NCBI GenBank assembly: GCA_964023275.1 | Contig: OZ029916.1 | Location: 11,214,607 to 11,278,606, forward strand | Reading direction: 5' to 3' | Length of the DNA: 64,000 nt | Source of the DNA: Norana najaformis | Lineage: Eukaryota > Annelida > Clitellata > Crassiclitellata > Hormogastridae | In this document: piece after piece, positions 1 through 64,000 of the stretch | Numbering within the stretch: the first letter of the stretch is position 1 | How the letters are laid out: each line of letters begins with the position of its first letter | Position numbers and translations under genes: made by a program | Notes under the pieces: generated by a model | What the model saw: only the letters and a program-made list of their open reading frames with translations | The model's database searches: none | Told to the model about the DNA's origin: nothing

Positions 1-282
1 TATACTTCTCAAGTGAAGAACAACGAAGTAACCTTCTCGAATTTAATGGTGCTCAACTCGAGCAACCAACTTTAATTAACTTCGAAGATCACACACAATT
101 CGGTAAGAATGTCAAACAATTCGCCACGAGTCATAACTCAGTCACATGAGAACTCTACAGTTAGGTTCGCGCCCCGACGACAACACAGCAACGGCAGCAA
201 CAGCAGCAACCGAACCACAACCAAAATCAACCGCAACACAACAACAACGGCTCACTTATATACCTGTTAACTAGGTTACAGC
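1..282. other. CAA/CAG-rich sequence flanking a minisatellite
   Basis: There is no convincing ORF. Positions about 180-250 are rich in CAA/CAG trinucleotides. The block runs straight into the minisatellite at 283. After the array, a short palindrome (ggcgaagggtcgcc, about 825-838) suggests that the whole 1-900 region could be one terminus of a larger mobile element cut by the window edge. That is inference only; no second copy is visible here. Confidence 0.3.
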
Positions 283-820
283 TTAGTTTAAGCCTACAGT
301 GAGTTTAAGCCTACAGTGGCGAGTTTAAGCCTGCAGCTTAGTTTAAGCCTGCAGCTTAGTTTAAGCCTACAGTGAGTTTAAGCCTACAGTGGCGAGTTTA
401 AGCCTGCAGCTTAGTTTAAGCCTACAGCGAGTTTAAGCCTGCAGCTTAGTTTAAGCCTACAGCGAGTTTAAGCCTACAGTGGCGAGTTTAAGCCTGCAGC
501 GAGTTTAAGCCTACAGCGAGTTTAAGCCTGCAGCGAGTTTAAGCCTGCAGCTTAGTTTAAGCCTGCAGCGAGTTTAAGCCTGCAGCGAGTTTAAGCCTAC
601 AGTGACGAGTTTAAGCCTGCAGCGAGTTTAAGCCTACAGCGAGTTTAAGCCTGCAGCGAGTTTAAGCCTGCAGCTTAGTTTAAGCCTGCAGCGAGTTTAA
701 GCCTGCAGCGAGTTTAAGCCTACAGTGACGAGTTTAAGCCTGCAGCTTAGTTTAAGCCTGCAGCGAGTTTAAGCCTGCAGCGAGTTTAAGCCTGCAGCTT
801 AGTTAAGCCTACAGTGGCGA
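283..820. repeat. Minisatellite, about 30 units of 17-20 bp
   Basis: About 30 head-to-tail copies share the core tttaagcct followed by gcag or acag. Spacers alternate between cgag (17-bp unit), cttag (18 bp), tgag and tggcgag or tgacgag (19-20 bp). The spacer variants recur in a mosaic order, as expected from unequal exchange or slippage. No coding potential is evident. The flanks are single-copy-looking sequence. Confidence 0.95.
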
Positions 821-1469
821 AGGGTCGCCACAAATGTTCGTTTACAATAACAATTACAATCGACTTGGGCATTGTAAAGGTGGCGCTATAGAAGGTCTCA
901 CATTATCATTATTATTATTAACGCTAGTTTGCATTCACGTCCGAAGTAAAATCTTTGGTCTGAAGTCGGTTTAAATCGGAAACAAAGTGCAAAATGGCAA
1001 GTAAAAATGTCCATATCATAATAACGACGGCGAATATAAAACTAGGCGTCTGAATTAGACCCAAACGTCGATTGCTGTTAGTTGTAAGTTGATTGTAAGT
1101 ATGGATCTTCGTGGTGCATTGGCTGAAATTGAATTTTATGTTTTGACTGCTACTTGTGGGGCCTGCACGTGGTAAGGTCGACTTTAAAATACCTGCTTTC
1201 AACAAACCTAAAATGTTAAGCCGAGGTCAGAATTACGCACTGAAATATGATAAATTAAATATCTTATCAAGTTTCAAATGAATTAATCGAAAATGCAGAA
1301 ACAGGATTCGACGCGGAAAATTACCGAAGCTTGATTGATATTGAAAGTCGCTAGATGGAGGCAATATTTCGTTCATAATGAACGAAGATGGTTTAAACAT
1401 GAACGTTCTCAAATACGAAACAACTCTGGCAAATAAAATTAATGTGTTTTTATGAGTGGACACAATGTA
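821..1469. other. No recognisable gene
   Basis: I see no supported gene. A short (ATT)n run at about 903-922 resembles the tails of several dispersed repeats elsewhere in the window. Short ORFs here show no family features. Confidence 0.4.
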
Positions 1470-2500
1470 CCCTGGGTACACAGCTCTTTATTGTAGCTAT
1501 CATAGATCTTTCTTCCCCAACTTTGTTCAGCAACTTCTTGTTTGTTATGTGCTCCATCCAACTAACTTTTTCCATCCTCTGCCAAATCCACACTTCGAAG
1601 GGCTCCAATCTCTTGTTGTCTTCCTTTCTCATGGTTCATGTTTCGGATCCATACAACACCACGCTCCATATCAGAGTTTATCATTCGTTTCTTTAAGTTT
1701 TTGTTCATTTTTCCTCTCAGTAACTCTTTTTGTTTTGAGAATGCGTCTTTGCCCAATGCTATTCTTGTAATTTCCTTGTGGCATTTTGCATCTTGTGTGA
1801 CAATGCTCCCCAGGTAGCAGAATTCTTTTACTTGTTCTATTTCCTCTCTACTGATGTTTATTCCTACTATTGTTTCTTCTTCTTTGCTTATCCTCATGAT
1901 CTTTGTCTTTTTGATATTTATTTTCATACCATACTCGATTGATATGACATGCAGACAGTCCATCATTCTTTGCTGACCCTCCTGGCTACCCGACAACATT
2001 GCTTGGTCATCTGCTAATCTTAGAGTGTTTTCCAGTCTACCTCCACCCTTTATTCCTTCTTCCGCGTCTTCTAGTGGCTCTCGGTTAAGCTCTTCTATGT
2101 AGATGTTGATGAGTAGTGATGACAATGGGCACCCTTGTCTCACTCCCCTGCCTGGTTTTCTGGGTTCTGAATATTCTCCATCTATTCTGATCCACATTTT
2201 CTGGCCCATGTATAGATTTCCTATTAGCCTTCTATCCCTCAAATCCAGTCCCAGTCTTCTGATTGCCTGCATTAGTCTTTTCCAGCCAACCCTGTCAAAT
2301 GTCTTTTCATAGTCCACAAAACATATACACATCCTGGCCATGTTGACAGCTCCTCTCTGTCAGCATTGTTAAGGCTCCAAGTAGCATCCCTTGTTCCTCT
2401 GCCCTTTCTGAATCGAGCTGGTCATCATCTAAGCAATCAGCTGCTTCAGACTTTGCCTGCACTCTCTTTGTTAGAATTCGTAACATTATCTCCTAGATAT
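1470..2500 (-). pseudogene. RTE-type LINE reverse transcriptase fragment, decayed
   Basis: This is a minus-strand non-LTR retrotransposon remnant. The longest ORF (1562-2341) reads through reverse transcriptase motifs: CFVDYEKTFDRVGWK (palm motif A), GRGVRQGCPLSSLL (motif B), LADDQAML (a diverged F-x-DD motif C), then KINIKKTKIMRIS and FCYLGSIVTQDAKCHKEI. Upstream, at about 2340-2490, another frame continues the fingers region (ILTKRVQAK). Downstream, at 1450-1632, another frame gives RRMEKVSW, part of the C-terminal tail typical of RTE-like endonuclease-reverse transcriptases. At least two frame changes break it. The endonuclease part is absent, so the copy is 5'-truncated. The clade assignment rests on motif memory, not on a tree. 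Confidence 0.85.
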
Positions 2501-3226
2501 TAAGCCTTAAGATAACGAGGCAGGAGTCTGTGGTGCATAGCATCCACGTCCTCTGTGCTAATATTCAAAGAGGTGCAGATTCAGCTCCATGATAAATGTT
2601 GGCCAGAAGTGTAGTCACTTAAATAAAGAAAAATACAAAAATTGTTGAATGCACTAGTTCCTGTACATCCTAATACTTTACTGAAGTAAAACAATATTCT
2701 TTCAAATAATATTCTTAGAGTAAAAGTACAGTGTTAAGAGATCTATATATATATATTGATATATACATCTGTATATTTGCTTCATATATATTCTGTAATA
2801 CACGTATTTTATATATGGTGCATGTGCAGTATACAGATGTATAAATACTGTTGTATGTCATGTACTTATACATACAAGGTGCATATCACCTTGAGATCTA
2901 TTCTGTTTTATTCTAACGTGAATTTTTGTTCGTGCAGTTGATTCCATGTACTTATGTGAAACTTCAGTGGTAATCCTCTAAGAAGAGGCACATGCAGTCA
3001 TAGTAAGTGTACAAAATTTGTTATCAATTTTGCATGTGAAGCCTGGAATTTGAAACCAGGTCACAGAGGTCAAACAACAGATGCACATTAGCTGCTATTC
3101 CTCAATGACAACTCCATGGCTTCCTTAAGAGTTCACAAACAGTATAATATCCATACTTATTTACAAGCAGAAGTACTAAAACTTTTACTTAAGTAAAGTT
3201 ACACAGTACTCGGGATCAACACTGAA
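2501..3226. other. Intergenic, AT-rich
   Basis: No gene is evident. The stretch contains a TA-rich run around 2740-2765 and otherwise unremarkable AT-rich DNA between two LINE fragments. Confidence 0.5.
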
Positions 3227-3965
3227 GTGCTACAGACTGGATTTCCCAGCTGGAGTGTGCTGCCTGTGGTCTGTGATCTCGGTGTCCTCCTGGACGGTGA
3301 ACCGTCTATGGCTGACCACAACAACTCTCTGCAGATCTTGTATCTATCAGCTGCATCATATTCGAGTTACAGTATGTGGTGCAACCTCTCCTTTAAAGCT
3401 GCTGTTGCCCTAGTTCACTCATTTGTTCTGACGCAGATCGACTACTGCAGTTCTATCTTAGCGGATCAACCTAAGTTCAGACTTCATCTCCAGTCTGTTC
3501 TGAACTGCGCTGCTAGAGTGGTTGCCAATCAGCCAAAATATTCTCATATATCGGAATACATCTGGGAAAGACTAAGTTGGCTTCTTATACAAGAACGGGT
3601 CTGTTTCAAGGTTCTCCTGCTTGCCCGTTCTGCTGTGTTCGGTACTGTGCTGGCATATATCAGAGAGCTGTGTGTTTCTGTCTCCAGTTGGCCTGGTTGC
3701 CAGATGCTGTGTACTGCTGCCCATGAGGACTTGCAGGTTCCACGTTACCGCACATCGCTGTGAACTCGTTGGGCCTTCTCGCGCTTCAGACCCTGCTACT
3801 GGAACAGCCTCCCTTTAAACATTCGTTCTTTACCTTTTAGCTTAACTCAACAATCATTTTCTGTTCACCTTAAGATGCACTTGTTTAGATCAGTTGGATA
3901 GCTGTGTGACCAGCGCTTTAGGGAGGTGCTTGAAAGGCGCTGTATAAATGCTTGTTACATTACAT
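3227..3965 (+). pseudogene. L2/CR1-type LINE, 3' fragment
   Basis: The plus-strand frame contains the conserved block after the RT palm of L2/CR1-like LINEs: FVLTQIDYCSSILADQPK, then LQSVLNCAARVVANQPK and ISEYIWERLSWLLIQERVCF. The frame shifts near 3620-3790 into the region that should give the terminal leucine-rich segment. The 3' end is marked by gaaaggcgctgtataaatgc and a short (TTACA)n run at about 3954-3968, a typical L2/CR1 tail. The copy is 5'-truncated and non-functional. Confidence 0.8.
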
Positions 3966-4300
3966 TACTTATAAGTTGATACTGTTCAACACTGATCTTT
4001 TGGAAACAATTTCTCACAAGAAGCATACATCTGGTATTTGGCTCTATTTGCAATGCTGTGGTACCTGCTTTTACTACTTAAACATTGAAAAACTTATAAA
4101 TCTGAAAATCTTGCTTGAAATTTACTGAACCAAGTGCTAGGCACAACACATTTGCTCGGAAATATTCCACCATGAGCAATGGCCTTTGTTGCTGGGCTTT
4201 TGAGTTCACCTCTGACCTGTTATATATTATCTGCTAAACATTATGAAATTTCAGATTTACTGTTTGCTGGTTACAATGTGTGCATTAGATTTTGTAAGTG
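3966..4300. other. Upstream region of the PPC-domain gene
   Basis: No ORF or motif can be supported. It presumably holds the promoter or 5' UTR of the following gene, but no TATA box or other element stands out. Confidence 0.4.
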
Positions 4301-5467
4301 ATGCCTGGAAGCCAGCTTGTCGTTCATCCACTGAGGTTGGAACCAGGTCAGGAATTGTTTACTTCTTTGTTGAAGTACGTTAAGGAACATGGTCTCAAGG
4401 GAGCCTTCATCATGACTTGTTGTGGCAGTTTAACTAAAGCTACGATTCGACTGGCTGCCCACTCTCCAACCACACCCAACAATGCAAGTACTCCAGAACC
4501 TCCTTCTATTGCTGTCTTTGGGAGTCATATCAATATCCAATAAGGTTATAATGAAAGTCATTTTCTAAAGTGGAACTAAATTTGGGATCCATGTCCGTGG
4601 CACATCATATCCAAATTCATGTTTATTTATTCATATGGGCAAATTATATTTACGATCTTTACAACATAGGCTGTCACAGGCTCACTCAAGACAACAACAT
4701 GGCGACATCAATGGCACGGAACAGTTGTGAATGAAGGACTTGCCCAAGGTCCCACACGTTAACCACCTCAGAGAGGCTCGAACCCATACTCTGCACGCTA
4801 TAAGCCAACAACCTTAATTTTATTATTATAGTGTTATGTTGAAGCATGTTATAAAATGTGGTCTCTGATATATATATATATATACACACAAAATAAATAT
4901 ACATAAAATAATGTCTACAATTTGAAGCTACACTATGGATTTTTGATAGTGAATATGCAACAATATTAAATAAGGCAGATCCAGGATTTTAAGCCAGAGA
5001 GGCAAATTGATAATGGGTGTAAGAATGTAGCAATAAAAACAATAAAAGTAGGAAAAAAGGTTACTGAGTGCCGTGAAGTCTGAAAGTGTACTGCATTACA
5101 CCACATTCAGAATCTGCCACTCCTAAAGCTCTTTTTAGGCCAAATTCTGCTACCTTCTTGCATAAACTGCAATAGATGCTAAATAACAATGAATGCTTTG
5201 ATTAATTTCTCAGACCATCAAAGAACTTGAAGGTCCGTTTGAGATTGTCTCCCTTGTTGGCTCTCTGTCTGGAGATGAGGGCCACCTTCACATTGCACTG
5301 AGTGACAAAGAGGGTCACATGGTCGGAGGTCACGTCGTAAGAGACCTTATCATATTTACAACAGCCGAGGTTGTCATCGGTGAATGCACTGATGTGGAAT
5401 TCGTTCGTGAGTTTGACCCCAAGTCAGGATTTCCAGAACTAGTGGTTAAGAACAGGTCAACAAATTA
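4301..5467 (+). CDS. PPC (DUF296) domain protein, two exons
   Basis: Two plus-strand exons together encode one PPC domain (Plants and Prokaryotes Conserved, DUF296), a small trimeric fold. In plants it is fused to AT-hooks; in bacteria and some animals it stands alone with no firmly known biochemical role. Exon 1 (ATG at 4301) reads LRLEPGQELFTSLLKYVKEH, then GLKGAFIMTCCGSLTKATIR. Exon 2 begins after a good acceptor (ttaatttctcag, ending near 5217) and reads IKELEGPFEIVSLVGSLSG, the core GHLHIALSDKEG and HMVGGHVV, then LIIFTTAEVVIGE, ending at the TAA at 5467. The first domain half is in exon 1 and the HLHIALSD core in exon 2. Oddly, exon 1 stays open to an in-frame TAA at 4541, right at the likeliest donor (aataag/gttata), so the exact junction is unresolved. 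A middle exon, an alternative isoform or a mutation are all possible. Family confidence is high; the gene model is moderate. Confidence 0.8.
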
Positions 5468-5567
5468 AAACATTTGAAGACTTAAGGAATTTAAAACAAC
5501 AGTCACTTGGTCTTGTTTTTCATATTTCTTCATTGTTCAATCGCTAGTCCTGTCATGCTTGGGCTAT

Positions 5568-6074
5568 GGGGTCATCCGTAAAGAACGTACGCAGAGGGAG
5601 GGAGGGAGGGATGGAGGTGTCACGTAAATGTGGACAGTTGCAGACAAGGGGGAGGGAGGGTTACTGCCCATGCAGACGTCCGCATATAAATTTGGTACAT
5701 TTACACAGCTTTAAATACAACCCATGCTTTAAACACCAACTTCAGTCAGATGGCAGACAGTACTGAACTGGTTCATCAATAGTGATGTTCCGTTGCAGAC
5801 AGCTAAAGAAACGTTTAAAGCTTTCAATCGTATCTTAAATCACTTCTATTTAGATCTCTTAGCCTTATATGGTGCCACTGTGAGGTTCTTTTAAACAAGA
5901 TAGAACGAGTAGTTTATTAATGACGTTTTTCACGATGTTGGTCTTTTATTTTCCACAGGCTTTGGAGTGCAAAGGGGGAGGGAGGATAAGGTCAAATGCC
6001 GACAGATGCGGACCAGGGGGAGGAAGGGGTCCAAAGTAGGTCATATTTTGCGGACGTCCTTTATGGACGACCCC
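5568..6074. mobile_element. MITE with about 26-bp imperfect terminal inverted repeats
   Basis: The left end reads ggggtcatccgtaaagaacg. The right end reads ctttatggacgacccc, which is its near-perfect inverse complement, and the pairing continues inward (gtacgc versus gcggacgt). Both termini carry G-rich internal segments (gggagggaggg on the left, gggggagggagg on the right), so the subterminal regions are also repeated. There is no transposase ORF. It lies just 3' of the PPC-domain gene. The target duplication is unclear. Confidence 0.7.
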
Positions 6075-6075
6075 C

Positions 6076-9000
6076 ATCTGAATTCAGTCTTCTGTTTGTT
6101 TTCTGACTGCCTTTATTTAAGGCTTTTCATAGACTGTGCTACATGGTGTTGCTCTTGGGCCTGCTTCAAGACCTCCAGTTACAGAGTTAATTATAAATCT
6201 AACTGGTTGTCCTTTCCAGCATGAGTCCTGCTTGAATTGTCACTCTCACGAAAACCACTCCTTGATCTTGCTAACTTTCGCATTCCACTTGCAAATAAGT
6301 GACTCGTCTTTTTACTGGCTAATCATGTTTTTGAGGTGAAGTAAGGTTATCATTCATTTCTTACATGCCTGTGTCAACCACAGTTCTGATAAGGATTTGA
6401 ACATCGTATCAGTTGAAACCAGCAATCCAAATACAAGATGGAATTTCATGGGAAGTTACACAGTTTCATGATTTGGCAGTTTCACATGATACAGCAGATT
6501 TTGCATTGGATCAGTGTAGTGAAAGAAAGAACCAAGTAACAATCAAACTTCTCAGTAATACTTTTCAGATGGTTTAAACTTTACAGTTTAGATCTGAAGT
6601 TAACTTTCCACAACTAAAATCTTTGTTTACCATTTCATAAAATATTAAATTATCCATGCAGACTAACAATTTCCCTTCAGCATAAGAACTGTGAAAAAAT
6701 ATAAAATTGTGTGAACAAACATGTTAAACAAACATGTTAAATTAAACATGTTAATATTTTGAATTTATACAAAATTCTTTATATATACACATTAACAGCC
6801 TTTATTTTATATTTGATATAAGCATATAATTCTATACAGCTGTATCAAACGAACTGTAATATTTGATTAATGATTATGATGTATACTTCTTAAATATCAT
6901 AAACTTGGATTTAAATGGAAACAAAACTATATTTGGTTATGTAATTTTTAACATTTGTAGTGGCTTTGGCAGTGGTGTAAATTCAAATTTCAGGTCCCCC
7001 CACAAATTACTCAAATTGCTCTGGGGCTTGTTTGTAATACTGTATATCATCCTCTGAGTGAGCCCCTCTTTTCAGATTTGGGCCCCTACAGCTACAGGCC
7101 CATAGTTAAGTGAATGGAAATTGGTTTAAAATGGTAACCCTTGAACATTTGCACACACCAGAAAACACTGCAGTTTATCGAAACCAGCGAACATCTTCAT
7201 TGACTCCCAGTTCAGATTTTGTGCAATCCAAGAACCCAAGTGCCATATGCTGTCTACTAAGGGGGTTACAGTTAGTTACCCAGTGCAGTTTCAATCAGCT
7301 CAAGTTTTACAATTAGCTTTCGTGTCTAGATCAGACTGTTGCTCGCACTTTATATGTATACATTAGTGGATAAAAACAATTTGGTAATGGACCGGCACTA
7401 GTGTTACCAAACCGCTGATCAATCGCACCATTTAGCAGCCATTCTGTGGGTAACTTTCTGTCACACCAATATATCCTTTAAGAAAATCAGGTTTCAAGTA
7501 AAGTTGCATGTCCTTACAAAATAAAAAAAGGTAAACGCTCTTACAGAAACTCCTCAGAACCCATGGTCCCGTGGTTTGGCTAAAGTGCAACACAACTGCA
7601 GCAATCCAACACTGTCACATTTTAACCACCCAGTCTGCTTTGGTACTACTCCAATATATAAACCCTGGAGGACGGCAGGCCCAGATGCGTGGAATTCCTT
7701 TGACGGTCAACAACACAAGTTCTAAGCATGCTCAACGTTTCCTCTATTGTACTTTCCAGCATCATCCCAAGCACCAAGCTGCCTAACATACATTTTGACC
7801 ACTTTTTTGGCTAGAAAAAGCCAAATGGCTGGCTCAAAAATTGCAAAGGCAGCAGTGACCCTGTTCTGAAACAGACTAAAAGTGATAAGAATGCAGTGAT
7901 GATCAAACAAGACTTGCAGGTCCTCTATTTACACGGCTGTACCTCTTGGTCTCATCCTCCTGCCACAGATGCCTTAAAGGAATGTGACTTGATAGCATTC
8001 ATATCACCAGAATTAAATTATAAACATCCAATCAAGATTTCAATGACAAAACCAAAATTAACAAAGAATAAGTACATAGAAGAAAACATGTACACAAGCT
8101 TTCTTCTGAGCACGACACAACATAAAATGCAGATTAAAGAATCTCCAAACAATCACAGACCAAAAATACTACCTTCAAATTTATCATAAATTCATTTTCA
8201 TTGTAATAGCCAGTGGCGCTACTTAAATGCATCGTGAAATACACAGGGAAATTTACATTGATACAAAATATGTTTATACTGTGTATATATGCATACACAC
8301 ATTTCTAAAATAAAATATGCAATGATATACATAATGTATTTTTCTTATACATGATATGTACATACATATTATATATGTATGTAAACACATGCAGTCATGT
8401 CATAATGGAACTGTATTTAGAGCAGCTTTCAAGTTTGCCTGAAAGTGCAATTAGCACAAAACAATTAGCGTAAGACAAGAAGTACATGATTCTAGCGCAT
8501 CCATGTAGCAAAATGCCAGTCTTGAATTAAGCTTGTCTTGAATTAAGCTTACAGCATAAGGATAATGGTGATAGGCTTTGATACAGTAGCACAATGCTTC
8601 ACATGTTTACTTCCAATACTTCAGTTAGCAATGAACCCCCATTCAAAAATTACCTGGAATTGTTTCATGCCAATTTTTGGTGGCCATCAGCTGATGGATG
8701 CCTTGTGCCTTATATACTGCTGTAATGGCCCTGCAGAAATAAATGTGTGTACCTGCTTTCCATTGTGATTAGTCTTCCAACCATGTCCCAAAAATTTAAA
8801 TGATATGCTTGCAGACCTCCAGATATGTCACCATCTTACACTCTCACAACATATGACTATACGTTTACAGTTCCTGATCTTAAATAAAGTTACAGAGTTA
8901 CCAATTTACCTATTACCTATTTCTAAGATCATTTTCTGAACTAATTATTATTCACAATATTTTTGTACAGCATTATGCCAACAGGCTTTCGTTAACTTCC

Positions 9001-9753
9001 TGTAGCTGAAGAAGATGGTTTCAATGACAGCAACACATTAACAGTGTTAGTCTGGCAAAAGCAGCATTTTTACATTATTCTACCCCTTGCAGGATCAGTG
9101 TCTCTACACCTTGTTTATATGAATACCTTGTTAAATACAGTGATCAATCAAGTTACTAAACAGAGAATAATGGAATTCATTAACACAATGCAGCTAAAAC
9201 CAAACTGTTTTTAGACTGAATGTGGAGAGAAAGTTTATGGAATACATTTCACAATAAAACTACTTCATATTTCATTTTAATATAACTTGAAATGTTCTCT
9301 TTCAGGTTATTATATTCAGATTGCAAAGTACAACACCAAAAACTTCAAGTTCAATATGAAACCATGATATAACATTATATCTTGGTATTGCCACATAATC
9401 TAGATCCTATCATAAGAAAACACACATACACAGCCACTCTTTGTCATAAATATTTTTAAACATCAACGGATGTTGAATAAAATTAATATGTCAAAGCTAA
9501 TATGCCAGTGCTGATTTGTCTTCCTGCAGAAATAAATTTAGAATTCAGTCAATAGACCATAAAATACAAGCTGCAGGCATTTGCTTTATTACCGATTAAA
9601 TAAATGTTTCAGAATTGTGAAGATTAAGTAGGACACTAAGCACACACACTAGTTGGAAAATAAAATGTTATCACCAATTTCTTTTGTCAATCTTAACTGA
9701 ATAACCACAGCTACAATGAATATTCAAGAAATATTGGAATTTCTGAATATTCA
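6076..9753. other. AT-rich intergenic region and likely Rab9 3' UTR
   Basis: No protein-coding exon can be supported across this 3.7 kb. The right-hand portion adjoins the stop codon of the minus-strand Rab9 gene and probably includes its 3' UTR. Around 8676-8730 a motif (ggccatcagctgatgg, then gccttgtgcctta) resembles the dispersed palindrome family seen at 11080, 12092 and 46231, so an old copy may lie there. Short ORFs in the region show no family features. Confidence 0.4.
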
Positions 9754-10392
9754 TCAGCAACAGTCTCCCTTTACACCAATGCCCTGCTTTGAAAGATCCA
9801 CAGTGTCAACATTCATGTTTCTGACCGTGTCACATTGTCTCTCCAGTTCTTGTGCTCTTTCCACAACAGCATGGAAAGCTGCATCAACATTGACAGCTGT
9901 TTTTGCACTTGTCTCATAGTATGGTATTTTATTTATGTGGCACCAAGCCCTTGCCTCTTCTGAGTCCACTTGGCGATTTGTAACGTCTGACTTGTTTCCG
10001 AGAATGACAAACGGAAATGTAGCAGCATCTTTAATATCTGCATAATAAAGAAACTCCTTCTGCCACAGTGACAGGTTACGGAAGCTGATTTTGTCATCAA
10101 GGCTGAACGTAAGTAGACAGCAGTCAGCACCACGATAAAAAGGTGTACGCAAACTTTTGAACCGCTCCTGACCAGCAGTATCCCAAATCTGCAGTGTGTA
10201 AGTTTCCTTGTCGATGGTAATGTCTTTCATTAGGAATTCCACACCAATTGTGTGGTAGGACTGTTCATCAAATTTACGATTCACAAAGACATTCATCAGT
10301 GAACTTTTACCAACTCCTCCATCACCAAGAAGAATGACCTTAAGTGTATGACCCTTTCCTGATTTGTTACGATGGTTAGTGTATGCCATCAT
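9754..10392 (-). CDS. RAB9: Rab9-like small GTPase, single coding exon
   Basis: This encodes a Rab-family GTPase of 212 residues, closest by memory to Rab9A/B, which directs late-endosome-to-Golgi traffic. Visible motifs are the P-loop GDGGVGKSS, switch I HTIGVEF, switch II WDTAGQERFKSLRTPFYRG, the guanine-specificity motif GNKSD, ETSAK, and a C-terminal GDCC whose two cysteines are the geranylgeranylation site. The Rab9 signatures ADCCLLTFS and LWQKEFLYYAD are present. Two adjacent ATGs (10392 and 10389) could start translation; the second gives MAYTNHRNK. Just upstream, at about 10432-10442 on the minus strand, is a strong acceptor (tttgcttgcag). The open frame simply runs into it, so the true start is one of the ATGs and a non-coding 5' exon lies further right. 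It appears intact. Confidence 0.95.
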   Translation of the reverse strand: MMAYTNHRNKSGKGHTLKVILLGDGGVGKSSLMNVFVNRKFDEQSYHTIGVEFLMKDITIDKETYTLQIWDTAGQERFKSLRTPFYRGADCCLLTFSLDDKISFRNLSLWQKEFLYYADIKDAATFPFVILGNKSDVTNRQVDSEEARAWCHINKIPYYETSAKTAVNVDAAFHAVVERAQELERQCDTVRNMNVDTVDLSKQGIGVKGDCC

Positions 10393-10440
10393 CAACACTA
10401 CAGCCAATGCTGACAGCGTTTCAAACTGGGCACTCTGCAA

Positions 10441-11079
10441 GCAAAGAAATTTTACATTTTAGTAGACATTATGTTATGCACTATTGCAGCCTATACATAA
10501 ATTCTGAACTATAATTAAATCTCCAATTCACAGGCCTCAGAGGTGTACCAAATAACTGTTTCATGTGTGTATTTGGCTAAAAAATTAGATTTTTAATATT
10601 TGTATTTGAGGAAATTTTCAGATATCTGAAAGTGAATAATTAGATAATATAATCTGTACTCATTTCTGCGTGACCACTTTTCTCCACTTCTGTACAGTCG
10701 ATGTGAGATGTGTTTACCTCTTGCAGTGTTCTGGTTGAAACTCTTGTTTGGTTTGTCATTAAACTTACTGTTCTGGTTTTGAGGGGCAGGCATTTCGACA
10801 AATAACGTGGAAAACATAAGCGTGGAATTATCTTAACATTCTTTACAACAACAATTACCCAGGACTGAACCATAATATTAGGAAGGATGAAATATCTGGT
10901 TTGGCCTCAAAATTTGAGACAAGTGTGGTTAATCCCAATAAACACAAAACGAAGTAATTCCACATATGAGTTTTTTCGGTTCCTGGACCGAAATTTTGTA
11001 ATTCTCTTCCCGCATCAGTGCATTATGCCCAATTTCTTATGTCATTTTGTTCTTGACTTAAGACTTATCTTTTTCTGTT
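10441..11079. other. Probable 5' intron or upstream region of Rab9
   Basis: No coding exon is supported. It lies immediately upstream of the coding exon of Rab9, past a clear splice acceptor, so part of it is probably a 5'-UTR intron. The first exon and promoter could not be located. Confidence 0.4.
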
Positions 11080-11226
11080 ACCTTTTAGCCAGTAGGCTGC
11101 CTCTCTGTCTTAGTGGACTGATCTTCTGGATACTGACCTGAATGCGGCTTAGATTTGATGCACCATCGGTTGATGCTTCGTGCATTAGACACGGTCGGCG
11201 CTCTCTAGAAGTTTCTAATTAATAAT
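11080..11226 (+). repeat. Dispersed repeat copy with (ATT)n tail
   Basis: This is one of several related copies. Shared order: ttagtggactgat, ctggat, gcggcttag, then the near-palindrome ccatcggttgatgc, gtgcattagacac, and a tail of taattaataata. The best partner is at 46231-46383, followed by 12092-12170 and the inverted copy at 33355-33445. The simple (ATT)n tail and consistent polarity suggest the 3' end of a SINE or LINE, but no tRNA promoter boxes or ORF are seen. Confidence 0.7.
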
Positions 11227-12944
11227 AATAACATACATCAGTTTTAAATACCTTGCTCCAGTAAAACAAGCCCAATGAGCTTATCAGAAAGTTAGCAAGG
11301 AAATTAGTATCCCATTGCTGCTTATGAAAGGCTAAGCCTAACTGAACCTCCTTTCTCACAGGAACTAGTAAAAGTAACAAAAGCAAACACCAAGCAAAGA
11401 CCCGCCCACAAGGCAAACCATTACTTAGCAACTCGCGTGAATTCGACAATTCGAAATGACTAATAAAGCATGAAAACAAGACACAGATTTTCACACAGTA
11501 GGCTTACTGAAAAATGTTTAAATGTCGTTTACAGCGAAGATTTAACGTCTTACTTTTTTGAAAACGCATTTAGATCATCTCACGGCGACGATCACGCCAC
11601 AAATAGCAAAAAGGCACGTGACGCTATTAGATGATGAAGCGCCATAATCTATGCCTATAATTATATAATAACAATATCAGTTGGAATATAATAATAACAC
11701 CAGCGGCTTGGGAGCGATGGGTTCAAATAAATGTAATTGTAATTTGAGATTTATAAAGCGCCTCTTAGAGGATAAACTCAACAGAGGTGCTTCCGACCCG
11801 AAGGAGTAAAATCACTGTTAAACAGTACAACGGAACACTGAGATAGGGAGAGAAAGGAGCTTAAGTCGCAATTCTCGAGGGAGACGAAATGACCTCCACT
11901 CTTCGGTCGTCTGTCATATTAAGTGCAGTTTTCGTGTTTAGTCTAACGGTTTCACTTGAAGGGACCATCGATCCTAATTTAATGATAACTGCAGAATATC
12001 CACCATCTACATACCCTCTTCTTCTTGATGACTGTGTTCTATCAGAACTTGTTGTTCTGGTGACCAGTCATAAATCAAGCAGCCAGCAAATGCTGAGGGG
12101 TTTGACGCCATCGGTTGATGGCTTGTGCATTAGACGCCGGCGCATTAGAAGTTTTCTAATTATTATTATATATGCCTACACTGAGGGCGCATGCATGCAA
12201 CTGCAATTTTTATATTTGATTTGATATTTTGATTTCGATATCTTAAATATTATTTCTATGTTCATCAGCTTCTTAATAATTCATGCACCGTCATTTACAG
12301 GGCTATATAGGCATCTGGGTATCCTGCAATATCGCTTCCCCGATGGTTTTCTAACGCTGTACAGTGAGGAGTAAAATGTATATGTACACGGATTTCTATA
12401 GCGACCGTATGGCCTCGACCCTGCTCATTTTTCGGGCGAGATCCTTCACCACCGCTGCCCTTTTGAGTGGGCGACCCTGCTTATTTTTCAATGTATTTAT
12501 CAGGTTAGATCCTTCCGGTCAGATTCGGTTCCACGTCATGATCCAAGATCCTCTAACAGCAACGTCATATAGGCCTATAGAGCATATGAAGCCTTTATGA
12601 TTATATTAATATTCCTGTATAGGCTGCATGTGACCTACATATGAATGATTAAGAGATGTGAGTCTGAGAGATGTGAGAGGTGAGAGACGAAACCCATATG
12701 GAAATACTGTAATTTGGCCTTGTAGCCTATACGTCCTGTATATGACCAATATTCTATCTGCGCGCGGACAGCATTTGAGGATTGCGCGCACAACCACTTT
12801 CTCTTATAGCACAAATTTCGTGAGCGTTCGTATTATTTCAAAGTTAAAGTTTTACAGCTGCTGGCATATTTAACCTACCCAGTACACCACGCCAAAACAA
12901 GGTTTCCATGCCCTATGTTGTGAAACCATATGGGCCTATGGTCT
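11227..12944. other. Repeat-rich intergenic region without a supported gene
   Basis: Between the dispersed repeats I find no gene. A segment at 11735-11800 (tttataaagcgcctcttaga, then ggataaactcaaca) recurs at about 21240-21285 and looks like another LINE or SINE 3' tail. ORFs at 11889-12224 and 12364-12600 have no recognisable domains and overlap repeats. Confidence 0.4.
12092..12170 (+). repeat. Dispersed repeat copy with (ATT)n tail, short
   Basis: This is a truncated copy of the family at 11080: gccatcggttgatggc, then gtgcattagacgcc, gaagttttctaattatta. Only the 3' half is present. Same strand as the 11080 and 46231 copies. Confidence 0.65.
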
Positions 12945-14590
12945 ATCATCATCATCATCAGTCACCATGGATTCAGCGCCCGTAGGTGCTTGATGCGCGC
13001 TTCACTATCTCCGTCCAAATGCCTCTATCCTGTGCCAGGTGGCTTAGTTGTTGTAAGGAATTATTACTGCACCAAGAGATGATGTCGTCTACCCATTCTC
13101 TGTTATTTGTTCTTCCCTCCCATTCTGCGAAACACTATCGTCTTGAGTATTCTGGAGTTATCCATTCTACATATGTGTCCAAATAATTGTAATTTTCTGC
13201 GGATTAGTTTTTGGAGTAAAGTTGTTCTTGAGCCAATTTGCTTGTATAGCTCCTCGTTCGTCATCTTTCTTCGCCAGCCGATTCTCAGTACTTTCCGATA
13301 ACATGTTCTTTCAAATGTCATTACTCTTCTTTCAATTTCTTTGGTTATTACCCACGTCTCACATGCATACAGGGCCCCACTGAACACGCAAGTATCTAGC
13401 ACCGCCAACTTGGTCTTCAACATTATCTCTTTGCTTTTCCAGATCTTGTTTAAGGTAGCGAGAGCCGCTTTGGCCTTGGCAAATCTTAGAGTTACTTCTC
13501 TCTTGCAGCTCAAATCGTGCGTGAATGTACTTCCCAGATATATGAACTCTGACATTTTCGATTCCTTCGCCATCTATTGTTATCTGCCGGTCGATTGTGT
13601 CGCTGCCAAATATCATCGTTTTTGTCTTTGCCGTGTTTACAACCAAGCCGTATGGCTTACTATCTAATACCAATCTCGTTAATGTTCTTTCTAGCCTCCT
13701 GCTGCTCCCTTCAATTACATCTATATCATCGGCAAATCTCAGATTGTTTATTGCTAGACCCTGAACTAAGATTCCTCCGCCGTTCTCTTTGACGCCATCC
13801 ATGGCTCTTTCTAAAACTGTAATAAACACTTCAGGTGATATCGGGTCCCCTTGTCTTGTTCCTTTATCAGTCCTGAACCAATCACCTCGCACATTCTGCA
13901 GTCGGACTGCTGCTACCCCGCACTCGTTTATGTTTTCCAGAACTCTTATCAGCTTTTCACACACCCCATACGACCTCAAAACTGCCCAAGTTACTTTTTG
14001 ATCTATGTTATCAAATGCCTTCTGGAAGTCCACAAAGCAGTTGTAGATTTTTTTCCCTTTTCTCCTTGCTTTTTCCGCTATCAGTCTCAAGGACAGGATC
14101 TGCTGGACTGTGCTCCTGTCCTTTCGAAATCCTGCCTGTTCGTCTGCCAGTTGTTCTTCCATCTGAGCCTGCAATCTTTTGGTTAGAATCATGATTAGAA
14201 TTTTTCCCACATGGCTGATCAGAGCTATGGTCCGATAATTCTTACAGTCCTGAGTACTTCCCTTCTTGTGTATAGTTATCAAAAGTGACTTCTTCCATAT
14301 TTCCGGCACTGCACCCGTTTGCCATGCTTTATTGCACATGTGATGTAGTAGTTTCAGTAGCCTTGGCCCCCCGTATTTGAGCATCTCGCCAGTGACCCCG
14401 TCTATCCCCGGGCTTTTGTTCTTCTTCAGGCGTTTTACCGCCCATTCCACTTCCTCCAGGAGAATGCCATCATCTGGCTCGTCTGTTTGCTGTGGTGGAG
14501 TAATCTCCTTCAGTGACTCAATTAGCTTTTTTGAAGCCGTTACATCCCGTTGCTCCTGATATAGACTGCTACAGTATCTTGTCCATCTCT
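12945..14590 (-). pseudogene. RTE-type LINE, 5'-truncated, one frameshift
   Basis: A minus-strand reverse transcriptase. From about 14585 it reads EEVEWAVKRLKKNKSPGIDG, then IHKKGSTQDCKNYRTIALIS, FVDFQKAFDNID (motif A), GTRQGDPISPEVF (motif B) and NNLRFADDIDVIEGSS (motif C, FADD intact). The frame shifts at about 13550-13575 and continues as FIYLGSTFTHDLSC, ACETWVITKEIERRV and ERTCYRKVLRIGW. In a third frame it finishes as WVDDIISWCSNNSL to ASSTYGR with TGA at about 12976. The 3' end carries a (GAT)n run at about 12945-12960. There is no endonuclease domain. The last 80 or so bases are homologous to the tail of the SINE at 47263-47545. Confidence 0.9.
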
Positions 14591-15177
14591 CAAGTATGGT
14601 CTATGGCATGCCAAGAGTATTGAGTCCACCCAAACAGTGACTTCATCTGGCTCACATAATACACTGGGCTACCGAGCTGGCCACTAGTTGCCATCTGCGC
14701 GCCCGATGTGTTCCTTATTAACGCGGCTTTCTGAACTCTGACCTCTAGCCCGAGCTCTGTGATGAATCCTTTGTGATACAGAGGTTTCAGGCTGACTACT
14801 CTCTCCACTAACAGTGTGCTGTATTAGTACTGCAAAGGAAATTGACTGAAACCAACTGCCCGTGTACAATTATTACTGCTCGAAGCGTTTAACAAATCCT
14901 CAGCATCTTCTTGCACTAGCTGTTCTAAAGGCCGTTCTCAAGAAGAAATTTGTGTGACGACAGTCAAAATATATTAGTTAGCAAAACTGTCAAGTTTGGC
15001 TCGCAGTATCTTGGAGAATGCATGTACCGGAGTGATGATATCAAGAGCTGTTAAACAAATAAGCTTATATGCAAAGACATTGACACAGCCACTGCAGCCC
15101 AGTTCATTGAGCCAGTCTGCTATCACTTGGACTTCGGATTTCCAGAAGACGAATAGCTAGAATTGAAGTTGACAAAT
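14591..15177. other. Intergenic, no supported gene
   Basis: Short ORFs overlap in several frames but show no domain. It separates the RTE copy from the nested LINE/hAT/Tc1 block. Confidence 0.4.
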
Positions 15178-15605
15178 GTAATCGTATTCTCGAGATTTCT
15201 ACAGCGCCCAACGAAAGCTAAGTCGCGGGAACCAGCTTATTCACAGGCGCTCAGTCAAAACAAAATCGCTAGGCAAAAGAGTCTGGTTCCAGGTCAAGAT
15301 CCAGAAGTCAGGCCAGACCCGGCCCTAAAGTATGCGGGGCCCGAGGCAGCAAGCGATGAGCGGGACCCATGCAAAAAAAATTGCATTTCGCCATATATTA
15401 AAATAATGCGAAATCCAAATTAAATTGGTTATTGAATACAATTTTACAAAATGTAAATCAGCCTCAAAAGTCAAAATACTAAAATATTTACTATGACAGC
15501 AACAATTACAGTTTTATTCATTTAATTGAATATCTGAAAACTCAGAAAATATGTTAATAATTGAAATATTTTGGTATGCTAATTGAAAGTTTGTTAATCA
15601 ATATA

Positions 15606-17325
15606 CAGTGGTGTGCAAAAGTCTGGAACCACCTACGAATTTTGACATTTTTTCAACTTTATGACCTTTTACTGTAATTTTTTCATTACCTCACTATTTT
15701 TTTTTGTGTTTTTCGTTATAAGGGATATATTTGGCTATTATAATCATCTTTTTAATACCAATTATTTCTGTTTTTGACAGAAGTATAAGTTCTGAAACAT
15801 ACTTAGTACAACTTTTGTAAATTTCACAAATCCTGCGTGAAACTGGATCAAGATGTTCCAATCAGCGCGCGTTATTTCTGACCAATCAGGAGGCAGTTTT
15901 CACCAGCCAATAACAGTCCAGGGTGTCTAGGTAAGACAGCAGCTATAAAATAGGCGCGCTCTTTTGGATTTCTTACACTTTCTGCATCGACCATGACGAA
16001 GAAGCGGGGCTTGGTGTTGGAGGATCGTGTTCGTGTGACAGTGTTGAGGGAGGAAGGCTTTTCATGCCGCCAGATTGCCAGCAAAGTCGGCTGCAGTCAC
16101 AGCGCCGTTGTAAAAATCCTGCAGAAGAAGAACACGAGGGTTCGGTGGTAGACAAGCCTCGGTCCGGGCGTCCACGTGTATCAACATCACGCCAGGACCG
16201 TGCTCTTCGACGCTTGTCATTGACCAACCGCAAGTTGACTTCGCCTCAGCTACTGCGTGAGTGGTCAGACACGTCTCACGTCAGTGCAAGTTCATCAACT
16301 GTTCGTCGTCGGTGCCTGAAAGTATTTGGGCTGCGGGGCTGCAAGGCACGCAACAAGCCACTGATGAATGACGTACAGTACAAAGGAAGAAACGGATCGA
16401 GTGGGCGCGGAAACACTCAAGCTGGACAAGTGACAAGTGGGAGAAGGTGCTTTTCAGCGATGAAAGTACCTTCTGCTTGTTTGGCAATCAGACCCACACC
16501 TATGTGAGGAGATTTCCTGAAGAGGAGTTCAAGCCTGAGTGCCTCAATGTCACTGTAAAGCATCCTCTGAAGATCATGGTCTGGGGCTGCATGGCTGCCA
16601 GTGGCGTGGGACGCTTGCACATCGTCGATGGAATGGTGAACGGGGTGAAGTACATCACAATACTGCAAAAGTGCATGTTGCCATCAGCGGAGCAGCTCTT
16701 TCCAGGCCGGTTCCTGTTCCAAGATGACAACGCACCTTGCCACCGAGCCAAACTGGTGATGAACTGGAAGCGTCAGCACAAGATTGAGTCACTTGACTGG
16801 CCTGCGCAATCTCCAGACCTCAATCCCATCGAGAATCTGTGGCACAAGGTGGCATTGGAAATTTCAAAGAAGCGCCCAACTTCAAAGCGTGAGCTAATTG
16901 AATCGCTCATTACTGCCTGGAATCGCGTTGTCACGCATGATCACCTCGTCAAACTTGTGCACTCGATGCCGAAACGGTGCAGACAGGTGATCAAGAATAA
17001 AGGGTGGCCCACCAAATACTAATTCACCACGGTCACACAAAACGGCCTTTTTCAAGGCCACCTAAATGATTACGAAGGAATACAGACCACACGTGACCTG
17101 TTTTAAAGCATACATGTACGCACTAATTATTTTACACTATTGCCTAGGGATGTACGTACACGTGTACAAATTAGGAGATTTACACGCTAAGCGATTAACA
17201 TGGTAACTTCAACAAAAAAATTAGAAGATTAAGGCCAAACTAGGTCAAAAAGTTGATTATAATAGCCAAATATATCCCTTATAACAAAAAACACAAAAAG
17301 ATTTAGTGGGGTAATGAAAAAAATT
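15606..17325 (+). mobile_element. Tc1-like transposon with right tip missing
   Basis: The left end follows a TA at 15604-15605 and begins cagtggtgtgcaaaagtctg. The left inverted repeat is long: its inner part (ggatatatttggctattata at about 15723) is matched in inverse complement at 17254-17325. The match stops at 17325, so the outermost roughly 65-70 bases of the right repeat are lost and no right TA can be assigned. The transposase gene is inside. The element sits within the hAT element. Confidence 0.9.
15994..17022 (+). pseudogene. Tc1-family DD34E transposase, two frameshifts
   Basis: It opens at ATG 15994 (MTKKRGLVLEDRVRVTVL) with the helix-turn-helix segment FSCRQIASKVGCSHSAVV. It leaves frame around 16125-16140, continues in the next frame (VVDKPRSGRPRVS, the GRPR-type basic motif), then returns to the first frame around 16365-16380. 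The catalytic domain is complete: LFSDESTFC (first D), FQDDNAPCH (second D) and SPDLNPIENLW (E). Counting gives 34 residues between the second D and E, the Tc1-type DD34E spacing. It ends at GWPTKY, TAA 17022. The two compensating shifts make the copy non-functional, though it was clearly recent enough to retain all catalytic residues. Confidence 0.93.
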
Positions 17326-17382
17326 ACATACTGCATAGACACTAGCGTGGTTTGTATCTTCTACTTAACATGTTTTTACTAC

Positions 17383-17730
17383 TCACAAGCAAATCTTGCG
17401 AACTTTGATGGATGCAAAATCCTCAATGAGTTCATTATAGTCAAGACCGTTAGCAACATCATTCTCAATTGACAAAATAGCCAAGTTAGTGAGCCGTTCT
17501 TGAAGCACCGCTGATCGCATGTAGGTTTTGATAAGTTTAAGCTTCAAAAAGTTTCTTTCTCCAGAAGTCACGGTGGCAGGAACAGTCAGAAGTATTCGAA
17601 GTGCAATGGTTGTGTTAGGAAAGTCACTGTATCGCTTGTTTATTGAAAGAAACTGCAAAATCTTAACGGGATCGTTGTAGGTGACTGCAGGAATTATGGA
17701 ACTCAATGATTGCAACTCCTCGGCAAGCAT
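17383..17730 (-). pseudogene. hAT transposase C-terminal dimerisation domain
   Basis: The 115-residue minus-strand ORF matches the C-terminal hAT dimerisation region as seen in ZMYM1-like transposases: FPNTTIALRILLTVPATVTS, then GERNFLKLKLIKTYMRS, ERLTNLAILSIEND and LDYNELIEDFA. There is no preceding RNase-H-like catalytic core within the element (17731-18404 is non-coding), so this is a remnant left after an internal deletion. Confidence 0.85.
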
Positions 17731-18619
17731 GAAACCATCAAGATCCGTGCACTTTGTATTGGAAGAAATTCACCATACAAGGTTGAAAATGTTAAAAAAA
17801 TGGTTTCACACTAATTAACAGTGCAGACTGTGCAGTTCTCGCTACACTATTTCAGTTAAATCTTCACTGAAACTACAAGCGGTTTTAATAATAATTGTAA
17901 TTTAATTAGGCCTGGTTTTCAGTGATAAACAGAAAAGAATACTGAATACAAGCAGGGATGGATTCGCTCCATACTATGAATATGAATGACACAATAAAAC
18001 AAATTTAACATTGCAATATTTTAGCTATTCTAGATTTTAAAAACATCTTGTTTACCTCGCCTGAAGCAAAAGCAAGTTGCATGCAGACAGCAGACCATGA
18101 AAATGACGTATTAAAACAACGCTGTCTTCCTGCTGTTCTATGACAGTGTAAATTTATATAGCGTATTCTTAAAATGATAATAGTTTTAAATTATGGTATT
18201 AGCAGGTAATTTGTTATTACCCTATTTTTTATCCTGCAGTATAAACAAATTCTCAAAGAAAATAACTAATTCATTTATTATAAAGTTTTCTTAATACTGT
18301 TGGGTAAAAAAAAGTACTAAAAAAGTTTAGTCAGAAGCGCGGGGCCCCTGAAAGCCCGGGCCCAAGGCGGTTGCCTCGTTCGCCTTACCCTAAGGCCGGG
18401 CCTGAGTCAGGCAGTCGGACAGTCGGACGGCTACGGTGGAAGGTGTTTGAAATTGAAGCGAGAAGAGAGCTAAGGGGAAGAGGAAGAATCATGATAAGAT
18501 TTTTGGAAAAGAAGTGTTTTCTGTCTTTCAAAAGTGAAAGACCTGCGCAGAAACTGAAAGAGATGAAGTCTTGGTGAGTGTGTATGATTGACCAAGCTGC
18601 GTTTGCCGTTGTCGGTCTG

Positions 18620-19745
18620 GACATAAGTTCGCGGGGCGGGGTTATCTCTGGCCCAGTTCTCCGCTCAGAGCCACCCGTATTACTAGCCCTTCTACTTTCA
18701 ACGTAAAATGGCCGTTCCGTATCATCTCTGCCCCTATTTCCGTTCATTCAAACGAAGATTCAGGATTGGCCGCTTCCTTATTTAAGAGATGAAGCGCTTC
18801 AAAGCTATGGCTCGGGATCGGACTCCGCCTTTTCCGCGGTCATCGTTTGGGCAACGTCCTGAGGATGACTTTTTCTCAGAACAGGGTTAATTCCTTTACC
18901 AGCAGTAATCGCAGTTCCCTTTTTGTGTGCCCGTTTTACTACGCAGCCACCATTCTACATCTCGTAACTCTGAAAATACCGCCATAATCTGAGACATCAG
19001 ACGTTCTTTTAGTTCCTGGGGCTGAGGAGTCTTGTGACAAGCCTGCGTCTTTCCGTCCAAAGCACGTATATTGGGCAAAGCATCTTCCCACTATCACACG
19101 TATCTCCCTCCATCTCCGTGTGAATGTCCTCTCGCCTCACATGTATTTTTGTCATGCACCACAACTTACGAAGCAAGTTCTGTGACGTTCGCGGTCGGGA
19201 CGTAACTTCGCGGGGCGGGGGTGACTTCGTCTCAGTTCTACGCTCAAACCCACTCGCCTTATTACCCCTTCTACTTCCGACATAAAATGGCATTTCCGTT
19301 TCGTCTCTGCCCATAGCGTTAGCTCTCTCCAAAGAAGGTTTAGAATTGGCCGCTTCCCTAAGGGAGTCAACAATGTAAAGCTTTGTCTCGGGATCCGACT
19401 ATGATTCTTCCACGGTCGCCGGATAAGCAACGTCCTGAGGATGGCCTTCGGCTTTGCTCAGAACGCGGTTCGTTCATTAACCAACGATAGTCGTTCCCTT
19501 TCTGCGTGCCTTCTTTACTATGGGCTTTCACGTCACCATCATTCTGCATCTCGGAAACTTTGGAACTAATGCCATTAATCAGAGACACCAGTGGGTCTCT
19601 TAGTTACTGGGACAGGGAGTCTTACGACGAGTCTACGTCTTTCTTTTATATCGGGCAACGCATATTATCACTACCACTAGTCTCTCGCTCCATCTCCGTG
19701 TCTAGGACTCCAGCCACACACGTATAGGTGTTATGGACCACAACT
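18620..19745 (-). repeat. Diverged tandem duplication, period about 579 bp
   Basis: Two consecutive blocks, about 18620-19168 and 19200-19745, share ordered similarity. Anchors are gcggggcggg (18631 and 19210), taaaatggc, attggccgcttcc, gcaacgtcctgaggatg, gttcccttt and ccatctccgtgt. The offset of 579 equals 193 codons. Minus-strand translations of the two copies are similar (DETEMPFYVGSRRG versus DDTERPFYVESRRA; KTGTQKGNCDY versus KEGTQKGNDYR), so the unit was probably once coding. Both copies have stops. I do not recognise the protein; a decayed gag-like or transposon ORF is possible. Confidence 0.7.
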
Positions 19746-20152
19746 AAGTTTTCGTGCCGGGTCTCTGTATTGGCAATTATCGACCAGCACAGTTAATAAA
19801 CACTGCTTCGGAATGTACTGTAGATATCCCTCACAAAACGATACCAGGATGTCCTGACTCGTGTACATGCAGAGCATATGCATCGTCGCTCTACATCCAT
19901 TGTGGCCATTCCACCATATATGTCGAAGCTGGATAAACCGTGATTTCTGGGTTAGCAGTACAGTATTGTAAGCTACTTGATAAACTGACGACGAATAGGG
20001 GCCTATAAGAAGCAGGCTTGTAAAAAAAGCTATCGTGATTGTATATATCTTGTGATCGAGAAAATTAAGTCTGGAATGATCAAGACACGTGACATTGACG
20101 TAGTACCCTGCACCATGAATAATGAAGAGCTGAGTTCGCACAACTTGTATAG
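19746..20152. other. No supported gene
   Basis: A 136-codon minus-strand ORF (19731-20141) has no recognisable domain, mostly hydrophobic residues without clear structure, and lies between two repeats. I do not call it a gene. Confidence 0.3.
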
Positions 20153-20765
20153 ATGCAATCGTAATCGTAATTCCGAGATTTCTACAGCGCCCAACGAAAG
20201 CCGCGCCGCGGGAACCAGCTTATTTACGGGCGCTCAGTCAAAACAAAATCGCTAGGCAAAAGAGTTCGGTTCCAGGTCAAGATCCAAAAGTCAAGCCGAG
20301 AGCTATGGGGAGTGGTGTTTGGGGTTGGAGAGGAGAGAGAGAGCAAGAGGTAGAAGGGGTGTCAGACTGTTAGGATATGATCTGTGAAAGAGGAATGTTT
20401 TGAGTTTTGAGTGAAAGGCCAATGCAGAAATTGCAAGCGGTGGAGCATCGATGAGTTTGTATGATGGGTCAGAAAACTGTCGCAGTTCTGGGAAAGTTTA
20501 TTCCAGAGTGGTGGGGCAGCTATGGCTATGGAGTGATTACCAAATTTTAAGGATGAGGTGACTCGAGGGCAGAGAAGTGTTAGGGCAGAAGAGGAACGGG
20601 TTGAGCGAAGCGGTTGTATTGTAAATAACTGACGAAGATAGGATGGTTGGGAAGATTGGTGTGTTGTAGGTAAGTGATAGGACTTTGTAATCAATTCGTT
20701 CAGGTATTTAAGTTGTATAGATTTTAACTTGTAAAGATGTACGTGCCACCTTCTAAGCATCCATA
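20153..20765 (-). pseudogene. L2/CR1-type LINE 3' end
   Basis: The minus strand encodes the last part of an RT ORF: TKSYHLPTTHQSSQPSYLRQ, STRSSSALTLLCPRVTSSLK and IAIAAPPLWNKLSQNCDSF, the family's closing signature. It is followed by the shared 3' UTR (ccaggtcaagatcc, aaccagcttatttacgggcg) and an (ATTACG)-type tail reading out at about 20153-20170. It is the most complete copy of the family in the window that is not interrupted, and it is 5'-truncated. Confidence 0.85.
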
Positions 20766-21559
20766 GTGTGGAGTATGAGCAGGGATTCAGCTTTAAGAAT
20801 ACAAAAATACGTGATCCTCTTCAGGTTGACGAAGAATCAAGACTTTTTACATTCTGGTCAAACAGTCCACTTTGATCATGTGTTCGCCCGTTGGTAATCA
20901 AATAAAGACAACAAGACACACTCTAACAGAAATTTAACTTGTCCTTAGACTATTTTTATACATGCGATTTTACAGAGTTTTAGTTTAAGCCTAATAGATG
21001 CGCAATCCTGCTCGAACCAGAGCAATGGTCCCAGATGCTAATGCCTACGTGGTAGGCCAGTGCGCACCCGGTGAAGGAAAAGGGAACATTGCATATAACG
21101 TTTTTGTTGGGGATATCGTTACCTCAGTTCGAAACACCATCTACTGTATACATTCTGATTGGCATTACACTTGCCTGCACGAGCCCTGGTGCTGCAGAAA
21201 TCTTGAGATTACTGTTATGATTGATTTGTAATTTTGTAATTTAAAATTTATAAAGCGCCTCTTAAGGATAAACTCAACATGGGCGCTCGAATATAATAAT
21301 TACAGTTAGTCCAGACCACTTTCATGTTTTCATTACTTGAATTTGGGCAAAAAACTTCACTCAGCTCTTTTTTCTCCACTATTTGTTTATTGTATCATTT
21401 ACAGATTTTATAAAAAAAATACGTACGCTGCTATCGAGTTTTGCGGAAACGCAGTCTGGGTGGATCCGAATCAACTGCTCTCTGATCTGGTTTCGGTTGG
21501 TGATGATTTGAGCTATGCATTATGGGTACACAGTGGGGTTTGTTGACAGTCGAAGTGAC
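20766..21559. other. Region upstream of the PGRMC gene
   Basis: It includes a repeat tail at 21229-21290 (tttataaagcgcctcttaag, the same family as 11735). An ORF at 20998-21231 has no known domain. The PGRMC promoter is presumably near 21400-21559 but no element is clear. Confidence 0.4.
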
Positions 21560-24500
21560 ATGGCGGCCTGGGACACAGATGACAGAGTCAATGAGGGTAG
21601 TGGTAAAATTGGAGGAGATTTGCCCGAAGAAGGCTTTAAGCAGTCATTTGAGGCTACGCCGCCAGAAAATGAGTCCGGAGTCATCGGTCAGCTGTGTATG
21701 AGCCCCGTGAATCTGGCTCTTCTTGGACTCTGCATTTTTCTCGTGTATAAGATCGTTAAGAGTAGGCGACAGGATTTCACCGAGGGCGATGTTCGGGTCT
21801 GTCTACCTATGAAGAAAAGAGATTTTACTCTGGAACAGTTGAAGGAGTTCGATGGGCGATGTCCCGAGGGTAGAGTACTGATGGCTGTCAATGGAAAGGT
21901 TTTTGACGTTACGAAAGCGAGAAAAACATACGGACCTGGTTAGTTGTTTATGCACATGTTTAGAATTTAAAATAGGTCGTGGATACCGTAACGCCCGACG
22001 TTACCCTATACACGAGACTCGAATAACGCCCGCTACGCAATTGGTCAATGCATAGCACGTGATTTTGTGCACGTGAACGGGGCTGACGGGCGTGATTGAA
22101 GTTGTCGAGGATGCGCTCACGTCCGCCGGGCGTGACCGAATTGGTCGCAGATCCTCTCACACCCGAGTATAGTAAATCGTAACACGTGTTGTATGTTAGG
22201 AAAGGACTGCCGCAAAAATGACCTAATTTGGACCCCTTTCTGATAAAATATCTGTATACTAATAACTGGATGGTGTTATGAGAACCTGCATAATTGCCTA
22301 TCAGGAAATTGCAAACAAAGAAGAAACTGGGATGTTTTTAAAACAATTTAAGTCCAACAAACCCACAAATGCATTTCTTTTTGGGAAAATACAAGTTTAT
22401 TGCTTCATAGCCCATTTTAAAGCGTTTTTGTTGGCACAACGTGACCTTTGGTATTTATAATTAAAATGCATGCAATAGCGATCAGAGTATGGGGTCATTC
22501 CAGCTCAACTCAACCAATTTTGAGTAAAATTCCCGCCTGAACATCTCAGAATTGGCTGAAATTTTAACAACGTGTTGCAAGATGTATTGGATGGAAAAGC
22601 CCAAAATTTTTCTGCAATATTTCAAATACTTTCCAAGATATCGTTGATTCCGTGACCCCACCCTCCAAAGGCATTTCACGAAACTGGTTGGGTGGGAGGC
22701 ACTGGTTGAGTTGAGCTGGAATGACCCTATGGAATTACGACATTATCTTTATAAGAGAAATTGATGGAAAGCTAGCTAAACTGATGCAGCCTATGACCTC
22801 CATTTCAAAATCTAGAAGTCCATCCGGAAGTGACCAAAATCACAACGGAAGTGCAAAATTCATGTGACATGCTTTAGCCAATAGCGTGACGGGCGTGAAT
22901 CTAGTCTCTGAGTTTCCACTAACGTCCCAGGTGTTAACGGAACCACTACGTTTAAAATAATGTTCAACGGGAGGAGTATTATCATATCGTAATGCAATAC
23001 ACTGTAATATCTGGTCCCAGTCTCTGAGAAGAGTTGTATGTGGATATGCAGGATTGTGATTCCAGAGAAATTAGCATGAGGAACTATCTAAATTACAAAG
23101 TAGGCCTAATAAAGCATGGAATAGCTGATTCCACGCTTTTGAAAGGACCTTAAAAGGCTTTGTGTTAATGTTTTGATATGTTTGGATACATAAACACATA
23201 CCATGGAACTTCGTATAAACACCCTGGCATTTATTTGTACAAATTGTGTTTACCCCAGTGGCGGCTGGAGACTGGCATTTAAAAAGGTCAACATTGATTT
23301 GTACATTTTGCTTATTTACCTTTTTGCCACTGTACTGTTTGATGCACTGGATAGCTGCAAGTTTTAAATCAGCAGCGTATCTGTAGTTCTTTTTATGATT
23401 AATATATTTCTAAACTTATGTCATTTAGGCTAAGATAATATAATTGCACATAGGCGTAAATGGAATTTTTAGAATTGGGACATAAATATAAAATCAACCA
23501 TTCAAATGAGTCATTTAAATCACATATTCAAATGACCCAAGATGCCAAGGATGAAATTCCAACAACGAAATTCGATTAATACCTGAGGAATTAACATCTA
23601 CAGTCTGATAATGAAAACCTGTCTGGTGGCTCAAGTGGGTGAGTCTTGAAGTTGATGGCCAATGTTTTAATAATGACAGTAAAAACGAAGAAGAGATCAG
23701 CGTAAAATCATATTTTCAAGTTATGGATTTAAAGGGGTTCCCAAGGGATATGCTGGCACTTGGCCAGTTGATGTGCAGGATAGCGTTTTGCCAGGTTTTG
23801 CTTGTCTTTATCTTGTCTTGAACCATCCTTGAGCCAAGGGATCCAGAAATTGTGCCTTGGATGATCTGTTTCTCTAAGCAGTCTCCACTCTCTCGCAGTG
23901 CATACCCAAAGTATGACAGCTTCCTGTTTTTGATTAATCCATGCAGATGCCTCTCTGTTCCTGCAGTCTCTAGGACCCAATCATTTGTCTTCCTAGCAGA
24001 CCACGGTACCTTAAGGATCTGCCATAGACACTTCATTTCAAATGCATTGATTCTTGCCTCTTCATCTTCCTTTATGGTCCAGCTCTCACAGCCTTACTGC
24101 GCCATTGGCCGTATAAAAGTTTTCAGAAGTCTTATCTTTGTTGCAAGCAATAATCTTTGACGTTTCCTTGCATATGTTGAATGCTGCCCCAACACATTGT
24201 CCTTTTGCCAATCTTGACCGGATCTCTACTGCACTCAGAGTCTTTAGTTATCAGTGAGCCAAGGTATGGGAATGTGTCAACCTGATCAAGTTGATTGCCT
24301 TGTACTCTGATGTTGCAAATTGTATTATTTGTTACCTTGGTAAGCTAGCTAGAGCAAGAGCAGCTGGTGTATTATTATGAGGGTTCTGTGTCAGGAAAGG
24401 AGTTCAGCAGGGCTCTGTGACCTGTCCGCACCTGTTTGACATCTTGGCAGAGATGGTCATGAGGGAAGCACTGGATGGTTATGGTGGTGGAATTCAAATA

Positions 24501-27500
24501 CAGTGCAGTTCGTTTAAGACGAAAGACAGGGTACCAGTGAAAACATTTCATCTTAACTGAATTTCTTATTAACCGTTAGGCAAACGTAAGCTCAGTATGC
24601 CAGCGAAAAACGCGTTATGGCTGCATGACTAACTATATAGCAGCAAATGACGCATAACCAAAGATGATCACGGTAGGCTGCAAACTTTAGCGGCCATTTT
24701 TAGATGCGAGTTTCAGTAAACCACTGTCTGTTTCATGATGACGCAGCAAAAGAGGGGTATTTTCAGGTTTTATGGAAGGGCTAAGGCCGATACATTCCAT
24801 TACGATGCTATTTCGACAGCGAATCCGAATCGGTCTCGGACAGAGAGAAGCCTTTGAATGAGGGTACAGTACATGTAAATGTATGTGCTGATTTATTTGC
24901 GGCTGATGCCTATGTAGTTTGCAAGGCGCTTAGGAGATTCTGACCATTGACCAATGTCTTCTCCATATGGCAGACTTGTCAGCAAGGATATTAGGCTACT
25001 TGAGAAGAGCTCTGAAAGTTACATGTATATCTGATAACAGCAGGCACTAAGCTGGCTAGAATAGTCAAAGACACTTAAACTGTCTAATGCATCTGGCAGT
25101 AGGGCACTTCCACTGTGGTTACATATCTCGCTAACATAAATGTGCCACATGACTAGCTTAATGTCCTTTATTTTCAGACAAAATATACCCACGAATGAAA
25201 TGGCCACCTTTATTGTCAGACAAAATATACCCACGAATGAAATGGCCACATTACTGTAGACAGCTATAAAAGTTTCATGCACCAATGCATTTTGACAAGC
25301 CTGATGCTGTAGTCTGTGTGTCTCTTACCGTTAATCACCCAATTACAGCATTAACATGTATGCTATCTCATTCCTGGAGTGGTGACATTCTTCAAAGGCC
25401 GACGCTGTCAAACTATCTTAGGCACTGAAAGCTGCAGCTGTTGTGTATCGGTCAACGTTTCGTCTTATCGGACTTGGCACTGAAATAAATTCGTGGGCCA
25501 AAAATCATTTTTGTAATAACCGATCTTTTAGTCTTATCAGTTTCGTCTTAAGAGAATAATTTAACATTATTATTGATTATTTACATCGGCATGGACTAAG
25601 TTTTCATTTCGTACTAAGCGATATTTTGTCCTATCTGTTTTTGTCTTAAGCGAATTGCATTGTATAAGGGAGAAGAGTTACAAATATGTGGATGCTGATG
25701 AGTGTTCTATTGGCAACCCCAGAAGCAGAGCTACAGGAGATGGTGGATCGTCTTGACCGGGCAAGCAGCAACCAGGGTCTGTTGATTAACGTGGATAAAA
25801 CCAAGATCATCACTCTGTTACTAACTTTAAATCAAGTATTAATTCCATTTTCTGCTTCTGTCAAAAACCAAACCCAGAGCCAAATGTTGTGTACTTTTGT
25901 AGGCTAAACATTTGTATTTGTTGTTTGTTTGAATGTGAAAGAACAAAATGAGGTCTATGCTGAGTCTGTTTTTAGGTGGCCCCTATGGTCTCTTTGCTGG
26001 TCGAGATGCTTCGCGAGGGCTTGGCACATTCTCTTTGAGAGAAGACGTCATCAGAGATGTCTATGATGACCTCAGTGACCTTACATCAAAAGAAATGGAG
26101 AAAATAAGAGAGTGGGAAAAACAGTTTCAGGGTATGTTTAACTCTGAGCTGTAAAATTAGTTTGTAAGTTGTGTCTGTGTTCTTTGGCTGTCTTGCTGTC
26201 CAGCCATTCGTTTAGGTTTAAGGGATCGAGTTGAAATTTGGCATTTCTTTATTAAGTATTTTAGTGTTACATTTCATGCTTGGAGTCCATTTACTAATAG
26301 TTTTCTCCTTTTTATAAGCAGATGAGAGCATCAGGTCAAAATCAAATGCATATCCTGTGCGATTTCTTTTTTGTTACACTTCCTTAAAGAGTTTCTTTTG
26401 ACAGTTGAATGTTGGTTACTGGAGCAGTTTTTACTTAAAGCAAGTGTACAGGTTGTAGAATATGGTTAAGCTAAATATCCCATGCTGCAGAGTGGGATAT
26501 TGGGGAGAAACTCATTTCTTTCACACACTGTTTTCAGCGATCAACAGACACACCCTAGGGTCAATTTATTGCAGATATAACCATTTACCTCCTAGCTGAT
26601 ATTGCTTGGTGATAGAAAAAATCTTGTTTGAAGTCATACTGTAGACTTTTAAGTTGTCAGCAGCCAAAGAAGTCATCATGTATAATTAAAGATTACATAA
26701 GTGTAATTGAAGAATGACTAGGAGCACCACTGTAAGCAGGAACACATGTCTTTGTTAGTCATGATAGATGTGAATGATGGTTTCCACTCAAATCATGTCT
26801 TTCAAGTCCATTACTTTCTGCATGGTTAGTCTGAATTTTTTTGTTTATGTTTTCTATCCAATGCCTGACTGTGGTCTTTCTTTGCTTCCCTTTCCTTCAA
26901 TTCTGGCATGCAGTGCCTTATTTGATATCTAGTCGACAGACATTCTTTCCACTTGATCATCCTCCGAGTGTTTGCTGAATGACTGTCTAGCAGATTTGTC
27001 ATCATACGTAAGGCTTTCTTGTTTCTTCATTTGTAATTTTTTGCAGTCTTGAAATTGTCAATATAAAAGTGCAAAACAAATGAATTGTTGCACACAGAAA
27101 GCAACAAATAGTTGTTGAAAACAATTATGAATGCATTAGAAGATTTATTCAATAATTACTAATATGAAGCATAATAGCTTTACACCATCAACCGATGAAG
27201 TAGTTATAGCCATAAATAAACTTCATAGAGGATAGTTATAGCCATAAATAAACTTCATAGAGGAAACAGGTACACAGTAGAAATTACAGATGTCAAACAG
27301 CTCAATACTTTTTTTTAACATACTAGCCATCATCTGGCCAAGTGGTAATGTTTAAGAGCATTGGCTGTTTTTGCTGTTTTAGATGCTTAATTTATCTTCT
27401 GTAGGTATATGCATCTGATTATTTAAAACCTTTAATTAGCACTGAAAAATGGCTATTTAACAGAACTAAAAGGTGTGACTGGTTAGATTGAAAATGTTGC

Positions 27501-28500
27501 ATATGCTGTTTCTGGTGAAACCATTTGTATTTTCAGTAAGTATTGTTCGCGTGATATGTTAATTTGAAACCTATAGTGACAACCACTTGTGGAGATAGGA
27601 TAGTTTGACTGATAAGCGTAAAAGGCCAAACTGGAAACCACAGCCACAGTAAAGAAGCCAGATGCAGTAAATGAATGGGTGATAATTATAGATGTAAAAT
27701 TTTGTATTTATTTAAAATTTTATAGCAACTTTTATTATTTGCACTAAACAGAAATTTATGTCAAAATTTGGAATTTCTAATAATCTGCTTTATGGTACCC
27801 AATTTGCTCTGTAATTTTTTCTGTTAAGCCCAAAAACAGGCCAAGGTAGTTTGATTTTGTCTTGCATTTTAAGGAAAATGTTTCTGTGTTTTGCGTTAAA
27901 ATAATTTTGAGAATGACTTAAAAATGAGAAAAAAGCTGTTAAAAAACTTATTTATAATATTTTAATTTTTTCTTATAGAATTTGGTGTTCACTGTTATAT
28001 CGGCTAAAAATGGATTCATTTTGCTGGATGTTTTTGACCCGAAATTCAATGTTGTCAGTTTTTCAAAATTTTGCTGATGGTCTTACAGAGCAAATGGGAA
28101 TATTTTGAATTAAAAAGTACATTTGTTTGAATAGAGATTTCATATGTAAAATTGTAAGTCAAATCTATGGACAAATTTTTGGCACAAAATAAAAGTATTT
28201 TTTGAATTTGCAATATTATTTAATTGGCACGAGTTTCTGCTTTGTGAAATACAAAATTTAGAAACGTGGTCAACAGTTTCAACGACCACCCGTAAAAGGG
28301 ACCGCACTGTACTGAGCAAATTATTTGATTCAGAGACTTTAAAAGCATTATGCTGTTATAAAATTATGTATTGCCATTCACTTGTTCTTTTAGAAAACTA
28401 TGACACTGTTGGTCGTTTGCTCAGAGAAGGTGAAGAACCAACAGATTATTCAGATACGGAGGAAGAACACTCTACACTGGACAAATCTAAAAACGATTAA
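21560..28500 (+). CDS. PGRMC1: PGRMC-like cytochrome-b5-fold membrane protein, three exons
   Basis: Coding exons are 21560-21938, 25976-26131 and 28394-28500, giving 213 residues with every intron in phase 1 and GT-AG borders (cctg/gttagt, tttttag/gt, cagg/gtatgt, cttttag/aa). The product is a membrane-associated progesterone receptor component (MAPR) protein: a short acidic N-terminus, one membrane helix (about residues 48-66, [17 protein letters not shown]), then the b5-like haem domain. Visible motifs are [26 protein letters not shown], and [19 protein letters not shown] across the exon 1-2 junction; its Tyr124 corresponds to the axial haem tyrosine of human PGRMC1. Then come [30 protein letters not shown] and a terminal KND like the vertebrate proteins. 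Length is close to the family's 195-223. The start ATG at 21560 follows an upstream in-frame alternative that lacks support. PGRMC1 versus PGRMC2 cannot be decided. Intron 1 is packed with transposons. Confidence 0.95.
21976..22950. mobile_element. Long-TIR non-autonomous element in PGRMC intron 1
   Basis: About 90 bases at each end are imperfect inverted repeats. On the left: cgcccgctacgcaattggtc, then gcatagcacgtga. On the right, inverse complement: cgcccgtcacgctattggct, then gcatgtcacatga. The outer parts (ccgtaacgcccgacgttac versus ccgttaacacctgggacgtt) also align loosely. No transposase is inside. The 236-bp MITE at 22492-22727 lies within it. The exact tips and target duplication are not certain. 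Confidence 0.5.
22492..22727. mobile_element. 236-bp MITE, 4-bp TATG target duplication
   Basis: The left end gggtcattccagctcaactc is repeated as inverse complement at the right end (gagttgagctggaatgaccc), about 24 bp, flanked on both sides by tatg (22488-22491, 22728-22731). There is no ORF. It lies inside the larger long-TIR element. Confidence 0.8.
23215..23330. repeat. Dispersed repeat, copy 1 of a pair
   Basis: catttatttgtacaaattg, then gtttaccccagtggcggctg, gagactg, and a second internal arm resembling the first (gatttgtacatttt). The same order occurs at 38995-39110. Family unknown. Confidence 0.5.
23640..24335 (-). pseudogene. RTE-type LINE, 3' half (normal orientation of insertion)
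   Basis: The minus strand reads, from 24335 leftward, [30 protein letters not shown], a frameshift to [53 protein letters not shown], then [20 protein letters not shown] and IQGTISG. This is the post-palm and C-terminal part of an RTE-like RT ORF. The missing upstream half lies just to the right on the opposite strand (24345-25830). Together they form one 5'-inverted insertion. Multiple frameshifts make it dead. Confidence 0.8.
24345..25830 (+). pseudogene. RTE-type LINE, inverted 5' half, split by a MITE
   Basis: Plus-strand palm fragment: [19 protein letters not shown] (motif B), [19 protein letters not shown] to 24500, then after the 1162-bp MITE the same frame resumes at 25665 and reaches [17 protein letters not shown], then [12 protein letters not shown] at about 25812. 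This end is exactly where the minus-strand half begins in protein order (KTKII, then NICNIRVQG). The F-x-DD motif region, expected near the insertion point, is degraded. Confidence 0.8.
24501..25662. mobile_element. pogo-like non-autonomous element, TA target duplication
   Basis: The left end is cagtgcagttcgtttaagac and the right end, inverse complement, is caatgcaattcgcttaagac. Both are bounded by TA (24499-24500, 25663-25664). A CAGT start, ATTCGCTT-like tip and TA duplication are pogo/Tigger features. No transposase remains. A 41-bp direct duplication sits inside at about 25177-25255 (caaaatatacccacgaatga twice). The insertion interrupts an RT reading frame that rejoins across it. Confidence 0.85.
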
Positions 28501-29826
28501 TTTCCTCAGTCTTCATTGTTTGAAAATGTTTGGTTGCATAACTCATTCTTTGTTTAAGGATTTACTGATCAGAATCCTTGTCTTCCACTGTTTTGTCCTG
28601 ACACAGTTTGTCTGTTTTCATGATATTTGTGACAGGTGTTTCAAGAAGTTCATCTGTTGCTTTTGTGCTTGCTGCCTTTTATTTCCATCGATAAGTAATT
28701 ATAATTAGTTCCTGCTGGGTTTTCATTGCTATTTCAAACACATGAGTTTTTAGGACAATTTATTTATGGAATTATGTTGAGCCAAGTATTGAACTGATCT
28801 CTCATGCATCCTTTAAGACAGCATTCTCCAGCCTTTTCAGTACATAGCAGCATTTGAAATTGCTAATTTTGTTAAAGAGAATGTGTGCATTTTAGGAGGA
28901 GCAAAACAGAAAAAAAATTTAAAATTAAATCTGGAAAATACTGCAAACCTGCATAAAAACTGTATAAAAGGGTTGTCATATGACATTTTCAGTATATTCT
29001 ACAGAAAGCCTAAAAACTTAGGCACGGGATGGTGCAGTGGTTGTGTTGCTAATCTAATGAGTTCATATCCAAGACAGGGTAGAGAAAATGCAATTAATAC
29101 ACTTTCACTGAATTATGCAAATAGTAACAACTTTAATAATAAATTAAATATGGCTGTAAGTACCTGCCAGTTATGTTTATTACATCCAAGTGCTGCACAA
29201 CATTTTTATAGCACAGCATTGTGTAATCTCTATATCTCAGACAACTGATAAAAACAGGACTTTCAATGCTTCCTTCCAAAAGATTGCTAGGATCACCTGT
29301 GCAGGTATGCTGGAAGGCCTAGATCTCAGCTTTAAGACAGTGAAAACAGATTGAGTGACATCTACTGTGGTACTGGTGCTATTAGAACTGTCTCTTATTT
29401 GAGCAATGCTTCTATATTTCCAATTTTTCATTTTTGTTGTAATTGCAGTGTGGTTTGTTCACATATCTAGTAGAGTGTTTTCTGTTTTTTGAACAGGCTT
29501 TAATTGTACATGTTCACCAACATTTACCAACTTTCCCAAGTCATCTGTCTTCCATGATCTTGAAAATGCTTTTCATTAATCACCATGCACATCTTTCATA
29601 TCCTGTTCAGCTATACCATATGTTTAGTGGATTTTTTCTAAGAAAGAACAGCTATACCTGAAAAAACTATTTTACTGTTTTTATTTTAATATATAATTTA
29701 TTGAGCTTATTATAAGCTGTGGGATTGTGTGTGGTTTTACCTTGCATCTCTCTGGCTCAGTTTCACATTCTGGTGCATCCTGTGAACTTCATTTGCTGTC
29801 AAGCAATGTAACACATGAGTAAAGGT
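28501..29826. other. PGRMC 3' flank, no other supported gene
   Basis: This probably contains the 3' UTR of the PGRMC gene at its left. ORFs at 28883-29248 and others show no family features. Apart from the weak SINE-like head at 29027, nothing is recognised. Confidence 0.4.
29027..29090 (+). mobile_element. Possible tRNA-derived SINE head
   Basis: ggatggtgcagtggttgtg fits an RNA polymerase III A box (tggtgcagtgg). About 30 bases later, gagttcatatcc is a degraded B box. No tail, partner copy or target duplication was found. Confidence 0.3.
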
Positions 29827-30365
29827 TGTAATGTAATGTAAATCTCCTAAATTTCTCAGCACCACATAAAAGCTGTGTCTTGGAGACCAGCTCATTCACC
29901 AGGGTTGGATCAAATCAAGTCCACAAGAGCCAGGTTGTTGGGTTACTTTTGGTCCCAGGTCAGAATATGGGGGTCAGGCTGGGGAGACAGCATGGTACTA
30001 AGGTGGATGCAATTAAGATGGCAGCAGTGGTTGTAGCTAGGATGGTCCAGGATAGGACAGTTTGAAAAGTTCAGTTTTCAGTCTGCAGTGAAACTCTCCA
30101 AGAGAGAGGGCAAGCAGAAGAGAACTCACAGTTAGAAGTGAAAATGGAGAATTAGCAAACTGATGGATTTTTTGGGGAGTTTCTTTCAAAGAGCTGTACG
30201 GAGTAAGGAGCAGTTGCAGAGAGGAAGAGACTGAAGGCCGAGATAGAGAAAGATATGAGGAAGAACAAGTAGATCTAAGCAGGTAGGAAAGATGTACAAT
30301 TTGAAGTACAGGCACTGAAGGACCTTGAACCAATGAAGGGTTTTAAGAATGGGTTATGTGGTGTT
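29827..30365 (-). pseudogene. L2/CR1-type LINE 3' end
   Basis: The minus-strand ORF (30037-30333) gives a closing segment, SRPSVSSSLQLLLTPYSSL, then FHCRLKTELFKLSYPGPS, the usual 'F-SRLKT-LF' ending of these ORFs. It is followed by a 3' UTR (accagctcattcaccagg) and a terminal (TTACAT)n run at about 29827-29842. The copy is 5'-truncated. Confidence 0.7.
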
Positions 30366-30913
30366 TGGGGCAGTGAAGGACAGTAGTTAACAAGTAGTAG
30401 TTAAACTTCTCTTTAGTAATTAAAAGTAATTAACTACTTTTTCAAAATCAGTTTAACTAGTAGTTAAATTACAAAATTTCAATTTGTAGTTAACCACAGT
30501 TTTCTAAATCTGCTTTTTAGCAAGAGAATTTTTCTGTTACATGCTTGTCTCCAGTGTCTTCCATGGTTGACAACACTGCTTGCAAGGTTGTATTTCCGGT
30601 TATGGACTAGTTGTCTGATAATGAATTAGGAAAGTGATAATGTATAGTTTAATAATTAATCACTGCTACAAAGACGCAGATAAAAGCGAAGATGCAGACA
30701 AAAATTTCATTAAAGCTGTACGCATTCACTGTTACAAGAAAATTTCTGGAGATCTCACTCTTCAACTTTTTTATGCTAACTTACCAGTTATTAACCCAAC
30801 CCTACAAATTTAAACTGCTGCAGTGAATCTAAGTTAAACAATTAATAATCCTGCAAATGCATGGTATGGGACTATTGGTGTGAATTACTTTAATTAATTT
30901 TGTAATGATAGAG

Positions 30914-31230
30914 CTATAGTGCTGTCCTGTTTACATGAGGTCATTGGGAGCCAAAGTGACTGAAACTGCACATTAGTGAACTACAGGTTAAGACAGCCAT
31001 GTTGACAGCAGAAATGTTTTATGCAAGTTTTAGTGTGGAATAGAAAGTTCAAAGACTGATGTCATGGCAGCCGTAATTATAATGACAATGAGACTGAATT
31101 ATAGTTGGTGAAGTATGTGTATTGATTGTACCATGTGCTAAAGCATCTCACATGTTAAATATGTATCGGTGGGAGCCATGAAGTAACTGCACATTAGCCG
31201 ATTCACAAGTAAACAGGACTGCACTGCATC
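30914..31230. mobile_element. Possible pogo-like MITE
   Basis: Left tip tagtgctgtcctgtttac and right tip, inverse complement, cagtgcagtcctgtttac match at 16 of 18. A subterminal segment (aactgcacattag) also occurs twice, at about 30968 and 31187. Flanks are TA on the left but CA on the right, so the target duplication is unproven. Confidence 0.45.
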
Positions 31231-31888
31231 ATGTAAATATTGGAAAATCACTGCTGCGATCATTTAAGTGAATGACTGTACAAATGACACGAGTCATTGC
31301 CATGACCAAGTGCTTTTCACATCTCATATCTGTCATATACATTTGTCCAGCCAGCTCATTCACCAGATGTTCATAGAAGATGTTCATTAGAGCAGCCAAA
31401 AAAGCAATTCCTTAGATTGTTTGTTTGGACAATACAGAAAGTACAACCAACTATAATCAAAAAAGAAAGAAAAAAGGAAGAAAAATTAAATGGGCTTAAG
31501 TATTATTATTACAGTCATGCACAATTTGTCTGTAAAAGATACTATAATGTAGGGATATCCAAACACAATGCATTCTGCCATCATCCCGGGAGTGCCACGT
31601 GGTAAGCGTAACCATTCTGCATTTGCTGTGAACACTTTATTGCACTGTTGTGATTCTCCATCCTCAGAATAACAAGGGCCAGGAACTCCAAACATGGTGC
31701 CAACTGTCAATGGGACTCTGCTGGTGGTTGGGTTCTACATGTGTGTCAGAGTCCACCATTGGTGACTCAGCTATTCACCCATCATCTGCTTACAGATGAA
31801 CATATTGTTCTTCATAAACTCTCCCATCATTTATGATGATGAGGAGCACCTTTGAGAGGTACTTAGAAGGTGCTAGAGGGACTTTCAG

Positions 31889-31952
31889 CTACATACATAC
31901 ATACAGACATATGTACATTCATACATACATACACACACAAACACACACATAA
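31889..31952. repeat. TACA/CA microsatellite
   Basis: acatacatacatacagacat, then tacatacatacacacaca. A compound simple repeat with interruptions. Confidence 0.9.
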
Positions 31953-32646
31953 TGACTTCAAAACTGGAAACATGTATGTTGGTCTTTCTGTTCACATGCT
32001 GCAAAACCCAGAGATTGTAAGTATTGGGCAACTTGACTGTGCGTGTTTATTATGTCTAGCACCATGCAGCCTAATTTGGAATCAGTGTCAGGTGAAAAGC
32101 AAATGAAGTTCTGTGATGCGCTAGCCTCACATTCACAACTAGGATTCATCCCTTCCCAATGCAAGGGCCTAAGAGAATTAAAAAGTTCATTCTTGACTTC
32201 CACTAATACATGTAGATACAGAAAACCATTTTTACTCCACAATCCAGAATTTTTAATTTAACTAAGTCAGTAGTAGAGATTCAAAGGTTTATTGTAGAGA
32301 CCTTAACATAGTTCAGTTGCTTTTTGGACCAGATTATGACTCCATTTCCATGGTTCAATGATTTATGTACTTCAGGATTAATATTCCATTGCCACAATTG
32401 CAACAGGCAGTAAATGCAAATTACAGATTGCTCATACAAGTGCTGCACAACACTGCTGGTCGACAATGTTTATTTAAATTTTCTACTCCAAATCAGATTA
32501 AAAATGTAAGCCACCTGCCTTGGAAAAGCTGTCAGCTAATTTTTAGCTTTGATACAGAATCCTAACTTTGTCAATAACCCTGACACTGGTTTACACCCCA
32601 GCAATAATTTTGGGGAATTACATTTCCAACAAAGAAGTTGGGACAG

Positions 32647-35600
32647 CTATGTAAGGTCTTCATATTGGAGGTAGTCTAACAACAATTCAGGCAAAGGCAA
32701 ACAACGCAAAGTTACGCCACCTAGCAGCTGGAAAGCACTGAAACAGCGCCGAATTCGCAGCCGACAAAGATGCAGGAGACTCCTTGGACTTTCTGAGAAA
32801 GAAAACAATGGATAAAGTTAGACCTATGTTTGTTTTACTTTTATAAATTTAAAAAATCTGTTTTTAGTTACAAAATCTTTTAGATTTTCTTAATGTAGAT
32901 GGATGGATCTTATAGGAAGGCACTTCATAATATTTCCTTCCAGATGCACCACTGTTTAATTTAATTAAGAAATCTGCTTTGGTTTTCGGGTTCATTTGGT
33001 TTTACTTCACGTCATCATTCTAAGTGTTTTCCACTGAACTGTTTAACATCTGATATGACAGAACATTGGCTGAAGACATGTTTCACTACAGAGGGCATGT
33101 TTAAGCTTCCTTTTAAGACTTGAACACAGAATTGCTTACAACATCAACTGAAGCCTTCTCATTTAAAATTTCTGCCATAAATAAATAATAATAAAAGACA
33201 ATAAAATAAGAAATGTGGATGTTAATCACCCACATATGTATCTGAAGTGGTCTTGCCTTTGACTGTGTGCAGTTTTTTTGTAAAACTATTGTCAACAATT
33301 TGTGCCGCACTGGCCAAATAGAAGTGCAATTTACGGCTCAATTCATTAAGGTTTTTATTAATTTATTAATTATTATTACTTAGCGACTTCTATGGCTCTG
33401 GTGTCTAATGCAAAAGGCATGAACCAATGGCACATCAAACTCAAACCACAGTCAGATCCATACCCAGAGAGTTACATTACATTAAAATCTTGAATATGAA
33501 CAATGTGCAATCCACCTAGCAAATCACATTTCTTTTACATTACCAGCATGTTGAATTTTTAAAAATTATATTACATTCTTGTTACATTAGATTTATCTTT
33601 TTGCAGTTTACCTTTTTGAATTTTATAGTTGGAAATTTACCTGAAAGTGCTAGCAGGGCTTTCCTGTCTTCCTCTGAGTCAACATAGCTGTAGAAGAGTG
33701 GGTCCAGCTTCATGCTTCTGGTGAATAGGAGAATTCGGTGAAGAGCTTTTGCCACTGTTATTCCAGACCTCGTCATCAGAACGCGATTCTCAGCAAACAG
33801 GCGCCAAAAAGGAATTGGTGTGCTCAGCACACCAGGTTCAGTCTCATAGTCATCCTCATCATCACTGTCTCGCAAGCAAACCAGTCTGGCTCTGGAGTCT
33901 TGGCTATGTGGTTGAAAAAATGACTCAACCTCAGCTCCACAACGAAGCACAAAGTTCAGGCATTTCCAGTTATCCATTGCAACAATTACGGACAGGTTTC
34001 CAACAATCTTTGGGTGGTAAAGGTTAACATTTGCACCATGTTCAATTAACAGCCGGGCAAGCGGAAGATTAAACATATCCAGTGCTGGAAGTAGTGGAGG
34101 TACAGCTGATGCACTCAGTGTATTTAACGAAGCACCTGCAGCTATTAAAGTGTGGGCATGAATAAGAGAGTTCTGGTTAATGGCAAGCACAGAAACTGCT
34201 CCAACTGTATTTGCAAAATGAACTTCGCCACTGAAGTAGTGCAGAACTCTTGGACAATAGTCATAATCAAGTGAGCATTTGGTAAAATCCAGCCTAGCCT
34301 CAATCAGGCATTTGGTGGCTTGATCATCATCATGAATCATAGAAAAGTGAAATGCACTTGTAGTACAGGACAAACAAATACGTTGATCAGTATGTGGTAA
34401 AAGTAGTTTGACACAACTGAAACAATAACAAAGGCAGCAGTTAATTCACAGTTGAATGAAACGATCAAATTTCGTCAGTAGTTTTATCAACACTATTTAA
34501 CACAAAATGCAATATAATAATCTTTCTGTAGTCAATTATCATTATTATGAATTATCATGTTTATCAGAGAACCAGGTTGTTATACTTTCTGATATGAACA
34601 TGGAGTTTTTAAGTTTTAGTGCAAGTGGTTTTCATAATACTAAAATTCTGTCAGGTCGTCCCTATGGTGGGTGTGCCTTATTTTAGCATAAAAATATTAA
34701 TGCATTAGTTTGCTTTAGCCTGTAGTCTGCTTTGGCACAATATACTGTTTATTTGCAATCAATACAGGCCAAATTTGTCTTTGGACTGGCTTTTGGTAGT
34801 AGTTGTTATTGGAAACTTTCTTTAATGTCTATCGCTTTGTTAATGTTTGCGATGACAATTTCTCAAATGTTATAGATCTGCTTAAAGTACTGACTATGCT
34901 AAGAGAGCACAAGTTAGAATTGTCATGGCCAGTGTTTCAAAATGAGGAAATTAATTATTTAATTTCATATCGTTGTGCTATAATATCCTGATAGGGCTGC
35001 TTAAGTGTCATCGGCATTTATGTTTGTATTGTATTGATTTTGTAATTACCGCACGTTTATTGTTATTACTATTATGACAACAATGATGATGATGATTATC
35101 TTTATTATTAATACAATTATTTGTTTTGAAAGGGGATGTTAAATTAGTGCAGAGAAAAGTATTACTGCTGTAAGCCACTGACGGTGACTCTCAATGCTTA
35201 ATTTAATTTGTCATGAGCCACAACTTTTATCGAAATATCTTTTATACACTATATAGTTTCAAGAAGCAGTTATGCATAAAATATCCATTTTAAATTAATT
35301 CCATTTTTTTCATACGTAGACTGTAGTTTTGGCTAAATGACAAAAGTAGCACAACTGCTTAATTTACTCCACATGGTTGAATTCTAATGCGGCATGAAGG
35401 GGCAGTGCCACGGGGTCTGTAGTGGTCATATTGGCACTAGCCCCATGGTCCAGCAGAAGACGCACACAGTCTTTGTGACCTTCTTGGGCTGCCAGAAATA
35501 AAGGTGATGCACCATCTTCAGCACAAAAGTTTATGACATCACCCCGACCTTGAAACAGACAGGAAATAATTAAACATTGATGAGGAATGGAAATTCAGTA

Positions 35601-38455
35601 CAAATCATATATACTTGTAATAAGAATAAAAGCATCAAAGACATATTCAGATTATCAACATAATTTACAAATCAGTCTATGTTCAGCAAAATTTTGAAAA
35701 CAGAAGCATGCCATGAACACTCAAAATTATGACAAATTCACAGCAACTACAAATCGAGGGTTTTAAGCCATAAGGTCGTATCAACGATTTCTGCGAAATA
35801 GGGGTTCTGGCAAATATTGAATTCACTTACAACAAAAAAGCTTGTGCCAGAAGGCAGCAGCTATATGGCTTCACTAATGACTAGTTGGTACAAAGATATA
35901 CCACAAATTATGGGTCACATATATGTCATAAGGATGTAAAACTATGGATACAGTATTATTTCGTTTGTAACTAGTAGTCCTGCCAGATGGTTGCATCTTG
36001 AAAATACATCCATGTAACAAAACAACTATTGCCAAGTTTGCAGATTAAATTGTGCCAAATTGCTGCATAAGATAGGAGGCCTATGTCTCTTGCTAAAAGG
36101 ATGCATCTTGTCAAATTTTGGCAAATTTCACCTAATTATCACATTACGTATAAACAATACAATGCATGCTTTAATACATTTTGAAGAGGATTGTCATTAT
36201 TCAGCAATTTGCTAAAACTAATTTTCATTGTTTAAGACAAAAATGTTTAATGCAAATTTTTCTACAAATATTTTCTGTTTCTTTGTTTTTCATAAAATTA
36301 TGTAAAACTTAGATATGACATTCTGGTTTAAACCCCTCAAGATGGAACACCGTGACAATTTTCATGGTAACTATTCTCCACAGGTCAACACTAAATGACT
36401 ATTTTACCAATCAAATGCTTAGAAAAAGTCAACCAATTTCTAACCAATCTTAAGGAGCTGCTGTAGAATGATGTTGAGGCATTTCAGACGACCATAATGG
36501 GCCGCTAGGAATAATGGCGTGATGCCAAAGTCATTTCTAATGTCAATAACAGCACCAGCTTCTAAAAGATGGCTCAATGCTGCAGGTAGATCCAGCTCGA
36601 CACTCATATGTAATGCAGAAAGACCATCGTACTGCTGACTGTTAACATGTGCACCATGTGATAGCAATGAGACAATGCAAGCCATATTTTGAGATTGGAC
36701 CGCTAAAATCAAATGAAATATACATCAGTTTAAGTATCTGTTAAGAGCTTATAATTTCTAAGTTCATCTAGCTCAATGATTCCATTGTCAGTTGTAAGAA
36801 CAAAGTTTTATGGCTTAATGCTCACAAGTATTTTTAATGAAGATATCACTTTAAATATTCACATGAACCATCAACATTTATCTCTCAGAAAGACTGTGCA
36901 AGGAACTGAGAAAAGGAATTTTTTTACGATGATATAAGAGACAAGAAGAAGTTGTAATAAAAAGGCATAGATAAGAAATTTAAGAAGTGATCCACAGGAA
37001 CATCAAGTTGTTCATGTTCCTAGAACACTTATTACACTAGAACAATTACATATTTTGAACATTTATCCAAATCACACAGAACAGGCCAAACAGCAGAGTA
37101 CCATTTGAGAAAGTAAGTATATCTTCTACTGTTTACCTGCCATGAGAGGCGTTACACTCATATGGTCACACAGGTTTGGGTTAGCTTTCCCATCCAGAAG
37201 GATATTTAAGCAGAGCTCATTGCCCGCTTTTGCAGCCTCTAGAAGGGCAGTGCTGTCATCAAATGCTTGCCAGTCAACACATGTCGCTTCTAAAAATGTT
37301 CACCAGCACCATAAACTGATATGAAGTAGTTTTGAGATTTTAAAGGTTACTGATTCCAAAATTTGATTTACGGATTTCTGATTTAACTCATAAGAAATTT
37401 CCAGTACAGGTCAATTTATGAGACAGGAAAAGTAAAAAATATAAAATAACAGAAAGATGCAAAAATAATGCTGATCCTTTTTGTTGTATTTCTGCTTCTG
37501 TCTGTTTTTCATTAGTCTTTCAGTTTGAACATTTACCATTGTTAACAAGTTCAGCAAGACAATCTGGATGGTTTTCTGCAGCTGCCTCATGGATTGGTTT
37601 CCAGCCTCGATTATCCGACACATCCACAGGATGACCTTCAAAAACAATGCGACACCTTGCCCGTTCAACAGCCTCTGGTTAACTGAAAATTTTTTCTGTA
37701 AAGGTCACCCCAAAATATTACAGATCACCAAACAATATGCCTCGTTCTGGTTCCCACACTGCAAATATTCTTAGACCATTTAACCGCCGTTCATATTTTG
37801 CTCGATGAATAATCAACTGTTCCCTAGGCCTAATACTAATATTATATTATGCCTAGGAAGCTGGTTTTTAGATGCTGGCATAAACAATTTAAATAAATAA
37901 ACATCCCTACTTATCTAACTTATAACAGTCCAGCAACATGTAGATGAATTTTACCATGAGGAATCTGTTACATACCAACTTCCCTGAATATATGCTGCAG
38001 GTGTGAATCCACCTGAACATGGTACAAACAACACTAGCACATTTACAATTTCCAAGTCCTAAGTCTATTGCACTAGTGTTCATATAATGATCATGCATTA
38101 AGCATTACCCCAAGTTAAAGAATAATGTATTACTGAATCTTTGCTGTAGCCAATCTATAACCCTCGCCAAGATGATTACAAAAATAAATCAACTGAATGG
38201 CACATGATGTGGTATGCACAACATACAAGTACTGCTTCCAGCCTAGCTTTATGAGTAGATGATAAAACAGACTGTAGGTACAAGTAATGAACATTTCTAA
38301 CCAAAATCTAACTAGTGTAGCAGACAGGAAAGATATTTCTTAAAAAGACAAAGTTTTAAAAGACCTTTGCTTATCAGTCTTTTTAAGTCATCCAGCCGAC
38401 CATGTCTTGCAGCTTGAGCAACAGTCTTACAGGGCACCAGCGAACAAGTTTCCAT
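32647..38455 (-). CDS. ASB3: Ankyrin-repeat and SOCS-box protein, ASB3-like, seven exons
   Basis: Minus-strand exons are 38455-38365, 37635-37537, 37289-37137, 36702-36445, 35548-35368, 34356-33641 and 32792-32647, giving 547 residues. All junctions are GT-AG and phase-compatible (five introns in phase 1, the fifth in phase 2). ASB proteins recruit targets through ankyrin repeats and bind Elongin B/C-Cullin5 through the SOCS box. Repeats visible: VDVSDNRGWKPIHEAAAENH, STALLEAAKAGNELCLNIL, SVTPLMAAVQSQNMACIV, YDGLSALHMSVELDLPAAL, NDFGITPLFLAAHYGRLKCL and GASPLFLAAQEGHKDCVRLL, then LPLHAALEFNHV. The long exon 6 holds diverged repeats (LARLLIEHGANVNLYH) and an acidic patch, DSDDEDDYETE. The final exon is the SOCS box: SLLHLCRLRIRRCF, then LPLPELLLDYLQYEDL. 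Order and motifs match ASB3 (about 518 residues); the first four and last exons are the surest. Exon 2 has an alternative upstream acceptor (start 37674) that breaks repeat spacing. No transcript evidence. Confidence 0.9.
33355..33445 (-). repeat. Dispersed repeat, inverted copy with (ATT)n tail
   Basis: The inverse complement reads gtgccattggttcatgcc, then tgcattagacaccagagcca and a tail of taataataatt. It matches the copies at 11080, 12092 and 46231. It lies in the last intron of the ASB3-like gene. Confidence 0.6.
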
Positions 38456-38994
38456 CGTAAAGCTTTCCTCTCAAGTATTCCAGCTGCAAACAAAATCAGT
38501 CAAAGATGTTTATTCTGCACATTTATTTTGTCATAAATTGTCCTATTCTAGAGGTATTGGATACAGGAATGTGGGCCTATGATTAAAGTTTTTGTATGTA
38601 GACTAAACTACGTTAGGCTAGGCTAGTAATCTTGAAAGGAATCAACTGTTGTGGGTCCCATGGTTCTCAGACTCAAACAAAGACCAATATGAGGTTAAAC
38701 TCATGATCAGCCAAGAGTCAGAAGAAAGCAGTGACGGGAATAGAAAAATGGAGAATTTTTCTAGGTTGAAACAATAAGCCGATGGTATTTGCTGGTGACA
38801 GAATTCTGCATAATACCTGTAAGTGCTTTTGCCTAAACTGAAAGGTCAACTTTGCACTAGTCTGAATGTTCTTTGTTCTCACTTTCGTGTAGCCTTCTTG
38901 TACAAGTCCAAGTAATTAATAATATTATTAATAATGGCTAGATACTTACAAATTTCTTGCATATTTGCTAATTTCCTATATATCATAAAACTTC

Positions 38995-39110
38995 TTTAAA
39001 ATGTCCCAGGCATTTATTTGTAAAAATTGTTTTTACCTCTGGCAGCAGTTGGAGACTGAAGCCTAAAAGAGGCCGACATTTATTTGCAAAAATAATTTTA
39101 CCACATGGTA
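38995..39110. repeat. Dispersed repeat, copy 2 of a pair
   Basis: catttatttgtaaaaattg, tttttacctctggcagcag, ttggagactg, then a second arm catttatttgcaaaaataat. Same order as at 23215-23330. Confidence 0.5.
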
Positions 39111-39439
39111 AAACATCAAATTTGTTTCTCCTTAGCAAGAAAACTGCTAAATGCACCAATAAAACATGCCTGCAAGTCTTTCTCAGCTTCACCAGTATGT
39201 TTGAAGTAGTTTGTACACATGCTGGACACTGGTACCCAACCTGCACCAGCATATCAGCACCTAAACGAGACCAGCTGTTTGCTACAGATCGGCATCTAAA
39301 GAAATTCTTCCTACCCTCCAGAGGACACTGGGGACCAGTGTTTAATTATAATCTGCAATTTCTATAGTGCCAGTTGATGCACCAGGCATCAACTGATGTT
39401 GAAGCATATGTTTTTGCATTTACAAGTCAGCTTTCAAAG

Positions 39440-39690
39440 AATTCATTCGAAACTTTTTTCGACATTTGTCTATATGTTAGTGATTTTTCAACCAGTCTAT
39501 ACAAATTTCTGATTTTCTTACCTTTGTTTATGATATTCCGACCTTCATCAATGTTTCTGATGTTCCCACCTTCATGCTTTGGACTTTCCAACCTTTATCT
39601 ATATGCTTATGATTCCGCATCTGTCTGTTTTTGATTCTAAGACCTCCATGTTCCTGTATTTGTGATTTTTACGTTCATGTGTAATATTTG
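39440..39690. repeat. Degenerate tandem repeats of about 25-30 bp
   Basis: Successive blocks resemble ttctgatttt, cc-acctt-at, ctatatgtt, with heavy divergence (for example tattccgaccttcatcaatg, gttcccaccttcatgctttg, ctttccaacctttatctata). Unit boundaries are soft. Confidence 0.4.
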
Positions 39691-39974
39691 TATATTTTTA
39701 TTAAAAAGCTTAATACATCACATTACAAGTAAGTAGTAAGTAAATAATCTTTTTATTAGCACGAGACAAATGCCTACACCTTACAACAACAATCCATACA
39801 CAGAAATATAACACAAGGTCATGCAACAATGTAAAATACAGTCTGAAAGGCCAACTTTTTTCAATATAGTTCTGGTTAAACAGTTCAAAACTTCATTACA
39901 TAGAGAAACAGAAGATCGACTCATGGAAAGATCTAACAGAATTTACATAATGATAAGCAATCATCATTTTACAA

Positions 39975-41250
39975 TTTATTATATTTGTACAGTGAATGAA
40001 TGATGAACAATTTTTTATGAAGTACACGTAATGTGTGGAAGTACGGCAATCAAAAAGAATGCCCCCTCTCCCACAAGGTGAAACCATGACAGTGTTTTGC
40101 TGGAAGTAACTGGTGAAAGCAGTTTTTAGGTACCTGGATGCTTTTAAACAATTTCAAATCAATTTTCTCACAATATTTCCCCAATTTTACACTGTCACCA
40201 TTCAAAAGGCCATTATGCACAGCCTGATGTAGAAAGGAATCAATCATCCCAACTACTTCTATTGACAAGAAGCCACCCCAAGATGGAAAAGCATAAGTAA
40301 GCCGGGAGACAACAAGAGCTTGGAAAATGTTTTGTAATTTACTGGAAAGCATTCCTTGAGATCGAAGGACTTCTAGTGGGTAAAGGCTGCAAAATAAAAG
40401 ACACATGGTCATCATATTTCAAATCTTCTCTAAACAGAACACCCAACAGTTTAGCAAGTTTAACTTGTTCAACGCCGACTGTAGGATCAGGGAGGGATAA
40501 GAATCTAGGGTTCAGTCTGTAAAATATAATTCTTTTGGTCTTAGGTACATTAAGTATCAGTTTGTTCCTAGAAGTCCAATCCTTCATATTAGCAAATTCA
40601 GTGTCAAGGCTAACAGGGGATTTTGTGGGACAAGAAGACTGGTGTCACCTGCAAATGTAAAGAGAATGTTAGTCGGAGCTAAAGGTTTAGGTCACTTTCC
40701 ATAAGAACGTAGAGACTGGGATTCAACGCCAGACCCTTGAACAACAATATGATTGATGGAGGCAGGATCAGCAACTAAATTATCAGATTCGAGGGCTTAT
40801 ATTACCCAGATCAGAAGTCAACAATCCAGTTCGATATTTCAGGTGTGAGGTTTAGAGAATAACCTTAAGAATTAAAACAGAGTGGTCGACAACATCAAAT
40901 GCCTCGGAGAAGTCGACTAGCAAGCACCTCACGTAGAAGTTGCTTTCCTGCATCAATGCAACACGATGCAGGAAGAAAGTGAGATCGCTGGTACAACTGC
41001 CAGTGGGTTTAAACCCAAACTGGTCTTGCAAGGCTTCACAAGAAATGTTAGGTCAAGCCACTCAGAGAAACAATTTTTTCTGTAATTCTAGAGAGAACTG
41101 GACGAGTCACAGATATTGGCTTAAAGTCAGACAGGGTAGACGGCTTGGAAATTCTTGGCACGGGAGTAACTACTGCAGTTCGCCGGTTGTCAGGAATGGT
41201 CCCAGATTTGAAGGAGGTGTTAAAAACATGAGTGACCAATTCCACCAACG
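39975..41250 (-). pseudogene. CR1/jockey-type LINE reverse transcriptase, decayed
   Basis: Minus-strand frames in order: SFKSGTIPDNRRTAVVTPVP and LSDFKPISVTRPVLSRITEK (fingers), FGFKPTGSCTSDLTFFLHRV, then VRCLLVDFSEAFDVVDHSVL (motif A). A broken palm follows, then MKDWTSRNKLILNVPKTK and KLAKLLGVLFREDLKYDDHV. After a frameshift near 40400 it gives LVVSRLTYAFPSWGGFL and continues toward 39980. Several frameshifts and stops are present. It differs from the RTE copies, having the jockey/CR1-like palm order, and lacks an endonuclease here. Confidence 0.8.
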
Positions 41251-42148
41251 CATAAGAACATTTCTAAAAGAGCCAGACAGGCAGCTGTGTGGCAGTGTTT
41301 GGATGCTTGCATAGAAGTCTTTCGATTTTCAGGATATTAACGAATCGTTTCGTATTTCTGATGCCAGCCACAATATTGTTTTATTATAAAAAAAATAATA
41401 ATGTACATAAAAAATCGCTGGAAACACGTTTCATCCAAAATTGTTAATTTTTCAAGTTATATGATCTCTTCGCAAGTTGCTTAATGATCATACGCAAATG
41501 AATTTATGAACTTTCTCATCACTTTTTGCATTACAAGCGACAGTTACAATAACTCATGAAGCACGTTTCGACAGATGGGAATACGAAAAGTAGGAAAACG
41601 AAAACAGAAACGTTTCCGATGCTATGTTTATCGTAAGCGTAACCTCAAGATTTCTACAGCGCCCAACGAGTTAAGTTGTGGGAACCAGCGTTGAAGCTGA
41701 CCCAACAAGATTTTTCTGAAGCAGCATTTTTGTAGCGCATAAATATTTACACTTGTAACGTTGTCTTCAGAAGTATTGCGTAATATAAAAAAACTTGCTG
41801 TAATCACCGAGAAACGGCCGCTTGAGGCCACCCTACTTAAAAACAATATGCGAGAGAAATTAGATCGCTGGCAGGTAGCGGAAGCACTCCCCACTGAATA
41901 AGTAAGTGAGTGGCTCCCAGTACGACATGGGTAGCGTCATAAAAACTATGCGCGAGTGTTCTATCAAAGATCTTAGAGTCTAAGTCTTTGGTCGTATCAT
42001 GTCACATCCGATCGATGATGGAGTGCTTATTCTAAACTGGAGAACTTAGCAGGGAGCATATTCATGCATTTCGCTGTCGTGCATCAACGCAACTACGAAA
42101 ATCCGAACAGCGTTGAGGTAGGCCTGCATCCACAGAACGTGGAAACAC
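41251..42148. other. No supported gene; small LINE tail
   Basis: Apart from a LINE tail at 41636-41695, nothing is recognised. The remaining ORFs have no domains. Confidence 0.4.
41636..41695 (-). mobile_element. L2/CR1-type LINE tail, short fragment
   Basis: gatttctacagcgcccaacg, then gttgtgggaaccagc. It matches the terminal 3' UTR of the LINE family seen at 15178, 20153, 45427 and 53490; everything upstream of the tail is missing. Confidence 0.65.
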
Positions 42149-42610
42149 GTGGATGCGTGCCAAGCGCAAATTGAAAGAGAATTGGGGACAACCTGCGATT
42201 TGTTCCTTTGGACTGACCAGCTGAGAAAGTTCATTGTTAGCCTCGGTATGAAGCACCACGCCAATGTGACCACACACACCAATGGTGGCTGTCTCGATTT
42301 GGTCATCATACGAGATGACTGCAGTCCGGTCGTTGTCGCCCTCGAGCCTCCATCGATTTCCGATCACGACTTGCTAACATATCACATTCTACTTCCCAGG
42401 CCTGCCCACTCATCAAGGAGGTTAGAGTACGTCCGAGGTTGGAAACCATTGGGATGGTATTAAGCCATTCGCCAAAGCCGGCTTAACATTCGTCTTTGCA
42501 AGCTATCTGCCAAAGTCGATCTCTCCTCAGCAGAGTTGTTTGACCAATACGCTCAGCTCCACCATCAACCCTCTGCCTCCGTCACGTTCCGTTCGCATCA
42601 GATGTAACTA
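42149..42610 (+). pseudogene. LINE endonuclease-domain fragment
   Basis: The plus-strand ORF resembles the end of an APE-type endonuclease of L2/CR1-like LINEs: GTTCDLFLWTDQLRKFIVSL, THTNGGCLDLVIIRDD, PPSISDHDLLTYHILLPRP (the SDH catalytic motif), then RRLEYVRGWKPL. After a frame break at about 42464, SSAELFDQYAQLHH continues the linker. It is a fragment without the RT. Confidence 0.65.
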
Positions 42611-42841
42611 CCTCACTCCGTAGTTTGACATTTAGGCAAGCCGAGCACCATTTTAGGACACGACTGGGCAATGACCGCAGTGAATGAGGAAAAGGAGGTT
42701 AGAGGACATCCATTTTGAGATTTGGTTGAGACATCAAGCAACTGAGTTATGGACGAGGAAAAATAGCTAGGCGAGAAAGATTTGAAAGGTTCAGATTTGA
42801 AAGGTTCAATGTCATATGCACAAGGATAGATGGTGGTCGAC

Positions 42842-43110
42842 TTATGATGATTCTATGAGATGGTTCTGCGGGGTTTTGTACAAAATGAAAAGAAGTATCC
42901 CTAAGACGGAACCCTGAGGGACGCCACAATGGATGTAATAAGTAATCTCCCTTAGTTCATAGTTGAAAAGCGCTAGAAGGGAGTGCCGTGGGTGTCTAAA
43001 GCGCAATTCACGTCAAATGGTTCGAGGAGACTCACCGGCTGGCCGCTATCCCCCGCGTCAAACAGAACCGCATGAATCCGCTGTGGCCTTGTGACCGATA
43101 CTGGCGGCGC
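42842..43110 (-). pseudogene. LINE reverse transcriptase palm fragment
   Basis: On the minus strand, REITYYIHCGVPQGSVLGIL, then LFILYKTP is RT motif B of a CR1/jockey-like element. It is preceded, in a nearby frame, by HAVLFDAGDSGQPVSLLEPF, which looks like the motif A region. It faces the plus-strand fragment beginning at 43120. Confidence 0.6.
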
Positions 43111-43119
43111 ATGCACGGA

Positions 43120-43590
43120 ATAGAGATGAATTGTGACAATTCGTTGCATAAAGTTAACTCTGCATTCGCTCCATTTCGGCATCTCCGTCATACAAAGCAG
43201 CAGTTCATCCGGCAATTTGGGTGTTGCGTTTGACTCCAACCTGTCTTTCAGTGAACACATTCATTCTATATGTAGATCTGCCCACAACCACATCCATGAT
43301 ATCCATAGGATTAGGCGCCATGTTCCTTTTTCTACCATGGTTTGTTTGACTAATGCCCTGCTCTCCAGCCGTCTTGACTACTGCAACTATATTAATGGCA
43401 TTTCAAAAGCTAATCTGATGAAACTTCAAAGTGTCCAAAATACATTGGCAAGAGCTATCACTAAAACTCCAAAAGTATGAACATATATCACCAATGATAA
43501 AATCGTTGCATTGGCTGCCCATAGAAAAGTGACTAATGTTCAAGACTGTTGTATACAAGACTCGACATTTCAGCCAACCTCACTATATTC
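43120..43590 (+). pseudogene. LINE reverse transcriptase C-terminal fragment
   Basis: On the plus strand, NLGVAFDSNLSFSEHIHSIC, RSAHNHIHDIHRIRRHVPFS, NALLSSRLDYCNYINGISKA, then LMKLQSVQNTLARAITKTPK. This is the post-palm and thumb region common to L2/CR1-like LINEs. It ends near 43480 in this frame with traces beyond. Confidence 0.75.
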
Positions 43591-43726
43591 ATGTCTGTCA
43601 AGTTGAAACACATTCATTTTCAACATATTCATATTCGACAGCAAATTTGTCCGTCAAGTTAGACAACATATTCAGGCTCGTATCCATAATTTCGTAATAA
43701 CCTTATATATTAATCCTTAAAATCGA

Positions 43727-44575
43727 ATCGTCCCAAAAATAATCTCTACCCGATTATCCATACTACATACCAAGGCCTACTCCAGACACCCACCCCCTTA
43801 TGGTTACAAACGCAAATTTGGACGCAGTCCCCTCCCAAATCTACCATTATGTAATGCATTGTAACTGTTCAAAGGCAATATACGCCAAGTTCAGGCCTCC
43901 ATTGTAAAATGATCTCGAGTCCATTCTTAAATCTCTTACCCAATATCGATACTATATACCAAGGCCTACTCCAGACACCCACCAGCTCATGGTTACAAAC
44001 GCAAACTTTGACGCAACACCCTCCCAAATCTACCATTATGTAATGCATTGCAACTGCTCAAAGGCAATACACGCCAAGTTCAGGCCACCGTTGTAAAATG
44101 ATCTCGGATCCATTCTTAAATCTCTTACCCATTATCCATACTACATACCAAGGCCTACTCCATATTCTCGCCAGCTTATGGTTACAAACGCAAATTTGGA
44201 CGCAGTCCCCTCCCAAATCTACCATTATGTAATGCATTGCTACTGCTCAAAGGCAATATACGCCAAGTTCAGGCCTCCATCGTAAAATGATCTCGACTCC
44301 ATTCTTAAATCTCTTACCCAATATCGATACTATATACAAAGGCCTACTCCATATTCTCGCCAGCTTATGGTTACAAACGCAAATTTGGACGCAGCACCCT
44401 CCCAAACCTACCATTATGTAATGCATTGCAACTGCTCAAAGGCAATATACGCCAAGTTCAGGCCACCGTTGTAAGATGATCTCGACTCTATTCTTAGATC
44501 TCTTACCCATTATCGAGACTACATACCAAGCCCTACTCTATACACCCATCCGCTTATGGTTGCAAACGCATAACT
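43727..44575. repeat. Satellite, 189-bp unit, about 4.4 copies
   Basis: The segment accattatgtaatgcatt starts at 43843, 44032, 44221 and 44410, exactly 189 bases apart each time. Other shared pieces are ataccaaggcctactccaga, ggttacaaacgcaaatttg, acgcca and aagttcaggcc. Units 1-2 and 3-4 differ at paired sites (acacccacc versus attctcgcc), suggesting block duplication. No ORF. Confidence 0.95.
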
Positions 44576-44743
44576 TTAATCGTCGTCATCATTATAATAA
44601 TTATTTATTAATCTGCTGCCTACTTGATATTTAGGAGACGCAAGATGCCGATAGCAATCCTCACTTGTTACTTTGCTAGTAAATTACCTCAGTAAGCCAG
44701 TCTGTAAAGAAATCTACGTCGACCTGGTATTATATAGATCTAT

Positions 44744-45960
44744 ATGGAAGACATCGACGCTGGAGATGGAATAAAAATACCGGGAGGAAGGCAACGGGAA
44801 ACCGCCTCTTTAAAACTTCCCGTGTACACGGACAATGCTAATAGTAAAGATGCAAGGGAACAACGACTTGATCCAGCCACTGATGGAGAGTCGTGTTCGG
44901 CAGCAGAGGACGTCATCCAGCGAAATCCTCCTAAAACAGAGCTCAGCACTGTTCTCACCTGGAACGTGAGAACAGTGCTAAGACCATGAAAACTGGCCAA
45001 TGTTATAAGAGAGATGAGAAGAACAGGTTTGAGTATACTGGGACAGTTGGAGGTGAGATGGAAGGAGGGTGGTGAATTTATGAATGAGGAAACTAGAGTC
45101 ATATACCAAGGGAAGAAGACAAAAGTTAATTATAACAAATACCTGGTCCCAACAAGAAAAAGACGAAGGTATACATGGATGGCCCCCAGGGATGCTGCCC
45201 GATATCAACTGGACTACATCATGGTTGAACAAAGGTATAGAAACAGAACAGAGTACTCCAGAACTTTGCCGGGAGTGGATGTACCACAACTTGGTAGCCA
45301 TGATGGTAGTAGAGAAGAAGAGGAAACAAGTAAAGAAATGGGATCAGAAAAAATTAAAGACTAGGAGTAATTCTAGGATACTACAAGATCCCAATGATGT
45401 CAGAAGGTGGTGGAAGGAATATATAGCCCCACCACTCTAGAATAAACTCCAGCAGAACTGCAACAGTTTTCTGACCCATCATCGATGCTCCACCACTTGC
45501 AATTTCTGCAGCGACTTTTCACTCAAAGCTGAAAGCATTCCTGTTTCACAGATCCTATCCTGACAGCCCTTCTTCCTCTTATCTCTCTCTCCTCTCCAAC
45601 CCCAAACATCATCCCCCATAGCTGCCACGCTGTCTCTCCGTCTGACTTTTGGATCTTGACCTGGAACCGAACCCTTTTGCCTATCAATTTTGTTTTGACT
45701 GAGCACCTGTGAATAAGCTGGTTCCCGCAACGTTGCTTTCGTTGGGTGCTGTAGAAATTTTGGAATTACGATTATGATTACAATTACGATATAGAGGACC
45801 TCTACCAGAGAAGTATAACGACCAGATGTGCTGAAAGATGAGGTCGTGACAGCCGTCAGTGAAATGAAACATAACAAGGCAGTTGGAATTGATAACATCC
45901 CGGCGGAGATACTAAAAAATCAGGGAGAAAAACCAATCTTGGCATCTCGTAGCAAGTGAC
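44744..45960 (+). pseudogene. RTE-type LINE endonuclease region, internally deleted
   Basis: The plus strand opens with LTWNVRTVLRP, then MRRTGLSILGQLEVRWKEGG and TRVIYQGKKT, the start of an APE-type endonuclease (NVRT and EVRW motifs). It jumps to YLVPTRKRRRYTWMAPRDAA, RYQLDYIMVEQRYRN and PGVDVPQLGSHDG, so the catalytic middle is deleted. The linker ends RRWWKEYI at 45420, is interrupted by a LINE 3' end (45427-45788), and resumes EDLYQRSI. It then shifts to LKDEVVTAVSEMKHNKAVGI, DNIPAEILKNQGEK. No RT palm follows. Confidence 0.8.
45427..45788 (+). mobile_element. L2/CR1-type LINE 3' end inserted into an RTE copy
   Basis: This starts abruptly with APPLWNKLQQNCNSF coding sequence and continues through the family 3' UTR (cttgacctggaaccgaaccc, aagctggttcccgcaacg) to an attacgattatgatta tail. 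It is flanked by the direct repeat atatag (45421-45426, 45789-45794). Removing it rejoins the RTE reading frame as WKEYIEDLYQR. It is strongly 5'-truncated. Confidence 0.85.
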
Positions 45961-46230
45961 TTGGTTTCACTTTAGAAGCAAAGCTGTACAGTTCAATTTT
46001 CAATAACTTTGAAGCATAAGCCTACTCGAGAGTTCCGAGGTGTGTTTGTCCTAATTATTTTATATAACAGTCTTCTGAATGCTGCTGACTTATTCTAGAG
46101 AAGAGGGAAAGTAGGGAAACATATCCAACAGGGAGCAACTACGGATTTCCCTAGAATGGACATTTTGAACAACTAGCGCATATTATGTTTTAATTATCGG
46201 CGGTCAGCTTTGATCTTTCATTAGCAAGTC

Positions 46231-46383
46231 TTAGCCCTGTGCATACTGGCTTCTGGGCTGCCTCTCAGCCTTAGTGGACTGATCCTCTGGATGTTGACTT
46301 CATTGCGGCTTAGTTTTGATGCGACATCGGTAGATGCCTTATGCATTAGACACCGTCATGCTCGAAGTTATTAATTAACAATT
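46231..46383 (+). repeat. Dispersed repeat copy with (ATT/AAC)n tail
   Basis: ttagtggactgatcctctgg, ttgcggcttagttttgatgc, acatcggtagatgcc, tgcattagacacc, then ttattaattaacaatt. It is the closest partner of the copy at 11080-11226. Confidence 0.7.
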
Positions 46384-46647
46384 AACATAACAATCACTGA
46401 AAATGATTCATTGTGAACTGTTCTGACTGCATTAAGCATCATCAACTGATATGTTTACTATTTTTAGATACTCAACTGGGATCTTATTATTCCCTGTTTA
46501 ACTTTTAAATGATAGCAGTACTACAACTACATTCCTACAAAGAAGCACAATCTAGCTGAGTGCATTGATATCCATTCTCGATGCAGCTACAACTCAGAAT
46601 TCAGAAGCGTTTGAAATTAGTTTGTTTACATATCAATCCACAAATCA

Positions 46648-46674
46648 ATGAATCAATAAATAAATAAATAAATA
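46648..46674. repeat. (AATA)n microsatellite
   Basis: aatcaataaataaataaata repeated tetranucleotides. Confidence 0.85.
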
Positions 46675-46969
46675 CAAAAAAATATTCAATTATACTGTCA
46701 GTCAGTGATATTTCAAGAGGTCAGTTCTTACACTATGTATGGTACAGAAGCAACAAAAAGTGAGGTTTATATAGTAAATGAAAGAGATCTGAAATTTTCT
46801 TGACACTTAATTATTTGAATCTGCAGTGTATTGTTCATCAGTATGTTGTGTGATTCTGGTGCCATCTGGTGAAACTTTAGCTACAAACAAAATTAAAGAG
46901 CTTTATTATAAATAGCAGTACTGAAATGGTTGCTAATGTGAAACACTGGCAACAAGCAGAATGCAATTT

Positions 46970-48905
46970 ATATGGGGCAAGGGCAGACTTTCCCAACAAT
47001 CACATGTCCCTTCCTCTTATATGGAGCAAGGGCAGACTTTCCCATCGATCATATATGGGGCAAGGGCAGACTTTCCAATCAATCACATGTCCCTTCCTCT
47101 TATATGGGGCAAGGGCAGACTTTCTCATCATCGATCATATATGGGGCAAGGGCAGACTTTCCAATCAATCACATGTCCCTTCCTCTTATATGGAGCAAGG
47201 GCAGACTTTCCCATCGATCATAGATGGGGCAAGGGCAGACTTTCCAATCATTCACATGTCCCGGTTCGGTGGCCGATTGGTAACACGCTGGCACGAAGAG
47301 CGGAAGGAAGCGGGATCGAATCCCGCTTGCCCCATAAAGGTCGACTCAGCCGCTACTCGCCAGAGGGCAGTAGTAAAATGAGTAGCAGTTTCACTGCGTA
47401 GATAACCTTGGGTTCAGCGGGTAAGACTTGCCATCTACCGCCGATGTATGGTCACTAGTGGCCACCTAAGGACTGATGGCATTTAAACCGGAGATCAGTA
47501 CCGGCACCTACGGGCGTTGAACCCATGGTGGAATCTATCTATCTAACATGTCCCATCCTCTTATATGGAGCAAGGGCAGACTTTCCCAACAATCACATGT
47601 CCCTTCCTCTTATATGGGGCAAAGGCAGACTTTCCCATCAATCATACGTCTCTCCCTCTTATTTGGGGAAAGGGCAGACTTTCTCATCGATCATATATGG
47701 GACAAGGGTAGACTTTCCAATCAATCACATGTCCCTTCCTCTTAAATGGAGCAAGGGCAGACTTTCCCATCGATCATATATGGGGCAAGGGCAGACTTTC
47801 CAATCATTCACATGTCCCATCCTCTTATATGGAGCAAGGGCAGACTTTCTCAACAATCACATGTCCCTTCCTCTTATATGGAGCAAGGGCAGACTTTCTC
47901 AACAATCACATGGGCCTTTCCTCTTATATGGGGCAAGGGCAGACTTTCTCATCAATCACATGTCCCTTCCTCTTATATGGGCAAGGGCAGACTTTCTCAT
48001 CAATCACATGTCCCTTCCTCTTATATGGAGGCAAGGGCAGACTTTCCAATCAATCACATGTCCCTTCCTCTTATATGGAGCAAGGGCAGACTTTCTCAAC
48101 AATCACATGTCCCTTCCTCTTATATGGAGCAAGGGCAGACTTTCCCATCTATCATATGCCCCTCCCTCTTAAATGGGACAAGGGCAAACGTTCCCATCGA
48201 TTATATATGGGGCAAGGCAGACTCTCCAATCAATCACATGTGCCTTCCTCTTATATGGGGCAAGGGCAGACTTTCCCATCGATCATATATGAGGCAAGGG
48301 CAGACTTTCCAATCATTCATATGTCCCTTCCTCTTATATGGGGCAAGGACAGACTTTCCCATCGATCATATATGGGGCAAGGGCAGACTCTCCAATCAAT
48401 CACATGTGCCTTCCTCTTATATTGGGCAAGGGCAGACTTTTCCATCAATCACATGTCCCTTCCTCTTATATGGGGCAAGGGCAGACTTTCCCATCGATCA
48501 TATATGATGGGGCAAGGGCAGACTCTCCAATCAATCACATGTCCCTTCCTCTTATATGGGGCAAGGGCAGACTTTCCCATCGATCATATATGAGGCAAGG
48601 GCAGACTTTCCAATCATTCACATGTCCCTTCCTCTTATATGGGGCAAAGGCAGACTTTCCCATCAATCATACGTCTCTCCCTCTTATATGGAGCAAGGGC
48701 AGACTTTCCCATCGATCACATGTCCCTCCCTCTTATATGAGGTAAGGGCAGACTTTCCCATCGATCATACATGGGGCAATGGCAGACTTTCCAATCAATC
48801 ACATGTCCCTTCCTCTTATATGGGGCAAGGGCAGACTTTCCAATCAATCACATGTCCCTTCCTCTTATATGGGGCAAGGGCAGACTTTCCCATCGATCAC
48901 GTGTC
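46970..48905 (+). repeat. Composite minisatellite, about 37 units of 32-50 bp, split by a SINE
   Basis: About 37 copies share gcaagggcagactttcc. Two unit types alternate irregularly: a short one (about 34 bp, ending catcgatcatatatgg) and a long one (about 49 bp, ending cacatgtcccttcctctta). A short plus a long unit make about 83 bp, not a multiple of three, so the frame rotates. Because few units contain stops, all three plus-strand frames stay open for long stretches (over 200 codons each, for example 47746-48507 and 47829-48593). I regard these as by-products of the repeat, not genes. The SINE at 47263-47545 interrupts the array. Confidence 0.95.
47263..47545 (+). mobile_element. tRNA-derived SINE, 9-bp target duplication
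   Basis: This is 283 bp. The 5' part is tRNA-like: A box tggccgattgg (about 47270), B box gatcgaatc (47314-47322) within the T-arm-like hairpin agcggg-atcgaat-cccgct. The 3' part (ccacctaaggactgatggca, ttaaaccggagatc, gcacctacgggcgttgaacc, catggtg) aligns with the end of the RTE-type LINE at 12945-13040, followed by an (ATCT)n tail. It is flanked by acatgtccc on both sides (47254-47262, 47546-47554), a piece of the minisatellite unit, so it inserted into an existing array. The middle (about 47345-47450) is SINE body of unknown origin. Confidence 0.9.
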
Positions 48906-49261
48906 TCTCCCATCCCCATTCAATATTCTCAGAAACTTCAGAATGCGTCCTGACAACAAAGGCAGTAAGAACACAGTTCAACAGGAGAACTAGTAACATC
49001 AAAACAATAACAGCATAAGGTTTTCCACTCAAAAAGACACTATATTACTGAATACATTAATAAATATGTATAATGTCACATGTGATGGGAGGAGGCAGAA
49101 GGAGATGGAAAGCAAATGAGTTTGCAACAGGGAGGAAGAGGTAGAGGGAGAGGAAGGAGGCAGACAGAACGGGTCTGACAAACATCAACAGATATTGAGA
49201 CGGAGAGATACATAAAGAGGATGCAGTTTCATCAAGACTGTCACAATTAAACTCCTTAGAC
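48906..49261. other. 3' flank of the unidentified minus-strand gene
   Basis: Between the minisatellite and the stop codon at 49262. It probably contains the 3' UTR of that gene. No other feature. Confidence 0.4.
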
Positions 49262-52200
49262 TTAAGAGGAATCAGACTTAAACCTGACAAAGAGGAACTG
49301 ATCTGCTACAGACCCACACCACCAAAATGTTGCGAAGGACTGGACCCTCTGAATCAACAACACCTAAGTTCATTAGAAACTTAACGTAGTAATGAGAGAT
49401 CAACGTACTATAGCTGTCATTAGTTGTAGCAGATGGAATGGGTGGAAGAGGTGGAGTGGTGATGAGGGAGGGACCACCAAAAGTTGGGCTCATCTGTGAT
49501 GATTGGAAATGCTTTTCTCCTTCTGTTTCGGTCTTTGATCCATACAATGCGGGTGTTGATGGCGGAACAGAATTTAAACCTAGGAATAGCAACAGTTATC
49601 AACCAATACTGACATTATCAGCACAATCATGACCTGTTGATAGACTTATAGTAATACTAGCACCTCACCCTTATGGTTCTCTGAATCCTTCTACCTACAA
49701 TAGTTCACTTTTAGTCACAGTGCTCATATTTTGTCCAAGGTTACAGCCGAAATCTGAGTCATGCAGCTACTTGGGGCCACATCCCTAACACAATCACACA
49801 AAAAATGTCTAAAGCACCCCAGTACTGAAATTGATAAACACTCGAAAGCCTAAGTTGCATATACTTCAGCAGTTTATGTAGTTTTAAGAGGCCAAAGATA
49901 CTGTGATACTCATGGATATATGTATATCAGCAGTTTTCCCATAGCTATTGGCAGAAAATAAGCAACATCTTAATTTGAGTTGATGGCAGGATAACAATCA
50001 AATATATTCGAGCAGTGAATCTTGACATATATACTTTGTTTTTTAAAACAAACAACACTTTAGCTGCAGATCAGAAATCAGTTGAATTCCACAAGGACAA
50101 GAGTTGTTAATGAGCTTCATAGAGTCCAACTGATTTATTCCACCTTTGAACTGAGTGAAATCTTTATCTACTTTGATGAAGGTGTTGTAGTAGGGTAGAT
50201 GTGATTACCTGCCACAGAGGCAGCCCGGCGAGGAATGGCTGATCCATTGGGTCGACTGGCTGCAATGTAGGACCGGGTACCAGATGAGGTGCTCAACGCA
50301 GACGAAGAATTCAGATGGAGTTTCACACTTCATGAGATAAAATGAATGACTTATGAGAATGTAACACAAAAATGTAGAAAGCTGATCAATTACCATCTTG
50401 ACAAGTTGCATGATTCATGTTACAGTAATCTTGAAATGCAGTCTCTAGGTTCAGGTTATCCTGAAAACTCACAATGTTGAGAGTTTGAGTTTGTCCTTAA
50501 GGTAAAACTAACTGTGCTGCTGTACTCATTGTCTGATCCAGAAGTTTACAGCAGAAAAAGGCCACAATCTAGCAAATACTCCACCTACAAGGTACATTTT
50601 ATGTAGTTGCTACATACCTAAGGAACAACTTTTTGTGAATTTGATTGTATTTTAAAATATAAGCCTAAGAGCCTAAAAATGTTCCATATGCACAAATTTA
50701 CTGACCTTTGCTCCAGTCAGAGGTTGGAAGCAAAGTTTCTTGAAGATGAAAGCATTTATTTAGATAAGGAACAAAGTTGTAAGGCTGTTGTGAATTTCAA
50801 CTGAATGTGTTTTAGAACAGAATCATAGGCCAAAAGTTAAAAGATGTGCTTAATACATATTGATTTAAGTATTAGACATGTTTAATATAAATGATTAATA
50901 AGTTTGGTCTGATTCTGGTACTGTTACAAACACATCAGGACGATATTAGAACTGTGTGAAATTTGTTTATTACTGATGAAATCTAATTTCACCAAATTTT
51001 TAGTTGCTTGCGTTAATCTATGCTATACTCATCAATGCCTTCCTGTCTCTTTCTGTTCTATCTTTGATTTTAGTTGGCAAAGGACACTAGTGGAAATGTG
51101 CATTACATCCCTGTACTTAGGAGACTCATTACAACACAGTCTTCAGGAGCCAAAACAAGAACTGCCTCATAACAAGACTGCGTTATAAGAAGGTTATTTT
51201 CTACAACTGAGCAAATTTTGGGACACATGTTTATGACTGTACTGTATCAGAATTCTGTATCAGCATGTCATAAGGAGCTCTGGCACCTGTACACTGTATA
51301 CTTTTTACAGTGGACACATCCAGTTGGATATTTCATGACCAGCAGAGCTAGTCATTATATAATTGTTACTAGACCAGAAAAATATCACAGGATCTATACT
51401 GTCATGTTCGAGCAATATGTCCTTGTCAACGCTTATACGTTCAATTCCAGTGTCATATTACAGTAGACATTGATGTGGCTAGATGGCACAACCAATCTCA
51501 CTGCATCACTAAGCTGACTATTTACATAATGTATAGTTGAGCTGGCAAGAAGTTATGCACAGTCTGTAGATTATAGAAATATCAGTATATGCATAACGTG
51601 TTTCATCCAAAGGGTACAATTATGGTTAATTCCAGAGTTAACTTGCTGAAAACATACACACATATCAGCCCATGGTGATGGGGGCACTTCGAGTAGAGCT
51701 ACATTTGGATTTTGGGTGCCAAGCCCTAGGCAAACCTTGTTAACTTATTCCTGCTCAAAACAAAGACACTGCCAATTCTTAGTTTTTTTCTGCCTGACAA
51801 GAAAGAAGCAGTAAATTGTCAACATCGCATCCAAAATATTAATTCAAAATTTATAATTACAGTTGGAAATGTTCTAAGTTGACTGACTGAATCAGGATGC
51901 AGCAGAGAGAGGAACGGATGAAAATAAATTCATATAAGGAATTCACCTGATGTTGTTGTTGCCAATCATAACTCGATTGACATCAAGCTCAAGCAAATGT
52001 GGAATACTTGGCTGTGATCTGGAGTCAATCACTTGATTGGCTGTGGATTCTGACTGCTGCAAAGCCCAGAAACACTGATTTTGATGAACATGTCAAATGT
52101 CTTTGAATTTGTGTATAAGGTGTAACTGTAATGTAAATATAACTATTAAAACTTTAGAAATGTTACATGTATGTACACTAAGTCATTTTATGAATGTAGT

Positions 52201-55200
52201 AGTAAAATCTATCAGTATAAAGGAAGTCTCATCATGACGTAATGCAAGCGTTAAACAGAGGAGGAGGCCGTGGGATTCCTCCTTGGGATTCAGGACAACA
52301 GAATTTCTTCTGTTTTCAATGTTCATCAAACTGGAAGGCATTTCATTCACCACTAGCTCTCTTGATCTCTGAACAAATTGCACTTATAGATGGTTTATCA
52401 TATACCTCTTTTTACCACTTCTTAATCCAGCCAATACTAAATTTCTGCTCACTTGAACACTGCATACATCATCAGAAGAAATTCTACCGGCTGATGCCAG
52501 TACATTTATGCAGCTCATTTACCTAACAAAGATATCTGAATTGGTAAAGCAAATAGAAAAAGAAAATTCATATTTCAGAAAACATCTGGCATTTAAGAAA
52601 ATAATACAAAATGAGACAACATGCCTTCCATACAGGTCTTGTGGGTTCTCCAATCAGTTGCTTTGCTGTTCCTTGCAAACCATTTTCCAGTTGATCACTT
52701 GATCTCACTGATATGGCTGGATTGATGCTGCTCTAAAATCATGAATCAACTTTTGGTTGATCAGTGCCCCAGAAGTAAGTCACTTCCTACCAAACCATGC
52801 AATCTTACCTGGTGAGTTTTGTAGCAACAGTTGGGTTTACTGACAAGTATAGAATAAGTCGACAGGATTTAAATATAAACTAAATGCAAATATAAGTCTA
52901 AACTATGAATTTTGGACACCTTATGTCTTAGATGATTGCAAACTGAAACAGGTTGGCATGCTATCATGTGTGCACTGCAACTAGTAGTTCTAAACCACAG
53001 ACTATGCCACAATGCTGAGAATTCATGTTGATGAAAGCACATATACAGTGTGGATCCGTTAATGTGAAACTGCCTGAGAACAGGCCATCAAAATGGCATA
53101 TAAGCCACACCGCATGTAAAAAGACCCAGAGTTCACTGAGCCAACTTGGTGTCACTGTTGACAACTGATGGTCAGCTAAGAGTCAAATATGGGCCTAATG
53201 AATGCAGCTGACTGATGGATAATGTTGAAATAATCTGAAATATTATCTAATACTCTAAAATATTCTCCAACTAAACACATAGTACAGTAGGCTAATCTCC
53301 CATCACATTGTTTCATTTACTATAATTTAAAATATTCACAAGTAGTCTTTGATCTAATTTAAAAAAACACAAAGTACTAACACTTGATAAACTTAATAAA
53401 TAAAATTTAACAATAAACTTAAATTTTAAAATAAAAATAATAAATGCAGCAGAATGTTTTGAATTATTTTACCAACAGAAAATAAATTATCAAGCACAAG
53501 ATTCAGCAATGTGCAAAGAGTTTATATTCCAACAGCCACACGTCGTGCTGTTACCAAATCTCTCAAATGCTATCACATCACTTCTCTTTTCAAATCACTT
53601 CAGTGGCCTCAAATACCTGAATACGTAGAGTGTAAGTCCTTTTGCTCACCTATAACACAATTCAATCTTCCCAACCCTACTATTTTCATCAGTTATTTAC
53701 AATTCAACTACTCCATTCAACCTGTTCCTTTTCTGTCCAAAATTTCTTCGCCCCTCTTTACCTCATCTTTAAAATCTGGATATCGCTCCATAGCCATAGC
53801 TGCTCCACCCCTCTGGAATAAACTCTCACCAGATTTAAGACAATTATCTGATCCATCCTACGAACTCAACAATACTTCACCTCTTGCAATTTCTGAGCTG
53901 GTCTTTCACTCAAAACTGAGAACATTATTCTTCCAAAAATTTTATCCTGACTCTTCCTCTTCCCCTTATCTCTCTCTCTGCTCCAATCTGAAACACCATC
54001 TGCCATGGCCATCTGACTGCCTGCCTGACTCCATGGATCTTGACCTTGAACCAAACCCTTTCTGCCTACTGATTTTGTTTTGACTGAGCGCCTGTGAATA
54101 AGCTGGTTCCCGCGACTTGTCTTTCATTGGGCACAGTAGAAATCTCGAGATTGCAATTATGATTACCTTAATTTGTTAGGTTCATCAAATTCAGATGAAG
54201 GTTTTACAAAATGTGATGTTATTTTCTTCAACCTCTGGCTCTTAGCTCTAATTTTCTTTACAAAATCGATCATTTGGCACAAGTTTAAAATTCTGATACA
54301 TTCCATGAGGCTAATATTGGCCGAGTCATTGTACTAGCATTTGGCAGATGGCAGCAGCAATAAGCTTTCTCTTGGGCAATGCTTTCCCCTCAAAAATGGT
54401 GCACACGTTTTCTCCCAATCCAACTTTTAAACTACGATCTTCACAAATTTGTGTTTCATTTTTTTACTCAACCTTGTAGAATTCATTGTACAATACCAAG
54501 ATCTTTAGAAACTTTGGCTTCTTTTTACCACTGTGTAACTTATCTATAGTAGTAAGTTTTTCCTCAGCGGTGTACAAACATCGATGCTTGACTGCCATTA
54601 TGAAATAAGGCATATTGAAAATAACTAAATATATGTAGTGTAATATGTCTTACCAAAATGGGATGAAAAGGAAAAAAGGAAATAAGCCTTACAGAGCATG
54701 TTAAAGTGATTTAATTAATCCTACTTCCCGTTTAGATAATTAGCCCTACTCTCTAGTTCTTTGTAGAGCACATTAATTAACACAATATATTTAGTTTGGG
54801 GAACATGACGCCACTTTGCTTTATGCAGAGTCATGGGTAAAATGGTAGCACGTAAAGTCATGCGCAATAAATAAGCTACTAGCATAGATTAAACTGAATA
54901 AACAACAACTATTTTAACTAAGAAAGCAAGTAGTTACTTAATTACCTTTCATCAAAAGTGGATTAGAAATGGCAATATATAAATAAATGAGCTACTAACA
55001 GTCAGACACTTTTCTTAAAATTTGTCTCACTTTTAAATGAAATGGACTATTGTTTTGCTTTGTCTGCAAGTTTTGAGTACATGTTTGCATATGAAATTTC
55101 CATGAGTTGAGTTATTGATTTGTTTTTGCACACACTCATCATGTGCTTACGGCTGTCATGCAACAGATGTGTAGCGGGATGGTGTGAATGGCTGGCAGAG

Positions 55201-57567
55201 CCCTGTGGGCTGACATCAGCAGCAATTATTGCTGATGGGTATTTTATCACATGGTGCTCATGCGTTGTTGTAACGAGTCAGCAGGATTTTTGAAAAAATC
55301 CATGATTGTACAATATTGGGAGGCTGGTCTAAACCAGTTTGTACTAGTCTGCTATCTTAGCAGGAAAGGGCCTATATATGTGGATGCAAACACATTTTCA
55401 GAGAGCATTAAAATTTGTAGAAAAGGTGTTGTGTGCTAATTTGAAAGTTTGAGTTACAAATGTTATTGACAGATTCGTGCATATAGAAACCGTGACAATT
55501 TAAGTACTTTTGTGATTTAAGAATTTGATTAATTATAATTTCTAAATCGAAGACTGCGTGTCTTTATTTGAGTTAGACCTATGCTACAAAACTGGCGAGT
55601 TGACGGGTCAAGCCCGATCATTGACAACTCGGAAAGATCGTCTAAAGGACTAATAAAACTTGATCTTCACATTAAATATGTGAGTTCAACAGTAAGGTCA
55701 ACATTAGTGAATTAAAACGGACGAAGAGTTTACCAATGGTTGCTTAACAGATCCATCAGTTGCCGTGGAAACAAGGGGTGTGTGTGGTCGATGTGGTCTT
55801 TTAACAGACTGACTCGGCTGATTTAGTCGAGTTCGTTTCCGCTGAGAACTCTTCTCAGAATCATTGCTATTCAAAACACAAAAAGACAACAGAATGTATA
55901 TGATATCTAATACATTGGTGGAACTTTTAATAAGGCCAAGGAATGTCTTTTTATTGATGACATAGGTGATGAGATCTTCTAAAAAATGTCAAAGCATGCT
56001 GGTGATAAAGCTAAGAAACACAGCTATTGATGAAGATGGAGATACTGAGTGAGAATTTAAGAAATATGGTCAAATGGTGACAGGACAGACTGATGTTTTT
56101 CAAAGTAGACAAGTGTTTCAGGGTTCACGTGGGTAGGGAAAACAAGGAATATTAATACAAAAAGAGATACAAAATATTGGAAGTGACTGAGGAAGAATGG
56201 GACTTGGGAGTAATTATGAATAAGAGTGTTAAGCCTTCAAAGTAATGTGATCCTGTTAGCATAGAAGATCATTGGATCACCATATATTACACAAAGGGAG
56301 AGTTTAGAGTTAAGAAATTATTAGATCAGATTTGCCATCTAACGAAATTTCATGTTAATACTTATTATTATTATTATTATTTGTGCCAGCCAGCCAGCCA
56401 CCCAGCCACCCTGCCAGCCAGCCAGTCGGTAAATGAATAGACAAATAAACAAATAATTCAATCAATCTGGAAAGATTAAAAATCTTGCAGAATAAAATAA
56501 TAAGAAATGGAAGAATATCTACAACATGTGCACTGTCAAGTACCTTCCCTTGTAGGAATAAACCGGTTTAATAAGAAAGATGCCTGATTCCAGTTCAATG
56601 TTGGACAGGATTTCCACCAGTTCTTTGGCCAGGCGAGCTCTTTCGTATGTTAGAGCTTCAGACTTCTCATCACACTTTTCCAGTCGCTAGATAATCACAA
56701 AAACTATGACTAAGTCAAACAGTTAAAAAAAATGAAAACCAACTTAGTGCATCTGCCAAAAAAGCCACATAGCAAGTCAGCCACAGTTATGACCTTAAAA
56801 AAACTTTTATTTTGTTCATCTTCAGCACTGATTATTTGAATGCCGGAGATGAACATCATAGTCTTCTGCTTGCTGTACATAGTGCTGCATTTTAACTGTT
56901 TGGCAAATATTTTCAAACTGTCTTAAAATGCACTTGTTTAGATCAGTCAGATAGTCCTGTGCATAATGCCTTTGACAGATACTTAAGGCACGCTACACTG
57001 AGTGTTTTGATACACACACATGAATATCATAGGAGATAACTGATAAATCTAAACCAAACAGCATTAAAACAAGACAACTTTGACAGACAACCCTCAAAAA
57101 AAGATTTATAAATACTGAAATGACAAGAACACTTGTGCTTGAGAGCTAATGATATCTCATTCACCACAGCCAAAAATTCCCACCACCACCACCCCCAATT
57201 CCCACAACTACGAACACTGCCACCACTACTGACACCACCAGCACCACCACCATCAGTGACAATGTTGCCATCAACATCGTCATCATGCTCTTTGTTGCTC
57301 TGTTGTAATGCCATAATGTAATGCTATCAATGCCATTGCTACTTTTACCATGATCATGATCCTAATGATGATCATCATGTTGTGATCACCACTTTCATGA
57401 TCACTTATAATTGTCATAATAATTATAATTATCATTGTGATTCTTGCCACTGCCATTCCAATCAAAAAGTAGCAATGTCACTGTTTTTACCTTTTTCTGG
57501 TAAAGCTCCATTTTTTTCAACAGTTCAAGTAAGTCTGAGTCGATTCCATCTCCTGAATGAAGATTCT
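49262..57567 (-). CDS. Unrecognised multi-exon gene, N-terminus missing
   Basis: I do not recognise this gene. Seven minus-strand exons chain with GT-AG borders and matching phases: 57567-57491, 56686-56544, 55866-55734, 52056-51947, 50327-50209, 49579-49409 and 49302-49262 (TAA). The joined protein is about 260 residues. Exons 1-2 are charged and helical, likely a coiled coil (SDLLELLKKMELYQKK, then ARLAKELVEILSNIELE). Exon 3 is basic, nuclear-signal-like (SSQRKRTRLNQPSQS, VKRPHRPHTP). Exons 4-6 are Ser/Thr/Pro-rich and probably disordered (LELDVNRVMIGNNNI, SSSALSTSSGTRSYIAASRP, ITTPPLPPIPSATTND). The end is FLFVRFKSDSS. The first exon listed begins in phase 1, so at least one upstream coding exon is missing. 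A nuclear or chromatin role is a guess from composition only. A LINE fragment (53490-54175) lies in intron 3 on the opposite strand. Confidence 0.55.
53490..54175 (+). pseudogene. L2/CR1-type LINE 3' end
   Basis: On the plus strand: VQRVYIPTATRRAVTKSLKC, YHITSLFKSLQWPQIPEYV, then TSSLKSGYRSIAIAAPPLWN, KLSPDLRQLSDPSYELNNTS and LVFHSKLRTLFFQKFYPDS. It ends in the family 3' UTR (tgaataagctggttcccg, cagtagaaatctcgagattg) with a short attatgatt tail. It is the best-preserved coding copy of the family here, still 5'-truncated. Confidence 0.88.
56361..56425. repeat. (ATT)n and (CCAG)n microsatellites
   Basis: ttattattattattattt, then gccagccagccagccaccca. Two adjacent simple repeats. Confidence 0.85.
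57175..57440. repeat. Low-complexity CAC/CCA and ATG/ATC runs
   Basis: ccaccaccaccacccccaat at about 57181, then scattered ccaccac motifs to about 57270, followed by atgatcatgatccta and related near-palindromic ATG/ATC sequence around 57350-57440. Confidence 0.6.
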
Positions 57568-59299
57568 CTAACAAATGCCAACAAATTAAACTGTCCATCA
57601 ATCACTGATTTTTCAAATGCACAGACACAGCAAACTACTGAGTTATAATGTCATGTAACTAAGACATAACAATAAGCAATGAAAGCATCATAACTGAAAG
57701 ACTTTGCAAATACAGGTTCAGTTCAAGATCATGTATAAGCAAGTTCTGAATTTAGTGGCTTCCGGCCAATCACTGGAAGTCCAGTGCAAAGCATTCAGCA
57801 GATGAATCCTGTGAAATATGCCAAATATTCACCTGAATATGCACAAGAGTTGTCAAAAACCACATGGACCAAAACTCTTGTGCATAACGGAAAACTCAGA
57901 CTCATGCTGCACATCTCATATAAAACCAACAACACTTACCAATATTTATTTAAAAGACAAAATTAATCCAGGCATCTCAATATATTCTACATATACCTCA
58001 TGCTTATGTATCATATACATTAATGTATAATTATATGGCAGAACTTATACACTATGGCATATGGGCATAGAATTATCAATAGTTGTGCACACACATACAC
58101 ACGTGTCCACAGCCATATTGGTCGTTGGTTGTCTTTATGTCATTCTGATGGATAATATTGCTTAAACATGAAATTTTATTGATAATTCTGACAGTTTGGA
58201 CTGTTACAGTTGCAGAGTCTGAGTGTCAGAATTATTTCTTGTTTTCAACATGGATTTACTATGTTTTGAACAATTTTTGTTGCACGCTACTGTGACTGGA
58301 ATGGTCCACCTACAGAGAAATGCAGCATTCCAGCTGGATAGTCAGGCCTTAGATCTACAAACCTATGTACACCATTTATGCTGGAAAATCAGTGATCTAG
58401 TAAAGAAAGGGTGAAGAGAGTCTTTGAAGCGGCACCGACCGGCAACCATGGAGTGGTTCAACTACCTACTGGTCGGCGGGTGACAAATCCCTGTTCTGCG
58501 CAATTTGAGAGATATCTGTCTCCTTCCATCTACACGGGACTGCTGGACATTGAGACAACCATGAGCCTTTGGTGCTGGATCACATCACCTATCATTGCTC
58601 TTCAACCTCATTGCTACATGCTTCAGGAACTCTGAACACGCTGTCATTTTCAGCTGCAGTTGGCAATCTGTTGGTAAGACTTTGCATGTGTGTACAAGTT
58701 TGCCACTGGTGACTCTTCTAGTTATCTGAACAATGTTTGCCAATGGATGAATGTTCATTTCTTAATGACATTTAACATTATTATGGCTAGCACAGAGAGT
58801 GCCTCTGATTACAATCTCTTGAAGTGGTGCTATACAAATTTCTGATTACAATTACAATTAAACTTACATATATGTACACATACACCAAATCAGTGCTTGT
58901 CCTGTTATAAAAGTTTCACAGGCAGCCTAACAGAATTGAGTATTCAGGTATGGATGGGGTTGAAATCACACAGAAGTTGAATGGCAGATTTAGTTTTCAG
59001 TTTCATACATTCAGCACACAGTCTAAAGGAACAGAATGTGTATAGCACTTCAGTGCATTTACTATACTCAGAAAGTCAGAATCCAACCCCAGAGAAAATG
59101 AACAGTTTTTACAACAATGCTGACAAAAGTTGTATGAAGATTCCCAGAGGATGGGCATTCCAAGCAGAAAAATGCCATTTCCACACTGCTAAGAAGGCAG
59201 GATGCTGCATTGTAGGGGTACACAGAGAACGATCAATTTACCTCCATATTATGAAGTTGCAGGGTCAGACAAGCAGTCTGAAACAGGAGCAGCCAATAA
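57568..59299. other. No supported exon; possible LINE tail
   Basis: This should contain the upstream exon(s) of the unidentified gene, but I could not find one with good splice sites. A LINE-like 3' end (ctcttgaagtggtgctatac, then tgattacaattacaatta) lies at about 58790-58860, plus strand. Confidence 0.35.
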
Positions 59300-59625
59300 T
59301 TATTTGCCATCCTACTTATCATCAATGGTTACATCCTGTAGCTCTATTAGAGGCTGATCCTCTCTTTGATCTGCATCATCTGGAAGTATGTTGTTCCTGG
59401 TACACGTCTCGCCTTTGGTCGGCGTTTGTTCATAGTTGCTGGTCCTTCCATCTGGGACTCTCCACCTCCTTTGCAACTCTCTTACCAAGACAACCCTTTC
59501 ACTCCAAACTTAAAACTTACCTCTTCCAGTTTGTTTATGGTTCTTAATTTTCATGTTCCCTGGCATCTGTGTGCACTTCTGAACTTTGTAAGGAAGACAT
59601 TATCAAATTAAAGTTTTATTGCATT
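59300..59625 (+). pseudogene. L2/CR1-type LINE C-terminal fragment
   Basis: Plus-strand frames give VPGTRLAFGRRLFIVAGPSI, WDSPPP and, after a shift, FHSKLKTYLFQFVYG, the usual closing block (VPRT--FG-R-F---GP-LWNSLP, then F--LKT-LF). It directly abuts the full-length RTE element to its right. Confidence 0.65.
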
Positions 59626-59639
59626 GTATACCGACCGGT

Positions 59640-62600
59640 CCCCCCCAAAGACCGACCTGCACCTCACCGCGGTGGGGGGGTGAACAGCCAAGTAGGGGAT
59701 AGCCTGGTGAGGCTATCCATCAGAGGAGAAGGCCATTGGCCGAAGAACCTCCTAGGGCGTTACGCGAGGTGGACAGGCTCACCAGGAACCCCGAAGAGTG
59801 CTGGCTAACGCAGGCGGCAGGTGTTGGAAGGACACCTTTGGGCGAAAGAGGCCAAAAAGGCCCACCGGCTTCCTTACCCTACCGAGAGAGAACTGGTCAT
59901 CACTCGGCAAAGAGACCAAGAAACCTTATGAAAATGAAACCAAACAGAAAAGTGGGCAACGACGTCAACGGGGCCTCCGTTCAAATGAAGGGAGGATCTG
60001 CGTCCGGCAGGGGTGGAGAACACAGGGCCACCCAGGTCGTAAACCTGAGAAAACCCTGTACTAGGCGCGAGGAGCACCTGTTTAACGGAAAAGAGGAGGT
60101 ATGCATTGGAACCTGGAACGTCAGGACTCTGTACGCAGCGGGACAGCTAGATGTGTTTCTACACCAACTAAAAAGAATCAGGTGGAGTGTGATGGGACTA
60201 GCGGAGGTAAGATGGCCGGGAGAAGGAGAAATCAACAAAGAAGGATATAAGATAATATACTCAGGAAGGAAGGACGGAGGACACCAACAGGGAGTGGCGC
60301 TGGTCCTGGGAAAAGAGGCATCAAAAGCCCTCATTGGGTACAGAACGATCGGACCAAGAATAATGAAGGCAAGATTTCGTACAACATACGGCAAGACCAC
60401 AATAGTGCAAGTGTATGCACCAACAAGCAGTGCGACAGACCAAGAGATAAACGAATTTTATGAGACGTTACAACAGACGATGCAGGGAATATCGAGTCAA
60501 GACGTGATTATCGTAATGGGAGACTTCAATGCCAAGGTGGGGAAGGACTGGAAAACATGGAAGGGAGCACTGGGGAAACACGGGTACGGAGAAGAAAACG
60601 AGAGAGGAGAGAGATTGTTGAACTTTTGCCTAAACAATGACCTACGAATAATGAACACAGCGTTCTTTCAGAAGAAGGATAGCAGAAAATGGACCTGGGA
60701 GTCACCAGATCACAAGACAAAAAACATGATAGATTTCATCATGGTAAACAACAGATGGAAAAGTGCAGTGACAAAATGTCGCACATTTGCAGGACCAGAC
60801 ATTGCATCCGATCATAGACTAGTACTAGCAGGAATCAGAATAAAACTAAGAAAAATGGACAGAAGAGGAACAAACAGAAGATACGACATGGAGAAACTGA
60901 GGGATGATGTAACCAGAAACCAATTCAGATCACAACTGGAGAACAGATGGAGACAGAGCAAGGGAAGAGGCATGAACACAGTGGAAGAGACGTGGACAGA
61001 AATAAAGAGCATATATACCGAGACGGCACAGCAAGTATTGGGACATGAAAAAAGGAAGAAGAAAAAACCATGGATCACCAGAGCAGTACTGGATTTGAGC
61101 GACAAAAGAAGAGACATGAGAAAGACAAAAACACACAGCGAGACGAACATGGAAAGATATAAAGAAATTACGAAAGAAATAAGAAAAAAGGCGAAAAGAT
61201 GTAAAGAAGAATGGATCATCGAGAAATGTCAAGAACTGGAGAGCACACCAGGAGCATTAAACACGGGGAAGCTATTTCAAGTAGCAAGAGAAATATGTGG
61301 ATCACCCAACGTAAAACTAGCCACAGTAAAGAACAAGGAAGGAAAAATACTGGAAGACAAAGCAGAGATCAAGCAACGATGGAAACAACAATACGAAGAG
61401 TTATACAACAGTGAGAACCCAGTGGACAGAACAGTGCTTGAAGAGCTACCAGAAACCAACGGCCAAGAACAAATGCTGGACATACTGAAAGCGGAGGTAG
61501 AAACAACAGTCAATAGGCTAAAAAAGAAAAAAGCACCAGGCGAGGACAACATCACAGCAGAAATGATCCAGGCAGGAGGGAGTTGCTCGGTAGAAATGCT
61601 ACATAAACTGTGCAATAAAATTTACTACGACAAGGAATGCCCCAAGGATTGGTGCAAAGCCATAATAGTACCAATATACAAAAAAGGAGACAAGACAGAA
61701 TGCAGCAACTACAGAGCAATCAGCCTTTTGAGCATACCAGGAAAGGTTTATACTGGAGTATTACAGAGAAGATTGAGAAGGTATGCAGAAGAAGCGATGA
61801 GCGAGGAACAAGCAGGATTCAGGAAAGAACGAGGAACAATGGACCAGATATTTGTAATCAGGCAACTGTCAGAAAAGTACGTCGAAATGAATAGAACACT
61901 ATATAACAACTTTATTGACTACAAACAGGCGTTTGACAGCGTGTGGCAAGAAGGTTTATGGAAAGTACTGAGACACTGTGGAGTACCAGAGGAGTTAGTG
62001 ATGTTAATAGAAGATATATACAGCAAATCGAAAAGCGCAGTAAGAGTAGAGGGAGAGCTAACGGAATGGTTTACGATAAAAGTAGGGGTAAGACAAGGAT
62101 GTGGAATGTCATCGGATCTGTTCAATATGTTGCTAGAAATAGTGATGAGACTTGCCAAAGGAGAAGAAGAACACGGGATAAACCTAAATGGGCGACCACT
62201 GAGTAACCTCCGCTTCGCAGATGACATAGACCTGATAGCTGACACACAAGGGAAGCTACAGGACATAACAAACAGGGTGGATGGCAGCAGCAAGAGAATG
62301 GGTCTCAAAATCAACGTGGAAAAAACAAAAACAATGGTAATTGGAAAACATCATGAGGATTTACAGATAAGAATAGAAAAAGGAATATTAGAGCAGGTTA
62401 CCAGATTCGTCTATCTTGGAGGACTAATAACAGAAGATGGAAAATGTGAAGAGGACATCAAACGAAGAATTGGATTGGCGTGTACAGCATTCGGAAAACT
62501 GGGAAAAATGTGGAAGGCAAGAAACATCTCCATCAGAACAAAGATGAAACTCTATCATACCTTAGTAGAACCGATATTACTATACGGATCAGAGTGCTGG

Positions 62601-63010
62601 TGCTTGAGAAAAGAAGACGAACGGAGACTATTGGTGGCAGAGATGGGCTGGCTAAGAAGAATAATAGGCAGAAGCAGAAGAGAAAAGATCAGAAATGAAA
62701 AAACACGAGAAGAACTGGGAGTTGATGAAACAATAGTAGAAACAATCACAAAGAGAAGACTCAGATGGTTTGGGCATGTGATCAGAATGACGCAACAAAG
62801 ACTACCAAACGCTGCATTGCACGGACACATAGAAGGAAAGAGAAGCAGAGGAAGACAACGAAAGACCTGGATAGATAATGTCAAAGAAGATCTGAGAGAA
62901 AGAGGCACAAGCTTGATTGGAGTTAGAGAAACAATCAGGAACAGAGAAGTTTGGAGAAGTTTCATAAAGGCCTCATCGCCATAAATGGCGGAAGAGAAGA
63001 CAGAAGAAGA
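59640..63010 (+). mobile_element. Full-length RTE-type LINE, 12-bp target duplication
   Basis: The element is 3371 bp, flanked by the exact direct repeat ataccgaccggt (59628-59639 and 63011-63022). The 5' UTR is GC-rich (about 59640-59927), unlike the AT-rich surroundings. One long ORF follows, then a very short 3' UTR ending in an AGA-rich run (agaagacagaagaaga). An intact ORF, complete ends and identical duplications imply a recent insertion. Confidence 0.9.
59928..62984 (+). CDS. RTE-type endonuclease-reverse transcriptase, intact
   Basis: From ATG 59928 the ORF is 1018 residues; the open frame extends upstream to a TTG at 59736 (1082), but the first ATG is preferred. This single protein nicks target DNA and reverse-transcribes the LINE RNA. 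The N-terminal APE-type endonuclease shows IGTWNVRTLYAAGQLD, GLAEVRWPGEG, IVQVYAPTSS, VIIVMGDFNAKVGKD, KNMIDFIMVNNRW and GPDIASDHRLV, all expected catalytic motifs. The reverse transcriptase shows PIYKKGDKTECSNYRAISLL, EEQAGFRKERGTMDQIFV, NFIDYKQAFDSVW (motif A), VGVRQGCGMSSDLFN (motif B) and NLRFADDIDLIAD (motif C, catalytic DD), then KTKTMVIG and FVYLGGLITEDGKC. The C-terminal tail, LLYGSECWCLRKEDERRL to RLRWFGHVIRM, is RTE-like and has no RNase H. Codon use is strongly AGA/ACA-biased. No frameshift or stop. Confidence 0.93.
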   Translation: MKMKPNRKVGNDVNGASVQMKGGSASGRGGEHRATQVVNLRKPCTRREEHLFNGKEEVCIGTWNVRTLYAAGQLDVFLHQLKRIRWSVMGLAEVRWPGEGEINKEGYKIIYSGRKDGGHQQGVALVLGKEASKALIGYRTIGPRIMKARFRTTYGKTTIVQVYAPTSSATDQEINEFYETLQQTMQGISSQDVIIVMGDFNAKVGKDWKTWKGALGKHGYGEENERGERLLNFCLNNDLRIMNTAFFQKKDSRKWTWESPDHKTKNMIDFIMVNNRWKSAVTKCRTFAGPDIASDHRLVLAGIRIKLRKMDRRGTNRRYDMEKLRDDVTRNQFRSQLENRWRQSKGRGMNTVEETWTEIKSIYTETAQQVLGHEKRKKKKPWITRAVLDLSDKRRDMRKTKTHSETNMERYKEITKEIRKKAKRCKEEWIIEKCQELESTPGALNTGKLFQVAREICGSPNVKLATVKNKEGKILEDKAEIKQRWKQQYEELYNSENPVDRTVLEELPETNGQEQMLDILKAEVETTVNRLKKKKAPGEDNITAEMIQAGGSCSVEMLHKLCNKIYYDKECPKDWCKAIIVPIYKKGDKTECSNYRAISLLSIPGKVYTGVLQRRLRRYAEEAMSEEQAGFRKERGTMDQIFVIRQLSEKYVEMNRTLYNNFIDYKQAFDSVWQEGLWKVLRHCGVPEELVMLIEDIYSKSKSAVRVEGELTEWFTIKVGVRQGCGMSSDLFNMLLEIVMRLAKGEEEHGINLNGRPLSNLRFADDIDLIADTQGKLQDITNRVDGSSKRMGLKINVEKTKTMVIGKHHEDLQIRIEKGILEQVTRFVYLGGLITEDGKCEEDIKRRIGLACTAFGKLGKMWKARNISIRTKMKLYHTLVEPILLYGSECWCLRKEDERRLLVAEMGWLRRIIGRSRREKIRNEKTREELGVDETIVETITKRRLRWFGHVIRMTQQRLPNAALHGHIEGKRSRGRQRKTWIDNVKEDLRERGTSLIGVRETIRNREVWRSFIKASSP

Positions 63011-63022
63011 ATACCGACCGGT

Positions 63023-63856
63023 AGTTCTCACACGAAGGCAGAGGCTGACATCAAAGGACCCACACAAAGTCTAAGATTCCATGCCTTGCTCAACAGACAG
63101 CCAAAGAAGAGCACCAGGCATACAGTCAGAAATATGGACAAACTTGAACATTCTACAAATCAGCCCAGCATACAAAGAAGTAAAGTACTGCTCCCATGTC
63201 TCACAGTGTAACATAGGGGAGAGCAAATACATGTACTTTGACTGATGCTTGTTTCCTACTTAAGTGTAGGAAATTAGCATCTCCCCTATGATACACTGTG
63301 GGATTCGTCCACTGCCCTACAGGACAAAGTGGACAACTTAAGATTGGCATCCAGCCATCAACGTCATTGCACTTCTCTTTTAATCAGTATCACAAAAAGC
63401 ATTGTAAAATCTACAGAATTTCTTTGTCACAGCCTTAACTAACACATCGCAAAAAACTATAAAATTACCCCTGGAAAGTGTAGGTAGCTGGAAAGAGAGA
63501 AGTCTTCAGTTGTTTAGTAAATGAAATTAGACAAAGGAACTGACATCTTGTGCTATATTTTAATGGTTCTGTAGAAGTCGTTAAATCATTTAGAACAGAA
63601 GCAGTATTCTCATGGTCAATTAAGGTATGAGAAAAGCCACCTCTAGTGGCCAGATTTTGAGTAATTTACCTTGAATTTCCAATAGGTTCTTATGTTGCAC
63701 ATATGTATGTACAAGATGCTGTAGCCTTTGACCTGGTAAATCTACGTAGCGTTTCATTCTATGAAGAACTGCCTACAAATACAAAAATGTGGATTAGAAT
63801 GTTAAGAAAAAAATCAGTAGTTTTTATTGTAATAATCTAATCTAATCTAATGACAT
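63023..63856. other. Flank of the RTE insertion; hairpin element inside
   Basis: Outside the inverted-repeat element at 63202-63300 no gene is supported. Confidence 0.4.
63202..63300. mobile_element. Short hairpin MITE-like element
   Basis: Left arm cacagtgtaacataggggag, right arm ctcccctatgatacactgtg, nearly perfect inverse complements (one mismatch) separated by about 60 bases. It could fold as a hairpin. A CA-flanked 20-bp arm without ORF suggests a small non-autonomous transposon or its solo ends. Confidence 0.65.
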
Positions 63857-64000
63857 CTATAGAGCCATTATCATAAAGCCTCTTTTGCATAATGCCTCAT
63901 CAGTCAATAGTGGCTTCAAGTCAAAATTGCCATCAAAATCATAATCCACTGGAGAAGCCGGGTCGAATTTCGATAGGTCAGAGAAACTGGAAGGAAACCA
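63857..64000 (-). CDS. Probable terminal exon of an unidentified gene, partial
   Basis: The minus strand is open from the window edge to TAG at 63857. A strong acceptor (tttccttccag) would start the exon at 63986, reading FSDLSKFDPASPVDYDFDGN, FDLKPLLTDEALCKRG, FMIMAL. The acidic, aspartate-rich composition and good acceptor favour a real final exon, but I do not recognise the protein. The stop means it cannot be the upstream exon of the gene at 49-57 kb; it would be a separate gene continuing beyond the window. Confidence 0.45.
   Translation of the reverse strand, partial: WFPSSFSDLSKFDPASPVDYDFDGNFDLKPLLTDEALCKRGFMIMAL

Follow-up and report, generated by a model that had tools for sequence, protein, structure and literature searches.

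The locus described here raises the question of whether a SINE can be linked, through its 3′ tail, to the LINE whose enzyme copies it. The original prediction, made for a 64,000-nucleotide stretch of the annelid Norana najaformis (hereafter the window), placed a SINE at 47263..47545 and proposed that its 3′ end matches that of an RTE-type LINE in the same window. The position of the SINE was borne out. The element spans 47263-47545 (283 bp) between 9-bp direct repeats ACATGTCCC, and its joined flank (a 16-mer) is present without the insertion in the adjacent tandem unit, at 47807. A tandem array of 34-, 49- and 83-bp units (TATATGGGGCAAGGGCAGACTTTCC...), extending over 46969-48911, houses the insertion.

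The feature is a tRNA-derived SINE: it is short, non-coding (with stop codons in all six frames) and flanked by target-site duplications, and it has a tRNA-like head with A- and B-box-like stretches (Table 1). The head was read by eye against the consensus of the A and B boxes. ARAGORN did not report an intact tRNA anywhere in the window, and one antisense frame of the SINE, used as a protein query, gave no match. For comparisons with the rest of the genome, we sampled 261 kb from contigs 1-4 (49-64 Mb each, >216 Mb together). The SINE body of ~120 nt has no match in this sample or elsewhere in the window (blastn, E 1e-2). A second copy of the SINE was likewise absent from both the window and the 261 kb at this threshold, and the number of copies known from these sequences is one.

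The LINE had been placed at 12945-14590, and a LINE is indeed found there; the limits of the copy are 12947-14594, as set by the 10-bp direct repeats TATGGTCTAT, read by eye, that occupy 12937-12946 and 14595-14604, giving a span of 1,648 bp. Two database relatives, P0121 and P0001, align to the copy at 71-82% identity in two main segments (76% and 82% for P0121) and at 54% and 64%, respectively, in the last LINE segment (tblastn). Both EN and RT domains are annotated in P0121 (962 aa). The frame of the LINE reads ..LSHLAQDRGIWTEIVKRASSTYGR and terminates in ...RASSTYGR, and both relatives likewise terminate in STYGR. Judged by its anatomy, on which the name rests, the copy is provisionally assigned to the RTE clade; a trait of this clade, a very short 3′ UTR made of simple repeats, is present here as 26 nt with (GAT)n. 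Scans of IMG/VR returned no relative, and a GTDB scan returned seven loci, all of them distant RTs with 25-32% identity. The window as a whole looks eukaryotic, with retroelements, long non-coding stretches and a G+C content of 39.5%. It includes a second LINE at 59703-62984 (+), with an open frame of 1093 aa that contains endonuclease and reverse-transcriptase domains and shares ~37% identity with P0121. Downstream of the frame of this second LINE, no core of the TYGR type was found.

Table 1. Features of the SINE insertion and of the LINE copy, in window coordinates.
Feature	Position	Strand	Basis or remark
Left target-site duplication ACATGTCCC of SINE	47254..47262	.	Identical 9-mer on both sides
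SINE head, tRNA-like	47263..47336	+	Sequence reading by eye
A-box-like stretch TGGCCGATTGG	47270-47280	+	By eye; imperfect A box
T-arm-like stem-loop	47310-47326	+	5-bp perfect stem, 7-nt loop; by eye
B-box-like stretch GGATCGAATCC	47313-47323	+	By eye; within the T-arm-like stem-loop
SINE body, origin without match	47337..47460	+	blastn, E 1e-2, window and 261 kb
Putatively LINE-derived tail, gapped part	47461..47503	+	Matches LINE codons ..SHLAQDRGIWTEIV..
Putatively LINE-derived 27-nt core GCACCTACGGGCGTTGAACCCATGGTG	47504..47530	+	25/27 identical to the LINE
SINE 3′ terminus, (ATCT)n microsatellite	47531..47545	+	Sequence reading
Right target-site duplication ACATGTCCC of SINE	47546..47554	.	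Identical 9-mer on both sides
RTE-type LINE copy, 5′-truncated, frameshifted, reverse transcriptase only, ends in (GAT)n	12947..14594	-	Pfam RVT_1, E 2.5e-28
LINE 3′ UTR, 26 nt including (GAT)n	12947..12972	-	Bounded by the stop codon and the direct repeat
Core shared with the SINE, 27 nt, holds the ORF end (T Y G R)	12963..12989	-	TGA stop at 12975-12973

SINE and LINE share a 27-nt core near their 3′ ends, where SINE 47504-47530 and LINE 12989-12963 (minus strand) are identical at 25 positions in an ungapped alignment. The core scores 44 locally, a value that none of 300 mononucleotide shuffles approached more closely than 28, and a BLAST search against the window gives it an E-value of 8e-6. 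A gapped extension covers 84 columns (SINE 47461-47530, LINE 13043-12963) and scores 29, compared with a best of 20 in 300 shuffles. The 43-column block 5′ of the core has a local score of 16 that was reached by none of 2000 dinucleotide shuffles, while its end-free global score was reached by three of 2000. By these scores, the block upstream is significant on its own, apart from the core, and the alignment identifies the SINE and LINE 3′ ends as homologous over all 84 columns. The match of about 90 bp that had been claimed for the tail therefore stands as homology of the 3′ ends, but not at that length: 70 of the last 85 SINE bases can be aligned, to 81 LINE bases, with several indels that all fall outside the core.

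The common stretch takes in the LINE stop codon, the ~22 codons before it and a part of the UTR, and the SINE has retained the TYGR* reading. This agrees with the original prediction that the last codons of the LINE, ending in STYGR, form part of the shared tail. Their presence had been regarded as unusual; it is instead to be expected, because only 26 nt follow the LINE stop codon and any longer shared tail must carry codons. Extremely short 3′ UTRs are described for RTE LINEs (PMC2887409). The core is located just inside the 3′ boundary of both insertions and in the correct orientation. Insertion of a third, unrelated repeat into both elements, which the original prediction had itself considered, is barely credible as the source of the shared block, and so is chance similarity. 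Apart from the shortness of the block, nothing was found in favour of either. The block is the end of the LINE ORF, is conserved in relatives of the LINE and sits just inside both 3′ boundaries, and the reading frame also speaks against a separate repeat, which we thus ruled out. Chance similarity is very unlikely given the shuffle scores and the BLAST E-value, and was rejected on these grounds.

In the 261 kb, blastn identified three more RTE-type tails, L020, L025 and L029, in all of which the core recurs with substitutions. Core identity to the SINE is 25/27 for the LINE at 12947-14594 (hereafter the 13-kb LINE), 22/27 for L029 and 19/27 for both L020 and L025. The local scores against the SINE are 29 for the 13-kb LINE and 14, 15 and 22 for L020, L025 and L029, respectively. 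On this sequence evidence the 13-kb LINE is clearly the closest to the SINE of the four LINE-type tails, upstream of the core as well. Aligned without gaps, all five tails have CACCTACGGGC, six bases and then (C/T)CCA(T/C)GG. A scan of the window and the first 201 kb for CACCTACGGGC-N6-CCCATGG, a pattern drawn up post hoc when the tails were already known, gave four matches (the SINE, the 13-kb LINE, L020 and L025) at up to one, two or three substitutions, against none in 20 mononucleotide shuffles. A looser pattern, with up to four substitutions and a spacer of 4-8, gave four matches compared with 13 in five shuffles, which is the level of chance.

The terminal microsatellites differ as predicted, with (ATCT)n on the SINE and (GAT)n on the 13-kb LINE, and that of the SINE is unlike those of all four LINE-type tails. 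This mismatch would fit a real SINE family whose working partner is another RTE subfamily, such as the L029 subfamily or one with (ATCT)n at its end, the 13-kb LINE being only a cousin. The core is also common to several RTE-type tails, with L029 the second best. We nevertheless consider such a partner rather improbable, as the best match among the four tails is clearly that of the 13-kb LINE, 5′ of the core included. Moreover, a microsatellite mismatch is found in an accepted pair, Sauria SINE and Bov-B (PMC13295347), and SINEX-1_CR with (ATT)n and SINEX-2_CR with (CTTT)n share the tail of RandI-2 (PMC3747384).

One of the sampled tails belongs to a composite of ~330 bp, at L020:4503-4830 (-). 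The 5′ part of this composite matches the 5′ region of the second LINE, at 59.7 kb, with 84% similarity, an RTE tail with (GAT)n makes up the 3′ part, and the flanks are apparently GCATACCTCGGG (by eye). The composite looks like a non-autonomous RTE derivative, in which it resembles Bov-A2 and MAR4, both listed as such in PMC3747384.

The existence of an RTE-tailed composite in this genome, together with the single copy of the SINE in the window and the sample, would also suit a one-off chimera, in which a tRNA-like RNA was joined to a LINE RNA tail by template switching during a single reverse-transcription event and was inserted once. The ~120-nt body argues against this, as it matches neither the LINE nor anything else that was searched. 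The several indels of the tail relative to the LINE, with none in the core, suit an established lineage better, and 261 kb is a small sample next to contigs 1-4 alone. We therefore regard a one-off chimera as distinctly unlikely.

The reading that we prefer, and that we hold to be likely, is that the SINE was inserted by target-primed reverse transcription and took its 3′ part from an RTE-type LINE of the 12947-14594 subfamily. As far as sequence can tell, it very probably borrows the copying enzyme of this LINE lineage. Borrowing, as originally proposed, is the best explanation for the shared 3′ end, the strand relation, the duplications and the identity of the closest tail; the proposal of a whole SINE family fares less well, with one copy known. 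In the mechanism that we envisage, SINE RNA would be made by Pol III and bound by the EN-RT protein of the LINE via the 27-nt core common to both elements, which may fold into a GGG-N7-CCC hairpin. Copying of this RNA would start from nicked target DNA as primer, and slippage on differing end repeats could account for the (ATCT)n of the SINE and the (GAT)n of the LINE. With a LINE 3′ UTR of only 26 nt, the recognition element would overlap the last LINE codons, and ORF sequence would be carried along with it. The established model of stringent recognition, in which the LINE protein binds a 3′ tail that is shared by the SINE (PMC4176376), is supported here by the homology of the tails, by the direct repeats around both elements and by where the core lies; from this model we infer binding and mobilisation.

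Folding of the tails gave a mixed picture of the possible hairpin. In both whole tails, CACC-UAC-GGG-N7-CCC-AU-GGUG is part of the minimum-energy fold, with pair probabilities (RNA letters) of 0.37-0.49 in the SINE and 0.34-0.77 in the LINE. The GGG/CCC pairing is kept in all five tails, in one of them as G-U. Compared with shuffles, the two cores (z -0.50 and 0.01) and the SINE tail (z +0.47) show no gain in stability, and the isolated LINE core favours a different fold. The outer stem is broken in two or three of the five tails, and a compensatory change in the core was found neither among the five tails nor among four. Sliding the 3′ side left at most 60% of the cells paired, down from 85.7%, for a structure derived from the same sequences. 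A two-sequence fold contained four pairs with both bases changed; none lies in the core, their columns are poorly aligned, and we gave them no weight. A conserved hairpin is weakened by its stability relative to shuffles, the broken outer stem and a core without covariation, and we make no claim of structure.

We also looked at the C-termini of LINE-related proteins, using the best 120 of 823 such proteins and two that were added. By search pattern, a T[YN]G-type terminus is present in 40 of these 122 relatives; 14 have the upstream GRP..W motif without such a terminus, and the remaining 68 were left unclassified. A search with the C-terminus of P0001 found four proteins, P0001 included. One residue follows the T[YN]G motif in 17 of the 40 (R in 12), where the ends may be stops or contig ends. 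The other 23 have longer ends, five of them identical, and 18 of the 23 are compatible with CCATGG, in two frames (12 and 6), as judged from the protein and not the DNA. When distinct ends were counted once, 12 of 17 were compatible, versus 1.0 on average and never more than 5 in 2000 shuffles that ignore the kinship among these proteins. The fit of CCATGG in two frames hints that the motif may be kept at the nucleotide level.

A broader reading, which we put forward tentatively and with more doubt than belief, is that the 3′ recognition signal for reverse transcription in this RTE lineage is the end of the coding sequence itself. The signal would have the form CACCUACGGGC-N6-(C/U)CCAUGG, in some subfamilies with the stop codon between its halves, and would be kept for its role in the RNA across subfamilies and frames; the SINE would survive by copying this dual-use stretch. 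The motif fits four of the five tails, with one change in L029 (CCACGG), and its spacer contains a stop codon in two of the four LINE-type tails. No compensatory base changes supporting an RNA role were found in the core of the five tails.

The pair fits among known SINE/LINE systems. Nearly the same arrangement is that of HaSE1 and HaRTE1.1 in Helicoverpa armigera, where the 3′ 43 bp of a tRNA-derived SINE are 82% identical to an RTE LINE (PMC3272025). A HaRTE1.1 copy of 1,645 bp has target-site duplications and a short 3′ UTR of TGA repeats, and closely resembles the 1,648-bp LINE copy here. HaSE1 has TGA repeats like its partner and many copies, whereas the SINE here ends in (ATCT)n and is known from one (PMC3272025). 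Sauria SINE and Bov-B resemble the present pair in sharing an RTE-clade 3′ end with differing microsatellites, (ACCTTT)n and (CAA)n, a mismatch from which Bov-B of Anolis carolinensis is exempt (PMC13295347). This likeness is one of description only, and the Sauria pair differs in being reptilian, with many copies and a described insertion signature. Tobacco TS and RTE-1_Stu, also a tRNA-derived SINE and an RTE LINE, have ~100 bases of 3′ end in common; unlike the pair here, they are from plants, with nearly identical tails that both end in TTG repeats (PMC3747384). UnaL2 and ZfL2 are the model for a LINE protein that recognises a 3′ tail shared with a SINE, but they are L2-type and their tail stem-loop was tested experimentally, whereas the hairpin here is predicted (PMC4176376). 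Butterfly Metulj SINEs are suspected users of an RTE LINE (PMC6685494).

A survey counts 58 SINEs for which a partner LINE is known; CR1 and RTE elements are the prevailing partners, and one SINE is listed under the protostome heading (PMC3747384). In the open-access literature searched, we found no description of this SINE/LINE pair. The pair is a good new case of a familiar arrangement, and is useful as an addition from outside the usual model organisms, since such partnerships reveal which LINE enzyme mobilises which parasite. If the core is the recognition signal, the RTE target would be small and would overlap a stop codon.

The window contains two further features. The first is a Tc1/mariner-like DNA transposon at 15678-17322, with 76-nt inverted repeats (92%), a DDE_3 domain in the ORF at 16372-17022 and an upstream part in a different frame. 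A stem-loop of the kind that ends histone mRNAs at their 3′ side (Rfam RF00032, 35 bits with a gathering score of 34, E 2e-6) is located at 17039-17085 (+); it starts 16 nt past the transposase stop and is followed by a purine-rich stretch. The end of the transposase mRNA might resemble that of a replication-dependent histone mRNA. A literature search by title or abstract start found no description of a transposon with a histone-type stem-loop. In the genome sample, L032:7102-7154 is 78% identical over 55 bases to one end of the transposon, and this family or a relative may have further copies in the genome. The second feature, at 9754-10458 (-), encodes a Rab/Ras-type GTPase (Pfam Ras, E 1.3e-53) in one uninterrupted frame of 234 aa and is possibly intronless or a retrocopy.
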